Source: Corallococcus carmarthensis
GTDB lineage: Bacteria > Myxococcota > Myxococcia > Myxococcales > Myxococcaceae
Length of the DNA: 64,000 bases
Assembly: GCF_003611695.1 (NCBI RefSeq)
Contig: NZ_RAWE01000009.1
Location: 44,609-108,608 of the forward strand
Direction of reading: 5' to 3'
Positions 1 to 64,000 of the stretch are shown piece by piece. The stretch's first letter is position 1, and every line of letters begins with the position of its first letter. The notes under the pieces were generated by a model, which saw only the letters and a list, made by a program, of their open reading frames with translations, was not told where the DNA came from and ran no database searches. The position numbers and the translations under genes were made by a program.

Positions 1-1
1 G

Positions 2-1216
2 GACTGGGACCCCTTCACCAACAAGGTCACGGCGGCGCCGCCGGAGTCGGTGGAGGCGAACGCGCCGCAGCGCCCCGTGAAGGCGGACGCCGCGCCGGAG
101 CCGGACACGCGCTACGCGCGGCTGCTGGCCACGTTCCAGGCGTCGCGGAAGGTGGATCCGTATTCGCCGGTGGCGCCCACGCGCATCGCGCGTGCCTTCG
201 AGCTGGATCGCGGCCTGCCGGAGGAGCGCGTGCGTGCGCTGCTCACGCAGTTGCTGGAGTCCCCGCTGGTGCCGCGCGTGGCGAAGCTGATTGAAACCCG
301 CCTGGGCCGTCCGCTGGAGCCGCAGGACTTGTGGTACCCCGGCTTCCGTCCGGGCTCGAAGGTGCCGGAGGCGCAGCTGGACGCGCTGACGCGCAAGCGC
401 TACCCCACGGCGGACGCCTTCGCGCGCGACATCCCTCGCATCCTCCAGGGCCTGGGCTTCACGCGGGAGAAGGCGGACGTGCTCGCCTCGTACATCCGCG
501 TGGACGCCTCACGCGGCGCGGGCCATGCCCAGCAGGCGCTGCGCCGGGGTGACTTCCCCCGCCTGCGCACGCGCGTGGAGAAGGGGGGCATGGACTACAA
601 GGGCTACAACATCGCGGTGCACGAGCTGGGGCACAACGTGGAGCAGGTCTTCAGCCTGTACCAGGTGGACCACACGCTCCTGTCCGGTGTCCCCAACAAC
701 GCCTTCACGGAGGCCCTGGCCTTCGTCTTCCAGGCGCGCGACCTGGAACTGCTGGGCCTGGGCCAACCAGACGCGGCCAGCGAACGCGAGCGGGTGCTCA
801 ACGACTTCTGGCAGGCCTGGGAGATCGCCGGCGTGGCGCTGGTGGACATGGCCACGTGGCACTGGATGTACGAACACCCGGACGCCACGCCCGCCCAACT
901 GCGCGACGCGGTGGCCGGCCTGTCGCGCGACGTGTGGAACCGCTACTACGCGCCGGTGCTGGGGCGGAAGGACAGCCCGGTGCTGGGCATCTACAGCCAC
1001 ATGATCAGCTACCCGCTGTACCTGCCGGACTACCCGCTCGGGCACCTCATCGCCTTCCAGATTGAAGAGCACCTGAAGCAGCACGGCCCGCTGGGCGTGG
1101 AGTTCGAGCGCATGGCCACCTTCGGCTCCGTCACTCCGGACGAATGGATGCGGCACGCCACCGGCGCTCCCGTCAGCGCGGAAGCTTTGTTGCGCGCCAC
1201 CGAAGCCGCGCTGTGA
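2..1216 (+). CDS. Gluzincin-like zinc metallopeptidase, 5' end outside window
   Basis: The frame is open from the left edge, so the N-terminus is missing; a GTG at 50 is only an internal candidate start. The protein carries a zinc site HELGH (codons 620-634), and about 25 residues on a TEALAF segment whose Glu (codon 710) would be the third zinc ligand, as in gluzincins. The rest is helical with many aromatic residues, resembling M3/M32-type oligopeptidases. It probably hydrolyses peptides, but the substrate cannot be read from the sequence. The next gene, a lipoprotein, starts 42 bp downstream on the same strand. The exact family assignment is tentative; the zinc motif is clear. Confidence 0.75.
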   Translation, partial: DWDPFTNKVTAAPPESVEANAPQRPVKADAAPEPDTRYARLLATFQASRKVDPYSPVAPTRIARAFELDRGLPEERVRALLTQLLESPLVPRVAKLIETRLGRPLEPQDLWYPGFRPGSKVPEAQLDALTRKRYPTADAFARDIPRILQGLGFTREKADVLASYIRVDASRGAGHAQQALRRGDFPRLRTRVEKGGMDYKGYNIAVHELGHNVEQVFSLYQVDHTLLSGVPNNAFTEALAFVFQARDLELLGLGQPDAASERERVLNDFWQAWEIAGVALVDMATWHWMYEHPDATPAQLRDAVAGLSRDVWNRYYAPVLGRKDSPVLGIYSHMISYPLYLPDYPLGHLIAFQIEEHLKQHGPLGVEFERMATFGSVTPDEWMRHATGAPVSAEALLRATEAAL

Positions 1217-1258
1217 TAGTCCGGGCATTCCCCATTTCACTTATCTGGAGGATTGACC

Positions 1259-1915
1259 TTGAATTTCATCTCTCGTGCGCTGGTGCTGGGTTCCCTGTCG
1301 ACCGTGGTGGGCTGTGCGTCGATGAAGGGCGGCACGAAGTCCCCGGACACGACGGAGCCGACGCCTCCGCCCGCGACCGCGTCGCTGGTGGACAACTGTG
1401 ACGACACGCAGAAGGGCGTCTCCAAGGAGGCGGACGCGCTGGCCAGCCCCTACGGGATTGATCAGCACGTGGACAAGAACTTCCCGGACCGCAAGGTGTC
1501 GTGGCTGATGACGGACGGCGCGTACCAGAAGTTCGTGGTGCAGACGGGCGCGAAGAACTTCGGCCGCTGCAACGACGTGGCCTGCTACCTGTTCGCGGCG
1601 CCGTCGGCGTCCATCCAGGGCGCGGTGGAGAAGTCGAAGACGGCGGACGGCAAGCACGACCCCGCGGTGCTGGGCCAGGCGCTGGGCCTGCCGGCGAAGA
1701 ACTTCGAGGGCCCGCTGCGGATGATGACGCTGGACCTGGCGGCGCAGAAGGTCTGCACGCGCCTGCCGGTGGACGCGGACCCCGGCGTGTGGAAGTGCAC
1801 CACGCCCGACGACAAGGACTGCTTCAAGTTCGGTGGCTACACGTCCGGCGGCGCGCCGGAGGTGATGGTCATCAACGCGCCGGTGGCCGACACGCAGGTG
1901 GTGGAGATTCCGTGA
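1259..1915 (+). CDS. Lipoprotein of unknown function
   Basis: Two in-frame TTG codons (1253, 1259) could start this gene. TTG 1259 is preferred because GGAGGA lies six bases upstream of it. The N-terminus MNFISRALVLGSLSTVVGC is a type II signal peptide with lipobox VVGC, followed by a Thr/Pro-rich linker, so the product should be a membrane-anchored lipoprotein. The roughly 190-residue mature domain has several cysteines, possibly disulphide-forming, and I recognise no family. The stop codon overlaps the start of the next small gene (GTGA), which suggests translational coupling. Confidence 0.75.
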   Translation: MNFISRALVLGSLSTVVGCASMKGGTKSPDTTEPTPPPATASLVDNCDDTQKGVSKEADALASPYGIDQHVDKNFPDRKVSWLMTDGAYQKFVVQTGAKNFGRCNDVACYLFAAPSASIQGAVEKSKTADGKHDPAVLGQALGLPAKNFEGPLRMMTLDLAAQKVCTRLPVDADPGVWKCTTPDDKDCFKFGGYTSGGAPEVMVINAPVADTQVVEIP

Positions 1916-2154
1916 GCGACGAGGAGGTGCTCCTCCAGAGTCCGCTCCTCTACCGCGTGCTGCGCGGGCGGGACGGGGCGCTGTCCATCGAGGTCGTGGT
2001 GGGCGGCATCGTCCAGTTCGAGGTGCGCGTGCGCCTGAACGCGGAGGAGACGGAGTCCTTCCAGCGTGAGGGGCGCGCCTTCGCGGACCGGATGGCCCAG
2101 GCCATCATGGCCAATCCGCCCTTCGGTGGCCGGTCGGTGAAGTCGCCGGTGTAG
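1912..2154 (+). CDS. Small hypothetical protein, 80 aa
   Basis: The GTG start overlaps the stop of the upstream lipoprotein gene (GTGA at 1912-1915), typical of translational coupling. The product is 80 residues, soluble, with no signal peptide or membrane segment; it looks like a short beta-rich half (LSIEVVVGGIVQFEVRVRL) followed by a helix. No family was recognised. A strong hairpin lies just downstream. The coupling and codon use argue that it is real, possibly a cytoplasmic partner of the lipoprotein's operon. Confidence 0.6.
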   Translation: MSDEEVLLQSPLLYRVLRGRDGALSIEVVVGGIVQFEVRVRLNAEETESFQREGRAFADRMAQAIMANPPFGGRSVKSPV

Positions 2155-2165
2155 TGCGGCCTTCG

Positions 2166-2192
2166 CGGGGGCCCGTCGCATGCGGGCCCCCG
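2166..2192. terminator. Bidirectional hairpin between convergent genes
   Basis: A perfect 10-bp inverted repeat (CGGGGGCCCG / CGGGCCCCCG) with a 7-base loop sits between the convergent 80-aa gene and FKBP gene. No long T tract follows, but position and stability fit a shared terminator. Confidence 0.7.
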
Positions 2193-2202
2193 TTGAAGCG
2201 GG

Positions 2203-2949
2203 TTACGGGGTGGTGGCGGTGTTGCCGGGGATGTCCACCAGCTCCACTTCGAAGGTGAGCACGGCGTTGGGCGGGATGCGCGAGCCCGTGGGCGGGCGCT
2301 CTCCGTAGGCGGTGCTCCCGGGGCAGGTGAGCTTCGCCTTGCCGCCGACCTTCATCTTCTGCACGCCCTGGGTCCAGCAGGGGATGACGCCGTTGAGCGG
2401 GAACTCCACCGCGAGGCCGCGCTTGTAGGAGCTGTCGAACTCCGAGCCGTCCACCAGCGTGCCCTGGTAGTGCACCTTCACGGTGTCGGTGGCGCGGGGC
2501 GACTTGCCGGTGCCGGCCTTGAGCTCGCGGTAGATGACGCCGGAGGGCAGCCGGTTGGCCCCGGGCTCCTTGGACGCGCGGTCCAGCGTGGCCACGTTGA
2601 CCTGGGCCATGCGCGCCTTGGCGAGCGCCTGGATCTTCGGGGTGTACTCCTTCGGATCCACCGCGGGCGCGGTGCCGCTGAGCGAATCCTGGAGGCCGCG
2701 CTGGAGCAATTGCACCTCCTCCGGGGTGAGCGCGAGCGCCGTCACGCTCTGGCCCAGGGTGATGCCGAGCGAATAGATGGCCTTCTGATCATCCGTCTTG
2801 AGCTCCAGGGGTGCCGGGGCGGCAGGGGCGGCCTTCGCGGCGGCCTCGGGCGCGGCGGCCGGCTTGGAGGTCTTCGTCGGGGCCTGGGCCAGGGCGAGGC
2901 CCGGAGCACCGAGCATCAGGACCAGCGCCGCCTTCCACTGCATACGCAT
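2203..2949 (-). CDS. Secreted FKBP-type peptidyl-prolyl isomerase
   Basis: This is a peptidyl-prolyl cis-trans isomerase of the FkpA/Mip type that should help fold proteins in the periplasm or outer membrane. Residues 1-22 form a signal peptide ending ALAQA, followed by an Ala/Pro linker. A helical FKBP_N dimerisation segment (about 45-130) precedes the C-terminal FKBP domain with VKVHYQGTLVDGSEFDSS, the WTQGVQKMKVGGKAKL strand and AYGERPPTGSRIPPNAVLTF. ATG 2949 is chosen over an upstream GTG because AGGCGGA lies just before it. It is convergent with the 80-aa gene. Confidence 0.93.
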   Translation of the reverse strand: MRMQWKAALVLMLGAPGLALAQAPTKTSKPAAAPEAAAKAAPAAPAPLELKTDDQKAIYSLGITLGQSVTALALTPEEVQLLQRGLQDSLSGTAPAVDPKEYTPKIQALAKARMAQVNVATLDRASKEPGANRLPSGVIYRELKAGTGKSPRATDTVKVHYQGTLVDGSEFDSSYKRGLAVEFPLNGVIPCWTQGVQKMKVGGKAKLTCPGSTAYGERPPTGSRIPPNAVLTFEVELVDIPGNTATTP

Positions 2950-2991
2950 GCTTCCGCCTTTCACGAGAATGGGGGGACTATAGGGCCGCTC

Positions 2992-5451
2992 ATGCGCTGC
3001 CGGTCATCCTTCGCGTTCGCGGTGCTGCTGGGAACACTCGCCACCCTGGCCTGTGGCGGGCCGACCGTGCCGGAGGACGACACGGTGTGTGGCCTGTCCT
3101 TCACGGACACGGGGAATGTGCGCGTCTTCGTGGTGGGGCACGCCTTCACGCTGGACGACGCGGCCTCGCTGGAGCACTTCGACGCATCCTTCCGCGAGGA
3201 CGTGGTGCGCATCGCGCCGTGCCTGTCCTCGACGCGGCCCAACCTGCTGCTGTTCCCGGAGGACGCGGGGCTCATCGCCTGGTTCACGGGCCGCCGCGCG
3301 ATGCTGGCGCGAGGCGCGGGCGACACGGAGCTGGCGTTCAACGCAATGTACTCGGGGTGGTTCCGCGCGGCGGATGAGTACCGGCGGCGCTTCCCGGGCA
3401 TCTCCGCGGCCCGGTCGCTGACGCTCGCGTTGGGGGACCCGGCGTGGCGGGCCATGGAGCACACGTTCGGAGGCATCGCGAAGCGCTACGGCGTGTGGGT
3501 GATGACGTCCGCGAACGTGCCGTACGTGGAGGCGCGCCGCGACTCGGATGCGGTGGACCTGTTCCGCGACGTGGACGCGGACGGGGACGCGCCCGCGTAC
3601 GTGGCCACGGGACCGGAGTGCTTCAACGCGGCGCTGCTGTACGCGCCGGACGGGACGCTCGCGGGCCGGAGCGACAAGGTCTACCTCACGGAGACGGAGG
3701 AGGAGGACCTGGACCTGAGCTCCGCGTCACTGGAGCGGCTGGGTGCGTTCGTGCTGCCGTTCGGCAAGGTGGGGGCGGCCATCTCACGCGATGCGTTCTA
3801 TGCGCCGTTCCTCCAGCGGCTGGAGGACGTGGGCACGGAGCTGGTGACGCAACCGGAGGCGTGGAGTGGCTGGACGGTCGGGGATGAACAGGGCGGCTGG
3901 TTGCCGGACACCATCCTGTCGTCGGGATGGAGCCACACGCAGAAGTACCGGGGCTTCCGGTACAGCGCGGCGCCGATGCTGAGCGGCAACCTCTTCGACC
4001 TCGTGTTCGACGGGCAGGTGTGGGTGACGGGCAAGAGCACGCTGGAGCAGACGCCGCGCGCGTTCGTGGGAAGCCAGCCGTTGACGGGCTGGGTGGACGT
4101 GGGGCGGTGGACGTTCCCGGATCCGGTGGAAGCGGATGCATCGCTGTCACTGGAGGCACGACAGGCGCGGCTTCGCGAGGCAGGCGATGCCCTGGCTCCA
4201 GGGTCGGGGGACAAGCGGGAGGGGAAGTACGCGCGGAGCCTCATCGCGTCGGACCTTTCGCTCGCCGGGGATGGGCCGGGGCCGAAGGTGGCGGTAACGC
4301 CCACGGGTGCAGGACTGCCGTCGCGGGAGGTGGCATCCGTGGACGTGGGCGCGCAGACGAATCCCGAGGGTGCATACGACGCGGCGGGACGGCTCTACGT
4401 GGTCTTCAGCGACGCACGGAACGGCAGGCCTCAGGTGTACGTCACGACCCGTAATGACGATGGCCGCACGTTCACGCCCGCGCAGCCGGTGTCACCGGGC
4501 CCGGGCCGGCAGCTGCGTCCCTCGATCGCCGCTGGCCCTGCGGGCAGCGTGATGGTCGCGTGGCAGGAAGCGCGTGAAGGCGCGAAGGAAGTGCTGTGGA
4601 CGGCGGCCTCCACCGACGGCGCGGTGAGCTTCAGCACGGCCATGCAAGTGGAGGCGACGGGTTCATCGCAGTGGGAAGCAGCGCTCGCGTGGCAACCAGG
4701 TACAACCCGCGTGGCGCTGGCCTGGACGGACTTCCGTGAAGGGCTCGCGCCGAAGGTCCGCATGGCGCGCTCGGAGGACGGGGGCCACACCTGGTCCGCA
4801 TCCGCGCGAGTGGATCCGGGCAACACCGTGACCGACCGGCACGAAGGCTCGCAGCTCCAGCCCACGGTGACCTGGAGTGCCGAAGGCTGGTCGATGGCGT
4901 GGATCGACTACCGCGAGCGGGACTGGGAGGTGTACGCGGCGGTATCGACAGGGGAGGGGTTCACGGCCGCGGTGCAGGCGTCGCCGCCCTCCGAGGCGGA
5001 GACGCTGGCGAGCGATCCGCATCTGACCTCCGCGCCGGATGGCAGCGCGGTGCTCGTCTGGGACGACCTGCGTGAACGACGCGGTCACCACGATGTGCGC
5101 GGTGCGCGACGGGTGCAGGGTGTCTGGGAGCCACTGCCCCTCGTCGCCGGAGGCGCGGACACCGGAGCCTTCCTCAGCCGCTTCCGACCTTCGGTGGCCT
5201 GGGTCCGCGATGCGTGGCACGTCGTGTTCCAGGACCTGTCGCCGGGAAAGAGCGGGCTCGGCGTCGCGCGCATGTCACCGGTTGCCAGCACGTCCCTCGT
5301 CGATGCCGCACGGCTCGATGACACGGGCGCGTCCCCCAACCAGCTCACCCGGCCTCGTGTGGTCGCGCGTTCGGACGGAAGCGCGGGCGTGGTGCTCTTC
5401 GAGGACGACCGGGAAGGCTTCAGCCGCGTGCGCGTGACGGATCCGCTGTGA
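2992..5451 (+). CDS. Lipoprotein: nitrilase-like domain plus BNR/sialidase-type repeats
   Basis: An 819-residue lipoprotein with lipobox LATLAC at residue 20. Residues about 35-330 resemble a carbon-nitrogen hydrolase (nitrilase fold): catalytic Glu in LLLFPEDAG (E90) and Lys in SDKVYL (K229). The position of the nucleophilic Cys, in KVGAAISRDAFYAPF, is Ser265. This domain may therefore be an unusual Ser version, or inactive. From about residue 440 the protein has beta-propeller repeats with Asp-box motifs such as SEDGGHTWS, as in sialidases and other extracellular binding proteins. The frame is open further upstream, antisense to the FKBP gene, but ATG 2992 begins the signal peptide. Substrate unknown. 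Confidence 0.8.
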   Translation: MRCRSSFAFAVLLGTLATLACGGPTVPEDDTVCGLSFTDTGNVRVFVVGHAFTLDDAASLEHFDASFREDVVRIAPCLSSTRPNLLLFPEDAGLIAWFTGRRAMLARGAGDTELAFNAMYSGWFRAADEYRRRFPGISAARSLTLALGDPAWRAMEHTFGGIAKRYGVWVMTSANVPYVEARRDSDAVDLFRDVDADGDAPAYVATGPECFNAALLYAPDGTLAGRSDKVYLTETEEEDLDLSSASLERLGAFVLPFGKVGAAISRDAFYAPFLQRLEDVGTELVTQPEAWSGWTVGDEQGGWLPDTILSSGWSHTQKYRGFRYSAAPMLSGNLFDLVFDGQVWVTGKSTLEQTPRAFVGSQPLTGWVDVGRWTFPDPVEADASLSLEARQARLREAGDALAPGSGDKREGKYARSLIASDLSLAGDGPGPKVAVTPTGAGLPSREVASVDVGAQTNPEGAYDAAGRLYVVFSDARNGRPQVYVTTRNDDGRTFTPAQPVSPGPGRQLRPSIAAGPAGSVMVAWQEAREGAKEVLWTAASTDGAVSFSTAMQVEATGSSQWEAALAWQPGTTRVALAWTDFREGLAPKVRMARSEDGGHTWSASARVDPGNTVTDRHEGSQLQPTVTWSAEGWSMAWIDYRERDWEVYAAVSTGEGFTAAVQASPPSEAETLASDPHLTSAPDGSAVLVWDDLRERRGHHDVRGARRVQGVWEPLPLVAGGADTGAFLSRFRPSVAWVRDAWHVVFQDLSPGKSGLGVARMSPVASTSLVDAARLDDTGASPNQLTRPRVVARSDGSAGVVLFEDDREGFSRVRVTDPL

Positions 5452-5460
5452 CGCACGCCC

Positions 5461-6099
5461 TCACGGGCCGCCGAAGCGATAGCTGCCCCCCAGCACCAGT
5501 CCCAGCGCTCCACGCCCTCCAGGTGTGAGCCACTCCGCGCCAGCGACCGATGCGTCGTAGCTCGGCCAGTACCAGCCCAGCTCGACCTGGAGCGCGAAGC
5601 GTCCGAACGGAACCCGCGTTCCGGCGGCCAGCGACCACAGCACGTCCGACTCCACCACGTCGTACAGCGCGGATCCGGAGACGTACGTGAGGAAGCGCTC
5701 GCGCAGCAGCCAGCTCGCCGCGGCCGTCGCCTCGCCATGGAACAGCGCGCCCGTGTCCAGATCGCTGAACACGTAGCCACGTCCCGTCAGCGCCACCGCG
5801 GGCCGCCCGCCGTCCTGCGCCAGCGCGAGCCACGTCGCTCCCACATCCATCCCCGCCACACCCAGGAGCAGCGGCGTGAGGTGCGCATGAGCGCTCACGT
5901 CCCACCGATCACTCAAGCCGTAGCTCGCGCCCAATGTGGACAGGGGCAGGGGAACGGGCGTGCCCTCCAACCGGACCGCCGGTCCCCCCACGCCTGCCTC
6001 CAGCGCGAGCGTGCCCGCGGGCACGGGCCGCACGTGCGCCGGCAGTCCGCAGGCACAGGCCAATGCGAAGAATCCAGCGAGCGGAAAAACGCGGCGCAT
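5461..6099 (-). CDS. Outer-membrane-like beta-barrel lipoprotein
   Basis: 212 residues. The N-terminus MRRVFPLAGFFALACACG is a signal sequence with a possible lipobox (LACAC). The remainder alternates short hydrophobic and polar strands separated by Gly/Asp turns and ends in GLVLGGSYRFGGP, with an aromatic third from last as in small outer-membrane barrels. No enzyme motif is seen. It ends 9 bp from the convergent nitrilase-like gene. A surface or structural role is inferred. Confidence 0.6.
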   Translation of the reverse strand: MRRVFPLAGFFALACACGLPAHVRPVPAGTLALEAGVGGPAVRLEGTPVPLPLSTLGASYGLSDRWDVSAHAHLTPLLLGVAGMDVGATWLALAQDGGRPAVALTGRGYVFSDLDTGALFHGEATAAASWLLRERFLTYVSGSALYDVVESDVLWSLAAGTRVPFGRFALQVELGWYWPSYDASVAGAEWLTPGGRGALGLVLGGSYRFGGP

Positions 6100-6223
6100 G
6101 CAGGCCAGCCTAGCGTGCCTGAAGGGCGCCGTTTTCTTGCGCGCATGACGTCTGAACGTACTGTGCCTTCAGGTTGCTGCACCCCCGCAGCAGCCTGTTG
6201 CATCAGCCGGAGGTCATGAGCCA

Positions 6224-6556
6224 ATGAGCGAGAAGCGGAAGGCCAATCGAGCGCCCCTGGACATCTACCTCAACAAGTACATGGGTGGCGTGCCGTACAT
6301 GACCCGCGCCGCGGACATCAGCCAGGAAGGTGTCAGCCTCTCGCGTCTCATCGAGCCCCAGCACGACGCGCGCCGCGTGGGCCTCCAGTTCCAGCTCCCC
6401 GGCTCCGAGGAGATCATCTACGCCGAGGGTGAAGTCGTACGCGAGTGGAAGGAACTGGGCCGCAAGGAGCAGTCCGGCGTCCGCTTCACGCTGCTCACCG
6501 AGCGGCACCGCAAGATGATCGACGCCTACGTCGACCGTCACACCGACGGCAACTGA
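6224..6556 (+). CDS. PilZ domain protein, c-di-GMP receptor
   Basis: A 110-residue single-domain PilZ protein. The binding signature is visible: an RxxxR box (RKANR, residues 5-9) and, about 25 residues on, the ADISQEGVSL strand matching the D/NxSxxG motif. It should bind cyclic di-GMP and pass the signal on by protein contact. There is no output domain. It stands alone, divergent from the barrel lipoprotein and followed by a hairpin. Confidence 0.88.
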   Translation: MSEKRKANRAPLDIYLNKYMGGVPYMTRAADISQEGVSLSRLIEPQHDARRVGLQFQLPGSEEIIYAEGEVVREWKELGRKEQSGVRFTLLTERHRKMIDAYVDRHTDGN

Positions 6557-6582
6557 CGCCAGGCGTTACCCTCCGCGTGTGC

Positions 6583-6600
6583 CACCGCGATTGCGCGGTG
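6583..6600 (+). terminator. Stem-loop after the PilZ gene
   Basis: CACCGCG-ATTG-CGCGGTG, a perfect 7-bp stem with a 4-base loop 27 bp after the PilZ stop. There is no T tract, so intrinsic termination is only plausible. Confidence 0.4.
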
Positions 6601-6665
6601 CCACCGGCGGTTCGCGGTAGTCGCGCTGAGGTCGTCTGGCGGATCCGTGCGTTCCCCGGGTCGCC

Positions 6666-6695
6666 TTGACTTCGCGCGAAGTGACCCCCTTGAAT
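6666..6695 (+). promoter_or_regulatory. Possible sigma-70-like promoter
   Basis: TTGACT (6666-6671), an 18-bp spacer, then TTGAAT (6690-6695), about 60 bp before the start of the LPP20-like gene. Confidence 0.4.
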
Positions 6696-6756
6696 GACCG
6701 GAGAGGTTCCCTGTGCGCTCGCCGACGTTCGGCGGCGACAACGGGAGGAGTGCTCC

Positions 6757-7560
6757 GTGAGGCGTTCGCTGTGGGGATTGTTGCTGGTCGTGCCGCTGAC
6801 GGCGCTGGGCCAGGGCAAGGACGCGAAGGTCGCCGCACCCGCTGCTGAAGCCGCGCGCGGCGTGGGCACTCCGGGCATCAACTGGGAGGGCCAGGTCCTG
6901 CGCGCCACGGGCGCCGGGGCCCCGGACCTCAAGGCCGCCAACCCTGGCCAGGCCCGCCTGGGCGCCGAGCGCGCCGCGAAGCTGGACGCCTTCCGCAACC
7001 TGCTGGAGCAGGCCAAGGGCATCCAGGTGAGCGCCGGCCGCACCGTGGGCGACGAGCTGGCGCGCGACGAAGTGAAGGGCCGCGTCGAGGGCGCCATCCG
7101 CGGCTACAAGATCCTGGCCACGCGCTACTTCTCCGACAGCGGTGTGGAGATGGACGTGGAGGTGCCGCTCGCGGCGCTCACCGCGGCGCTGACGCCCGCG
7201 CAGGATCCGGCCATCGTGCTCAATGACGGCGCGGCGAAGTACACGGGCCTCGTGGTGGACGCGCGCGGGCTGGGCGCGAAGCCGGTGCTCGCGCCCAGGC
7301 TGGTGGACACGACGGGCAAGGCGCTCTACGGCGCCGCGGTGCTCACGGCGGAGGCGCGCGGCACCACGGGCGTCGCGGCCTGGTTCGACAGCCTGGACGC
7401 CGCCCGGAAGGCCTCGCGCGTGGGCGACAAGCCGCTGGTGGTGAAGGCCGCGCAGCTCCAGGGCTCCGACCTGGTCCTGAACGCGGAAGGCATTCGCGCG
7501 CTCACCGAGGCGAACACGCGCTTCCTGGCCGAGGGCCGCGTCGTCATCGTCACGCAGTAG
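6757..7560 (+). CDS. Secreted LPP20/FlgT-like protein
   Basis: GTG 6757 is chosen because GGGAGGAG lies six bases upstream and it opens a signal peptide (RRSLWGLLLVVPLTALGQG); earlier in-frame codons do not. The 267-residue product has, at about 55-130, the pattern of LPP20-type lipoproteins and the FlgT N-terminal fold: AAKLDAFRNLLEQAKGIQV, a helical stretch, then SDSGVEMDVEVPL. There is no lipobox, so it is probably soluble in the periplasm. A small lipoprotein gene follows 66 bp downstream and may be co-transcribed. The role is unknown. Confidence 0.7.
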   Translation: MRRSLWGLLLVVPLTALGQGKDAKVAAPAAEAARGVGTPGINWEGQVLRATGAGAPDLKAANPGQARLGAERAAKLDAFRNLLEQAKGIQVSAGRTVGDELARDEVKGRVEGAIRGYKILATRYFSDSGVEMDVEVPLAALTAALTPAQDPAIVLNDGAAKYTGLVVDARGLGAKPVLAPRLVDTTGKALYGAAVLTAEARGTTGVAAWFDSLDAARKASRVGDKPLVVKAAQLQGSDLVLNAEGIRALTEANTRFLAEGRVVIVTQ

Positions 7561-7626
7561 CGCCGCCGTCCTGCGCGCCCGAGGAACAACGATGTCCCCG
7601 AAACCCTTCGCGCAGGCCGTGATGCC

Positions 7627-8010
7627 GTGAGGCCGCTCCGGAGGATGACGCTGGTGGGCCTGTCGGTGGCGTTGATGGGCGGCTGCGCGGCGAAGCAGGA
7701 ACAGCCCGCGACTGTGGCCCGTGCGGAACAGCTGATGACCTCCAACGCGGCCAAGCGCGGCGACTTGGTGCTCCGGTGCGAACCCTCGGACGCCCAGGTG
7801 CTGCTGGACGGGGTGGAGCAGGGGGCCTGCAGCGACTTCGCCGGGGTGTCCCGCAGCTTGCGGCTGAACGACTCGGGCTTCCACCAGGTGGTGGTGAAGA
7901 AGCGCGGGTTCTATCCGTACACGACCTACTACGAGCCCAGCGGGGCCCGGGTGACGCTGAAGGTGAAGCTGCGGCCCCTGGCGCCGGAGGGTGGCGGCGG
8001 GTCTCCGTAA
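7627..8010 (+). CDS. PEGA-domain lipoprotein
   Basis: 127 residues. The N-terminus has a type II signal peptide with lipobox MGGC (start GTG 7627; ATG 7645 is an alternative). The mature part holds one PEGA-type repeat: GDLVLRCEPSDAQVLLDG, then a Cys, then HQVVVKKRGFYPYTTYY. Such domains are surface or periplasmic binding modules in myxobacteria. It follows the LPP20-like gene on the same strand, so both may serve the same envelope function. Confidence 0.72.
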   Translation: MRPLRRMTLVGLSVALMGGCAAKQEQPATVARAEQLMTSNAAKRGDLVLRCEPSDAQVLLDGVEQGACSDFAGVSRSLRLNDSGFHQVVVKKRGFYPYTTYYEPSGARVTLKVKLRPLAPEGGGGSP

Positions 8011-8183
8011 GGCTCCTGGTACAGCGTGGCCCCGGTCCCGCCAAGGCTGGCACCCTGGACCGCAAGGTGGCGGGCGACGCCCCGGGTGCGCTCATGGACC
8101 GCAATCAGGGGCCGAAGACGCCGTAGGATGGGCGGGGACAGGAGGCGGTCATCGGACGTCGCAAGAAAGGCAGTGAGCGCGCG

Positions 8184-9368
8184 GTGAAGGTCCCCCAGCC
8201 CATCGCGACCCCAGAGGTGTCCCCGGTGTTGCACGTGGTGCACCCGGAGCCCGTGCCCCCGGCCGGCGACCCCGCGGCCCTGGACGAGGCGGAGGCCCGC
8301 CGGGTCGACTTCGTCTGGTCCGGCGTGATGGTGGGCTCGCTGGCGCTGGTGTTCGCGCTCCTGTCCGTGTTCGGCGGGGTGGCGGTGCCGGTGCTCCTGG
8401 CGCTGACGGGCGCGTACGCGTTCAACCCGCTGGTCACGCTCCTGGAGAAGCGCGGCGTGGACCGCACCTGGGGCACGTCCATCCTCTTCTTCGCGGGCAC
8501 GCTGCTGATGGTGGGCGCGGGCCTGTACCTGGTGCCGGTGTTCCGCGACGAAGCGGCGAAGCTGCCCGGCTTCTTCCAGCGCGCCAGCACCCAGGTGGTG
8601 CCGCAGGTGGAGTCGCTGCTGGGCGTGTCGCTGCCAGACCTGGTGAGCCAGCGCACCGCGGAGCTGGGAGAGAAGGCCTCCGAGCTGCTCCAGAGCGCGG
8701 GCCCCACGGCGGCGCGGCTGGTGGCGAGCTTCGCCGGCAACACCGCGCGCTTCGCGGCCACGCTGCTGGGCCTGTCCGTGGTGCCGGTGCTGGCGTTCTT
8801 CTTCCTCCAGGACTACCCGCGCCTCATGGGTCGCATCCAGGACCTGCTGCCGCGCCGCTCCGTGGCGCTGCTGAGCCAGCGCTTCCGTGAGGTGGACGAG
8901 GTGCTGTCCGCCTTCGTGCAGGGCCAGCTCACCGTGGGCGCCATCCTGTCGGTGCTCTACGCGGTGGGCCTGTCCGTGGCGCGCATCGACCTGGCCATCG
9001 CCATTGGCCTCATCGCGGGCTTCGGCAACATGGTGCCCTACCTGGGCACGGGCATCGGCGTGGTGCTGGCGGTGCTGGGCGTGCTCCTGTCGTGGCAGGG
9101 GCCGTGGCAGCTGGCGGTGGTGGCGGCGACCTTCATCATCGGGCAGTTGGCCGAAGGCTTCGTCATCACCCCGCGCGTGGTGGGGGAGAAGGTGGGCCTG
9201 GCCCCCGTGGCGGTCATCATCGCCGTGCTCGCGTTCGGTGAGCTGTTCGGGTTCGTGGGCATCCTCCTGGCCGTGCCTGCCAGCGCCATCCTCAAGGTCG
9301 TCCTCAGCGTCGTCCTCCAGCGCTACCGCCGCACGCAGCTCTACAAGGGGAGCGTGCAGGGGCCGTGA
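8184..9368 (+). CDS. AI-2E family transporter (PerM/TqsA-type permease)
   Basis: A 394-residue inner-membrane protein with about eight hydrophobic segments. The pattern is that of the AI-2E/PerM family: two N-terminal segments, a long soluble insertion (about 110-190), then the conserved FVQGQLTVGAILSVLYAVGL and GFGNMVPYLGTGIGVVLAVL regions and a C-terminal helix pair with a basic tail. Family members export small signals, Na+ or other solutes; the substrate here is unknown. The GTG start has a weak ribosome site, so the true start may be slightly upstream. Its stop overlaps the next start (GTGA). Confidence 0.88.
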   Translation: MKVPQPIATPEVSPVLHVVHPEPVPPAGDPAALDEAEARRVDFVWSGVMVGSLALVFALLSVFGGVAVPVLLALTGAYAFNPLVTLLEKRGVDRTWGTSILFFAGTLLMVGAGLYLVPVFRDEAAKLPGFFQRASTQVVPQVESLLGVSLPDLVSQRTAELGEKASELLQSAGPTAARLVASFAGNTARFAATLLGLSVVPVLAFFFLQDYPRLMGRIQDLLPRRSVALLSQRFREVDEVLSAFVQGQLTVGAILSVLYAVGLSVARIDLAIAIGLIAGFGNMVPYLGTGIGVVLAVLGVLLSWQGPWQLAVVAATFIIGQLAEGFVITPRVVGEKVGLAPVAVIIAVLAFGELFGFVGILLAVPASAILKVVLSVVLQRYRRTQLYKGSVQGP

Positions 9369-10045
9369 CGAAGCTGGAGCAGCTGCACCAGGAGATGGTC
9401 GCGTGCCGGGCCTGTCCCCGGCTGGTGGAGTGGCGCGAGGAGGTGGCCCGCGTGAAGCGGCGCGCCTACCGCGACTGGGACTACTGGGGGAAGCCCGTCC
9501 CCGGCTTCGGCGACCCGAAGGCCCGGCTGATCATCGTGGGGCTCGCCCCCGCCGCGCACGGGGCCAACCGGACGGGGCGGATGTTCACCGGGGACCGCTC
9601 CGGCGACTTCCTCTTCGCGGGCCTGCACCGCGCGGGCTTCGCGAACCAGTCCCACAGCGAGCGCCGGGACGACGGGCTGAAGCTGACGGACGCCTTCATC
9701 GTCGCCGCCGGCCGGTGCGCGCCGCCGGACAACAAGCCACTGCCGGAGGAGCTGGCCCGCTGCGCGCCGTTCCTGGACCGGGAGATGGCGCTGTTGCCCG
9801 GCCGGGTGCTGCTCGCCCTGGGGGCCATCGGGTGGAACGCCGCGCTGGCGTCGGCCGCCCGCACCGGTGGCCCGTTGCCCACGCCCCGGCCCGCCTTCGG
9901 CCACGGTGCCGAGTTCCGGCTGCCGGACGGCCGATGGCTCGTGGGCAGCTACCACGTCAGCCAGCAGAACACGCAGACGGGGAGGCTCACCCCCGCCATG
10001 TTCGACGCGGTGATGAAACGCGTCCGCGCGTTGTTGGAGACGTGA
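9365..10045 (+). CDS. Family 5 uracil-DNA glycosylase (UDGb), Fe-S type
   Basis: A DNA repair enzyme that removes uracil and related deaminated bases. The 226-residue product has the family 5 motif GLAPAAHGANRTG near residue 60 and a downstream GSYHVSQQNTQTG motif. Cysteines C14 and C17 (VACRACP) with later Cys residues fit the 4Fe-4S ligands. The GTG start overlaps the stop of the AI-2E transporter gene, so the two are translationally coupled although functionally unrelated. Confidence 0.9.
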   Translation: MTKLEQLHQEMVACRACPRLVEWREEVARVKRRAYRDWDYWGKPVPGFGDPKARLIIVGLAPAAHGANRTGRMFTGDRSGDFLFAGLHRAGFANQSHSERRDDGLKLTDAFIVAAGRCAPPDNKPLPEELARCAPFLDREMALLPGRVLLALGAIGWNAALASAARTGGPLPTPRPAFGHGAEFRLPDGRWLVGSYHVSQQNTQTGRLTPAMFDAVMKRVRALLET

Positions 10046-10079
10046 ACGCCGGGAAGAGAAGTGCCCGCGCTCATGTTCC

Positions 10080-10109
10080 TTGACAGGTGCGGGAGCCCGC
10101 TGTTATTCC
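10080..10109 (+). promoter_or_regulatory. Promoter of tRNA-Val
   Basis: A perfect TTGACA (10080-10085) lies 43 bp before the tRNA. Candidate -10 sequences are TGTTAT (10101, 15-bp spacer) or TATTCC (10104, 18-bp spacer). The -35 is convincing; the -10 is approximate. Confidence 0.55.
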
Positions 10110-10128
10110 CCGCGCCCATCCGCACGAC

Positions 10129-10200
<72 letters not shown>

Positions 10201-10223
10201 TCATCAGTAAGCGTTCCATCTCG

Positions 10224-10266
10224 CGGGCGGCCGGCTTTTCCAAAAGCCTGCCGCCCGTACTTTTTT
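10224..10266 (+). terminator. Intrinsic terminator or attenuator between tRNA-Val and thrS
   Basis: A long hairpin with CGGGCGGC paired to GCCGCCCG and an inner GGCTTTT / AAAAGCC stem, followed at once by TTTTTT (10261-10266). It is a textbook intrinsic terminator for the tRNA. It also sits 22 bp before thrS, so expression of thrS needs read-through or a nearby start. Confidence 0.88.
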
Positions 10267-10288
10267 CCAGCGCAGGGGTTTTTCCGCC

Positions 10289-12217
10289 ATGTCCGAATCC
10301 ATCACGGTGACGCTCCCCGACGGCAGCCAGAAGCAGACCGCCCGGGGCACGACCATCGCGGACTTCGTGAAGGGCAGCATCGGCGTGGGGCTCGCGAAGG
10401 CGGCCCTGTTCGCCCGGGTCAATGGTCAGGACGTCGACCTGTCCCGCACGCTCGACGAGGACGCGAAGCTGCAGATCTTCACGCCCAAGAGCCCTGAAGG
10501 CCTGGACCTGATCCGCCACGACGCCGCGCACGTGGTGGCCAGCGCCGTGCAGAAGCTGTTCCCCGGCACGCAGGTGACCATCGGTCCCTCGACGGAGGAG
10601 GGCTTCTACTACGACTTCTTCCGCGAGAAGCCCTTCACCCCGGAGGAGCTGGAGAAGATCGAGGCGGCCGCCAACGCGGAGCTCAAGCAGGACGCGCCCT
10701 TCGTCCGCACCGAAATCTCCATGGAGGACGCCATCAAGCTCTTCGAGGAGAAGGGCGAGAAGTTCAAGGTGGAGATCGTCAAGGACATCGCCGCCAAGGG
10801 CGCCAAGACGCTCACGCTCTACACCCACGGCGACTGGGTGGACTTCTGCCTGGGGCCCCACGCGCCCAGCACCGGGAAGATCGGCGTCATCAAGATCCTC
10901 TCCTCCAGCGGCGCGTACTGGCGCGGTGACCACCGCAACCCGATGCTCCAGCGCGTGTACGGCACGGCCTTCTTCGACAAGAAGGCGCTGGAGGCCTACC
11001 TCACGCGCATCGAGGAGGCGAGGAAGCGCGACCACCGCAAGCTGGGCAAGGAGCTGGACCTCTTCCACTTCCACCCGTACTCGCCGGGCGCCGCCTTCTG
11101 GACGCCCAAGGGCACCACGCTCTACCAGACGCTGTCCAACTGGATGCGCTCGCTCACGGCCGGTGACGGCTACGTGGAGATCAAGACGCCCCTGATGTTC
11201 AACAAGGGCCTCTGGGAGACGAGCGGCCACTGGGGCAAGTACAAGGAGAACATGTTCCTGGTGCTCGACAGCGAGTCCGGCGAGCACGACTTCTCCCTCA
11301 AGCCGATGAACTGCCCGTCGCACCACCTGTTCTACGGCTTCAAGAAGCACAGCTACCGCGACCTGCCCCTGCGCCTGCACACCCAGGACGTGCTCCACCG
11401 CAACGAGGCAGCCGGTTCCCTGGGCGGCCTCACCCGCGTGCGCCAGTTCGCGCAGGACGACGCGCACATCTACTGCATGGAGAGCCAGATCACCGACGAG
11501 GTGCGGCGCTTCGTGCAGCTGTTGGACCGCGTCTACAAGGCGGTGGGCCTCACCTACGCGGTGAAGCTGTCCACGCGCCCCGAGCAGCGCCTGGGCGATG
11601 ACTCCCTCTGGGACCGCGCGGAAGGCGGCCTCAAGGCGGCGCTGGAGTCGCTGGGCCTCGAGTACGAGCTGGCCCCCGGCGACGGCGCCTTCTACGGCCC
11701 GAAGATCGACTTCGCCGTCTCCGACAGCATCGGCCGCAGGTGGCAGCTGGGCACCATGCAGCTGGACTACCTGGCCCCGGAGCGCTTCGACCTCACCTAC
11801 GTGGGCGAGGACAACGCCGCGCACCGCCCGGTGGTCCTCCACCGCGCCATCTTCGGCTCCTTCGAGCGCTTCACCGCCATCCTCATCGAGCACTTCGCGG
11901 GCGCGTTCCCGGCGTGGCTCGCCCCGGTGCAGGCCACCCTCGTCACCGTGGCGGACCGTCACCTGGACTACGCCCGCAAGGTGCGGGACGACCTGCGCGC
12001 CAAGGGCTTCCGCGTGGAGCTGGACGAGCGCGGCATGACGCTCAACGCGAAGATCCGCGAAGCCCAGCTGCAGAAGATCCCGTTCACCCTGGTCGTGGGC
12101 GACAACGAGGTCGAGGCCGGCGCCGTGGCCCCCCGCCGCTACGGCGGTGAGGACCTGAAGACGATGAAGTTCGCCGACTTCGAGGCCCTGCTGCTGAAGG
12201 AAGCCACGCTGCCCTGA
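10289..12217 (+). CDS. thrS: Threonyl-tRNA synthetase
   Basis: Charges tRNA-Thr with threonine. The 642-residue length and domain order are normal: TGS domain (1-62, VTLPDGSQK), editing domain with the zinc-binding HxxxH (HDAAHVV) and a later Cys/His region (about 65-225), class II catalytic core with motif 2 around [16 protein letters not shown], Zn ligands in MNCPSHH, motif 3 ([14 protein letters not shown]), and the C-terminal anticodon-binding domain. ATG 10289 follows AGGGG by ten bases. It heads the thrS-infC-rpmI-rplT-pheST block. Confidence 0.98.
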
Positions 12218-12232
12218 GCAGTGTGGGGGGAC

Positions 12233-12261
12233 TTGACTCCCCGTCCGGGCTGGACTACTTG
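12233..12261 (+). promoter_or_regulatory. Possible infC operon promoter
   Basis: TTGACT (12233-12238), a 17-bp spacer, then TACTTG (12256-12261). It lies 59 bp before the infC start and just upstream of the leader hairpin. The -10 matches only its first two conserved bases. Confidence 0.42.
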
Positions 12262-12271
12262 CGCGACTTCC

Positions 12272-12318
12272 GGGGATTGAGGCACGACCTCATCCCCCGA
12301 GTCGTCGGAGGGTCCTCC
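12272..12318 (+). promoter_or_regulatory. infC leader stem-loops covering the ribosome site
   Basis: The first hairpin pairs GGGGA and TGAGG with CCTCA and TCCCC (12272-12297, one bulged T). A second small hairpin, GGAG-GGTC-CTCC (12307-12318), includes the Shine-Dalgarno GGAGG (12307-12311). It could tune access of the ribosome to the AUC start at 12320. Function is inferred. Confidence 0.4.
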
Positions 12319-12319
12319 C

Positions 12320-13003
<684 letters not shown>

Positions 13004-13023
13004 TAGAGGCTTCCGCCCAAAGC

Positions 13024-13068
13024 GTCCGGGAACCGTGCGTCCCGGACCGCCGTCAGTCACGAAGACTG
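13024..13068 (+). promoter_or_regulatory. Leader hairpins before rpmI
   Basis: Two adjacent perfect stems: GTCCGGGA / TCCCGGAC (13024-13047, loop of 8) and CAGTC / GACTG (13054-13068, loop of 5), 35 bp before the rpmI start. In other bacteria L20 represses the rpmI-rplT mRNA through structures in this interval, so an L20 operator is possible. Confidence 0.4.
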
Positions 13069-13103
13069 CCGGCCGACAGGAAGCAGAAGGAAGGTTTGGG
13101 ATC

Positions 13104-13310
13104 ATGCCCAAGTTGAAGACCCGCAGCGCCGCGAAGAAGCGCTTCCACGTGAAGAAGAGCGGCCAGGTGAAGTTCGGCAAGGCGTTCAGCAAGCACCTGT
13201 TCACCTTCTCCAAGTCGCCCAAGCAGAAGCGCGGCAACCGTGGCACCAGCCACCTGCGCGACATGGACGCGAAGAAGGTCATCAAGGAGCTGTTCCCCTA
13301 CGGCGCCTAG
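13104..13310 (+). CDS. rpmI: 50S ribosomal protein L35
   Basis: A 68-residue, highly basic protein beginning MPKLKTRSAAKKRFHVKKSG and containing the L35 pattern KRGNRGTSHLRDMDAKKVIK. ATG 13104 is the conserved start; the frame stays open upstream, but that part does not look like L35. It lies between infC and rplT, the usual order. Confidence 0.97.
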   Translation: MPKLKTRSAAKKRFHVKKSGQVKFGKAFSKHLFTFSKSPKQKRGNRGTSHLRDMDAKKVIKELFPYGA

Positions 13311-13401
13311 TCGTTCCTCGGGTTTGAACCAATCGTGAGTCCTGGCGGAGCGGCGTGAAGCCAGCGCCCCGGGGCCACCTTCCAGAAGTCAGGAGTGTGT
13401 C

Positions 13402-13749
13402 ATGCGCGTCAAAAAGGGATTCAAGGCTCGTCGTCGTCGTAATCGCATTCTCAAGCTTGCCAAGGGCTTCCGCGGCCGTCGCAAGAACTGCTACCGCCGT
13501 GCGAACCAGGCCGTCGAGCGCGCCCTGGACTACGCCACCCGCGACCGCGCGGTGCGCAAGCGCAACTTCCGCTCGCTGTGGATCGTCCGCATCAACGCGG
13601 CCGCCCGCACCGTGGGCCTGTCCTACTCGAAGCTGATCGCCGGTCTGGCGAAGGCGAAGATCAGCCTGGACCGCAAGGTCCTGTCCGACCTGGCCATCAC
13701 GGACCCCGCGGGCTTTGCCGCCATCGCCAACATCGCGAAGGCAGCCTGA
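13402..13749 (+). CDS. rplT: 50S ribosomal protein L20
   Basis: A 115-residue basic protein of normal length. It starts [20 protein letters not shown], followed by [14 protein letters not shown] and the C-terminal globular part with [14 protein letters not shown]20 is an early assembly protein of the 50S subunit and in other bacteria represses its own operon. The ATG follows CAGGAG. Two hairpins and a T tract close the transcription unit. Confidence 0.98.
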
Positions 13750-13754
13750 GACAC

Positions 13755-13823
13755 GGCCGGCGGTGACGCCGGCCCCCGAAGCTGAAACGGGCTGCCTCCA
13801 CCAGGGGGCGGCCCCTTTTTTTT
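13755..13823 (+). terminator. Tandem terminator after rplT
   Basis: First a perfect 8-bp stem with GTGA tetraloop (13755-13774). Then GGGCTGCC / GGCGGCCC (13789-13814, one G-T pair) is followed by eight T residues (13816-13823). This is a strong intrinsic terminator closing infC-rpmI-rplT. Confidence 0.9.
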
Positions 13824-13873
13824 GCCCGGCGCTTGAGGCGTCCGGGGTGTGAATGGAAGGCGGGAAGAGGACC

Positions 13874-14923
13874 ATGCGAGACCGGTTGCAGGCGTTGGCG
13901 GACGCGGCGCGCCAGGAGATCTCCGGCGTGTCGGAGCCCTCGCAGGTGGAGGCGTTGCGCATCCGCTACCTGGGCAAGAAGGGCGAGCTGTCCGCGGTGC
14001 TGGGCGGCATGGGCAAGCTGCCCCCGGACGAGCGGCGCGCCCTGGGTGAGATCGCCAACACCGTCAAGGCGGAGCTGGAGCAGCTCTTGGCGGACGCCAC
14101 GCGGCGCGCGGAAGAGGCCGCGCTGGAGGCCCAGCTGAAGGGCCCCCGGCTGGACGTGACGCTGCCCGGGCGCGCGGTGCTGCCCGGTGGGCGGCACCCG
14201 GTGTCGCGCACGCTGGAGGACATCGTCCGGACGTTCGCGCGGCTCGGGTTCGAGGTGGCCGTCGGCCCGGAGATCGAGCTCGACTACTTCAACTTCGAGG
14301 CGCTGAACCTGCCCAAGGACCACCCCGCGCGGGACATGCAGGACACGTTCTACGTGGACGAGCCCACCCTGGGCCACGCGAAGAAGGCGGACAGCCCGTC
14401 GCTCTTGCGCACGCACACGTCGCCGGTGCAGGTGCGGCACATGCTGGCGCGCAAGCCGCCCATCCGCGCGGTGATGCCGGGCCGGGTGTACCGGCGGGAT
14501 TCGGACATCACGCACACGCCCATGTTCCACCAGGTGGAAGGCCTGCTCGTGGACAAGGACGTGAGCTTCGCGGAGCTGAAGGGCACGCTGGACGCGTTCG
14601 TGAAGGCGTTCTTCGGTTCGGAGACGCGCACGCGCTTCCGTCCGTCGTTCTTCCCCTTCACGGAGCCCTCCGCGGAGGTGGACGTCACCTGTGCGTCGTG
14701 CGGCGGCAAGGGCTGCCGCGTGTGCAAGCAGACCGGGTGGCTGGAGGTGCTGGGCAGCGGCATGGTGCACCCGAACGTCTTCACCGCCGCGGGCTACGAC
14801 CCGAAGGAGGTGACGGGCTACGCGTTCGGCATGGGCGTGGAGCGCCTGGCCATGCTGCGCTACGGCATCGACGACCTGCGGATGATGTTCGAGAACGACG
14901 CGCGCTTCCTCGCGCAGTTCTGA
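13874..14923 (+). CDS. pheS: Phenylalanyl-tRNA synthetase alpha subunit
   Basis: The catalytic subunit of the (alpha-beta)2 enzyme that charges tRNA-Phe; 349 residues. It has an N-terminal coiled coil (1-85), then the class II core: [31 protein letters not shown], the [11 protein letters not shown] motif, and [18 protein letters not shown] near the end. A Cys cluster [12 protein letters not shown] (about 275-290) looks like a zinc site. ATG 13874 follows AGAGGA with good spacing; an ATG seven codons upstream lacks this. pheT follows after 34 bp. Confidence 0.97.
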
Positions 14924-14957
14924 TTCCAGCTTCCAGCCAGATGAAGAGGGTGATCCT

Positions 14958-17372
14958 GTGAAGATTTCGGTGAAGTGGCTGGGTGATTACGTGGCGCTGC
15001 CGCCGTCCGTGGACGAGCTGGCGCGCAAGCTGACCGCGGCGGGCCTGGAGATTGAAGGCGTGGAGCGCCCCGGCGAGGGCCTGCGCGGCGTCGTGGTGGC
15101 GCAGATCCGCGAGTCGGTGCAGCACCCCAACGCGGACAAGCTGTCCGTCACGCAGGTGGACATCGGCGGCTCCGCGCTGTTCCAGGTGGTGTGCGGCGCG
15201 AAGAACTTCAAGGTCGGCGACAAGGTGCCGCTGGCCACGGTGGGCGCGAAGCTGCCCAACGGCATGGAGATCAAGCAGGCCGCGCTCCGGGGCGTGGACA
15301 GCTTCGGCATGCTCTGCTCCGCGAAGGAGCTGGGCATCACGGAGGACTCGTCCGGCCTGCTCATCCTGCCCGCGGACACGAAGCTGGGCATCCCCATCGC
15401 GGAGGCCCTGGGGCTGGATGACTCCGTGCTGGAGGTGAACGTCACGCCGAACCGGCCGGACGCGCTCAGCCACCTGGGCATCGCGCGCGAGGTGGGCGTG
15501 GTGACGGGCGCCGCGCTGAAGCCGCCGCAGCCGAAGCCCGCCGAGTCCGGCAAGCCGGTGGCGGAGCTGGTGAAGGTGCGCATCGACGCGAAGGACCGCT
15601 GCTCGCGCTACGCGGCGCGCGTGGTGGAGGGGGTCACCATCCAGCCGTCGCCGCAGTGGATGCAGGACCGGCTGAAGGCGTGCGGCGTGCGCGCCATCAA
15701 CAACGTGGTGGACGTCACCAACTTCGTCCTCCTGGAGTACGGCCAGCCGCTGCACGCGTTCGACCTGGAGAAGGTGGCGGGCCAGGAGATCGTCGTCCGC
15801 ACCGCGAAGCCGGGCGAGAAGCTGCGCACGCTGGACGACAAGGAGCGCACGCTGGACGCGGACGACCTGGTCATCGCGGACCGCGACCGGGCGCAGGCGC
15901 TGGCGGGCGTGATGGGCGGCGGCGACAGCGAGGTCACGCAGGGCACGAAGCGCATCGTCATCGAGTCCGCGCACTTCCACGGCTCCGGCGTGCGCCGGTC
16001 CGCGAAGCGCTACGCGCTGCACACGGAGGCGTCGCACCGCTTCGAGCGTGGGGCGGACCTGGACGCGGTGCTGCCGGCGCTGGACCGGGCCGCGCAGCTC
16101 ATCGCGGAGCTGTCGGGCGGCACGGTGGTGCCGGGCCGGGTGGACGTGCAGCCCGAGCCCCTGGCGCCGCGCCGGGCGACGCTGCGCTACGCGCGGGTGG
16201 AGAAGGTGCTGGGCGTGGCGGTGCCGGAGGCGGAGGTCCGGCGCATCCTGACGGCGCTGGGCTTCAAGTCCGTGGAGGAGGCGCAGGGGCAGACGACGTA
16301 CGAGGTGCCCCGGGCGCGCGTGGACGTGGAGCGCGAGGAGGACCTGATGGAGGAGGTCGCCCGCGTGTACGGCTACGACAACATCCCGGCGCGGCTGCCG
16401 CGCGGGCTGGAGACGCTGGCGCCGGAGCCCCTGTCCATGGAGGCCGAGCGCCGGCTGCGCCACGCGCTGGGCGGCGTGGGCCTGTCCGAGGTGGTGAACT
16501 ACTCGTTCGTGGCGCCGAAGTCGCTGGAGGTGCTGGGCGGGAAGGAAGCCCCCATCGCGCTGCTCAACCCGCTGAGCGTCGAGCAGTCGGTGATGCGCAC
16601 CAGCCTGCTGCCGGGCCTGCTGGAGAACCTGTCGCGCAGCGTGCGCCATCAGGTGGAGTCCGTGGGGCTCTACGAGACGGGCCGGGCGTACTTCCGGGAC
16701 GCGCAGGGCGGGCAGGGGATGCGCCCCGCGGCGCGTGAGGTGCCGCGCGTGGCGGGCCTGGTGTGGGGCCTGCGTGGCGGTGGCCGGAGCTGGACGCAGA
16801 AGGACTCGCGCGTGGACTTCTACGACGCGAAGGGCGCGGTGGAGGCGCTGCTGCACGCGCTGCACGTGGAGGGCGTGACGTTCACCCCGGCGGAGGCGCC
16901 GGCGTACCACCCGCGCAGCTGCGCCCAGGTGGCGCTGAAGGACGGGACGGTGCTGGGCCTCTTGGGGGAGGTGCACCCGCGCGTGACGAAGGCGCTGGGG
17001 CTGCCGGAGGGCGTGTTCGTGTTCGAGCTGGACACGGATCCGCTGTACGCGGCGGCGCGGCTGGTGCCTCAGGCGGAAGCGCTGCCCAAGTACCCGGCGG
17101 TGCTGCGCGACCTGGCGGTGGTGGTGCCGCTGGAGCTGCGCAACGAGGAGGTGCGCCGGGTGATTCTGGAGGTAGGGGCGCCGCTGGTGGAGGACGCGCT
17201 GGTGTTCGACGTCTACACGGGCAAGCCCATCCCCGAGGGGAAGAAGAACCTGGCGTACGCGCTGAGGTACCGCTCGCCCGAGCGGACGCTGACCGACGCG
17301 GAGGTCACGGCGGCCCACCAGCGCATCATCGCGGAGGTGAACCAGCGCCTGGGGGCGGCCCTGCGCGCCTGA
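14958..17372 (+). CDS. pheT: Phenylalanyl-tRNA synthetase beta subunit
   Basis: The 804-residue beta subunit, with the usual domain series: N-terminal B1 and OB-fold tRNA-binding domain (about 40-155, HPNADKLSVTQVDIGG), B3/B4 editing domain (about 210-390), B5, the catalytic-like B6/B7 core (about 460-680) and the C-terminal FDX-ACB domain (about 705-804, PKYPAVLRDLAVVV). The start is GTG 14958 after GAAGAGGG. It is co-transcribed with pheS, and ihfA follows, as in many Gram-negatives. Confidence 0.97.
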   Translation: MKISVKWLGDYVALPPSVDELARKLTAAGLEIEGVERPGEGLRGVVVAQIRESVQHPNADKLSVTQVDIGGSALFQVVCGAKNFKVGDKVPLATVGAKLPNGMEIKQAALRGVDSFGMLCSAKELGITEDSSGLLILPADTKLGIPIAEALGLDDSVLEVNVTPNRPDALSHLGIAREVGVVTGAALKPPQPKPAESGKPVAELVKVRIDAKDRCSRYAARVVEGVTIQPSPQWMQDRLKACGVRAINNVVDVTNFVLLEYGQPLHAFDLEKVAGQEIVVRTAKPGEKLRTLDDKERTLDADDLVIADRDRAQALAGVMGGGDSEVTQGTKRIVIESAHFHGSGVRRSAKRYALHTEASHRFERGADLDAVLPALDRAAQLIAELSGGTVVPGRVDVQPEPLAPRRATLRYARVEKVLGVAVPEAEVRRILTALGFKSVEEAQGQTTYEVPRARVDVEREEDLMEEVARVYGYDNIPARLPRGLETLAPEPLSMEAERRLRHALGGVGLSEVVNYSFVAPKSLEVLGGKEAPIALLNPLSVEQSVMRTSLLPGLLENLSRSVRHQVESVGLYETGRAYFRDAQGGQGMRPAAREVPRVAGLVWGLRGGGRSWTQKDSRVDFYDAKGAVEALLHALHVEGVTFTPAEAPAYHPRSCAQVALKDGTVLGLLGEVHPRVTKALGLPEGVFVFELDTDPLYAAARLVPQAEALPKYPAVLRDLAVVVPLELRNEEVRRVILEVGAPLVEDALVFDVYTGKPIPEGKKNLAYALRYRSPERTLTDAEVTAAHQRIIAEVNQRLGAALRA

Positions 17373-17466
17373 ATTCCTGAATGAAGTCAGGACGTTGACA
17401 CGGTTCGGGGAAGGCTGACACCATGCCCCGCGTTCACCGGCCATTCACGGGTGCCAGAGGACTCGC

Positions 17467-17853
17467 ATGACGAAAGCGGACATCATCGAGGGGGTCTACG
17501 AGAAGGTCGGCTTCTCCAAGAAGGAGTCGGCGGAGATCGTCGAGCTCGTCTTCGACACCGTGAAGGAGACGTTGGAGCGCGGGGACAAGATCAAGATCTC
17601 CGGGTTCGGAAACTTCCAGGTGCGCCAGAAGAAGGCGCGCGTGGGACGCAACCCGCAGACGGGCAAGGAGATCGAGATCAGCGCCCGCCGGGTGCTGACC
17701 TTCCGGCCGAGCCAGGTGTTGAAGAGCGCCCTGAACGGCGAGGCGCCGCCGGAGAACCACGCGGAGATCGACGCGCAGGAAGAGGCGGCGGCGGACGCGG
17801 CGGAGGCCCGGGGCGAGGACTTCGACGAGGGAATGGAAGAGGGCGACGAGTAG
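17467..17853 (+). CDS. ihfA: Integration host factor alpha-like DNA-binding protein with acidic tail
   Basis: A DNA-bending protein of the HU/IHF family. Residues 1-96 are a full domain: MTKADIIEGVYEKVGFSKKE, the FGNFQVRQKKARVGRNPQTG arm and the IHF-like RRVLTFRPSQVLK end. About 30 extra C-terminal residues are mostly Asp, Glu and Ala, absent from typical IHF-alpha. Its place after pheT supports ihfA. ATG follows AGAGGA. A TTGACA at 17395-17400 could give it its own promoter, but I see no good -10. It may help compact DNA or assist sigma-54 promoters. Confidence 0.92.
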   Translation: MTKADIIEGVYEKVGFSKKESAEIVELVFDTVKETLERGDKIKISGFGNFQVRQKKARVGRNPQTGKEIEISARRVLTFRPSQVLKSALNGEAPPENHAEIDAQEEAAADAAEARGEDFDEGMEEGDE

Positions 17854-17882
17854 GTTTTTCACCGGCGCCCGTCACCTCGCGC

Positions 17883-17911
17883 TTGACCCAGGAAAGCGGC
17901 GAGGGCATAAG
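17883..17911 (+). promoter_or_regulatory. Promoter of tRNA-Pro
   Basis: TTGACC (17883-17888), a 17-bp spacer and CATAAG (17906-17911), 27 bp before the tRNA. Both boxes and the spacing fit a housekeeping promoter. Confidence 0.7.
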
Positions 17912-17936
17912 GGCGCACCGTTTCACGACGGCGGTT

Positions 17937-18015
<79 letters not shown>

Positions 18016-18020
18016 AATAG

Positions 18021-18069
18021 AGGCCCTGGAGTTTCCGGTGCAAGCCGGTGACTCCAGGGCCTTTGTTTT
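18021..18069 (+). terminator. Intrinsic terminator of tRNA-Pro
   Basis: A 12-bp perfect stem, AGGCCCTGGAGT (18021-18032) with ACTCCAGGGCCT (18051-18062), followed by TTGTTTTT. Confidence 0.92.
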
Positions 18070-18153
18070 TGGATCCGAGTCTCGGGCCGGCGAGTGGAAC
18101 AAGCGGGGCGCGGCCCGATCCGAAGGGTGCTCCACGCTGGGCGCTCGTGCGCC

Positions 18154-18681
18154 TCATCGCGCATGAAGGCGCTCATGCGGATGGGCCGGTGTTCGCCCCG
18201 CCCTGGTGGGTTGCATCGAGCCACGCGCGTGCGCTGCCTTCGACGTCACCCTCAGCCCCGCGTTCATCAGGGCCACGCGGTCGTCGCACACCTGGCGACG
18301 CTGCGAGTCCACGTCCAGCGTGGGGAGCTGGACATGGGACACCGTGTGGCCGCCCACTTCGTGACCGGCGGCCTGGAAACGCCGGATCTGATCAAGTGTC
18401 AGGTAGCCCGGGATGCCGAGCCGCCCGCTGCTGACGAAGAAGGTCCCGCGCAGACCGCGTGCCTCCAACAAGGAGGCCGCGTTGACCTGGCTGGCCCTCG
18501 CGTCATCGAAGGTGAGCGAGACGACGAGCTGCCCGGGCTCCAGGACGAGGCGCGGCGACTGCTGCTCCAGCGCGTCTTCGGGCCCGGAGCCCTGGCACGC
18601 CAGGGTCATCAAGAGAGGAATCACGAGCAATGACAACTCAAGCGCGCGGACAGGCCGGGGGGCGCGGAAGAACGGGGGCAT
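18154..18681 (-). pseudogene. Truncated polysaccharide deacetylase lipoprotein
   Basis: The N-terminal two thirds of a NodB-type deacetylase. ATG 18681 opens a lipoprotein signal (lipobox LTLACQ). The metal-site motifs SLTFDDA and GHEVGGHTVSH are intact. At the point where the paralog at 43332-44582 has RVTSFAYPFG, this copy reads RVTS and then about 36 unrelated residues before a stop, so the rest of the catalytic domain is gone. The break is near 18240, about 225 bp from tRNA-Pro. It is probably non-functional. It follows the nicotinate phosphoribosyltransferase gene on the same strand. Confidence 0.75.
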
Positions 18682-18749
18682 GGTGCGTGCTCTTCTCGGG
18701 CTGCCCAGCGGCCCGGAAGCACGGCGCGGCTGCTCACGGATGAGCACAA

Positions 18750-20093
18750 TCAGTGCGCTGCCAGTCGCTCGCGCAACCCGGTGACCACCCGCTCTTTCGA
18801 TTCGCTCAGCGCGGGACTCACGTCCACCGGATAGGACGGCCGTACCGGCTCCAGCCTCCGCATTTCCGGAGGCAGGCTCGCCAGGGTCTCCCGCGCGTGC
18901 GCCCGCAGCACCGTCAGCGGTGGAGAGGCGCCCTCCAGCCGCCGGCCCGCGTGCATCACCCGCCGCAGCAGGGGACGCCCCGGCAGCACCTCGTCATGGC
19001 ACGCGAGCACGTCCCGCCTCGCCACGCCGTCCTGCTCCTCGCGAAACACCTGCTTGCGTCCGGGTAGCAGCACCTTGCCCGGTGACAGCTTGAGCCGCCC
19101 CCGGCCCGCGTACTCCACCAGCTTGTAGGCCATGTCCAACGAGGGCGCGTCCTCGGACACTCCCATGGACGTCCCCACACCGAAGGCATCGATGGGCGCC
19201 TGCTGCGCCAGCAGCCGCGCCACTTCGTCCTCGTCCAGCCCGCCGCTCGCGAGGATCCGCACGCGCTCCAGCCCCGCGGCATCCAGCAGCGTGCGAGCCT
19301 GCTGCGAGAGCGACGCCAGATCCCCTGAATCCAGCCGCACCGCTTGCACGTGGAAGTCCGGCCCGAGCTCCCGCGCGAGCGCCACCACCTTCCGCACGCC
19401 CTCGAGCGTGTCGTACGTGTCCACCAGCAGCGTCGTTTCAGGGAAGCGGTGGACGTAGGCGCGGAAGGCGGCGAGCTCGTCGTCGTGCGCCTGGATGTAG
19501 CTGTGCGCCAGGGTGCCCGCCACGGGGATGCCGTAGCGCTGCGCGGCTTGAAGGTTGGACGTGGCGCTCACCCCGGCGACATGGGCCGCGCGCGCCACCT
19601 TGAGGCCCGCGTCCTCGCCGTGCATGCGCCGCACGCCGAAGTCCACCACCGGCCGGCCACGCGCGGCCTCCACCACCCGCGCCGCCTTGGAGGCCGCCAG
19701 CGTCTGCAGGTGCACCTGGTTGATGAGATACGTCTCCACGAGCTGCGCCTCGGGCAGGGGCGCCACCACCTCCAGCAGCGGCTCCTGGCCGAAGACGGGG
19801 GTGCCCTCGGGCACGGCGTGAACGTCCCCGGTGAAGTGGAAGTGCTCCAGCCAGTCCAGCAGCCGCCGGGAGAAGCGCCCCAGTGACTCCAGCCAGGCGA
19901 GTTCCCCGGGGGAGAAACGGAGCGTCTCCAGATAGGTGAGGGCCTGCTCCAGGCCGCACGCCAGCAGGAAGTTCCGGCGTGCGGGCAGCCGGCGGACGAA
20001 GAGGCTGAAGGCCGCCTCCTCGTGGAGCCCCTCGGCGAGGTAGGCGTCCACCATCGTGAGCTCATAGAGGTCCATGAGGAGCGCCGGCACCAT
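18750..20093 (-). CDS. Nicotinate phosphoribosyltransferase
   Basis: Converts nicotinate and PRPP to nicotinate mononucleotide in NAD salvage. The 447-residue product has MDLYELTMVDAYL near the N-terminus, LIDQ-like YLINQVHLQTLAASKAARVV, DFGVRRMHGEDAG, the GTLAHSYIQAHDDE active-site region and VRLDSGDLASLSQQAR. ATG 20093 follows GGAGGGAGGA. In length and motifs it belongs to the shorter NAPRTase group rather than enteric PncB. Confidence 0.9.
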   Translation of the reverse strand: MVPALLMDLYELTMVDAYLAEGLHEEAAFSLFVRRLPARRNFLLACGLEQALTYLETLRFSPGELAWLESLGRFSRRLLDWLEHFHFTGDVHAVPEGTPVFGQEPLLEVVAPLPEAQLVETYLINQVHLQTLAASKAARVVEAARGRPVVDFGVRRMHGEDAGLKVARAAHVAGVSATSNLQAAQRYGIPVAGTLAHSYIQAHDDELAAFRAYVHRFPETTLLVDTYDTLEGVRKVVALARELGPDFHVQAVRLDSGDLASLSQQARTLLDAAGLERVRILASGGLDEDEVARLLAQQAPIDAFGVGTSMGVSEDAPSLDMAYKLVEYAGRGRLKLSPGKVLLPGRKQVFREEQDGVARRDVLACHDEVLPGRPLLRRVMHAGRRLEGASPPLTVLRAHARETLASLPPEMRRLEPVRPSYPVDVSPALSESKERVVTGLRERLAAH

Positions 20094-20233
20094 GGGTTTC
20101 CTCCCTCCGCGCAACTGTCATGAAGGTATGGCCACGGGCTGTGGCCCGGGAGCGTCCTCCGCGGAAGTCCTCCCTGGGATACCCGCCACGGCGAGCACCC
20201 TCCCATCGAGTGTCAGGTGAAGGCGTGCGCGTC

Positions 20234-22477
20234 TCATGGCGTGAAGACCTCCGCCGACTCCTCGTCCGTTTCGGTGTTGGGGGGTGTTCCGGCGACGAGC
20301 GCCCTGCCGTCGAGCAGCGCCGTCACCGAGTACCCGCTACGAAGGATGGCCGGCGCAGGGGCCATGCTCCACGTGCCCGAGCCCGGTTCGTACAACTCCG
20401 CCACCCAGCTCACGACGAATCCCCTGCCGTCGAGCAGCCGCACCGCCGGGCCGCCAATGGGCTCGAGCGGCATGGCCGTCAGGCTCCAGGTGTTCAGGAC
20501 GGGGTCATACAACTGCGCCGCCCTGCCTCTCACGTCGAGCACGTTGCCCGTGGGCAGCACCACCGGCCAGACACCGAGGGGCGCGAGCGGAGGACCAGTC
20601 GGGCTCCAGGTGCTCGTGGCCGGGTCATACACCTCGGCATCGGCTTCTCCCGTGGTGAGCACCTTGCCCGTGGGCAGCACCGCCGCCGAAAAAGAGTGGG
20701 GGGCGGCCATGGCCCCCGCCGCGCTCCAGGTGCCCGTCGCCGGGTCGTACACCTCCGCGGACGTGAGGCCGCCGCTCATGTCCTCGCCTCCCGCCACGAG
20801 CACCTTGCCGTCGGGAAGCAACGCCGCCAGGTGTCTGGCGCGGCCCTGGGCCATGGAGCCTGTCGGCGTCCAGGTGTTCGTGGCCGGGTCGTACAGCTCC
20901 GCCCGCGCGGAATAGAACTCGAAGCCCTCGCCTCCCGCGACGAGGACCCTGCCGTCGCGCAGCAACGTCGCCGAGTGGTAGAGGCGGCGCACGTTCATGA
21001 GCGGGCCCGGGGTCCAGGTGTTCGTGACCGGGTCGTACAGCTCCGTCGTTGCGAGGAAGAAGCTCAATTTCTGGGCACTTCCCCCCGCGATGAGCACGCG
21101 GCCATCCGGCAGCAGCGTCGCGGTGTGGCCCCACCGGGGCCCGCCGCCCATGGGGCCCGTCGGATTCCACTGTCCCACGAGGGCACAGTCCGGCAGCCCC
21201 GCCACCGTGAAGCTCCGGGTGGCCGTGAAGCCAAAGGCATTCGTCACGGTGACGGTGATGGACGGAGTCGTGCCCGGGCGGATGCACACGGGCGCCGTCC
21301 AGGTGATGCGGCTGTGGTTGCCGACCTGCGCCGGAGCGCCTGGCGTGCCGGTGGTGGCCTGCCAGGAGAAGGTGAGCGCGGAGCCCTGCGGGTCGCTGGC
21401 GGCCACCTCATACGTGAGCACCTCACCCGGGTTGGCGGTGTCCGCGGAGCGGTAGGAGCGCAGGATGACGGGCTCAAGCGGGTTGACGGGAGGCGTGTCA
21501 CTGACGCACAGGGCGACGGTGCCCGTGTTGTGCCCTCCGCGTCCGTCGGACACGGAGACCGTCAGCCGGCAGTTGTTGCAGGCCCCGGCGGGCACGAGCG
21601 ACGGCGTGAATTGGCCGAGGGCGGAGGTTTCATCGGTCCAGGTGCCCGGGCATGACGCGCTCCAGGCGTAGGTGAGGTTGTCCTCGTCCGGGTCCGTGGC
21701 CAGCGCGAAGACCGTGGTCATCTGCCCGACGGAGAGTCGCGTCGCCGTCGCGGTGATGGAGGACACTTCCGGTGCGCTGTTGAAGGAGATGGACAGCTCG
21801 GCCTCGCCCTCGCCGTCAGGCACGACGTTGACGCGCAGGAGCGCGCTGGAGGCCAGGCCGCGCGAGTCCGTCACGGTGAGCGTCAGCGTTTGAAGCCCGG
21901 TGGAGGCGGGCGCCGTCCATGTGGTGTCGCGCTCGGAGGGCGAGGAGATGGAGCCCGCGGTGGCGCTCCACGCGTAGCTGAGCGTGTCCTCCGGGTTCGG
22001 GTCATGGGCAGAGGCATAGAGGGAGACAGTACCTCCGGCCGCCACGGTGCTCGGATAGACCGTGACGAAGTCGATGAGGGGCGCCTCGTTCTCGAACGGC
22101 GGCGGTGGATTGAGCTGCTGGAGGGTGATGGCGACGAAGGTCGTCTGGTTCGCGAGGATGGAGACGCCGTCGGCGGAGCCGGAGAAGAGCAGGGTGCCCG
22201 AAGCGTCATAGGCGCGTGCGGCGAAGGCACGGCCGGTGCCCGCGGGGATGTTGCCGATGGTGCCACCCCACACGCCATTCGTGGGCGCCAGGTCCACCCA
22301 GACGGTACGGATGTCCGGCCCGCCCGAGGCGACCGCGACGCGGGCGATGGTGGATGAGAGGGGTTGTGGCACCGACACGGCGAACCGCGCTGTTCCAGTG
22401 TCCCCCGTGGTGTCTCCACAGCCCGCGCACAACACTGCCGCGAGCGCCAGCATCAGGTGAAGGCCTGCTCTCTTCAT
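20234..22477 (-). CDS. Ig-like/Kelch-repeat lipoprotein, copy 1
   Basis: A 747-residue surface-type lipoprotein (lipobox CAGC; second ATG 22477 chosen, since GAGGGGG lies at the right distance). Residues about 25-125 form a conserved beta domain, about 130-440 three Ig/PKD-like domains (SYAWSATAG, TLTVTDSRGL, SYRSADTANPGEVLTYEV), and about 450-747 a beta-propeller of Kelch-like repeats (GHTATLLPDGRVLIAGG, AELYDPATNTWTPTGSM). A closely similar gene lies inverted at 27220-29472, the first 455 residues aligning almost without gaps. It probably has an adhesive or binding role; no catalytic motif was found. Confidence 0.85.
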   Translation of the reverse strand: MKRAGLHLMLALAAVLCAGCGDTTGDTGTARFAVSVPQPLSSTIARVAVASGGPDIRTVWVDLAPTNGVWGGTIGNIPAGTGRAFAARAYDASGTLLFSGSADGVSILANQTTFVAITLQQLNPPPPFENEAPLIDFVTVYPSTVAAGGTVSLYASAHDPNPEDTLSYAWSATAGSISSPSERDTTWTAPASTGLQTLTLTVTDSRGLASSALLRVNVVPDGEGEAELSISFNSAPEVSSITATATRLSVGQMTTVFALATDPDEDNLTYAWSASCPGTWTDETSALGQFTPSLVPAGACNNCRLTVSVSDGRGGHNTGTVALCVSDTPPVNPLEPVILRSYRSADTANPGEVLTYEVAASDPQGSALTFSWQATTGTPGAPAQVGNHSRITWTAPVCIRPGTTPSITVTVTNAFGFTATRSFTVAGLPDCALVGQWNPTGPMGGGPRWGHTATLLPDGRVLIAGGSAQKLSFFLATTELYDPVTNTWTPGPLMNVRRLYHSATLLRDGRVLVAGGEGFEFYSARAELYDPATNTWTPTGSMAQGRARHLAALLPDGKVLVAGGEDMSGGLTSAEVYDPATGTWSAAGAMAAPHSFSAAVLPTGKVLTTGEADAEVYDPATSTWSPTGPPLAPLGVWPVVLPTGNVLDVRGRAAQLYDPVLNTWSLTAMPLEPIGGPAVRLLDGRGFVVSWVAELYEPGSGTWSMAPAPAILRSGYSVTALLDGRALVAGTPPNTETDEESAEVFTP
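22205..22477. repeat. Inverted repeat arm A (Kelch gene 5' end)
   Basis: The first about 270 bases of copy 1 match the reverse complement of 27220-27492 at a constant offset (coordinates sum to 49697). Between 22205 and 22316 I count only a handful of differences. The arms enclose about 4.7 kb. Confidence 0.8.
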
Positions 22478-22492
22478 GCTCATCCCCCTCGC

Positions 22493-22511
22493 CGCGAGCG
22501 TGATGCTCGCG
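22493..22511 (-). promoter_or_regulatory. Leader stem-loop of Kelch copy 1
   Basis: A perfect 7-bp stem CGCGAGC-ATCAC-GCTCGCG (minus strand) just before the Shine-Dalgarno sequence. The same stem-loop, with one C-to-T change keeping a G-U pair, precedes copy 2 at 27185-27203. Confidence 0.55.
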
Positions 22512-23101
22512 AAGCAGTCACAGTGGATGAGATGATTTGAAACGGAGCGCGAGAATTCTCATCCTGATTGCGATTGAGGCGACTATCCAGGATTGGAGGC
22601 ATTGCCGCCTATGACCCGGACATGTGGTTCGCCGTCATTTGGCGGACGACGGGGGAGCCTTTTCGGGCCTCTGGCGTCGTCTGTCTCAGCCCGACACTCT
22701 CTGCGTCCGCTTCGTCTCAACGCCGAGCGTGCCTCGCTCGTGGAGTTCGATTCATGCCCAAGACAATCGTTCCCCTCTGGTGGTCCTGGGGGCTGGTGTC
22801 GCAGGCGGCATTCAGCCAGGCGATGAGGTCGCGAAGGGCATTCTGCGTAGGGTTCAGAAGCTCGTCCCAGCGGAAGGCCTTGGCCTCGGGACTGGCGGTG
22901 GGTGTGAACAGGCGGTGAGGCGTTTCAGTCTGGGGACGCGGTTCCAGGGAGAAACCATGGCAAGCGGAGCCACCCCGTGAACCAGGCAAGGGGGGACGGA
23001 GCGAGGAACGGCCGGGGCTGGGATGCCCGTGCGTCCCCTGCCAGGGGCGCTGGCAGGCGCCCCGGATTCCCCTGGCTGGAGACAATGGCTAACAGAAAGG
23101 T
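22512..23101. other. Gene-poor stretch, no supported gene
   Basis: About 590 bp, locally less GC-rich, with only short open frames. A minus-strand frame (22717-23085) has a plausible-looking segment (KAFRWDELLNPTQNALRDLI) but no start, ribosome site or recognisable family. It may be decayed coding DNA. Confidence 0.5.
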
Positions 23102-23647
23102 ATGGACCTGACGGCTGGTGTCGCGACCCAAGGCTCGCCGAGGCAGGCGCGCTTGAAGACAGACGTCATGGAGCAGCTCTCATCACTGCTCGGCGATGTC
23201 CAGATGAAGCAGCGGCGGAAGAAGCGGTTGCTCTCCACCATGCAGATGCTCTGGGATGAACTGGAGACGCACGTCTCCCAGCTTCAACTGTGCGCCATCC
23301 GGTTGAGCACCGAGAGCCCGCTGACCCAGGAGCAGGCGTTCATCATCCAGCAGTGCATCCAGCGGCTGACACGGGCCCGGGAAAGCATCGACCGTCGCTG
23401 GAGGCAGCCCTTCTGCTTCTGGCAGTGGTGCATGACGTGGAGGCGCGCGCCCGAGGTCGTCATCGGTCCGGATGAAAGGACACGAACTCGTTGCGCGCGG
23501 CGGTCAGCGGAATGGACCGCTGGACGCGCGGGTGCGTCTCCGGGCGCACCTTCACCATCGCGCTCTCGGCCCAGATGGCTGGACGCGAAGGATGTGCCAA
23601 GGCCAGCTGGCTCCCCAGCAACAACAGGCAGGCCAGTCCCAGTTTGA
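23102..23647 (+). CDS. Hypothetical helical protein, probably damaged 3' end
   Basis: The first about 120 codons look like a real small helical protein (for example LLSTMQMLWDELETHVSQLQ and QEQAFIIQQCIQRLTRARES). After codon 120 the composition turns to Arg/Pro/Ser runs typical of a wrong frame, and this part overlaps the antisense glycosidase-like fragment. The start may be ATG 23102 (AAAGG directly before) or ATG 23168. No family was recognised. The best reading is a gene whose original C-terminus was lost at about 23460. Confidence 0.4.
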   Translation: MDLTAGVATQGSPRQARLKTDVMEQLSSLLGDVQMKQRRKKRLLSTMQMLWDELETHVSQLQLCAIRLSTESPLTQEQAFIIQQCIQRLTRARESIDRRWRQPFCFWQWCMTWRRAPEVVIGPDERTRTRCARRSAEWTAGRAGASPGAPSPSRSRPRWLDAKDVPRPAGSPATTGRPVPV

Positions 23648-23657
23648 TGGAGTGCAT
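23460..23657 (-). pseudogene. N-terminal fragment of a DUF4091/glycosidase-like secreted protein
   Basis: ATG 23657 follows GGGAGG and opens a clear signal peptide (LGLACLLLLGSQLALAHPS). The next residues, IWAESAMVKVRP and IPLTAARNEFVSF, match the start of secreted DUF4091-type (GH123-like) proteins. The frame then stops at 65 residues, whereas such proteins usually have several hundred. The rest of the gene is absent, so this is a remnant. Confidence 0.6.
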
Positions 23658-23766
23658 GACCTCCCAGGCTGGGCGCTGAGAGGAATTGCGGCAATCCCTC
23701 TCAAGAGCCGATGCCTGTGGGGCACCTGACACCGGGATGGCACGTGGGTGCTTTCCCCTGGGTGCC

Positions 23767-25194
23767 TCACGGATACAGGCGCAGGAGGAACGGATCAAAG
23801 ATGTCCGGCGTGGTGGGCTGGAGCGTCCCCGTGCCGAAGTCCACCGGGCCGCGGAAGCCGCCCGTCACGGCGACCTCCCCCTCGCGCGAGACGGACAGGC
23901 CGCTGAAGAGCGTGGTCTCCTCGGGGAAGGTGCGTACCCAATCGCGTGCTCCCTCCACACGGTCGTACTTGTTGACGAAGGCATACAGCGAGGACGTCGG
24001 GGGCAGCGGGCCGGAGCCCACGTCGTCCCCCGGCATGGCCACGCCGAGCACCGTCATGTGGTCCTCGTGGTCCGAGCGCACCTGGAAGACGTTCCCGCCC
24101 AGCTTGCGGCCCCAGCGGTCCTCCCCGTCGCGCGTCAGCGCGAGCACCATGCCCGCGCTGCCCACCGCGGGCGCGATGAACGTGCGCCCGCCGAAGTGGA
24201 AGCGGCCCGTGAAGCGGCCCACGGGCACCACGCGATTGCCGTGCACCGCGATGTCGCTGAACCGGCTGAGGGCGGTCGCATCCTCCAGCGTGCGAGACCA
24301 GACATGTTGTCCGGAGGGGCTGAAGCGGGCCACCACGGCCGTCTCCACACCCGGCGCGGACGGCTGCAGCGGGCCGCCGCCGAAGTCCGTCGCCTCGTCG
24401 AAGGAGCCGGCGATGTAGAGGTGATCCTGCTCGTCCGTGGCGACGCCTCCGAGGAAGGCAGTGGCCGGGGAGGCGAAGACTCTGTCCCACAGCCACGTCC
24501 CCTCGCGGGTGTACTTCACGAGGAAGGCGGAGACGGGGCCCGTGGTGCGCGGCCCGCCGCCGAAGTCCGCTGGCCCCTCCACGGCGCCCGCGAGGATGAC
24601 GTGGTCCCCGCTGTCGACGGCCAGCCCGGGAGAACCGTCGTAGTTGCCTCCCAGGTTGCGCACCCAGCGCACCTGGCCCTCGCGCGTGAACTGCACCAGG
24701 AAGAAGCCCGTCACCGTGACGCCGCCGAGCACCACCGGGTGTGACGTGTTGCCGCGCACGGTGATGTTGCGCTGGCGGTCCGTGGCGGCGACCTCGAAGT
24801 AGGTGTCCGGGAAGAGGGCCCCCGCCGCCGCGCCATAGCCATGGGACCACAGCAGCCGCCCGTCGCGCGCGTACTTCACGATGAAGGCGTTGGCCCCGGA
24901 CTCCGCGGCGACCGCTGGCAGCGGGCCTCCGCCGAAGTCCGGCGAGCCCTCGTACGTGCCGACGACGATGTTGGCGCCGTCCCGGTCCGTGGTGACGTCA
25001 CCCGGCAGGACGTCATCTCCCGGAGAGCCCACGCCCCGGCGCACCCAGCGCGTCTGGCCCCCGGCATGCCGCGTCTCCAGCGAGTCCTCCGAGGCCCGTG
25101 CTCCGGACGTCTCCTCGGGGCCCTGGCCACAGCCCGCGCCCAGCGCCACGCCCAGGCTGAACACCGTGAGGGCCCACACCTTCATGCCTGTCAT
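23767..25194 (-). CDS. Beta-propeller-like lipoprotein (SBBP-type repeats)
   Basis: A 475-residue lipoprotein; ATG 25194 follows GGGAGG and opens MTGMKVWALTVFSLGVALG with lipobox GAGC. The mature protein is made of repeats, each ending in a motif like PDFGGGPL, ADFGGGP, TDFGGGPLQP or DFGTGTL and followed by AFIVKYxxDGxxLWxxxF, the style of beta-propeller repeats common in myxobacterial surface proteins. No catalytic residues were seen. It lies among other surface lipoprotein genes. Confidence 0.75.
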   Translation of the reverse strand: MTGMKVWALTVFSLGVALGAGCGQGPEETSGARASEDSLETRHAGGQTRWVRRGVGSPGDDVLPGDVTTDRDGANIVVGTYEGSPDFGGGPLPAVAAESGANAFIVKYARDGRLLWSHGYGAAAGALFPDTYFEVAATDRQRNITVRGNTSHPVVLGGVTVTGFFLVQFTREGQVRWVRNLGGNYDGSPGLAVDSGDHVILAGAVEGPADFGGGPRTTGPVSAFLVKYTREGTWLWDRVFASPATAFLGGVATDEQDHLYIAGSFDEATDFGGGPLQPSAPGVETAVVARFSPSGQHVWSRTLEDATALSRFSDIAVHGNRVVPVGRFTGRFHFGGRTFIAPAVGSAGMVLALTRDGEDRWGRKLGGNVFQVRSDHEDHMTVLGVAMPGDDVGSGPLPPTSSLYAFVNKYDRVEGARDWVRTFPEETTLFSGLSVSREGEVAVTGGFRGPVDFGTGTLQPTTPDIFDPFLLRLYP

Positions 25195-25317
25195 TGCCGC
25201 CTCCCGCCCACCGGAACCCGCGCCAGGGATGGGCGCGGTGCGGAAGGGAGGGTTGGCAATGCCAGACGCCCCGGACACCCGTGCGGAGGTCGCACGGGCG
25301 TGTCGCCGCGAACCGTG

Positions 25318-25953
25318 TCAGGGCTGCGCGGCGTAGAGCTGGCCGCGCATCTCTCCGTAGTAGGTGTGCGCCTTGGTGTGGAGGTTGAAGTAGAGCACGC
25401 CCTTGCGCGCCAGGGACTCCAGGCCCGCCAGCGTCTTCGTCTGGGTGGGCAGGAAGCCCAGCTCCGCGGGACAGCTCTCCGGCAGGCCGGACTTCATGCC
25501 CTTCATGTCCTTGATGAAGGTGATGTTCTCGTTCTTGAGCTCCAGGGTGAACCTGCCGTCGACGACCGTCTTCGACAGCGCGCCGGCCTCCCCCAGGTCC
25601 ACGATGATGGGGCCCAGGACGCCCGGCGGGCCGCAGTGGATGTGGAACATGAGGATGTCCTCGGGGTTCACCCCGGTCATCTGCACGTCCACATAGGCCC
25701 GGGTCAGGTCCTTGGTGAACCGCAGCTGGCCATGGCCCCTCGACTTGCGCTGCTCCCGCGGTGTCGAGGGCGCGGTGGCGCCGAGGCTCTTCTGCAGGAG
25801 CTTCGGCGTCTCCGACTCCTCGCCGGGCTGCTGCGCGGGGCTCAGGAAGGCCTCGTAGACCGTGTAGGTCGTCGCGCCGAGCGAGGGATCCCCGGCGTGG
25901 GCGGACAGCGTGAAGAGGGCGGTGGCGAGGGCGAGAGGCAGCGGCTTGCGCAT
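25318..25953 (-). CDS. Secreted CHRD-domain protein
   Basis: A 211-residue protein with a signal peptide (MRKPLPLALATALFTLSAHA; ATG 25953 follows CTGGAG). The mature part has the CHRD pattern: strands with GQLRFTKDLTRAYVDVQMTG, the HIHCGPPGVLGPIIVDL segment and a final LYFNLHTKAHTYYGEMRGQL. CHRD domains occur in secreted binding proteins; the ligand is unknown. The LysR regulator gene lies just upstream on the same strand. Confidence 0.85.
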   Translation of the reverse strand: MRKPLPLALATALFTLSAHAGDPSLGATTYTVYEAFLSPAQQPGEESETPKLLQKSLGATAPSTPREQRKSRGHGQLRFTKDLTRAYVDVQMTGVNPEDILMFHIHCGPPGVLGPIIVDLGEAGALSKTVVDGRFTLELKNENITFIKDMKGMKSGLPESCPAELGFLPTQTKTLAGLESLARKGVLYFNLHTKAHTYYGEMRGQLYAAQP

Positions 25954-26076
25954 GGTGGGCTCCAGCGGAACGAAGACGCTGGATCCGTAGCGCGTGCGCC
26001 GGACGCCGGATGGCCGCAGGTGGACACCGGGTGTGCCGCTCCTGGCCACCGTGGCGCCGTCACGCAGGGAGGCCCC

Positions 26077-26961
26077 TCACAGGGGTTCGAGGAACCGCTG
26101 GATGTGTGCGAGCACGAGCTTGATTTTTGGAATCTCGCAGAGCGCCTCGGGCACGCTTACGCGCAGGGGGCGCTCACGTCCCACCACGTCGGGGAGCACG
26201 GGCACCAGGACGTCCCCGGCCTCGCCCGGGTCCGCGAGGTCGACGCTGGGCACCCAGCCGATGCCCTGGCCGGCGATGCAGCAGGTGCGGATCAGATGGA
26301 TGTCCGCCGAGATGAGCGCGGGCTCCACCCGGAACGAGGGCCCCCGGCGCAGGGGCCACAGGCGCGCGTCGGCTCCTGGCGCCTGCCAGGAGAAGAGCTC
26401 GTGGTCACGCAGGTCCTCCACGGCGCGGGGAACGCCCCGGCGCTCCAGGTACGCCTTGCTGGCGACGAGCCCTTCCGGGACGCGCAGCATCACCTGGGAG
26501 AGCCAGGGTCCCTTGGGCACGTCCTCCCCGAAGTGGACGGCGAGGTCCACGTTGTCCAGGGGTTCGATGAGCGGGTTGTCGCTGAAGCTCGCGTGGACGC
26601 GCAGCAGGGGATGGGCGGTCCGCAGCAGGCCGAAGAGGGGCGCGAGCAGGTGCGGTGGCAACCCGACGGGCAATACCACCCGCAGCGTACCCGAGGGCGC
26701 CTGGCCCACCTCGCGGATGGAGGCCAGCAGCGCGCTCGTCTCCTGCATCATGATGCGTCCGCGCTGGGCGAGCACCTCACCGGCCTCGGTCAGGACGATG
26801 CCCGTCCGCGTGCTCTTGAGGAGCGGGACGCCCGCGCGTGCCTCGAGCGCCTCGACACGCCTGCGCAACGTCGTGCGCGACACCCCCAGGGCGTCCGCGG
26901 CCGCCAGGAACGAACCGGTCTCCGCGACGTCGATGAAGGCGCGCAACTCTTCCAGGTCCAT
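26077..26961 (-). CDS. LysR family transcriptional regulator
   Basis: A 294-residue regulator. The winged helix-turn-helix is at the N-terminus (MDLEELRAFIDVAETGSFLA, then LGVSRTTLRRRVEALEARAG), followed by the linker and a periplasmic-binding-like effector domain (about 90-290). ATG 26961 is the conserved LysR start, with GAGGCAAGAG upstream. It transcribes toward the CHRD and propeller genes, but LysR proteins often act on divergent genes, here Kelch copy 2. Effector unknown. Confidence 0.93.
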   Translation of the reverse strand: MDLEELRAFIDVAETGSFLAAADALGVSRTTLRRRVEALEARAGVPLLKSTRTGIVLTEAGEVLAQRGRIMMQETSALLASIREVGQAPSGTLRVVLPVGLPPHLLAPLFGLLRTAHPLLRVHASFSDNPLIEPLDNVDLAVHFGEDVPKGPWLSQVMLRVPEGLVASKAYLERRGVPRAVEDLRDHELFSWQAPGADARLWPLRRGPSFRVEPALISADIHLIRTCCIAGQGIGWVPSVDLADPGEAGDVLVPVLPDVVGRERPLRVSVPEALCEIPKIKLVLAHIQRFLEPL

Positions 26962-27184
26962 GCTCTTGCCTCGCTGCCAGGAGTCTAGCTCCTGGGCCTG
27001 CCCGCACTCGCTCCCGTGACGCTCCCTCCGTCTTCGTCCCGTAAACGACGACGGGCCACCTCTCCGGGTCATGGCTGGCGCGGTCCTTCAACCTGGATAG
27101 TCCATGTCCAATCGCTCGCGGGATGCGCGCTCGTCGGTGGTGCCAGCGCGCCACCGCTCGAAACCCATCCGCTTTGGATTGGTC

Positions 27185-27203
27185 CGCGAGCATCACGTTC
27201 GCG
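27185..27203 (+). promoter_or_regulatory. Leader stem-loop of Kelch copy 2
   Basis: CGCGAGC-ATCAC-GTTCGCG, 16 bases before ATG 27220. It is the same structure and sequence as upstream of copy 1, except for one change that leaves a G-U pair. Confidence 0.55.
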
Positions 27204-27219
27204 GCGGGGGGGACGCTTC

Positions 27220-27492
27220 ATGAAACGAGTATGGATTCACCTGATGTTGGCGCTCACGGCGGCGCTGCTGGCGGGCTGCGGAGTTTCCTCTGGCGACACG
27301 GGGACGGCGCGGTTCGCCGTCTCCGTGCCCCAATCCCTCTCATCCAACATCGCGCGCGTCGCGGTCGCCTCGGGGGGGCCGGACATCCGTACCGTGTGGG
27401 TGGACCTGGCGCCCACGAATGGCGTGTGGGGTGGCACCATTGGCAACATCCCCGCGGGCACCGGCCGTGCCTTCGCGGCGCGGGCCTACGAC
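27220..27492. repeat. Inverted repeat arm B (Kelch gene 5' end)
   Basis: Reverse-complement partner of 22205-22477; see arm A. Similarity continues at protein level through the Ig-like domains but weakens in the Kelch part. Confidence 0.8.
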
Positions 27493-29472
27493 GCTTCGGG
27501 CACGCTGCTCTTCGCGGGCTCCGCCTCAGGCGTCACCATCGCCGCCAACCAGACGGCCTTCGTCGCCATCACCCTCCAGCAGCTCAACCCGCCGCCGCCG
27601 TTCGAGAACGAGGCGCCGCTCATCGACTCCCTGGTGGCTTCCACGACCACCGTGCCAGCGGGAGGCATCCTCTTCCTGTGGGCCTCCGCGCATGACCCGA
27701 ACCCGGGTGACACGCTCAGCTACGCGTGGAGCGCCACCGCGGGCTCGTTCTCCTCGATCTCCGACGGCTTCGCCGTGTGGGTGGCGCCCGCCACCACCGG
27801 CATCCAAAGGGTCACGCTGACGGTGACGGACTCCCGCGGCCTTTCCTCCAGCGCCCTGCTGTCCATCAACGTCCAGCCCGAAGGGGAGGGCGAGGCCGAC
27901 CTGTCCATCTCCTTCAACAGCGCACCGGAAGTGTCCTCCATCACCGCGACGGCGACGCGGCTGGCCGTGGGACAGCCGACCACCGTCTCCGCGCTGGCCA
28001 CGGACCTGGATGGAGACAGCCTCTCCTACGCCTGGAGCGCCTCGTGCGCGGGCAGCTGGGTGGATGCGTCCTCCAGCACCGCCAGGTTCACGCCCTCGCT
28101 CCTGCCCGCCGCGGCCTGCAACAACTGCCGCCTGACGGTCTCCGTGTCCGATGGGCACGGGGGACACAACTCGGGCACCGTCGCCCTGTGTGTCTGCGAC
28201 ACGCCTCCCGGCAATCACCTCGCGCCCGTCATCCTCCGTTCCTACCGCTCCTCGGACACCGCCACTCCGGGACAGGTGCTCACCTACGAGGTGGCCGCCA
28301 GCGACCCGCAGGGCTCCGCGCTCACCTTCTCCTGGGACGCCACCGCCGGCACGCCAGGCACCCCGGCCGGGGACGCCACGCACAGCCGAATCATCTGGAC
28401 GGCGCCCCCTTGTCTCGATGTCGCGGCCCCGGCCATCACCGTCACCGTCACGAACGCCTTTGGCCTCACGGCCACCCGGAGCTTCACGGCGGCGGGATTG
28501 CCGGCCTGCTCCACGCCGGGGACGTGGGCCCTGACGGCACCCAGGGCCTTCAACTCGTTTCGCCTGGTCAGCACGGCGACGCTGCTGCCGAACGGCAAGG
28601 TGCTTGTCGCGGGGGGACGTGAGGAGCAAGGGCACACCTGCAACAGCGCGGCGGAGCTGTATGATCCGGCCTCGAATACCTGGAGCGCGACCGGCTCCAT
28701 GCTGGACTGTCGATACGGGCACACGGCGACGCTGCTTCCGGACGGCAAGGTGCTCGTCGCGGGAGGACGAGGCCAGGTCGTCAACACCCAGACGGCGGAG
28801 CTTTACGACCCGGCCACGGGCACCTGGAGCGCGACGGGGTCCATGGCGGAACCTCGTGCCGGCCACACGGCGACGCTCCTGCTCAATGGCAAGGTGCTCG
28901 TCCAGAGCGGAATGACGGCGGAGCTCTATGACCCGGCTTCGGGGACCTGGAGTGCGACCGGCTCGCTGGTCGATCCTCGCGGAGGGCGCTCGGCGACACT
29001 GCTTCCGGACGGCAAGGTTCTCGTCGTAGGGAGTCAGGTCGGCAATCCGACCACGGCGGAGCTGTATGACCCGGCTTCGGGCACCTGGAGTCTCACGGGC
29101 TCTCCGGTCGCGCCAGCTGGCGGCTCGGCGGCGCTGCTGCCGGACGGCAAGGTGCTCGTCGTGGGGGAGCGGGTGGCGCAGCTCTACGACCCGACCTCGG
29201 GCACCTGGAGCCTCACCGGCTCACCGCTCGCACCTCTCGGAGGCCCGGCCACACTGCTCCTCAACGGCAAGGTGCTCGTCACGGGGAGTCAGGGCGGCAT
29301 TCTGGACACGCCGGAACTGTACGACCCGGTCTCGGGGACCTGGAGCCTGACCGGCTCGATGATCGAGCCCCGCTCCCCTTGGGAATACACGGCGACGCTG
29401 CTGCTTGACGGAAGGGTGCTCGCCGTAGGCGGGCGCTACGACTCCTACTCATCCGAGCTCTACACCCCCTGA
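27220..29472 (+). CDS. Ig-like/Kelch-repeat lipoprotein, copy 2
   Basis: A 750-residue paralog of the minus-strand gene at 20234-22477. Signal peptide MKRVWIHLMLALTAALLAGC with lipobox LAGC; N-terminal beta domain, three Ig/PKD-like domains, then about six Kelch-like repeats (TATLLPDGKVLVAGG, AELYDPASGTWSATGS). The propeller repeats are more regular and more alike than in copy 1, which suggests recent internal amplification. The 3' end abuts the broken flippase gene on the other strand. A surface role is inferred. Confidence 0.86.
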   Translation: MKRVWIHLMLALTAALLAGCGVSSGDTGTARFAVSVPQSLSSNIARVAVASGGPDIRTVWVDLAPTNGVWGGTIGNIPAGTGRAFAARAYDASGTLLFAGSASGVTIAANQTAFVAITLQQLNPPPPFENEAPLIDSLVASTTTVPAGGILFLWASAHDPNPGDTLSYAWSATAGSFSSISDGFAVWVAPATTGIQRVTLTVTDSRGLSSSALLSINVQPEGEGEADLSISFNSAPEVSSITATATRLAVGQPTTVSALATDLDGDSLSYAWSASCAGSWVDASSSTARFTPSLLPAAACNNCRLTVSVSDGHGGHNSGTVALCVCDTPPGNHLAPVILRSYRSSDTATPGQVLTYEVAASDPQGSALTFSWDATAGTPGTPAGDATHSRIIWTAPPCLDVAAPAITVTVTNAFGLTATRSFTAAGLPACSTPGTWALTAPRAFNSFRLVSTATLLPNGKVLVAGGREEQGHTCNSAAELYDPASNTWSATGSMLDCRYGHTATLLPDGKVLVAGGRGQVVNTQTAELYDPATGTWSATGSMAEPRAGHTATLLLNGKVLVQSGMTAELYDPASGTWSATGSLVDPRGGRSATLLPDGKVLVVGSQVGNPTTAELYDPASGTWSLTGSPVAPAGGSAALLPDGKVLVVGERVAQLYDPTSGTWSLTGSPLAPLGGPATLLLNGKVLVTGSQGGILDTPELYDPVSGTWSLTGSMIEPRSPWEYTATLLLDGRVLAVGGRYDSYSSELYTP

Positions 29473-29479
29473 GCCAGGC

Positions 29480-30067
29480 GTCTTCCGGTCCGGTGGACAG
29501 GTTGACCCCGCCCCGGGACAGGCGCAGGAGGAAGACGATGAGCGCGCCGCTGAGCGCGATGAGCACCGCCGTGGCCGCCCACACCCGTCTCCGCGCTTCG
29601 CCGAGTCAGTCGGCCATGACCAGCGCGACGAGGAGCGCGAGGATGAGCGCGGTGGAGTTGGTCATCGTCTCCACCACCACGCAGGCCATCACCGGGCCGC
29701 GCCCCACACCGCGCCGCTCCAGGCCGTGGACGATGAGCGCCGCGCCGCTGATGCCCGCGGAGGGGAGGGCCTGGTCGACGAAGAGCTTCGCGAAGCTCAT
29801 CACGTAGAGGGCCCCCAGGGGCACGCGGAAGCGCGTCCGCCGCAACACCGCGCGCCACACCGCCGACTGCGCCAGGTACGTCGCCGCCTGGAGCAGCGCG
29901 GCGACGAACAACCAGGCGGGGGCGGACTGCTTCAGCAGCCGCGCGAACTCGCGCTCGTCGGAGGCGCGCGTCACCCCCAGGATGAGCGCGGCCAGCAGGG
30001 CCAGGCCAAAGACCCAGCCGTGCCGTGCCCGCCGGGCAGGCGCGTCAGGCAATACGCCGCCAGTCAT
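29480..30067 (-). pseudogene. Broken LPG-synthase-TM/UPF0104-type flippase gene
   Basis: ATG 30067 opens a membrane protein with three to four hydrophobic helices (WVFGLALLAALILGVT, LFVAALLQAATYLAQSAVW) and the family's FAKLFVDQALPSAGISG motif. After 153 codons an in-frame TGA (29606-29608) interrupts it. The same frame then continues with another membrane helix (WAATAVLIALSGALIVFLL) until the end of the Kelch gene, where similarity stops. Intact members are about 300 residues or more. The gene is therefore both interrupted and truncated. It lies 51 bp after the dihaem peroxidase gene, its likely former operon partner. Confidence 0.7.
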
Positions 30068-30118
30068 CGGCGTCGTGACGCGCGCGGGCCCTGTGCGGAG
30101 GCGGCGCCGCCGTCACCC

Positions 30119-31408
30119 TCATTCCGCCTCGTGCCGCGCGTAGCCGTCCGACAACGTGCCCAGGAAGGCGACGAGGGCGTGCTCCTCCTGGGGGCTGAGC
30201 CGCAGGTTGCCCACCTCGCGGGTGTTGAGGTTCAGCCCCACCTCTGGCACCGGCCAGCAGTCCACGCCGGGGACGCCGCTGACGTCCGCGAGGCACACCG
30301 GCAACACGTCACGCGTGTTGTAGAAGTGGACGATGGACTCCAGGCTCTTGAAGTAGCCGTTGTGGCCATAGGCCTTCACGAAGCTGGGGTAGGGCCGCTT
30401 GTCCACGTTGCGCAGCGTGGGGACCTTCACCTTGCCCAGGTTGGCGCGTGCGTAGGGGGTCCACTCGTCACGCGTGAACAGGAAGCCCCCCAGCCCCAGG
30501 TCCACGTAGAAGGGGCCCTCCGGGTTGAACTGGATCTGCCAGTACCAGGGGTTGAGCAGGTTGCGCGGCACGCCCAGGTTGTCGAAGGTGTAGTCGGTGA
30601 AGAGCGGCGGCTCGCCCCCGGGGCCGGGCCGGCTCGTGTGACAGTTGGAGCAGCGGGCCTTGCCCTCGAAGAGCTCCAGGCCCCAGCGCTCCTTCCGGGT
30701 GAGCGCGGCCCGGCCGGCCAGCCATGCGTCGTACTTCGAGGAGAAGGCATTGACCTCGCGCGAGCCCTCATAGGCGGCGATGGCCAGGGCAATGGAGTCG
30801 TAGGCGTGCGGCACGTCGCCGCAGATGCCGGTGCCGTAGACGGCGCGGAAGAGATCGCCGTAGCGGCCTCGGCAGACCTTGGCGACCACGGCGGCCGCGC
30901 TGGGGTTGTTCTGCTCCACGGGGTTGAGGAAGGGGCCCTGCGCCTGGTCCGCGGCGGGGTTGCCCAGCTTCTCGCCGGTGGCGCGGCCATCCCAGAAGTT
31001 GCCGCCCACGAAGCGCGCCCGTTGCGGCACGTCCAGGTGGAGGATGGGCGCCTGGGTGGCGTACGCGGACGAGGGCGGCTTGCGGTTGCCGAAGCGTCCC
31101 CTCACGGCGCCCTCGTAAACGGAGCCGGTGAGGTTGATGAACAGCTCCGGTCCCGTCCAGCCCGCCTCGGGGCCGTGGCAGACGGCGCAGGCCTGGCCCC
31201 GGGGCTCGGACAGCTCGCGGTCGAAGAAGAGCAGCTTGCCGAGCCGCTCCACGGGCTTCAGCGGCGAGGCGCTCCCCTCGGCCAGCGTGGCCTCGAAGGT
31301 GGCCGAGGCCTGGACGGCCTCCGGAGCTTGGGACTCCAGCGCCGGAGCGACGGTGGCGGCCGGCGGGACGCCCAGCGCCAGTAGGAGCAACAATCCAGAC
31401 CGTGACAT
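30119..31408 (-). CDS. Dihaem cytochrome c peroxidase family protein (MauG/CcpA type)
   Basis: A 429-residue secreted protein; ATG 31408 opens a signal peptide (MSRSGLLLLLALGVPPAATV). Two haem c sites are visible: ACAVCHG (about residue 80) and RCSNCHTS (about 250), as in bacterial dihaem peroxidases that reduce H2O2 or oxidise protein substrates. Conserved surroundings include GKLLFFDRELS, FWDGRA and KVPTLRNVDKRPYPSF. The broken flippase follows on the same strand; a CBS-domain gene is divergent. Confidence 0.9.
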   Translation of the reverse strand: MSRSGLLLLLALGVPPAATVAPALESQAPEAVQASATFEATLAEGSASPLKPVERLGKLLFFDRELSEPRGQACAVCHGPEAGWTGPELFINLTGSVYEGAVRGRFGNRKPPSSAYATQAPILHLDVPQRARFVGGNFWDGRATGEKLGNPAADQAQGPFLNPVEQNNPSAAAVVAKVCRGRYGDLFRAVYGTGICGDVPHAYDSIALAIAAYEGSREVNAFSSKYDAWLAGRAALTRKERWGLELFEGKARCSNCHTSRPGPGGEPPLFTDYTFDNLGVPRNLLNPWYWQIQFNPEGPFYVDLGLGGFLFTRDEWTPYARANLGKVKVPTLRNVDKRPYPSFVKAYGHNGYFKSLESIVHFYNTRDVLPVCLADVSGVPGVDCWPVPEVGLNLNTREVGNLRLSPQEEHALVAFLGTLSDGYARHEAE

Positions 31409-31653
31409 GCGTGGCACCTCGGCTTCGAGCGGGGGGCAAGGGTGGCCACGCCGCCCGGCCTCCACCACGGGCCCGCGGCCGGAGCGGAGTGTCGGCTGGA
31501 GGCGTGACGCCCGGGCTTCGCGGTCCCACGGGGAGGGGCGGCGCTCGCCGTTCCGCTCTGCCCCGCGGGGTTGCATCCCTCCGGGGCGGTGCGCTGCTTT
31601 CCTGGGAGGAGGACGTGCGCGGGACATCCTCGCCATGCGTCCGGGGAGGCTCC

Positions 31654-32076
31654 ATGTCGCTCGCGAGGTTCTGCCGCAAGACGGTGGCCGTCATCCAGCC
31701 CGAGCAGAGCGTGGCCGAGGCCGCGCAGCGGATGCGGGACCAGCACGTGGGGGCGCTGGTGGTCGTCCAGGACGACCTGCGCCCGGTAGGGGTGCTGACC
31801 GACCGGGACATCGTCACCCGGCTGGTGGCCGAACGAAAGGACGCCAAGGCCGTCGCCATCTCGGAGGTGATGTCGCCGGGGCCCGTGGTGGTGCGCGTGG
31901 AGGACACGCTCGACCAGACGCTCTTCGCCTTCCGGAAGCAGGGCGTGCGCCGCCTGCCCATCGTCGATGGACAGGGGCGGTTGGTGGGGCTGGTGTCAAT
32001 CGACGACCTGCTGGTGCTGCTGTCGGCGGAGCTGGACCAGACGGCCTCCGCCGTCCGTGAGAACCAGGGGCCTTGA
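31654..32076 (+). CDS. Stand-alone CBS domain pair protein
   Basis: A 140-residue protein made of two CBS domains: VAVIQPEQSVAEAAQRMRDQ to VGVLTDRDIVTRLV, and VVVRVEDTLDQTLFAFRKQ to LVGLVSIDDLLVLL. Such Bateman modules bind adenine nucleotides and act as energy sensors. ATG 31654 follows GGGGAGGC. The partner is unknown. Confidence 0.9.
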   Translation: MSLARFCRKTVAVIQPEQSVAEAAQRMRDQHVGALVVVQDDLRPVGVLTDRDIVTRLVAERKDAKAVAISEVMSPGPVVVRVEDTLDQTLFAFRKQGVRRLPIVDGQGRLVGLVSIDDLLVLLSAELDQTASAVRENQGP

Positions 32077-32109
32077 GGCACCTGCCGCTTCGGCACCGCC
32101 AGGCCCGCG

Positions 32110-32649
32110 TCAGGGAGACGGGGCCTCCGGGGCCGACTCCACCGGGGCGGGGAAGCCTTCGCGTTCCGGCCGCAGCTCCGCGGCCACGCTCCGGGCCCAC
32201 CGCTGGATGTGGCCGGAGTCACGCCAGTCCCCCGCGTGCGTACGGGCCATGGCGTGGGCGATGAAGCCCTTTGCATCCTTCTCCAGCCGCCCACCGAACG
32301 TCATGTGGCCGCGAGCGCCCACCTGGCTCAAGAGGACCTGGACCTGGGCGGTCGGCGCGATCTCGTGCTGCTCCGCCGTGTCGTCGAGCGGGCCGCTGGA
32401 GAAGAACCAGACGGGCCTCTCGCGCAGCTTTTGCGCATGCCGGTGCACGAAGTGCCTGGCGGACCGGAACCAGCGATTCGCGTACAGCGCCCCGCCGACG
32501 ATGACGGCGTCATAGGCCGACACCTCGTCGATGTCCTCGGGAGGATGCAGCTCCACGTCGAGGCCCTCGTCGCGGAGGGTCTCCGCGATCCGCCGGGCAA
32601 TGCCTTCCGTTCCCCCTCGCTTCGAGCCGTAGGTGACCAGGACCCGCAT
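32110..32649 (-). CDS. Flavodoxin-domain protein (HemG-like)
   Basis: 179 residues. The N-terminus MRVLVTYGSKRGGTEGIARR is the FMN phosphate-binding loop of flavodoxins (T/SxxGxT-like), followed by DAVIVGGALYANRWFRSAR and FFSSGPLDDTA. This resembles menaquinone-dependent protoporphyrinogen oxidase-type flavodoxins, though the exact substrate is uncertain. ATG 32649 follows GGAGG at the right distance. It is convergent with the CBS gene. Confidence 0.83.
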   Translation of the reverse strand: MRVLVTYGSKRGGTEGIARRIAETLRDEGLDVELHPPEDIDEVSAYDAVIVGGALYANRWFRSARHFVHRHAQKLRERPVWFFSSGPLDDTAEQHEIAPTAQVQVLLSQVGARGHMTFGGRLEKDAKGFIAHAMARTHAGDWRDSGHIQRWARSVAAELRPEREGFPAPVESAPEAPSP

Positions 32650-32770
32650 CGTGCGCCTCCAGGGTGAGTCCACCGCACTCAATGCATGCAGCGGGCCGGC
32701 GGCGTTGGCGAGGTGCCGCCAGGCGAGGGTGTTTTCCGTCCCTCCGTCCAAGATGGCGGAGGCCCGGGGG

Positions 32771-33460
32771 CTACGGACCGAGGCGTTTGCGCAAGAGGTG
32801 GAAGGCCGCCACACCGAAGAGGATGCCCGCCGCGCCCAGGCCCAGCAGCACGGTGATCCGCTGTTCCAAGAAGCTGGCGCCCAGGTAGACGGTGCCCACC
32901 GCGTACGGGAGCTCCGCCAGCGCGAGCACGAGCAGGTAGCGGCGCAGCCCATAGCGAGCCAGGCCGAGCACGTAGCCCGGGATCTCGGAGGGGACGGCGA
33001 GCTGGAAGAGGAGCACCAGGCCGAAGGAGGCATGCCGGGAGATGCGCTCTTCGTAGTGGGCGAGCAGCCGGGGAGAGGTGAGCCGGCGGAGGATCGGCCG
33101 GCCCCAGGCGCGGGCAATGCCATACGCGCAGGCGCCCCCCAGCATCCAGCCCGCCCAGAGCAGGAGCGCGCAGACGGACTTCCCCCAGGCGTCGAGCGCG
33201 ACTGGCAACAGCAGCGCGCTGGAGAAGAAGGCCAGCATGGCCGACAGCGCGGAGAGGAGGACGAAGAGCACCGCGCCCCAGAAGGGGTGCGCGGCGATGA
33301 CCGGGGCGGCCGCGTCGAGCACCCGGCGGAGGAGGGACTGGAAGGTGTCCGAGGAGGCCAGGAGGGCGAGGCCGACGAGCAGGAGTCCCAACAGCAGCGC
33401 CCGGCTCCACATGGACGGGGACCCGCGCGTCTCCTTCCCTGGCGGGGCGTTCGGATCCAT
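32771..33460 (-). CDS. TVP38/TMEM64 (VTT domain) membrane protein
   Basis: A 229-residue inner-membrane protein with about six hydrophobic helices. The VTT/DedA-like signature is present: FFSSALLLPVALDAWGKSV, GACAYGIARAWGR and LFQLAVPSEIPGYVLGLARY. Family members are linked to lipid scrambling and membrane homeostasis. The flavodoxin gene follows 121 bp downstream on the same strand. Confidence 0.88.
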   Translation of the reverse strand: MDPNAPPGKETRGSPSMWSRALLLGLLLVGLALLASSDTFQSLLRRVLDAAAPVIAAHPFWGAVLFVLLSALSAMLAFFSSALLLPVALDAWGKSVCALLLWAGWMLGGACAYGIARAWGRPILRRLTSPRLLAHYEERISRHASFGLVLLFQLAVPSEIPGYVLGLARYGLRRYLLVLALAELPYAVGTVYLGASFLEQRITVLLGLGAAGILFGVAAFHLLRKRLGP

Positions 33461-33674
33461 GGCGCCGGCCCTTCAGAAGATGCACGCCCAGAGGGCCTCG
33501 ACGCATTCCTTGAAGACTGGGGCAGGAATCTGGGGACAGGGCTCGGAGCCACAAGCGGTGCCAGGGATTGGGGAGAGCTTCGGCTGGCGGACAGCGCAAG
33601 CAGGCAGCCTGGCGAGCGCAGCTCAAGCTTCCGGTATGATGCGCACCCCAGCGCATCCCGCCGGAGACAGGCCC

Positions 33675-34775
33675 TTGATCAGCTCCCTCATCCGCCAGGT
33701 CGTCACCACGGTCCAGACGGCGATCGCCAAACCGCCGGTGGCACCGCCTCCGCCCGCTCCCCCGCCCGCCACCGCCGCGCCCTATTTCAAGGACGGCCTG
33801 GACGCGGCGAAGTCCAGCCCGGTGGAGCTCAGCGGCTACGGTAACGCGCCGTCCGCGGCGGCTCCCGCGAGCGTGGATTCCCCCCTGACGAAGGCGAGCA
33901 GCGGGGAGAAGGTCGGCCCGGAGTTCATCCACCTGGACGCCGGGTGGACGCCGCAGGGACAGGGCTACGACGCCAGGCGCGGCGAGGTGCTCACGACGTA
34001 TTACAACGACGACCACCGCGTGCTCCTGTCCGTGCAGGACAAGGACTCGGGGAAGGAGACGCACCAGGCCGTGCTCGGAGGACCGCCGCCCGCGGGCCCC
34101 CCCAGCCATGGCGGCGGCGTCTCCACGGACGGCGACCACGTCTATGTCTCCGACACGGACCACGTCTACGTCTACACGCGCGAGGAGATCGAAGCGGCCC
34201 AGAACGAGTGCCGCGAGGCCATGCCCTCCCAGGTCATGGATGTGCCGAAGCCCGAGGGCTTGACGGATCCGGCCACCGGCATCGGGCTCGTGTCCTCCGG
34301 CAGCTACATGACCGTCAAGGACGGCTACGCGTACGTCGGCGGCTACAGCCCGGATGGCGACGGCAAGGCGGGCGCCGTCTGGCGGTACAAGGTCGATGAG
34401 CAGACCGGCGCCCTCATCGAGGACTCGCGCGAGGGCCCCATCCGCGCGCCAGACCGCGCGCAGGGGATGACCATCGTGGACGGAGGCATCCTCTTCACCA
34501 CGGGCGACAAGAAGCTCATCTACCAGCCGTTCGAGTCCACCGAGGACACCTTCTCCGCGGACATCCGCAAGCGGGCGGACATCGGCAACGGGCTCATCGA
34601 CCCCTATGCCCAGGGCATCAACATCATCGACGGCGAGCTGTGGGTCACCTACGAGAGCGGCTCGCACAAGTACCGCGACAACGTGGACGAGCCCCGGGAG
34701 CACATCCAGCGCATCCCGCTGGAGGACCTGGACCTCGCGGCGGCCTGCCTCACGGCGGAGCAGCTGGAAGGCTGA
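33675..34775 (+). CDS. Hypothetical protein, Pro-rich N-terminus and beta-propeller-like body
   Basis: About 366 residues. The N-terminus has a short helix (ISSLIRQVVTTVQTAIA) then a Pro-rich stretch of about 20 residues. The body has repeated beta blades (GGGVSTDGDHVYVSDTDHVY, GSYMTVKDGYAYVGGY, GMTIVDGGILFTTGDKKLIY, GINIIDGELWVTYESGS). No signal peptide, lipobox or catalytic motif was recognised. TTG 33675 is chosen because GGAGA precedes it by about eight bases; ATG 33639 is an alternative. It is convergent with the ABC permease, 18 bp away. Function unknown. Confidence 0.6.
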   Translation: MISSLIRQVVTTVQTAIAKPPVAPPPPAPPPATAAPYFKDGLDAAKSSPVELSGYGNAPSAAAPASVDSPLTKASSGEKVGPEFIHLDAGWTPQGQGYDARRGEVLTTYYNDDHRVLLSVQDKDSGKETHQAVLGGPPPAGPPSHGGGVSTDGDHVYVSDTDHVYVYTREEIEAAQNECREAMPSQVMDVPKPEGLTDPATGIGLVSSGSYMTVKDGYAYVGGYSPDGDGKAGAVWRYKVDEQTGALIEDSREGPIRAPDRAQGMTIVDGGILFTTGDKKLIYQPFESTEDTFSADIRKRADIGNGLIDPYAQGINIIDGELWVTYESGSHKYRDNVDEPREHIQRIPLEDLDLAAACLTAEQLEG

Positions 34776-34793
34776 GTCTTTCGGGCACGGCGC

Positions 34794-35951
34794 TCAGGCG
34801 CGCAGCGCGTCCAGGATGGACAGGCGCGAGGCGCGCAGCGCGGGCAACAGCCCACCGAGCAGCCCCATCCCCGTGCCGAACAGCAGCGCGCCCAGCAGGA
34901 TGGCCGGGGTGGGGGAGAAGCCGAAGCTCACCGCCGCGAAGGTCTGGAAGTTGAGCGTGCGGATGTGGATGAACCGCGTGGCCAACGCGCCCAGGGCGCC
35001 CAGCACCCCGCCCGCGGCGCCCAGCATCGCGGACTCCACCACCACGCTGGCCAGCACGCTGCGCCGCCGGAAGCCCACCGCGCGCAGCATGCCCAGCTCC
35101 GCGACGCGCGTTGCCACCTGGGCGTACATGGTGATCATCGCCCCCAGCACCGCGCCCAGGCTGAAGACGAAGGACACGAAGAGGCCCAGCACGCGGATGA
35201 AGGTGGCAAGGCTGCTGGCCTGATCCGCCCAGTACGCCGGCTCCGGCTTGCCCTCCAGCGTGAAGCGCGGGTTGGCGTTCACGCGCTTCACGAAGGCGTC
35301 CACCTGCGCGGGCGAGCGCAGCCGCACCAGCGCGGAGCTGAAGTCCTCGCGTCCGAAGGCCGAGCCCAGGCGCATGCCGTCCGCCCACACCTCGGACTCG
35401 AAGGCCCCGCCCCGGGCGGCGAACACGCCCACCACCGGCCAGCGCTGCTGGGCGAATCTCAGCTCTCCTCCCAGCGTGGCCTCCGGTGAGGTGCCCACGA
35501 GCGAGCGCCCCAGCGCCACCTCGTTGGTGCCCGGCCGGGGCCTCCTCCCGGAGACGAGCTGGACCTCCGGCCGCGCCGCGAAGCTCTCCGCGCTGATGCC
35601 GCGCGCGGTGGTGTTCATCGCCTGCGTGCCGCCGCTCGGCAGCGTCAGCAGCACCACCCGCTCCCCGGCCACCAGCGGCAGGCCGTCCGGCCCGGACGCC
35701 ACCTCTGGGTCCGTGGTGAGGATGCGCACCGCGTCCCGCTCCACGCCGCTGACCAGCTCGCTGGTGGCCCCCTTGCGCAGCACGACGACGTTGGACGCGT
35801 CCCCGCCGGAGGCCAGCGCGGACTCGATGCCGTTGGCCAGCATCAGCACCGCGGAGAAGACGAAGACGACGAGCCCCAGGCCCACCACCGTGACGCCGGT
35901 GGACAGCCGGCGCGCCCACAGGCTGCGTGCGTTGTAGAAGAGCGGCACCAT
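34794..35951 (-). CDS. FtsX-type ABC transporter permease (second)
   Basis: A 385-residue MacB/FtsX-like permease: one N-terminal membrane helix (STGVTVVGLGLVVFVFSAVL), a large periplasmic domain (about 50-255), then three C-terminal helices ending ALRASRLSILDALRA. It starts three bases after the stop of the first permease. Together with the ATPase and adaptor genes it forms a tripartite efflux or lipoprotein/peptide export system. Confidence 0.9.
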   Translation of the reverse strand: MVPLFYNARSLWARRLSTGVTVVGLGLVVFVFSAVLMLANGIESALASGGDASNVVVLRKGATSELVSGVERDAVRILTTDPEVASGPDGLPLVAGERVVLLTLPSGGTQAMNTTARGISAESFAARPEVQLVSGRRPRPGTNEVALGRSLVGTSPEATLGGELRFAQQRWPVVGVFAARGGAFESEVWADGMRLGSAFGREDFSSALVRLRSPAQVDAFVKRVNANPRFTLEGKPEPAYWADQASSLATFIRVLGLFVSFVFSLGAVLGAMITMYAQVATRVAELGMLRAVGFRRRSVLASVVVESAMLGAAGGVLGALGALATRFIHIRTLNFQTFAAVSFGFSPTPAILLGALLFGTGMGLLGGLLPALRASRLSILDALRA

Positions 35952-35954
35952 GGC

Positions 35955-37121
35955 TCAGGCCACCTTCCGCAGGCCTTCCGCCACCGGCAGCCGCACCGCG
36001 CGCAGGGCCGGCCCCACGCCCGCCAGCAGCGACACCGCCACCGCCGCGAGCGCGGAGACGAGCAGCGTGTGTCCGCGCGTGAGGTGATCCGGGAGCGGGC
36101 CGAAGCGCGAGGCGATGAGCTTCGCGAACAGGCCCACCAGCAGCGGCGCGGCCGTCACGCCCAGCGCCGCGGAGCACAGGCCGATGACGGAGGACTCGGC
36201 CAGCACCAGCGCCACCACGGTGCGCGGGCGGAAGCCCATGGCGCGCAGGGTGGCGATGTCGCGGGTGCGCTCGCGCACGCCCATGGCCAGCGTGTTGCCG
36301 ATGACCAGCAGGATGATGAGCAGGATGACGCTGGACACCACCTTCACCGCGGTGACGATGGCCGACGACATGGCCACGAAGCCCAGCTGGAAGGCCTTCT
36401 CGCTCTCCGTCTTCGTCGGGTAGGGGCTGTTGTCGAACATGTGGTCGATGGCCGCCGCCACCTGGGCCGAGCGCGCCGGATCATCCACGCGCACCGCGTA
36501 GATGCCGACCTGGTCCTTGCGCGCGTCGGTCAGCGCTTCGCTCTCGTTGATGCAGCGGTAGCCGAACACCATCGCGGTGGTGTCCACTCCGGCGCGTGTG
36601 CCGGTGTAGATGCCGTGCACGTTGAAGGTCCAGTCGCCCGGGTAGATCTGCCCCTTGAGCGTCACCCGGTCCCCGGGCTTCCAGCCGAAGCGCCGCGCCA
36701 GCTGCTCTCCCACGAGCGCGCCGCACGGGTCGCCGCGGAAGGCGGTGAGCTGCTGGGGCGGGACGGCGAACTCGGGGAAGACCTCCAGGAAGGTGCGGGG
36801 GTCGATGGCGAAGTTGGGGAAGAAGTCCTTCTGCGTGTCGCCGAGCGTGCCGCCGAACCACTCCTGGTGCGTGACGGCGGTGACGCCCGGCAGCGCGGCG
36901 ATGCGCGCGTAGTAGGACAGGGGCAGGGGCTGGGTGAAGGACACCTTGTTGCGGACGATGAGCCGGTCCACCTGCGCGGCCCGCGCGTTGTAATAGAAGA
37001 TGTCGATGACGGTGCTCAGGAAGACGAACGCCGTCACGCCCACCGCGCCCGCGAGGATGGTCAGCGTCAGGCGCAGCGGGTTGCGCAGCAGGTCCCGTCC
37101 CGCGAGTCCCAGGTAGTTCAC
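35955..37121 (-). CDS. FtsX-type ABC transporter permease (first)
   Basis: A 388-residue permease with the same layout as the next: N-terminal helix, periplasmic domain with a DFFPNFAIDPRTFLEVFPEF segment, and three C-terminal helices including the GVRERTRDIATLRAMGFRPR motif. The GTG start at 37121 overlaps the stop of the ATPase gene (GTGA). The two permeases differ clearly in sequence and probably form a heterodimer. Confidence 0.9.
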   Translation of the reverse strand: MNYLGLAGRDLLRNPLRLTLTILAGAVGVTAFVFLSTVIDIFYYNARAAQVDRLIVRNKVSFTQPLPLSYYARIAALPGVTAVTHQEWFGGTLGDTQKDFFPNFAIDPRTFLEVFPEFAVPPQQLTAFRGDPCGALVGEQLARRFGWKPGDRVTLKGQIYPGDWTFNVHGIYTGTRAGVDTTAMVFGYRCINESEALTDARKDQVGIYAVRVDDPARSAQVAAAIDHMFDNSPYPTKTESEKAFQLGFVAMSSAIVTAVKVVSSVILLIILLVIGNTLAMGVRERTRDIATLRAMGFRPRTVVALVLAESSVIGLCSAALGVTAAPLLVGLFAKLIASRFGPLPDHLTRGHTLLVSALAAVAVSLLAGVGPALRAVRLPVAEGLRKVA

Positions 37122-37813
37122 TGGAGCACCCCCTTGTCCAGCTGGTGCACGCGCCCGGCGCGCTCCGCGGCGTGCGGGTCGTGCGTCACCATGACGAGCG
37201 TCTTCTTCAGGTCCCGGTGGAGCACGCCGAAGAGGTCCAGCACGGCCTCCGCCGCCTTGCGGTCCAGGTCCCCCGTGGGCTCGTCCGCGATGATGAGGTC
37301 CGGGTCGGAGACGATGGCGCGGGCAATGGCCACGCGCTGCTGCTCGCCGCCGGACAGCTGCGGCGGGCGGTGGCCCACGCGGTGGGTCAGGCCCACCAGC
37401 TCCAACGCGGCGGCGACGTGCCGGCGCCGCTCCCCGCGCGTCAGCGGCGTGAGCAACAGCGGCAGCTCCACGTTCTCCGCCGCGGTGAGCACGGGGATGA
37501 GGTTGTAGAGCTGGAAGACGAAGCCCACGTGGGCGGCGCGCCAGTCGCTCAGCTCGCGGTCGTCCATCTGCGCCAGGTCGCGGCCGGCCACCTCCGCGAT
37601 GCCGGTGGTGGGCTGGTCCAGCCCGGAGATGAGGTTGAGCAGCGTGGACTTGCCGGAGCCGGACGGGCCCATGAAGGCCTCGAAGGCGCCCGCGTCGATG
37701 GTCAGGTCCACCGCGGCCAGCACCGGCACCTCCACCGTGCCGCGCCGGTACGTCTTGGACACGCCCCGGAGGCGCACCATGGGGGGCGGGGCTGGCAGGG
37801 GCTCCTCTCTCAT
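37118..37813 (-). CDS. ABC transporter ATPase (MacB/LolD class)
   Basis: A 231-residue ATPase with Walker A GPSGSGKST, Q-loop FQLYNLIPVLTAAENVELPL, signature LSGGEQQRVAIARAI, Walker B LIIADEPTGDLD and the switch His in VMVTHD. The NLIPVLTAAENVELP region is typical of the LolD/MacB class, which powers mechanotransmission rather than direct membrane transport. Its ATG overlaps the adaptor gene's stop (ATGA) and its stop overlaps the permease start. Confidence 0.95.
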   Translation of the reverse strand: MREEPLPAPPPMVRLRGVSKTYRRGTVEVPVLAAVDLTIDAGAFEAFMGPSGSGKSTLLNLISGLDQPTTGIAEVAGRDLAQMDDRELSDWRAAHVGFVFQLYNLIPVLTAAENVELPLLLTPLTRGERRRHVAAALELVGLTHRVGHRPPQLSGGEQQRVAIARAIVSDPDLIIADEPTGDLDRKAAEAVLDLFGVLHRDLKKTLVMVTHDPHAAERAGRVHQLDKGVLQ

Positions 37814-39048
37814 CCGCCCCCCGCCTCCACCTTCACGCGCCGCCCGTCACGCAGGCGCCGCGGCTCCGGCGCCACCACCACCTGCGTCCCCGCGCCCGGC
37901 CCCTGCACCAGGGAGACCTCGTCGCCCACGCGCTCGCCTACGCGCACCGGCTGGCGCGCGAGCCGCCCGTCCTTCACCACCCACACGGCGCTGCCCTGCG
38001 CGTCGCGCACCACGGCGCTGGCGGGCACGCGCTTGGGCTGGGCCCGGGCGTTCAGCTCCTCCGGGGGCAGCGGCTGGCGGAGGAAGGACACCTTGGCGCC
38101 CATGTCCGGCAGCGCGCCCTGGGGGACGGCCTGGAAGCGCACCCGCACCGTGGCGGTGGCCTTGGAGCGGTCGATGGCGGGGCGCACCGTGGCCACCTGG
38201 CCGGGAAAGGCACGCTCCGGCAGGGCGTCCAGGAAGATGAGGGCGGGCTGGCCGGTGCGGATGCGCGTGAGCTGCTCCTCGCTGACCTCGGCTTCGATCT
38301 CCAGGGCGTGGAGGTCCACCAACTCGACGATGCCGCCCAGGTTGGTGCCAGAGAGCGCGGCCGGCGCGAGCACCGCGCCCTCGTCCGCGAGCTTGCGGGA
38401 CACGGTGCCGTCGAACGGCGCGCGCACCACGGTGTGGGTGAGCTGGAGGCGGGCCGCCTCGCGGGCCCGCCGGGCGACGGCGAGCTGCGCCCGGGCCAGG
38501 TTGAGGGATTCGCGCGTGGCGCGGCCCGCGGTCTCCACGTCGAGCAGCTGCGCCCGGGGGACGGCGCCCTGTCTTGCGAGGTTGCGCGTTCGCTCCGTGG
38601 TGCGATCGGCGTTGAGGGCCTGGGCCTCGGAGGCGGCGAGCCGGGCCCCGGCGGCCTGCACCTCCGCGTTGGCGCGCTCCAGCACCACGCGGGCGTCCCG
38701 GTCATCCAGGCGGGCAATCACCTGGTCCCGCCGCACGGGCTCTCCCTCCTCCACGGCGACCTCCACGAGCCGGCCCGCGATGAGCGGCGCGATGACCGAG
38801 CGGCGCCGCGAGTCGACGTAGCCGGACGCGGACAGCTCGGTCTGCTGCTCACCCGGAAGAGGCTCGCGCACCTCCGCCACGCGCACGGTGGGGGGGCGGC
38901 GCGCGAGCGAGACGCCGATCAGGCCGAGCACCACGAGCAGGAGCGCCGCGGGGATGAGCCAGCGCCGCTTGCGGCGGCGGCGCATGGGGGCGGCGGAGCG
39001 GTCGATGCGCAGCGCGCTCAGCGCGGTCTGTGCCTGTGAGTCGGTCAC
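37810..39048 (-). CDS. Periplasmic adaptor (MacA/HlyD-type membrane fusion protein)
   Basis: A 412-residue adaptor: one membrane helix near residue 40 (WLIPAALLLVVLGLIGVSLA), a lipoyl-like half (VIAPLIAGRLVEVAVEEGEPV), a coiled-coil hairpin (about 120-205), the second lipoyl half (VRAPFDGTVSRKLADEGAVL) and beta-barrel domains. GTG 39048 follows GGGGAAG and precedes the basic and hydrophobic segment as expected. It is the first gene of the four-gene exporter operon. Confidence 0.92.
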   Translation of the reverse strand: MTDSQAQTALSALRIDRSAAPMRRRRKRRWLIPAALLLVVLGLIGVSLARRPPTVRVAEVREPLPGEQQTELSASGYVDSRRRSVIAPLIAGRLVEVAVEEGEPVRRDQVIARLDDRDARVVLERANAEVQAAGARLAASEAQALNADRTTERTRNLARQGAVPRAQLLDVETAGRATRESLNLARAQLAVARRAREAARLQLTHTVVRAPFDGTVSRKLADEGAVLAPAALSGTNLGGIVELVDLHALEIEAEVSEEQLTRIRTGQPALIFLDALPERAFPGQVATVRPAIDRSKATATVRVRFQAVPQGALPDMGAKVSFLRQPLPPEELNARAQPKRVPASAVVRDAQGSAVWVVKDGRLARQPVRVGERVGDEVSLVQGPGAGTQVVVAPEPRRLRDGRRVKVEAGGG

Positions 39049-39139
39049 GGCGCTTCCCCGGACGGATCCAGGCTCCTCGAAGATGAGGGTAGGGAGGCGG
39101 GAGGCCGGGTGCCATGGGCGGGGATGGGCGCGCCGGGCG

Positions 39140-41803
39140 CTACTCCGCGCGCTCCACCTGGACGGCCGTGACCTTGTAGTCGGGCGTGTGGGTGTACGCG
39201 TCCTGATGCGGGCCGATGACGGCGTTGATGAAGGTCTCGGCGGTGTGGAAGGTGGTGAAGAGCTCACCGGGACGCAGGCCCTCGGCGTGGTGCATGGGCA
39301 GCACGGCTTCTCCGTACCGGCTGCGCACCCGCACGCGCGCGCCGTCCTCCAGGCCCAGCCGCTCGGCGTCCACCGCGGCCATGTCCAGCCAGTCGCCGGG
39401 CTGGAGCCAGGCGTTCGGCGTGCGCGACGTCATGGTGCCCGCGTTGAACTGATACAGCCGCCGGCCCGTCATCAACACGAAGGGGAAGTCCTCCGTGCGT
39501 GCTTCCGGCGAGGGCGCGTAGCTGATGCGGCGCAGCGCCGCCCGGGGCCCCAGCGCGAAGCCGTGGGTGTGCAGTACCCGGGTGCCCGGGTGTTGCTCGT
39601 CGGGACAGGGCCACTGGAGGCCGCCGTGCTCCAGGCGCGCGTACGACAGCCCGGCGCCCGCGGGCCACACGCGCCGCACCTCCTCCCAGACCTCCTCCGG
39701 TGACGCGAAGGCGAAGCCCTCGGGGTGTCCCAGGGCCCGCGCCGCGCGGCAGAGGATCTCCCAGTCCGGAAGCGAGTCCCCCGCGGGCGGCAGCGACGCG
39801 CGCACCCGTTGCACGCGCCGCTCGCCGTTCATGAAGGTGCCGTCCTTCTCGAAGGCGGTGCAGGCGGGCAGGAAGACGTGGCCACAGGCCCGTGCCGTCT
39901 CGGTGAGGAACAGGTCCTGCACCACCAGCAGCTCCAGCCGCTCCAGCGCCTGGCGCGTGGTGTTCGCGCCCGGGTTGGTGAGCAGCACGTCATAGCCAAA
40001 GGCCCACAGCGCCTTGAGCTGCCCGCCGCGCGCCGCCTCCATCATCCGCATCAGGTCCAGCCCCGGCGTGGGGGGCAGGGGGGCGCCCCAGGCGTCCTCG
40101 AAGCGGGCCCGGTGCTCCTCCAGGGGGACGTAGCCGGTGAGCTGGCCCGGCTCACAGCCCATGTGCGCGGAGCCCTGCACGTTGTTCTGCCCGCGCAGCG
40201 GGTTGACGCCCATGCCGGGCCCGCCCAGGTTGCCCGTCAGCAGCGCCAGGTTCACCAGCGCCATGACCGTCTCGGTGCCTTGGACGTGCTCCGTCATGCC
40301 CAGCCCGTGCACCATCATGGACGGGCCGTGCGTGGCGTACAGGCGCGCCGCCGCGCGGAGGTCCTCCGCGTCCACGCCGCAGAGCGCCGCGGCGCGCTCG
40401 GGGGGCCAGTCGCGGATGAAGGCCTGGAAGGACTCCACGTCGTCCACGCGCGCGTCCAGGAAGCCCGGGTTCCAGAGCCGCTCGGTGACCACCACGTGCG
40501 CCAGCGCGTTGAGCAGCGGCACGTCCGTGCCGGCCCGGGGACGCAGGTGCACGTCCGCGTAGCGCGCCAGCTCCGTGCGCCGCGAGTCGATGACGATGAG
40601 CTTCGCTCCCCGGAGCACCGCCTGCTTGATGCGGGCGCCCACGACGGGGTGGCATTCGGTGGTGTTGCTGCCGGCGACCAGCAGCGTGCGCGCGTGGTCC
40701 ACGTCCTCGAAGGAGTTGGTGGCGGCGCCCGTGCCCAGCATCCGCTTCAGCCCGGCGGCGCTGGGGGCGTGGCACACGCGGGCGCAGCAGTCCACGTTGT
40801 TCGTCCCCAGCACCACGCGGGCCAGCTTCTGCGCCAGGTAGTTCTCCTCGTTGGTGGCCCGCGCGGAGCCCAGCATCCCCACCGCGTCCGGGCCGTGTGC
40901 GTCCCGCAGCCGGTGCAGGCGCTCCGCGATGAAGCCCAGCGCCTCGTCCCAGGAGGCGCGCCGCCAGCCGCCCGCCTCGCGCAGCAGCGGCACGGTGACG
41001 CGGTCCGGCGCCGTCACGAAGTCGAAGGCGTAGCGGCCCTTGGAGCACAGGTGGCCCTGGTTGGACGGGCCCTCTCGCGAGGCGCGCACGGTGACGATGC
41101 GCCCCGCGCGCGTGCCCACGTCCATCTCGCAGCCCACGCCGCAGTAGGAGCAGGTGGTCCGCGTCCAGGCCTCGGGCCAGCCCCGGTCCAGCAGCGTCCG
41201 GTCCTCCAGCGCGCCGGTGGGGCAGCTGTCCACGCACGCCCCGCAGGAGACACAGGAGCTCTGTTTCAGGTCGGGCCCGTCCGGGAGGATGCGCGTGTCC
41301 GCGCCCCGGTCCCACACCCGCCAGACGAACTGTCCCTGCACGTCATCGCAGATGCGCACGCAGCGGTAGCAGTGGATGCACTGGGACATGTCCACGTGGA
41401 GGTACGGGTGCGAGTCGTCCCGGAGCTCTGGCCGCGGCTCGCCGCGCACCTCGCCCTCCAGGCCGTACTCGCGCAGCGCGCGGTGGAAGGGCTTGTCCGG
41501 ATGGCGCGCCACCGCTTCAGCCGGGTACTCCGAGGCCAGCAGCCGCAGCAGCACCCGCCGCTGCGCCTCCAACTGGGGGCTGCGCGTACGCACCACCATC
41601 CCTTCGGCCAGCGGGGTGGTGCAGGAGGCCACCGGGCGCTCGCAGCCCTCCACCTCCACGATGCACGTGCGGCACGCGCCCACGGGCGCCAGGCGCGGGT
41701 CGTTGCACAGCGCGGGGACGGACAACCCCAGGGCCTCCAGCGCTTGCAGGACGGTGCCCGGCGCGCACTCGCGCGGCTGTCCGTCGATGGTCACCCGAAG
41801 CAT
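39140..41803 (-). CDS. Molybdenum formate dehydrogenase catalytic subunit
   Basis: An 887-residue FdhA/NuoG-type protein oxidising formate to CO2. It has an N-terminal [2Fe-2S] domain (CNDPRLAPVGACRTCIVEVE, then a fourth Cys), a His-Cys cluster region, two ferredoxin 4Fe-4S motifs (CIHCYRCVRIC, CVSCGACVDSCP), the CSYCGVGC cluster of molybdopterin oxidoreductases, and the bis-MGD domains. The active-site segment NNVDCCARVCHAPS has Cys, not selenocysteine, at the Mo-ligand position next to His. ATG 41803 follows GGAGGAGG; it overlaps the upstream subunit gene by 13 bp. Confidence 0.93.
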   Translation of the reverse strand: MLRVTIDGQPRECAPGTVLQALEALGLSVPALCNDPRLAPVGACRTCIVEVEGCERPVASCTTPLAEGMVVRTRSPQLEAQRRVLLRLLASEYPAEAVARHPDKPFHRALREYGLEGEVRGEPRPELRDDSHPYLHVDMSQCIHCYRCVRICDDVQGQFVWRVWDRGADTRILPDGPDLKQSSCVSCGACVDSCPTGALEDRTLLDRGWPEAWTRTTCSYCGVGCEMDVGTRAGRIVTVRASREGPSNQGHLCSKGRYAFDFVTAPDRVTVPLLREAGGWRRASWDEALGFIAERLHRLRDAHGPDAVGMLGSARATNEENYLAQKLARVVLGTNNVDCCARVCHAPSAAGLKRMLGTGAATNSFEDVDHARTLLVAGSNTTECHPVVGARIKQAVLRGAKLIVIDSRRTELARYADVHLRPRAGTDVPLLNALAHVVVTERLWNPGFLDARVDDVESFQAFIRDWPPERAAALCGVDAEDLRAAARLYATHGPSMMVHGLGMTEHVQGTETVMALVNLALLTGNLGGPGMGVNPLRGQNNVQGSAHMGCEPGQLTGYVPLEEHRARFEDAWGAPLPPTPGLDLMRMMEAARGGQLKALWAFGYDVLLTNPGANTTRQALERLELLVVQDLFLTETARACGHVFLPACTAFEKDGTFMNGERRVQRVRASLPPAGDSLPDWEILCRAARALGHPEGFAFASPEEVWEEVRRVWPAGAGLSYARLEHGGLQWPCPDEQHPGTRVLHTHGFALGPRAALRRISYAPSPEARTEDFPFVLMTGRRLYQFNAGTMTSRTPNAWLQPGDWLDMAAVDAERLGLEDGARVRVRSRYGEAVLPMHHAEGLRPGELFTTFHTAETFINAVIGPHQDAYTHTPDYKVTAVQVERAE

Positions 41804-43260
41804 GACTCCACCTCCTCCCGGTAGTAGCGCAGCACGCTCCGGGCGAACTCCCCGAGCCCCGTGCCATGGCCACACAGGCTGGTGATGCGCAGCGCCTGGG
41901 CGATCTCCTCCCAGTCCGCCGCGCTGGAGCGGGGCGCGGCGCCGGCGTCCAGCACGCGCGCGAAGAGCCGCTCGACGTGCCGTGCCCCCATGCGGCACGG
42001 GGTGCATCTTCCGCACGACTCGTACGCGCCGAAGGAGAAGACGTGGTGCACCAGCGCGGCGATGGACGTGTGCGAGTCGAAGGCCACCACGCCGCCGTGC
42101 CCCACGGAGGCGCCCACGGACTGGAGCTCGTCGAAGCCCAACGGGGTGTCCAGCAGGTGCGGAGGAAGGATGCCCGCCAGCGGCCCCCCAATGAGCACGC
42201 CCTTCAGCGGTCCGGTGCGCAGCCCGCCCCCCAGCTCCTCCACCACGGTGCGCACCGGCGTGCCCAGCTCCACTTCGTAGAGCCCCGGATGGTGGAAGAG
42301 GGAGTTGAGCGACAGCACCTTCGTGCCCCGGCTGCCCGGGACTCCCAGCGCCGCGTAGGCGTCGCCGCCATGCCGTGAGATCCACGGGAGGTTGACGAGC
42401 GTCTCCACGTTCTGCACCAGGGTGGGTTGGCCGAACAGGCCCGCCTGCGCGGGATAGGGCGGCCGGGCGCGCACGAACGGCCGGCGTCCCTCCAGGGCGT
42501 TGAGCAGCGCCGTCTCCTCGCCACACAGGTAGCTGCCACGGCCCACCTCGATGGAGAGCTCACAGGAGAAGCCGCTGCCCAGGATGCGCGGGCCCAGCAG
42601 GCCCTCCCGGTGGGCCTCGTGCAGGGCCACGTGCAGGCCGCAGGCGGCGAGCGGATACTCCTTGCGCACGTAGATGACGCCCCGGCGGGCGCCCACCGCG
42701 TACGCCGCCAGCAGCAGCCCCTCCAGCACCGCGTGGGGATCCTCCTCCATCAGGAAGCGGTCGATATAGGCCCCGGCGTCGCCCTCGTCCGCGTTGGCCA
42801 CGACGTACTTCTCCGCGCCGGGAGCGGCGGCCACCGCGCGCAGCTTGCGGCCGGTGGGGAAGCCCGCGCCGCCACGGCCGCGCAGCCCGGACCGCTCCAC
42901 CTGGGCGATGAAGGCTTCAGGCGGGAGGGACAGCGCCTGCTCCAGGGTGGCGTAGGCACCCTGGCGGGTGGCCTCTGTCAGGGCGCGGGCTCCACCGCTG
43001 GCGACGCGCCCCAGCGTGATGGCGTGAGGGGCCCGCACGTGCACCTCGGGGCGGGTGTCCTCGCCGGTGACGGCGGGGGCCCGGTAGCACTGGCCCAGGC
43101 AGTAGACGCGGGTTTCGTCCGAAGTGGCCTGCCGCCAGCGCGCGCCATCGAGGTGGCGCGCCACGAAGCAGGCGGTGCCCTGACAGGCATGCGTCCCGAG
43201 CGGGCCTTGCCCGAGGTGGAAGAAGGACTCGACCTCTGGTGTGTGTTGCCCCGGCTTCAT
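41791..43260 (-). CDS. Formate dehydrogenase NADH-linked subunit (NuoE/NuoF-like fusion)
   Basis: A 489-residue flavoprotein passing electrons between the formate subunit and NAD. The first about 90 residues are a NuoE-like [2Fe-2S] thioredoxin fold with two Cys pairs (HACQGTAC, VYCLGQC). The rest is NuoF-like: GRGGAGFPTGRKLRAV (FMN), ANADEGDAGAYIDRFLMEED (NADH loop), and the 4Fe-4S ligands in YESCGRCTPCRMG plus a late Cys. ATG 43260 follows GGGGGAGG. It is translationally coupled to the catalytic subunit. Confidence 0.92.
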   Translation of the reverse strand: MKPGQHTPEVESFFHLGQGPLGTHACQGTACFVARHLDGARWRQATSDETRVYCLGQCYRAPAVTGEDTRPEVHVRAPHAITLGRVASGGARALTEATRQGAYATLEQALSLPPEAFIAQVERSGLRGRGGAGFPTGRKLRAVAAAPGAEKYVVANADEGDAGAYIDRFLMEEDPHAVLEGLLLAAYAVGARRGVIYVRKEYPLAACGLHVALHEAHREGLLGPRILGSGFSCELSIEVGRGSYLCGEETALLNALEGRRPFVRARPPYPAQAGLFGQPTLVQNVETLVNLPWISRHGGDAYAALGVPGSRGTKVLSLNSLFHHPGLYEVELGTPVRTVVEELGGGLRTGPLKGVLIGGPLAGILPPHLLDTPLGFDELQSVGASVGHGGVVAFDSHTSIAALVHHVFSFGAYESCGRCTPCRMGARHVERLFARVLDAGAAPRSSAADWEEIAQALRITSLCGHGTGLGEFARSVLRYYREEVESCFG

Positions 43261-43331
43261 GCACTGCCTCCCCCGGGACGGCCGCCCCATGGCGGCCCCC
43301 CCGGTCGTCAGTCATCCGCGACTGTTTCCGC

Positions 43332-44582
43332 TCAAGGGCTCGCCTCCATGTCGGAGAGCGCGAAGTCATCCATCGTCAGCGTGCCGACCTGGTCGATGGA
43401 CAGCCCCACGCTGAGGGCCTTCGCCGCGGAGGGCGCCGCGGGCGTGGTCCACTCGGCGAAGGTGTAGCTGCTTCGCGCGGGCAGCAGCGGGCCCTGGGAC
43501 CAGTAGGTCCAGGCGCCCGCGCTGTCGCGGTAGTACGCCTTGAACCGCACCTGCGTCGTCGCCTTGTACCAGGCGGTGATCCGGTAGTGATGCCCCGTCG
43601 CCGGCGTGGGCGTGCAGCTGCTGTCGTCCTGCCGGGTGATGAGCTTGCGGTCTCCGTCGGTGATCTGCGTGATGCGCACCTGCTGGGCCCAGCTGCCTCC
43701 GTGCGCATCCGACGTCCGCGTCCACGTGAAGGTGTTGTTGCCGAAGCCGCCTCGCTGCCAGCAGTCCGGTGTCCCATCTCCGTTGCTGTCCGCTTCGAGC
43801 GACGGATTCTTCAGCAGCTGCGCGGGGGGCCAGCTCACGGGGGGCTTGAGCACTCCGCCGATGATCGCGTCCATCGTGGCCACGGTGGTGCCTCGCGATG
43901 CGCGGGTGGCCAGCCAGTCGATGAACGCCGTCAGGTTGGCGGGCGAGACGGAGTAGGTCTGCGGCGGATTGCAGGGCCCGCAGATGTGGTGGAAGACGAT
44001 GGGCACCCAGCCGCCTCCGGACTCCTCGGCGCGCAGCACGTAGTTCTTCAGGTCCGTGAGCGTCGTGGTGTCCTGCACCGAACCGTGGGTCCGGATGGCG
44101 TACGGATCCGCGGGAGGCACGGGCTCCGCGTAGGGACTGCTGGAGCCGCCGGTGGACGTCCGCAGCCCGCCGCTCTCCCTCGCGGAGTTGTAGTTGCAGT
44201 CGATGACGATCTGCCGCGTGGTCGCATCCTTGTCGCCGAAGGGATAGGCGAACGACGTGACCCGGAAGCCCGCGTTCAGCAGGGCGACCCGGTCGTTGCA
44301 GATCTCCTTGCGCTGCGCATCCGCCGACAGCTCGGTGAGATGCGGATGGGTCAGCGTGTGACCTCCAATCTCATGGCCCTTGTCCCGGAGTGCACGCACC
44401 TGGGCGAGCGTGAGGCGGCCCGACTGTCCAAGCCTGCTGCTGTTGATGAAGAACGTCCCTCTCATTCCGCGGGCCTCCATGGCGGAGGCCCCGATGAGTT
44501 GTGACGCCAGGCAGTCGTCGAAGTTCAGCGAGACGACGACCTGACCGGGCAGGAGGACGATGGCTCGGGTCTCGGGTTCCAT
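43332..44582 (-). CDS. NodB-type polysaccharide deacetylase with C-terminal carbohydrate-binding-like domain
   Basis: 416 residues from ATG 44582 (AAGGGGGAG upstream; GTG 44630 is an earlier option). The NodB domain (about 10-250) has SLNFDDC, HEIGGHTLTHPHL and the RVTSFAYPFG motif, so the metal and catalytic residues appear complete. A jelly-roll domain follows (about 260-416, NPSLEADSNGDGTPDCW to TMDDFALSD). No signal peptide is found with either start, although this family usually acts outside the cell. It follows the acylase gene closely on the same strand and is a paralog of the truncated gene at 18154-18681. Confidence 0.85.
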   Translation of the reverse strand: MEPETRAIVLLPGQVVVSLNFDDCLASQLIGASAMEARGMRGTFFINSSRLGQSGRLTLAQVRALRDKGHEIGGHTLTHPHLTELSADAQRKEICNDRVALLNAGFRVTSFAYPFGDKDATTRQIVIDCNYNSARESGGLRTSTGGSSSPYAEPVPPADPYAIRTHGSVQDTTTLTDLKNYVLRAEESGGGWVPIVFHHICGPCNPPQTYSVSPANLTAFIDWLATRASRGTTVATMDAIIGGVLKPPVSWPPAQLLKNPSLEADSNGDGTPDCWQRGGFGNNTFTWTRTSDAHGGSWAQQVRITQITDGDRKLITRQDDSSCTPTPATGHHYRITAWYKATTQVRFKAYYRDSAGAWTYWSQGPLLPARSSYTFAEWTTPAAPSAAKALSVGLSIDQVGTLTMDDFALSDMEASP

Positions 44583-44636
44583 GGTGGGGGCTCCCCCTTG
44601 TGCGAAGGGCTCACCCCGCAACCTGTGCACCCTCCG

Positions 44637-47078
44637 CTATTCGAGCTTCGACGTGGCGTCGATGGTCAGCTCCGTCGTCGTGAGCGCCGGATCCGCGAGG
44701 ATGTCCGCTGCGTTGAACAGCACGGGCCGGAAGTGCTTGCCGGAGAAGAGGTCCGTCTGGTCCGCGAAGTGCGGGGACGCCGGGTCGGTGGACTCCGCGT
44801 AGGAGAGGACCGCGTTCGCCTTGGGCCCTTCCGGCGTGAACTCCATCACCATCAGGAAGCTGGTCCCGAAGTCGACCAGGTAGCCTTCCGGCGTGAGCCC
44901 CGTGCCAGGAGAGAGCAGCGGGCCCTGCGGCTGGGACTGCGGCAGCAGCGTCGCGTTCGCGCCGGAATAGCCGACGACGTTGGTGACGCCCTCGAAGGCC
45001 GCGCCACCGTGCAGCGGCACCTTGCGGTCTCCCTTCCAGGCGAATTGCACGTCCCCCAGCTTCGTCCCCACCGCGATGCCCGCCTTGCCCAGGAGCGCCA
45101 CGGCCTCACCCAGCTTCTGGTTCACCGGGTCCACACCGGTCGCCGGAGCGGGCACCAGGCCGGCCGGCGTCACCGCCGCGCGTGCAGGATCGAAGGGCTG
45201 TGCGAAGAGGGCGCCCTGGTCCACGAGGGAGGAGCGGCTGAAGCCGTTCAGGAACTCGCGCCAGACAATGGCGCCCGTGCGATCCAGCTCCAGGCGGCCA
45301 TCCCACGCCGCGATCAGCTGGCACGCCTGCGAGATGTCCACCGGCGCGCCCTCGACGATGACGGGCGCCGCGCCCTGGCAGCGCTGCACCACGGCCGTGC
45401 GCAGCTGCTCCGCCACCCAGGTCCGGTTGCTCAGGATGGCCTGCTCGGCCTCTTCGCGCGTGAAGCGGCCGTCGCTCCCGGCCGCGGCGGTGGCTCCCTC
45501 CTCTGTGATCAGGGTGAGGTTCATGTGCGAGCGCGTGCTCATGCGCCCGCGCGTCCCGAAGATTTCGTAGAGGAAGGGCAGGTTGAGCAGGGGCTCGGCG
45601 GGGTTCGTGAAGGTCGCCGGATCATTCGCGTTCATCACGAAGTCCGTCCGGCGCAGCTGCGGCATGACCGTCGTCGGCACCAGACCGTGCGACTCACCCT
45701 CCAGGCCGACCCATTCATCGCGGGACGTGCTGCCATCCAGGAGGACGAGCCCCAGCGACGCGAACACCGGCGCGTCCGGAGAGGATTCGAGAGAGTCGCG
45801 ATAGGCCGCGACGGTGGCCGGGCTCAGGGAGGGGACCCGGGACGCGTCCACATAGCGCGTATCCCCGTCCGCGCTCGCCAGGAGCGTGTTGACCCAGGGC
45901 GCGCCGCGCACCGTGCGCTCCACATCCGCCGCTTCGTCGATGCTGTGCGCCGTGTTCAGGCGCAGCCAGTGCTCCGCGAACCGGGGGTTGTCCTCCGTCG
46001 CATCGCGCGTCGTGTACGCGGTCTCGCCCGTCCAGTCCGCGCCAGGGCCCGCCAGGATGGGTCCGTAGTGGCTGCGCCAGAACGTGCGCGTCTCCTTCGT
46101 CAGGCCGCCGCCGTCCCCCTTCACGTCGACGGTGACCGTTTGCGAGGTCATGCGGCGGACCGCGCCGTCATAGACATACGCCGTGGGGTCGCCCGGCACG
46201 AGCTTGAGCCGGTACAGCGTGAGGTGGCTCGACGCCGTCACGGTGTGCGTCCACGCGATGTCCCGGTTGAAGCCGATGTTGATCGCCGGCACGCCCAGCA
46301 GGGACACGCCGTACACGTCGAGCTTGCCGGGGATCGTCTGCTGGCTCTCGTGGAACCGGAGGCTGCCCTCCCAGGGGAAGTGCGGATTCGCGACGAGCAT
46401 GCCCCGGCCGCTCGCGGTCTTCTCCCGGCCCAGCGCCCAGCCGTTGCTGCCCAGTTCATCCTTGCGCGGCGACAGCGCGAGCGGCCTCGACTGGAGACGC
46501 TGGCCCCCCGCCTCCGGGCTCGGAGGCTGCGCGTTGCCCACGTAGCCCAGCAGCGGCACCAGCGTGTCGAACAGCGAGAGGTCGAAGTGGTACGCCAGCA
46601 GGTCGTACGCGCTGATGGGCTTCACCCAGGCCGCGCCACGGCACGGTGCGGGACGCTGATCCGCCGGCACGTCCGCGAGGTACTGGTTGTAGCCCGCGGC
46701 GTAGCCCTGCACGAGGTCCCGCATCTCCTGGGACTGTTCCTCGAAGGCGGCCTGGGCGCGCGTCCGCAGTGCGAGGCCACGGTAGGTGAAGTCGCTTTCG
46801 AGGAAGGCGTCCTGGGGGCCTCGGCCCAGATAGCGCGCGCGCTCACCCCGGACCTTGAGGAACTGATCCGCGAGGATGCAGACCGCGTCCTGCGCCTGCG
46901 CGTAGCCGATGCCGGCCCCCAGGCTCCGGTACCCGTCGGCCTGGATGTGGGGGACGCCGTAGGCCGTGCGGTGGAGGGTGGCCTTGAGCCGGGAGGGCGC
47001 CGGTGGATCCTCGTTCCGGCAACCGCTGAACGCCGTGACGGTCAGCAACAGGGGGAGGGAGAAGCGGGAGGTACGCAT
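44637..47078 (-). CDS. Penicillin acylase family lipoprotein (PvdQ/AHL acylase-like)
   Basis: An 813-residue Ntn-hydrolase that should cleave an amide-linked acyl chain. The signal peptide ends in lipobox FSGC, so the protein is a lipoprotein outside the cytoplasm. The alpha-chain region begins HRTAYGVPHIQADGYRSLGAGIGYAQ. Autocleavage and the N-terminal Ser nucleophile are expected in ELGSNGWALGREKTASG (about residue 212), followed by MLVANPHFPWEGSLRFHE and NIGFNRDIAWTHTVTAS. These features are those of the acyl-homoserine-lactone acylase/PvdQ branch. It is divergent from the exporter-NRPS genes, which suggests maturation of the lipopeptide; quorum-signal degradation is the alternative. Confidence 0.9.
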   Translation of the reverse strand: MRTSRFSLPLLLTVTAFSGCRNEDPPAPSRLKATLHRTAYGVPHIQADGYRSLGAGIGYAQAQDAVCILADQFLKVRGERARYLGRGPQDAFLESDFTYRGLALRTRAQAAFEEQSQEMRDLVQGYAAGYNQYLADVPADQRPAPCRGAAWVKPISAYDLLAYHFDLSLFDTLVPLLGYVGNAQPPSPEAGGQRLQSRPLALSPRKDELGSNGWALGREKTASGRGMLVANPHFPWEGSLRFHESQQTIPGKLDVYGVSLLGVPAINIGFNRDIAWTHTVTASSHLTLYRLKLVPGDPTAYVYDGAVRRMTSQTVTVDVKGDGGGLTKETRTFWRSHYGPILAGPGADWTGETAYTTRDATEDNPRFAEHWLRLNTAHSIDEAADVERTVRGAPWVNTLLASADGDTRYVDASRVPSLSPATVAAYRDSLESSPDAPVFASLGLVLLDGSTSRDEWVGLEGESHGLVPTTVMPQLRRTDFVMNANDPATFTNPAEPLLNLPFLYEIFGTRGRMSTRSHMNLTLITEEGATAAAGSDGRFTREEAEQAILSNRTWVAEQLRTAVVQRCQGAAPVIVEGAPVDISQACQLIAAWDGRLELDRTGAIVWREFLNGFSRSSLVDQGALFAQPFDPARAAVTPAGLVPAPATGVDPVNQKLGEAVALLGKAGIAVGTKLGDVQFAWKGDRKVPLHGGAAFEGVTNVVGYSGANATLLPQSQPQGPLLSPGTGLTPEGYLVDFGTSFLMVMEFTPEGPKANAVLSYAESTDPASPHFADQTDLFSGKHFRPVLFNAADILADPALTTTELTIDATSKLE

Positions 47079-47271
47079 GGGTCGTCAGCCTCGCAAACAG
47101 GGCTGACAAGGTTATTCGCTTTAAGCCCGTATTTCACTTTGAGGGGGAATGCTGTCCTGACGCACCTGTCTCAGATGGAAAATTATCGTGGACTTCAAGG
47201 GTATCCGCGTGTGTTGTTCAGCCCGCGCCGAGCCCTTCCCCCGGGGGCCGCGCGGAAGTGAGACCTTTCGC
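47079..47271. promoter_or_regulatory. Divergent promoter region, acylase versus exporter operon
   Basis: A 193-bp intergenic region between divergent genes, noticeably AT-richer near 47110-47200. It must hold the promoters of both units, but no convincing -35/-10 pair or operator was identified. Confidence 0.45.
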
Positions 47272-48426
47272 ATGCCCCAGGCCTCCGCCACTCCCATGAC
47301 CCTTGATGCCTCGCGCATCGACCCCAATGCCCTGGCCATCCTCGAGCGCCTTCGCGGCGCGGGGTTCCAGGCGCTGCTCGTGGGCGGATGCGTGAGGGAC
47401 CTGCTGCTCGGGCAGACGCCGAAGGACTTCGACATCGCCACGGACGCCCGGGCGGACCAGACGCACGGCCTCTTCGAGGACTGCCTGATGCTGGGCGGCC
47501 GGGGCTCGGTGATGACGCTGGTGTTCCAGGGCGGGAAGCCCTTCGACGTGGCCACGCTTCGTCCACTGCGGACTCCCGCGTCCACGCCAAGGGTGCCCCT
47601 GGACGCCGACCTGCTCGCCGTGGCCCGCGAGCTCCCGGTGGGCACCGTGGCCGAGGACGCTGCCTCGCGCGACTTCTCCATCAACGCGCTCTTTCATGAT
47701 CCGGCCACGGGCCAGACGCTCGACTTCGTGGGCGGGGTGGATGATGTCCGCGGCCGCGTGCTGCGCTCGCTGGGCGAGCCCTCCGCGCGTTTCCGGGATG
47801 ATCCGTCGCTCGTCTACCGGGCCCTGCGCATCTCCGCCCGGCGCGGCCTGACGATGGAACCCCGGACGTTGGAGGCCCTGCGCGAGGGTGTCGCCGCGCT
47901 GCCGACAAGTCCGTTCGCCTTGCGCCTCCACGAGCTGTTGGAGTGCCTGAGCCTGGGCGTGGCCGGGGCCTGTCTGCGCCGCATGCGCGAGCTCGACGTC
48001 CTGGCGCGGACGCTCCCGTCCCTGGGACGACTGGGGCCTTCCGCGTGGGAGGCGCTGTTCTCGCTCGGGGACGCCATGGACCGGGGTCATGCCCAGGGGC
48101 GCGTGCTCGGCCATCCGGCGCGGCTCGCGGCCCTCCTGCTTCCCCTCGCGGACCCCCAGGCGGTCTCGGGCGGTGACGCGCCCGTACCCCTGGCGGAGCT
48201 CGTGCCGGCGGAAGACGGCGCGGAGCGGCCTCCCCTGGTGGAGGACGGCCTCACGGTGCTGGCGGCGCAACGGGTGTTGAGACAGGGCCCCGACAGCGCG
48301 GGCGCGCCGGAGCTGCTCGGCTCGCACCTGCTGACGGAGGCGCTGGACGTGTACGCGCTGACGCTCGATGCCACGGGCGGTTCACGGCAGGGCCTGGATG
48401 CGTGGCGCGCGAGGCAGGGCGCATGA
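47272..48426 (+). CDS. tRNA nucleotidyltransferase/poly(A) polymerase family protein
   Basis: 384 residues with the class II nucleotidyltransferase head: LLVGGCVRDLLLG (GGxVRD), KDFDIATDA (the two metal-binding Asp), SRDFSINALF and FRDDPSLVYRALRISARR. The C-terminal half is helical and shorter than in many CCA-adding enzymes. It should add CCA or A residues to RNA 3' ends. The stop overlaps the start of the peptide exporter gene (ATGA), an unexpected partnership. ATG 47272 is chosen; ATG 47299 is possible. Confidence 0.85.
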   Translation: MPQASATPMTLDASRIDPNALAILERLRGAGFQALLVGGCVRDLLLGQTPKDFDIATDARADQTHGLFEDCLMLGGRGSVMTLVFQGGKPFDVATLRPLRTPASTPRVPLDADLLAVARELPVGTVAEDAASRDFSINALFHDPATGQTLDFVGGVDDVRGRVLRSLGEPSARFRDDPSLVYRALRISARRGLTMEPRTLEALREGVAALPTSPFALRLHELLECLSLGVAGACLRRMRELDVLARTLPSLGRLGPSAWEALFSLGDAMDRGHAQGRVLGHPARLAALLLPLADPQAVSGGDAPVPLAELVPAEDGAERPPLVEDGLTVLAAQRVLRQGPDSAGAPELLGSHLLTEALDVYALTLDATGGSRQGLDAWRARQGA

Positions 48427-50078
48427 ACCTGCTGTCGCTCCTGTTCCAGGCCTCGAAGGGCCGCTTCCTGGCCTCCGTGCTGTCCGGCCTCGTGTCCGGC
48501 GCCTGTGGGGCCGGGTTGATCGCGATGATCAACCGGACCCTGTCCGGCAACCAGACGCACGGGACCTTCGAGGTCGCCGCCTTCGTGGGGCTGGTCGCCG
48601 TGGCGCTGGTGTCGCGCATCGCCGCCCAGGTGTTGATCAGCCAGATCAACCAGGACGCGCTCTTCGACCTGCGGTTGAAGACGAGCGCGCAGATCGCCCA
48701 TGCGCCGCTGCGTCAGTTGGAGGAGCAGGGCTCCCACCGGCTCCTGTCCGCCCTGACCGAGGACCTGTTCCACCTCACCAACGCCATGGCGATGCTGCCC
48801 CGGCTGGTCATCAACGCCTCCACGGTGTTCGGCTGCCTCGTCTACATGGTGATGCTGTCGCGGACGCTGCTGCTCGCGCTGGTCATCTGCCTGGTCCTCG
48901 GCATCGCGACCTACCGGCTGTCCACCGCGCGGGCGGTGCGCGACATGCGCAGGGCTCGCGAGGTGCAGGACGAGCTCATGCTGCACTTCCGCGGGCTGAC
49001 CGACGGCATCAAGGAGATCAAGCTCCACGCCCGGCGGCGTGACGACTTCCTGTCGCGCGTGGTCGCGGATGCCGCCGGCCGGGTGAAGGACCTCCAGCGG
49101 CGGGCCGCGACGGCGTTCGCGGTGGGCTCCAGTTGGGGGATGTTCCTCTTCTTCGTCGTCATCGGGGTGCTGCTCTTCCTGCTGCCGCGCCTCACCGAGG
49201 TGAGCGCGGCGGCCCTGGTGGGGTACACGCTCGCGGTGCTCTACTTGCAGACGCCCCTCATGTCCCTCATGGAGGGCATGCCGTTGCTCTCCCGCGGGGA
49301 GGTTTCCCGCGTGAAGCTGGAGGCCCTGGGCCTGTCGCTCGCGTCGTCCACGGAGATGGCGCGCGGGACGGCGGCGACGCTGGACACCCGGCCGTCCTTC
49401 CAGACGCTGGAGCTGCGGGGCGCCACCCACCGCTACCAGCGCGAGCACGACGATCAGACCTTCACCCTGGGGCCCATCGACCTGGAGCTGCGCCCGGGCG
49501 AGCTGCTGTTCATCGTGGGCGGCAACGGCAGCGGGAAGACCACGCTCGCCAAGCTCATCACCGGCCTGTACTCCCCCCAGGAGGGGCAGATCCTCCTGGA
49601 CGGGCAGCCCGTGACGGCCCAGTCCCAGGAGCACTACCGGCAGCACTTCTCCGCGGTGTTCTCCGACTTCCACCTCTTCGACCGCCTGATGGGCATGGAC
49701 GGAGAGCTGTCCCAGGTGCAGGGCTTCCTGGAGCGCCTGAAGCTGGAGCACAAGGTGCGCCTGGACGGGAAGGCGTTCTCCACCACGGCGCTCTCCCAGG
49801 GGCAGCGCAAGCGGCTGGCGCTGGTGACGACGCTGCTGGAGGACCGCTCCATCTACCTCTTCGACGAGTGGGCGGCGGACCAGGACCCGGCCTTCAAGAC
49901 CGTCTTCTACCGGGAACTGCTGCCGGAGCTGAAACGGCGTGGCAAGGCCGTGGTGGTCATCTCCCACGACGACCGGTACTTCGACGTGGCCGACCGGCTG
50001 CTGCGCGTCGAGTCCGGCCGGCTTGTCTCCGAGCCCCTCTCGCCCCCTCTCGCCGAGCCCCCGCGCGCCGTCTCCTGA
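48423..50078 (+). CDS. Cyclic-peptide export ABC transporter (SyrD/PvdE-type)
   Basis: A 551-residue half-transporter: six membrane helices (about 1-285) fused to an ATPase domain (about 330-540) with Walker A GGNGSGKTT, the non-standard signature LSQGQRKRLAL and Walker B IYLFDEWAADQDP. The SQGQ signature and DEWAADQDP are characteristic of the SyrD/PvdE class that exports NRPS lipopeptides and siderophore precursors. The start overlaps the preceding gene; the NRPS gene begins 178 bp downstream. It likely exports the NRPS product to the periplasm. Confidence 0.92.
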   Translation: MNLLSLLFQASKGRFLASVLSGLVSGACGAGLIAMINRTLSGNQTHGTFEVAAFVGLVAVALVSRIAAQVLISQINQDALFDLRLKTSAQIAHAPLRQLEEQGSHRLLSALTEDLFHLTNAMAMLPRLVINASTVFGCLVYMVMLSRTLLLALVICLVLGIATYRLSTARAVRDMRRAREVQDELMLHFRGLTDGIKEIKLHARRRDDFLSRVVADAAGRVKDLQRRAATAFAVGSSWGMFLFFVVIGVLLFLLPRLTEVSAAALVGYTLAVLYLQTPLMSLMEGMPLLSRGEVSRVKLEALGLSLASSTEMARGTAATLDTRPSFQTLELRGATHRYQREHDDQTFTLGPIDLELRPGELLFIVGGNGSGKTTLAKLITGLYSPQEGQILLDGQPVTAQSQEHYRQHFSAVFSDFHLFDRLMGMDGELSQVQGFLERLKLEHKVRLDGKAFSTTALSQGQRKRLALVTTLLEDRSIYLFDEWAADQDPAFKTVFYRELLPELKRRGKAVVVISHDDRYFDVADRLLRVESGRLVSEPLSPPLAEPPRAVS

Positions 50079-50196
50079 GCCGTTTCCCGGTCGTGTGACA
50101 ACCGCGTGGCTGACGCATTGCGTGTGAGGCCCGGCCCGTCCGCGCTTCATTTCTCCAGCCGAGTCGCTGCGGACACGGAGAACCGGCTTGAGCGGG

Positions 50197-50256
50197 TTGG
50201 CGATGAATCAAAAGCTCTATTAGAAACTCAGAAATACAGTTATTTCTTGCAGTTGA
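50197..50256 (+). promoter_or_regulatory. AT-rich leader before the NRPS gene
   Basis: About 60 bp with below 40% GC in a roughly 70% GC background, directly before ATG 50257. A TTGGCG (50197) and TATTAG (50218) pair has a 15-bp spacer, too short to be sure. It is probably the NRPS promoter or its leader; the ribosome site is weak. Confidence 0.45.

Positions 50257-64000
<13,744 letters not shown>

Follow-up and report, generated by a model that had tools for sequence, protein, structure and literature searches.

Gene content and assembly line of the locus

The window, meaning the whole 64,000-nucleotide stretch of DNA analysed here, corresponds to bases 44609-108608 of contig C530 in a Corallococcus genome of 10.8 Mb, and its end is the exact end of that contig. 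A deacetylase gene and a PvdQ-family acylase gene on the minus strand are followed on the plus strand by a PcnB-like gene, a SyrD/PvdE-class exporter gene and an NRPS gene (Table 1). The comparison drew on draft genomes of up to about 1500 contigs, among them 145 from the order, of which 16 are Corallococcus.

Table 1. Features of the acylase-NRPS locus (positions in the window)
Feature	Position	Strand	Evidence and remarks
NodB-type polysaccharide deacetylase	43332..44630	-	PF01522, 432 aa, 6 bp after acylase gene
PvdQ-family acylase, lipoprotein-like N-terminus	44637..47078	-	PF01804, PvdQ best in PDB, 813 aa
PcnB-like nucleotidyltransferase head protein	47272..48426	+	PF01743; stop codon overlaps exporter start
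SyrD/PvdE-class peptide ABC exporter	48423..50078	+	TIGR01194
NRPS, 4581 aa within window, 3' end cut by contig end	50257..64000	+	
FAAL domain of NRPS	50317..52026	+	AMP-binding + DIP2-like domain
NRPS module 1: C + A1 (DLTKVGHVG; Asp by code)	52372..55236	+	
NRPS module 2: C, A2 (DACTIAAVC; aromatic by code), T, E	55564..59976	+	
NRPS module 3: C + A3 (DFWNIGMVH; Thr by code)	60097..62991	+	
NRPS module 4 start: C domain, cut at contig end	63328..64000	+	

The NRPS reads FAAL-T, C-A1-T, C-A2-T-E, C-A3-T and a further, cut C domain. No stop codon is present in the window portion, and the gene is open at its 3' end because contig C530 stops there. All five HHxxxDG motifs were intact. The specificity letters were obtained by alignment, and we take the codes to specify Asp for A1, an aromatic (Phe/Tyr-like) residue for A2 and Thr for A3. 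Both the AMP-binding and the DIP2-like domain of the FAAL scored above their Pfam cut-offs, and against PRK05850 and PRK09192, the best NCBIfam single-domain models, the FAAL domain reached 575.9 bits, below their whole-protein cut-offs of 775 and 600. Domain search and alignment bore out the order FAAL-T, C-A(Asp)-T, C-A-T-E, C-A(Thr)-T given by a sequence-only reading of this DNA.

Among the matches listed, the same NRPS head (FAAL 93-94% identical) was found only in G000, G002 and G013, with a Thr-type third A domain in G000 and G013 and a Val-like one in G002. After module 3 the orthologous lines have another module, then a PKS module and then two further ones. In G013 this part consists of module 4, a polyketide gene with the domains KS-AT-KR-T, and C-A-T-C-A-T-C, and no thioesterase was found in this line by Pfam. 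The window's own genome holds two pieces matching the orthologous line (C257, 92%; C280, 91%), and the middle third of the line was absent from it at 91-92% identity. Past the terminal C domain the orthologous lines are followed by a 480-aa protein (L121:1474-2910, L023:8046-9485) that had no Pfam or NCBIfam match; its predicted structure (pLDDT 67.3) matched GT-B glycosyltransferases, and on this model the protein would be GT-B-like. The product is probably a longer peptide-polyketide and is perhaps glycosylated. The acyl-Asp-D-X-Thr peptide proposed in the sequence-only reading therefore holds as the start of the product, with X aromatic, but not as the whole of it, since the orthologous lines add more modules.

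The exporter scored 506.5 bits against TIGR01194 (SyrD/PvdE class, cut-off 286.2) and is a member of that class; the gap to the NRPS was 178 bp, and the claim of a SyrD/PvdE-class exporter 178 bp upstream of the NRPS was likewise correct. At least 13 of the 22 Corallococcus relatives of the exporter (E 1e-100) had a FAAL within 10 kb among the FAAL matches listed. The exporters of G002 and G013 share 91% identity, and both are 53% identical to the window exporter. As judged by sequence identity, the exporter has been exchanged rather than co-inherited with the NRPS line.

The TGA of the PcnB-like gene overlaps the ATG of the exporter. Its product scored 88.6 bits against PF01743, and the head domain alone was found. 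Identification as a PcnB poly(A) polymerase (TIGR01942) was rejected, with a score of 203 bits against a cut-off of 305.65 and no RNA-binding domain PF12627. Six of the 120 proteins listed were at least 57% identical to it, close copies were confined to G000 and G002, and a loose search of four genomes also returned a longer relative of PcnB (35-36%) together with one of CCA type (30-32%). Relatives of 39-40% identity are located at G001:C1:825819-826943 and G013:C1:6736986-6738092. Each lies less than 100 bp from, and on the same strand as, a relative of the window's exporter (48-49%), and these exporter relatives are about 4.9 kb from another FAAL gene. A partial match of 41% in G004 sits on a 9.8 kb contig that carries neither an exporter nor a FAAL. 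Two different families of FAAL clusters thus have a PcnB-like gene, lacking recognisable RNA-binding domains, next to a SyrD-class exporter. This recurrence beside exporters is the most unexpected lead of the analysis, and we regard the gene as a candidate for self-protection or tailoring.

The deacetylase scored 67.2 bits against PF01522 (cut-off 23.1), and relatives were detected in 13 of the 16 Corallococcus genomes at E 1e-40. In G010 a gap of 167 bp separates a NodB-type relative (C477:9806-11071) from the FAAL gene downstream of it.

The acylase belongs to the penicillin amidase family (PF01804, 432.6 bits, cut-off 21.3), and its best solved relatives in the PDB were PvdQ chains (E 6.7e-124). 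Residues S211, H233, V280, N485 and R516 fall on the active-site positions of PvdQ in the alignment and were invariant in 9/9 aligned relatives; presumably Ser, His, Val, Asn and Arg have the same roles here and form the active site. From these positions the protein would be a PvdQ-type Ntn acylase, predicted to cleave long-chain N-acyl amides. Against the PvdQ equivalog model (NF051460) it scored 536.3 bits, below the cut-off of 950, as compared to 1435.3 and 1441.4 bits for two Pseudomonas proteins, and by this measure it is a relative of PvdQ and not PvdQ itself. The N-terminus ends in ...TVTAFSGC, which is lipobox-like by eye, and the enzyme would be lipid-anchored in the envelope. An AlphaFold model made with 9 aligned sequences was set aside (mean pLDDT 41.1). 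The description of this protein as a divergent lipoprotein acylase of the PvdQ/AHL family held for the family, the lipobox-like N-terminus and the divergent strand. The gene is however divergent from the PcnB-like gene and not directly from the exporter, because the PcnB-like gene sits between them. Neither the PcnB-like gene nor the deacetylase figured in the sequence-only reading.

Acylase and FAAL-started lines in related genomes

To assess how often the acylase accompanies NRPS genes we searched the 16 Corallococcus genomes. A full-length orthologue (at least 78% identical) was present in 10, broken copies beside NRPS domains were found in G007 (C753) and G008 (C476), and the orthologue was absent from G004, G006, G010 and G014. 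NRPS domains lay within 15 kb of 8 of the 10 full-length orthologues in the stretches fetched. Among the FAAL matches listed, a FAAL was within 10 kb of at least 4 of the 10, as compared to about 1.8% of the genomes lying that close to one. FAAL distances were taken from 134 listed rows, with the weakest matches (E 1.5e-94 and weaker, 39-41% identity) left out. The core acylase paralogues of the same 16 genomes gave 0/16 and 0/14 within 10 kb of a FAAL among the matches listed. NRPS domains were absent from both paralogue neighbourhoods read for them (0/2), the rest being judged by FAAL distance and often on short contigs. G015 has a FAAL-initiated cluster with the acylase on the same strand, its start 113 bp beyond the final NRPS gene.

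The orthologue keeps to a single genomic island, with nuoF/fdh/hlyD at one side and ihfA/pheT at the other, and the NRPS lines beside it differ. In G001 the orthologue has no NRPS within 15 kb, and in G003 none was found on the 16 kb contig that carries it. At 33.6 kb from the acylase G001 has a FAAL line whose first two A domains (DLTKVGHVG, DACTIAAIC) give the Asp-aromatic start seen in the window, and G003 has a FAAL-Asp-aromatic line on another contig. In G006, which lacks the acylase, no NRPS was present in the stretch read between hlyD and ihfA; G010 contains FAAL lines and lacks the orthologue.

We also asked which FAAL lines begin with an Asp- or Asn-type A domain. A search with the Asp-type A domain was rejected as a presence test, the Asp domains of G001 and G003 scoring only 50%, and because identity did not separate Asp domains the first A domain was read individually for each line. 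Seven FAAL lines with an Asp/Asn-type first A domain were found (G000, G001, G002, G003, G013, G073 and G098), all in genomes with the acylase type, a count without free-standing FAALs and without the other lines of G000, G001, G002, G003, G005, G007, G008, G013 and G015. No such line was found among the lines read in the orthologue-bearing G009, G011, G012 and G015; 20 further FAAL regions were read from G009, G011 and G012. From the genomes without the orthologue (G004, G006, G010 and G014) 20 FAAL regions were fetched, of which one had no A domain and the other 19 had none of Asp/Asn type, and the G010:C477 and G014:C5 lines also lacked an Asp/Asn-type first A domain.

At E 1e-255 the acylase type was detected in 13 of the 145 genomes of the order, three of them outside Corallococcus. 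In two of these, G098 and G073, which belong to two other genera, the acylase sits inside a FAAL-NRPS operon, in the same orientation, and the first A domains are of Asn type; in G098 a gap of 12 bp separates it from the preceding NRPS gene, and it overlaps the following one by 4 bp. The third, G075 (60% identical), had no NRPS in the stretch read around its acylase. Co-occurrence of acylase and NRPS in related genomes, a check named by the sequence-only reading, was mostly confirmed (8/10 near NRPS domains) with G001, G003, G075 and G010 as exceptions, and linkage was not strict. As a side observation, the FAAL-NRPS cluster of G098 (C3, ~548-582 kb) adjoins pheT/ihfA-like genes, the same neighbourhood as in Corallococcus, which is an apparent hotspot for FAAL-NRPS clusters.

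Other acylase lineages repeat the pairing. A second lineage, acyl2, lies 270-271 bp before a FAAL match of a different line in both G012 and G014 (2/2). In all 13 Pseudoalteromonas loci (L075, L076, L079, L082, L087, L088, L089, L091, L092, L099, L107, L109 and L110) a FAAL-C-A gene comes directly after a PvdQ-family acylase gene, both on one strand. In the three mapped Pseudoalteromonas loci a PKS-like gene comes after the FAAL-C-A gene. When 100 acylases were placed on a tree, the FAAL-linked label required 6 changes as compared to a shuffled mean of 19.4, and still 6 when only well-supported branches were kept; L039, whose contig lacks the FAAL, received this label on the model of G015. Among 80 wider acylase relatives, 59 had no NRPS domain within 10 kb, or within less where the contig ends. 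Two of these 59, L066 and L103, score as true PvdQ, so the absence of a nearby NRPS does not alone exclude the function.

Proposed maturation route and alternative explanations

Given an NRPS that starts with a FAAL, an exporter of the peptide class and an acylase of the PvdQ family, the peptide of this locus is likely made with an acyl chain and exported with it, and deacylation is predicted to follow. The FAAL would load a fatty acid onto the line, the peptide would likely be assembled as N-acyl-Asp-D-aromatic-Thr-..., the exporter would carry the acylated peptide out, and the acylase is predicted to remove the acyl chain at the Asp amide outside the inner membrane. This logic had been advanced by the sequence-only reading, and the recurrent pairing of acylases with FAAL lines, absent from the core paralogues, strengthens it, though the support is comparative and not chemical. 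It is the best single account because an acylase within a FAAL-NRPS operon and repeated recruitment in separate lineages are hard to explain otherwise, and it is testable because such acylases adjoin or sit inside similar lines in several lineages. Counted against it were G001, G003 and G075, which lack a close NRPS, together with G010, the lines of G009, G011, G012 and G015, the restriction to one island, and the 59 of 80 wider relatives. Taken together, we consider the acylate-export-deacylate route moderately probable.

The acylase could instead be a resident of the island, serving quorum quenching or predation, beside which NRPS clusters come and go. Its orthologue does stand beside different NRPS lines across species and has no close NRPS in G001 and G003, and its divergence splits the genus (90-92% vs 78-79%) into groups that differ in NRPS partner and probably in ancestry too. 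PvdQ itself also cleaves a quorum signal, according to the excerpt of PMC6206403. This explanation keeps some weight because the acylase stays in one island while the lines change, but we consider it unlikely: the enzyme is inside NRPS operons in G098 and G073, the pairing recurs in a second acylase lineage and in Pseudoalteromonas, and the two Corallococcus exceptions themselves carry a FAAL-Asp-aromatic line. A better, though still rather doubtful, alternative is that activity resides in the acylated peptide, which the acylase would inactivate as a self-resistance enzyme. Acylated glidonins inhibit their producer, and the PvdQ-like GdnD, which is likened to Tem25, removes the chain (PMC10587159, in part). 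Pyoverdine and the proposals for vioprolide and corramycin run the opposite way (excerpts of PMC6206403 and PMC10099666), and the embedding of the acylase between NRPS genes suggests an obligatory step. The precedents go both ways, and deacylation here may activate or detoxify the product.

Removal of the chain by the NodB-type deacetylase instead of the PvdQ-like acylase appears very improbable. In G010, which has no acylase orthologue, a relative does lie 167 bp upstream of a FAAL line, and relatives are ~2 kb from a FAAL line in G001 and G003. However, at E 1e-40 no match was found in G011, G012 or G013, the last of which does carry the orthologous line, the relatives in G004, G006 and G014 had no NRPS seen nearby, and NodB enzymes usually remove acetyl groups. 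A broader and quite speculative proposal, to which we give little credence, is that FAAL lines recruited deacylation several times, through different PvdQ-family acylases, as a self-protection cycle, to which Corallococcus added a PcnB-derived second safeguard. This nucleotidyltransferase, paired with the exporter, would nucleotidylate re-entering peptide or stand in for the peptide's target. Two known product types were rejected: pyoverdine, as the A-domain codes read Asp-aromatic-Thr instead of Glu-Tyr-Dab and the acylase scored below the PvdQ cut-off, and a colibactin-like acyl-D-Asn prodrug, because module 1 has a FAAL and lacks an E domain.

Significance and comparison with known systems

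If the acylate-export-deacylate route is correct, the acylation-deacylation cycle of pyoverdine would be one case of a wider habit of FAAL-started lines, and the cycle could be tested in bacteria free of interfering siderophore chemistry. Mature products would be without the fatty acid expected from the gene cluster, and mass searches for lipopeptides would therefore miss them. The PcnB-like gene would in turn provide a handle on self-protection or mode of action. Our literature search, restricted to open-licence papers and so weak evidence of novelty, returned no paper on an acylase with a myxobacterial or Corallococcus NRPS or on PvdQ with such clusters, and acylases were not mentioned in the excerpt of a FAAL review (PMC11837247).

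The closest parallel is pyoverdine biosynthesis by PvdL, PvdE and PvdQ in Pseudomonas, which shares a predicted acyl-loading first module, an acidic first residue, an epimerised aromatic second residue (by its code), a PvdE-class exporter and a PvdQ-family Ntn acylase. The locus differs in having Asp instead of Glu and a Thr- or Val-type residue instead of Dab, in the PKS and further modules of the orthologous lines, and in an acylase that scores under the PvdQ cut-off. The FAAL-NRPS operons of G098 and G073 share an acylase of the same clade (61-63%) and a FAAL-C-A start, of Asn type there. Unlike the window they have a PKS gene upstream and the acylase between NRPS genes, and G098 has a terminal thioesterase domain.

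In the excerpt of PMC10587159, the PvdQ-like acylase GdnD was shown to deacylate an NRPS lipopeptide, a glidonin, and Tem25 of telomycin is cited as another such acylase, one that lies inside its cluster. By the same excerpt glidonins, unlike the window's peptide, begin with a starter C domain, and GdnD is encoded far outside its cluster. Vioprolide and corramycin are, in the excerpts of PMC10099666 and PMC10996006, FAAL-initiated myxobacterial NRPS-PKS products whose mature form lacks the fatty acid. Their lines start with FAAL-ACP-C-HAD-T and a glycerate in place of an amino acid, unlike the window, and the corramycin hydrolase ComB is called only putative in these excerpts. The kind of system proposed here is already known from PvdQ, GdnD, Tem25 and the fatty-acid-linked precursors modelled for vioprolide and corramycin.
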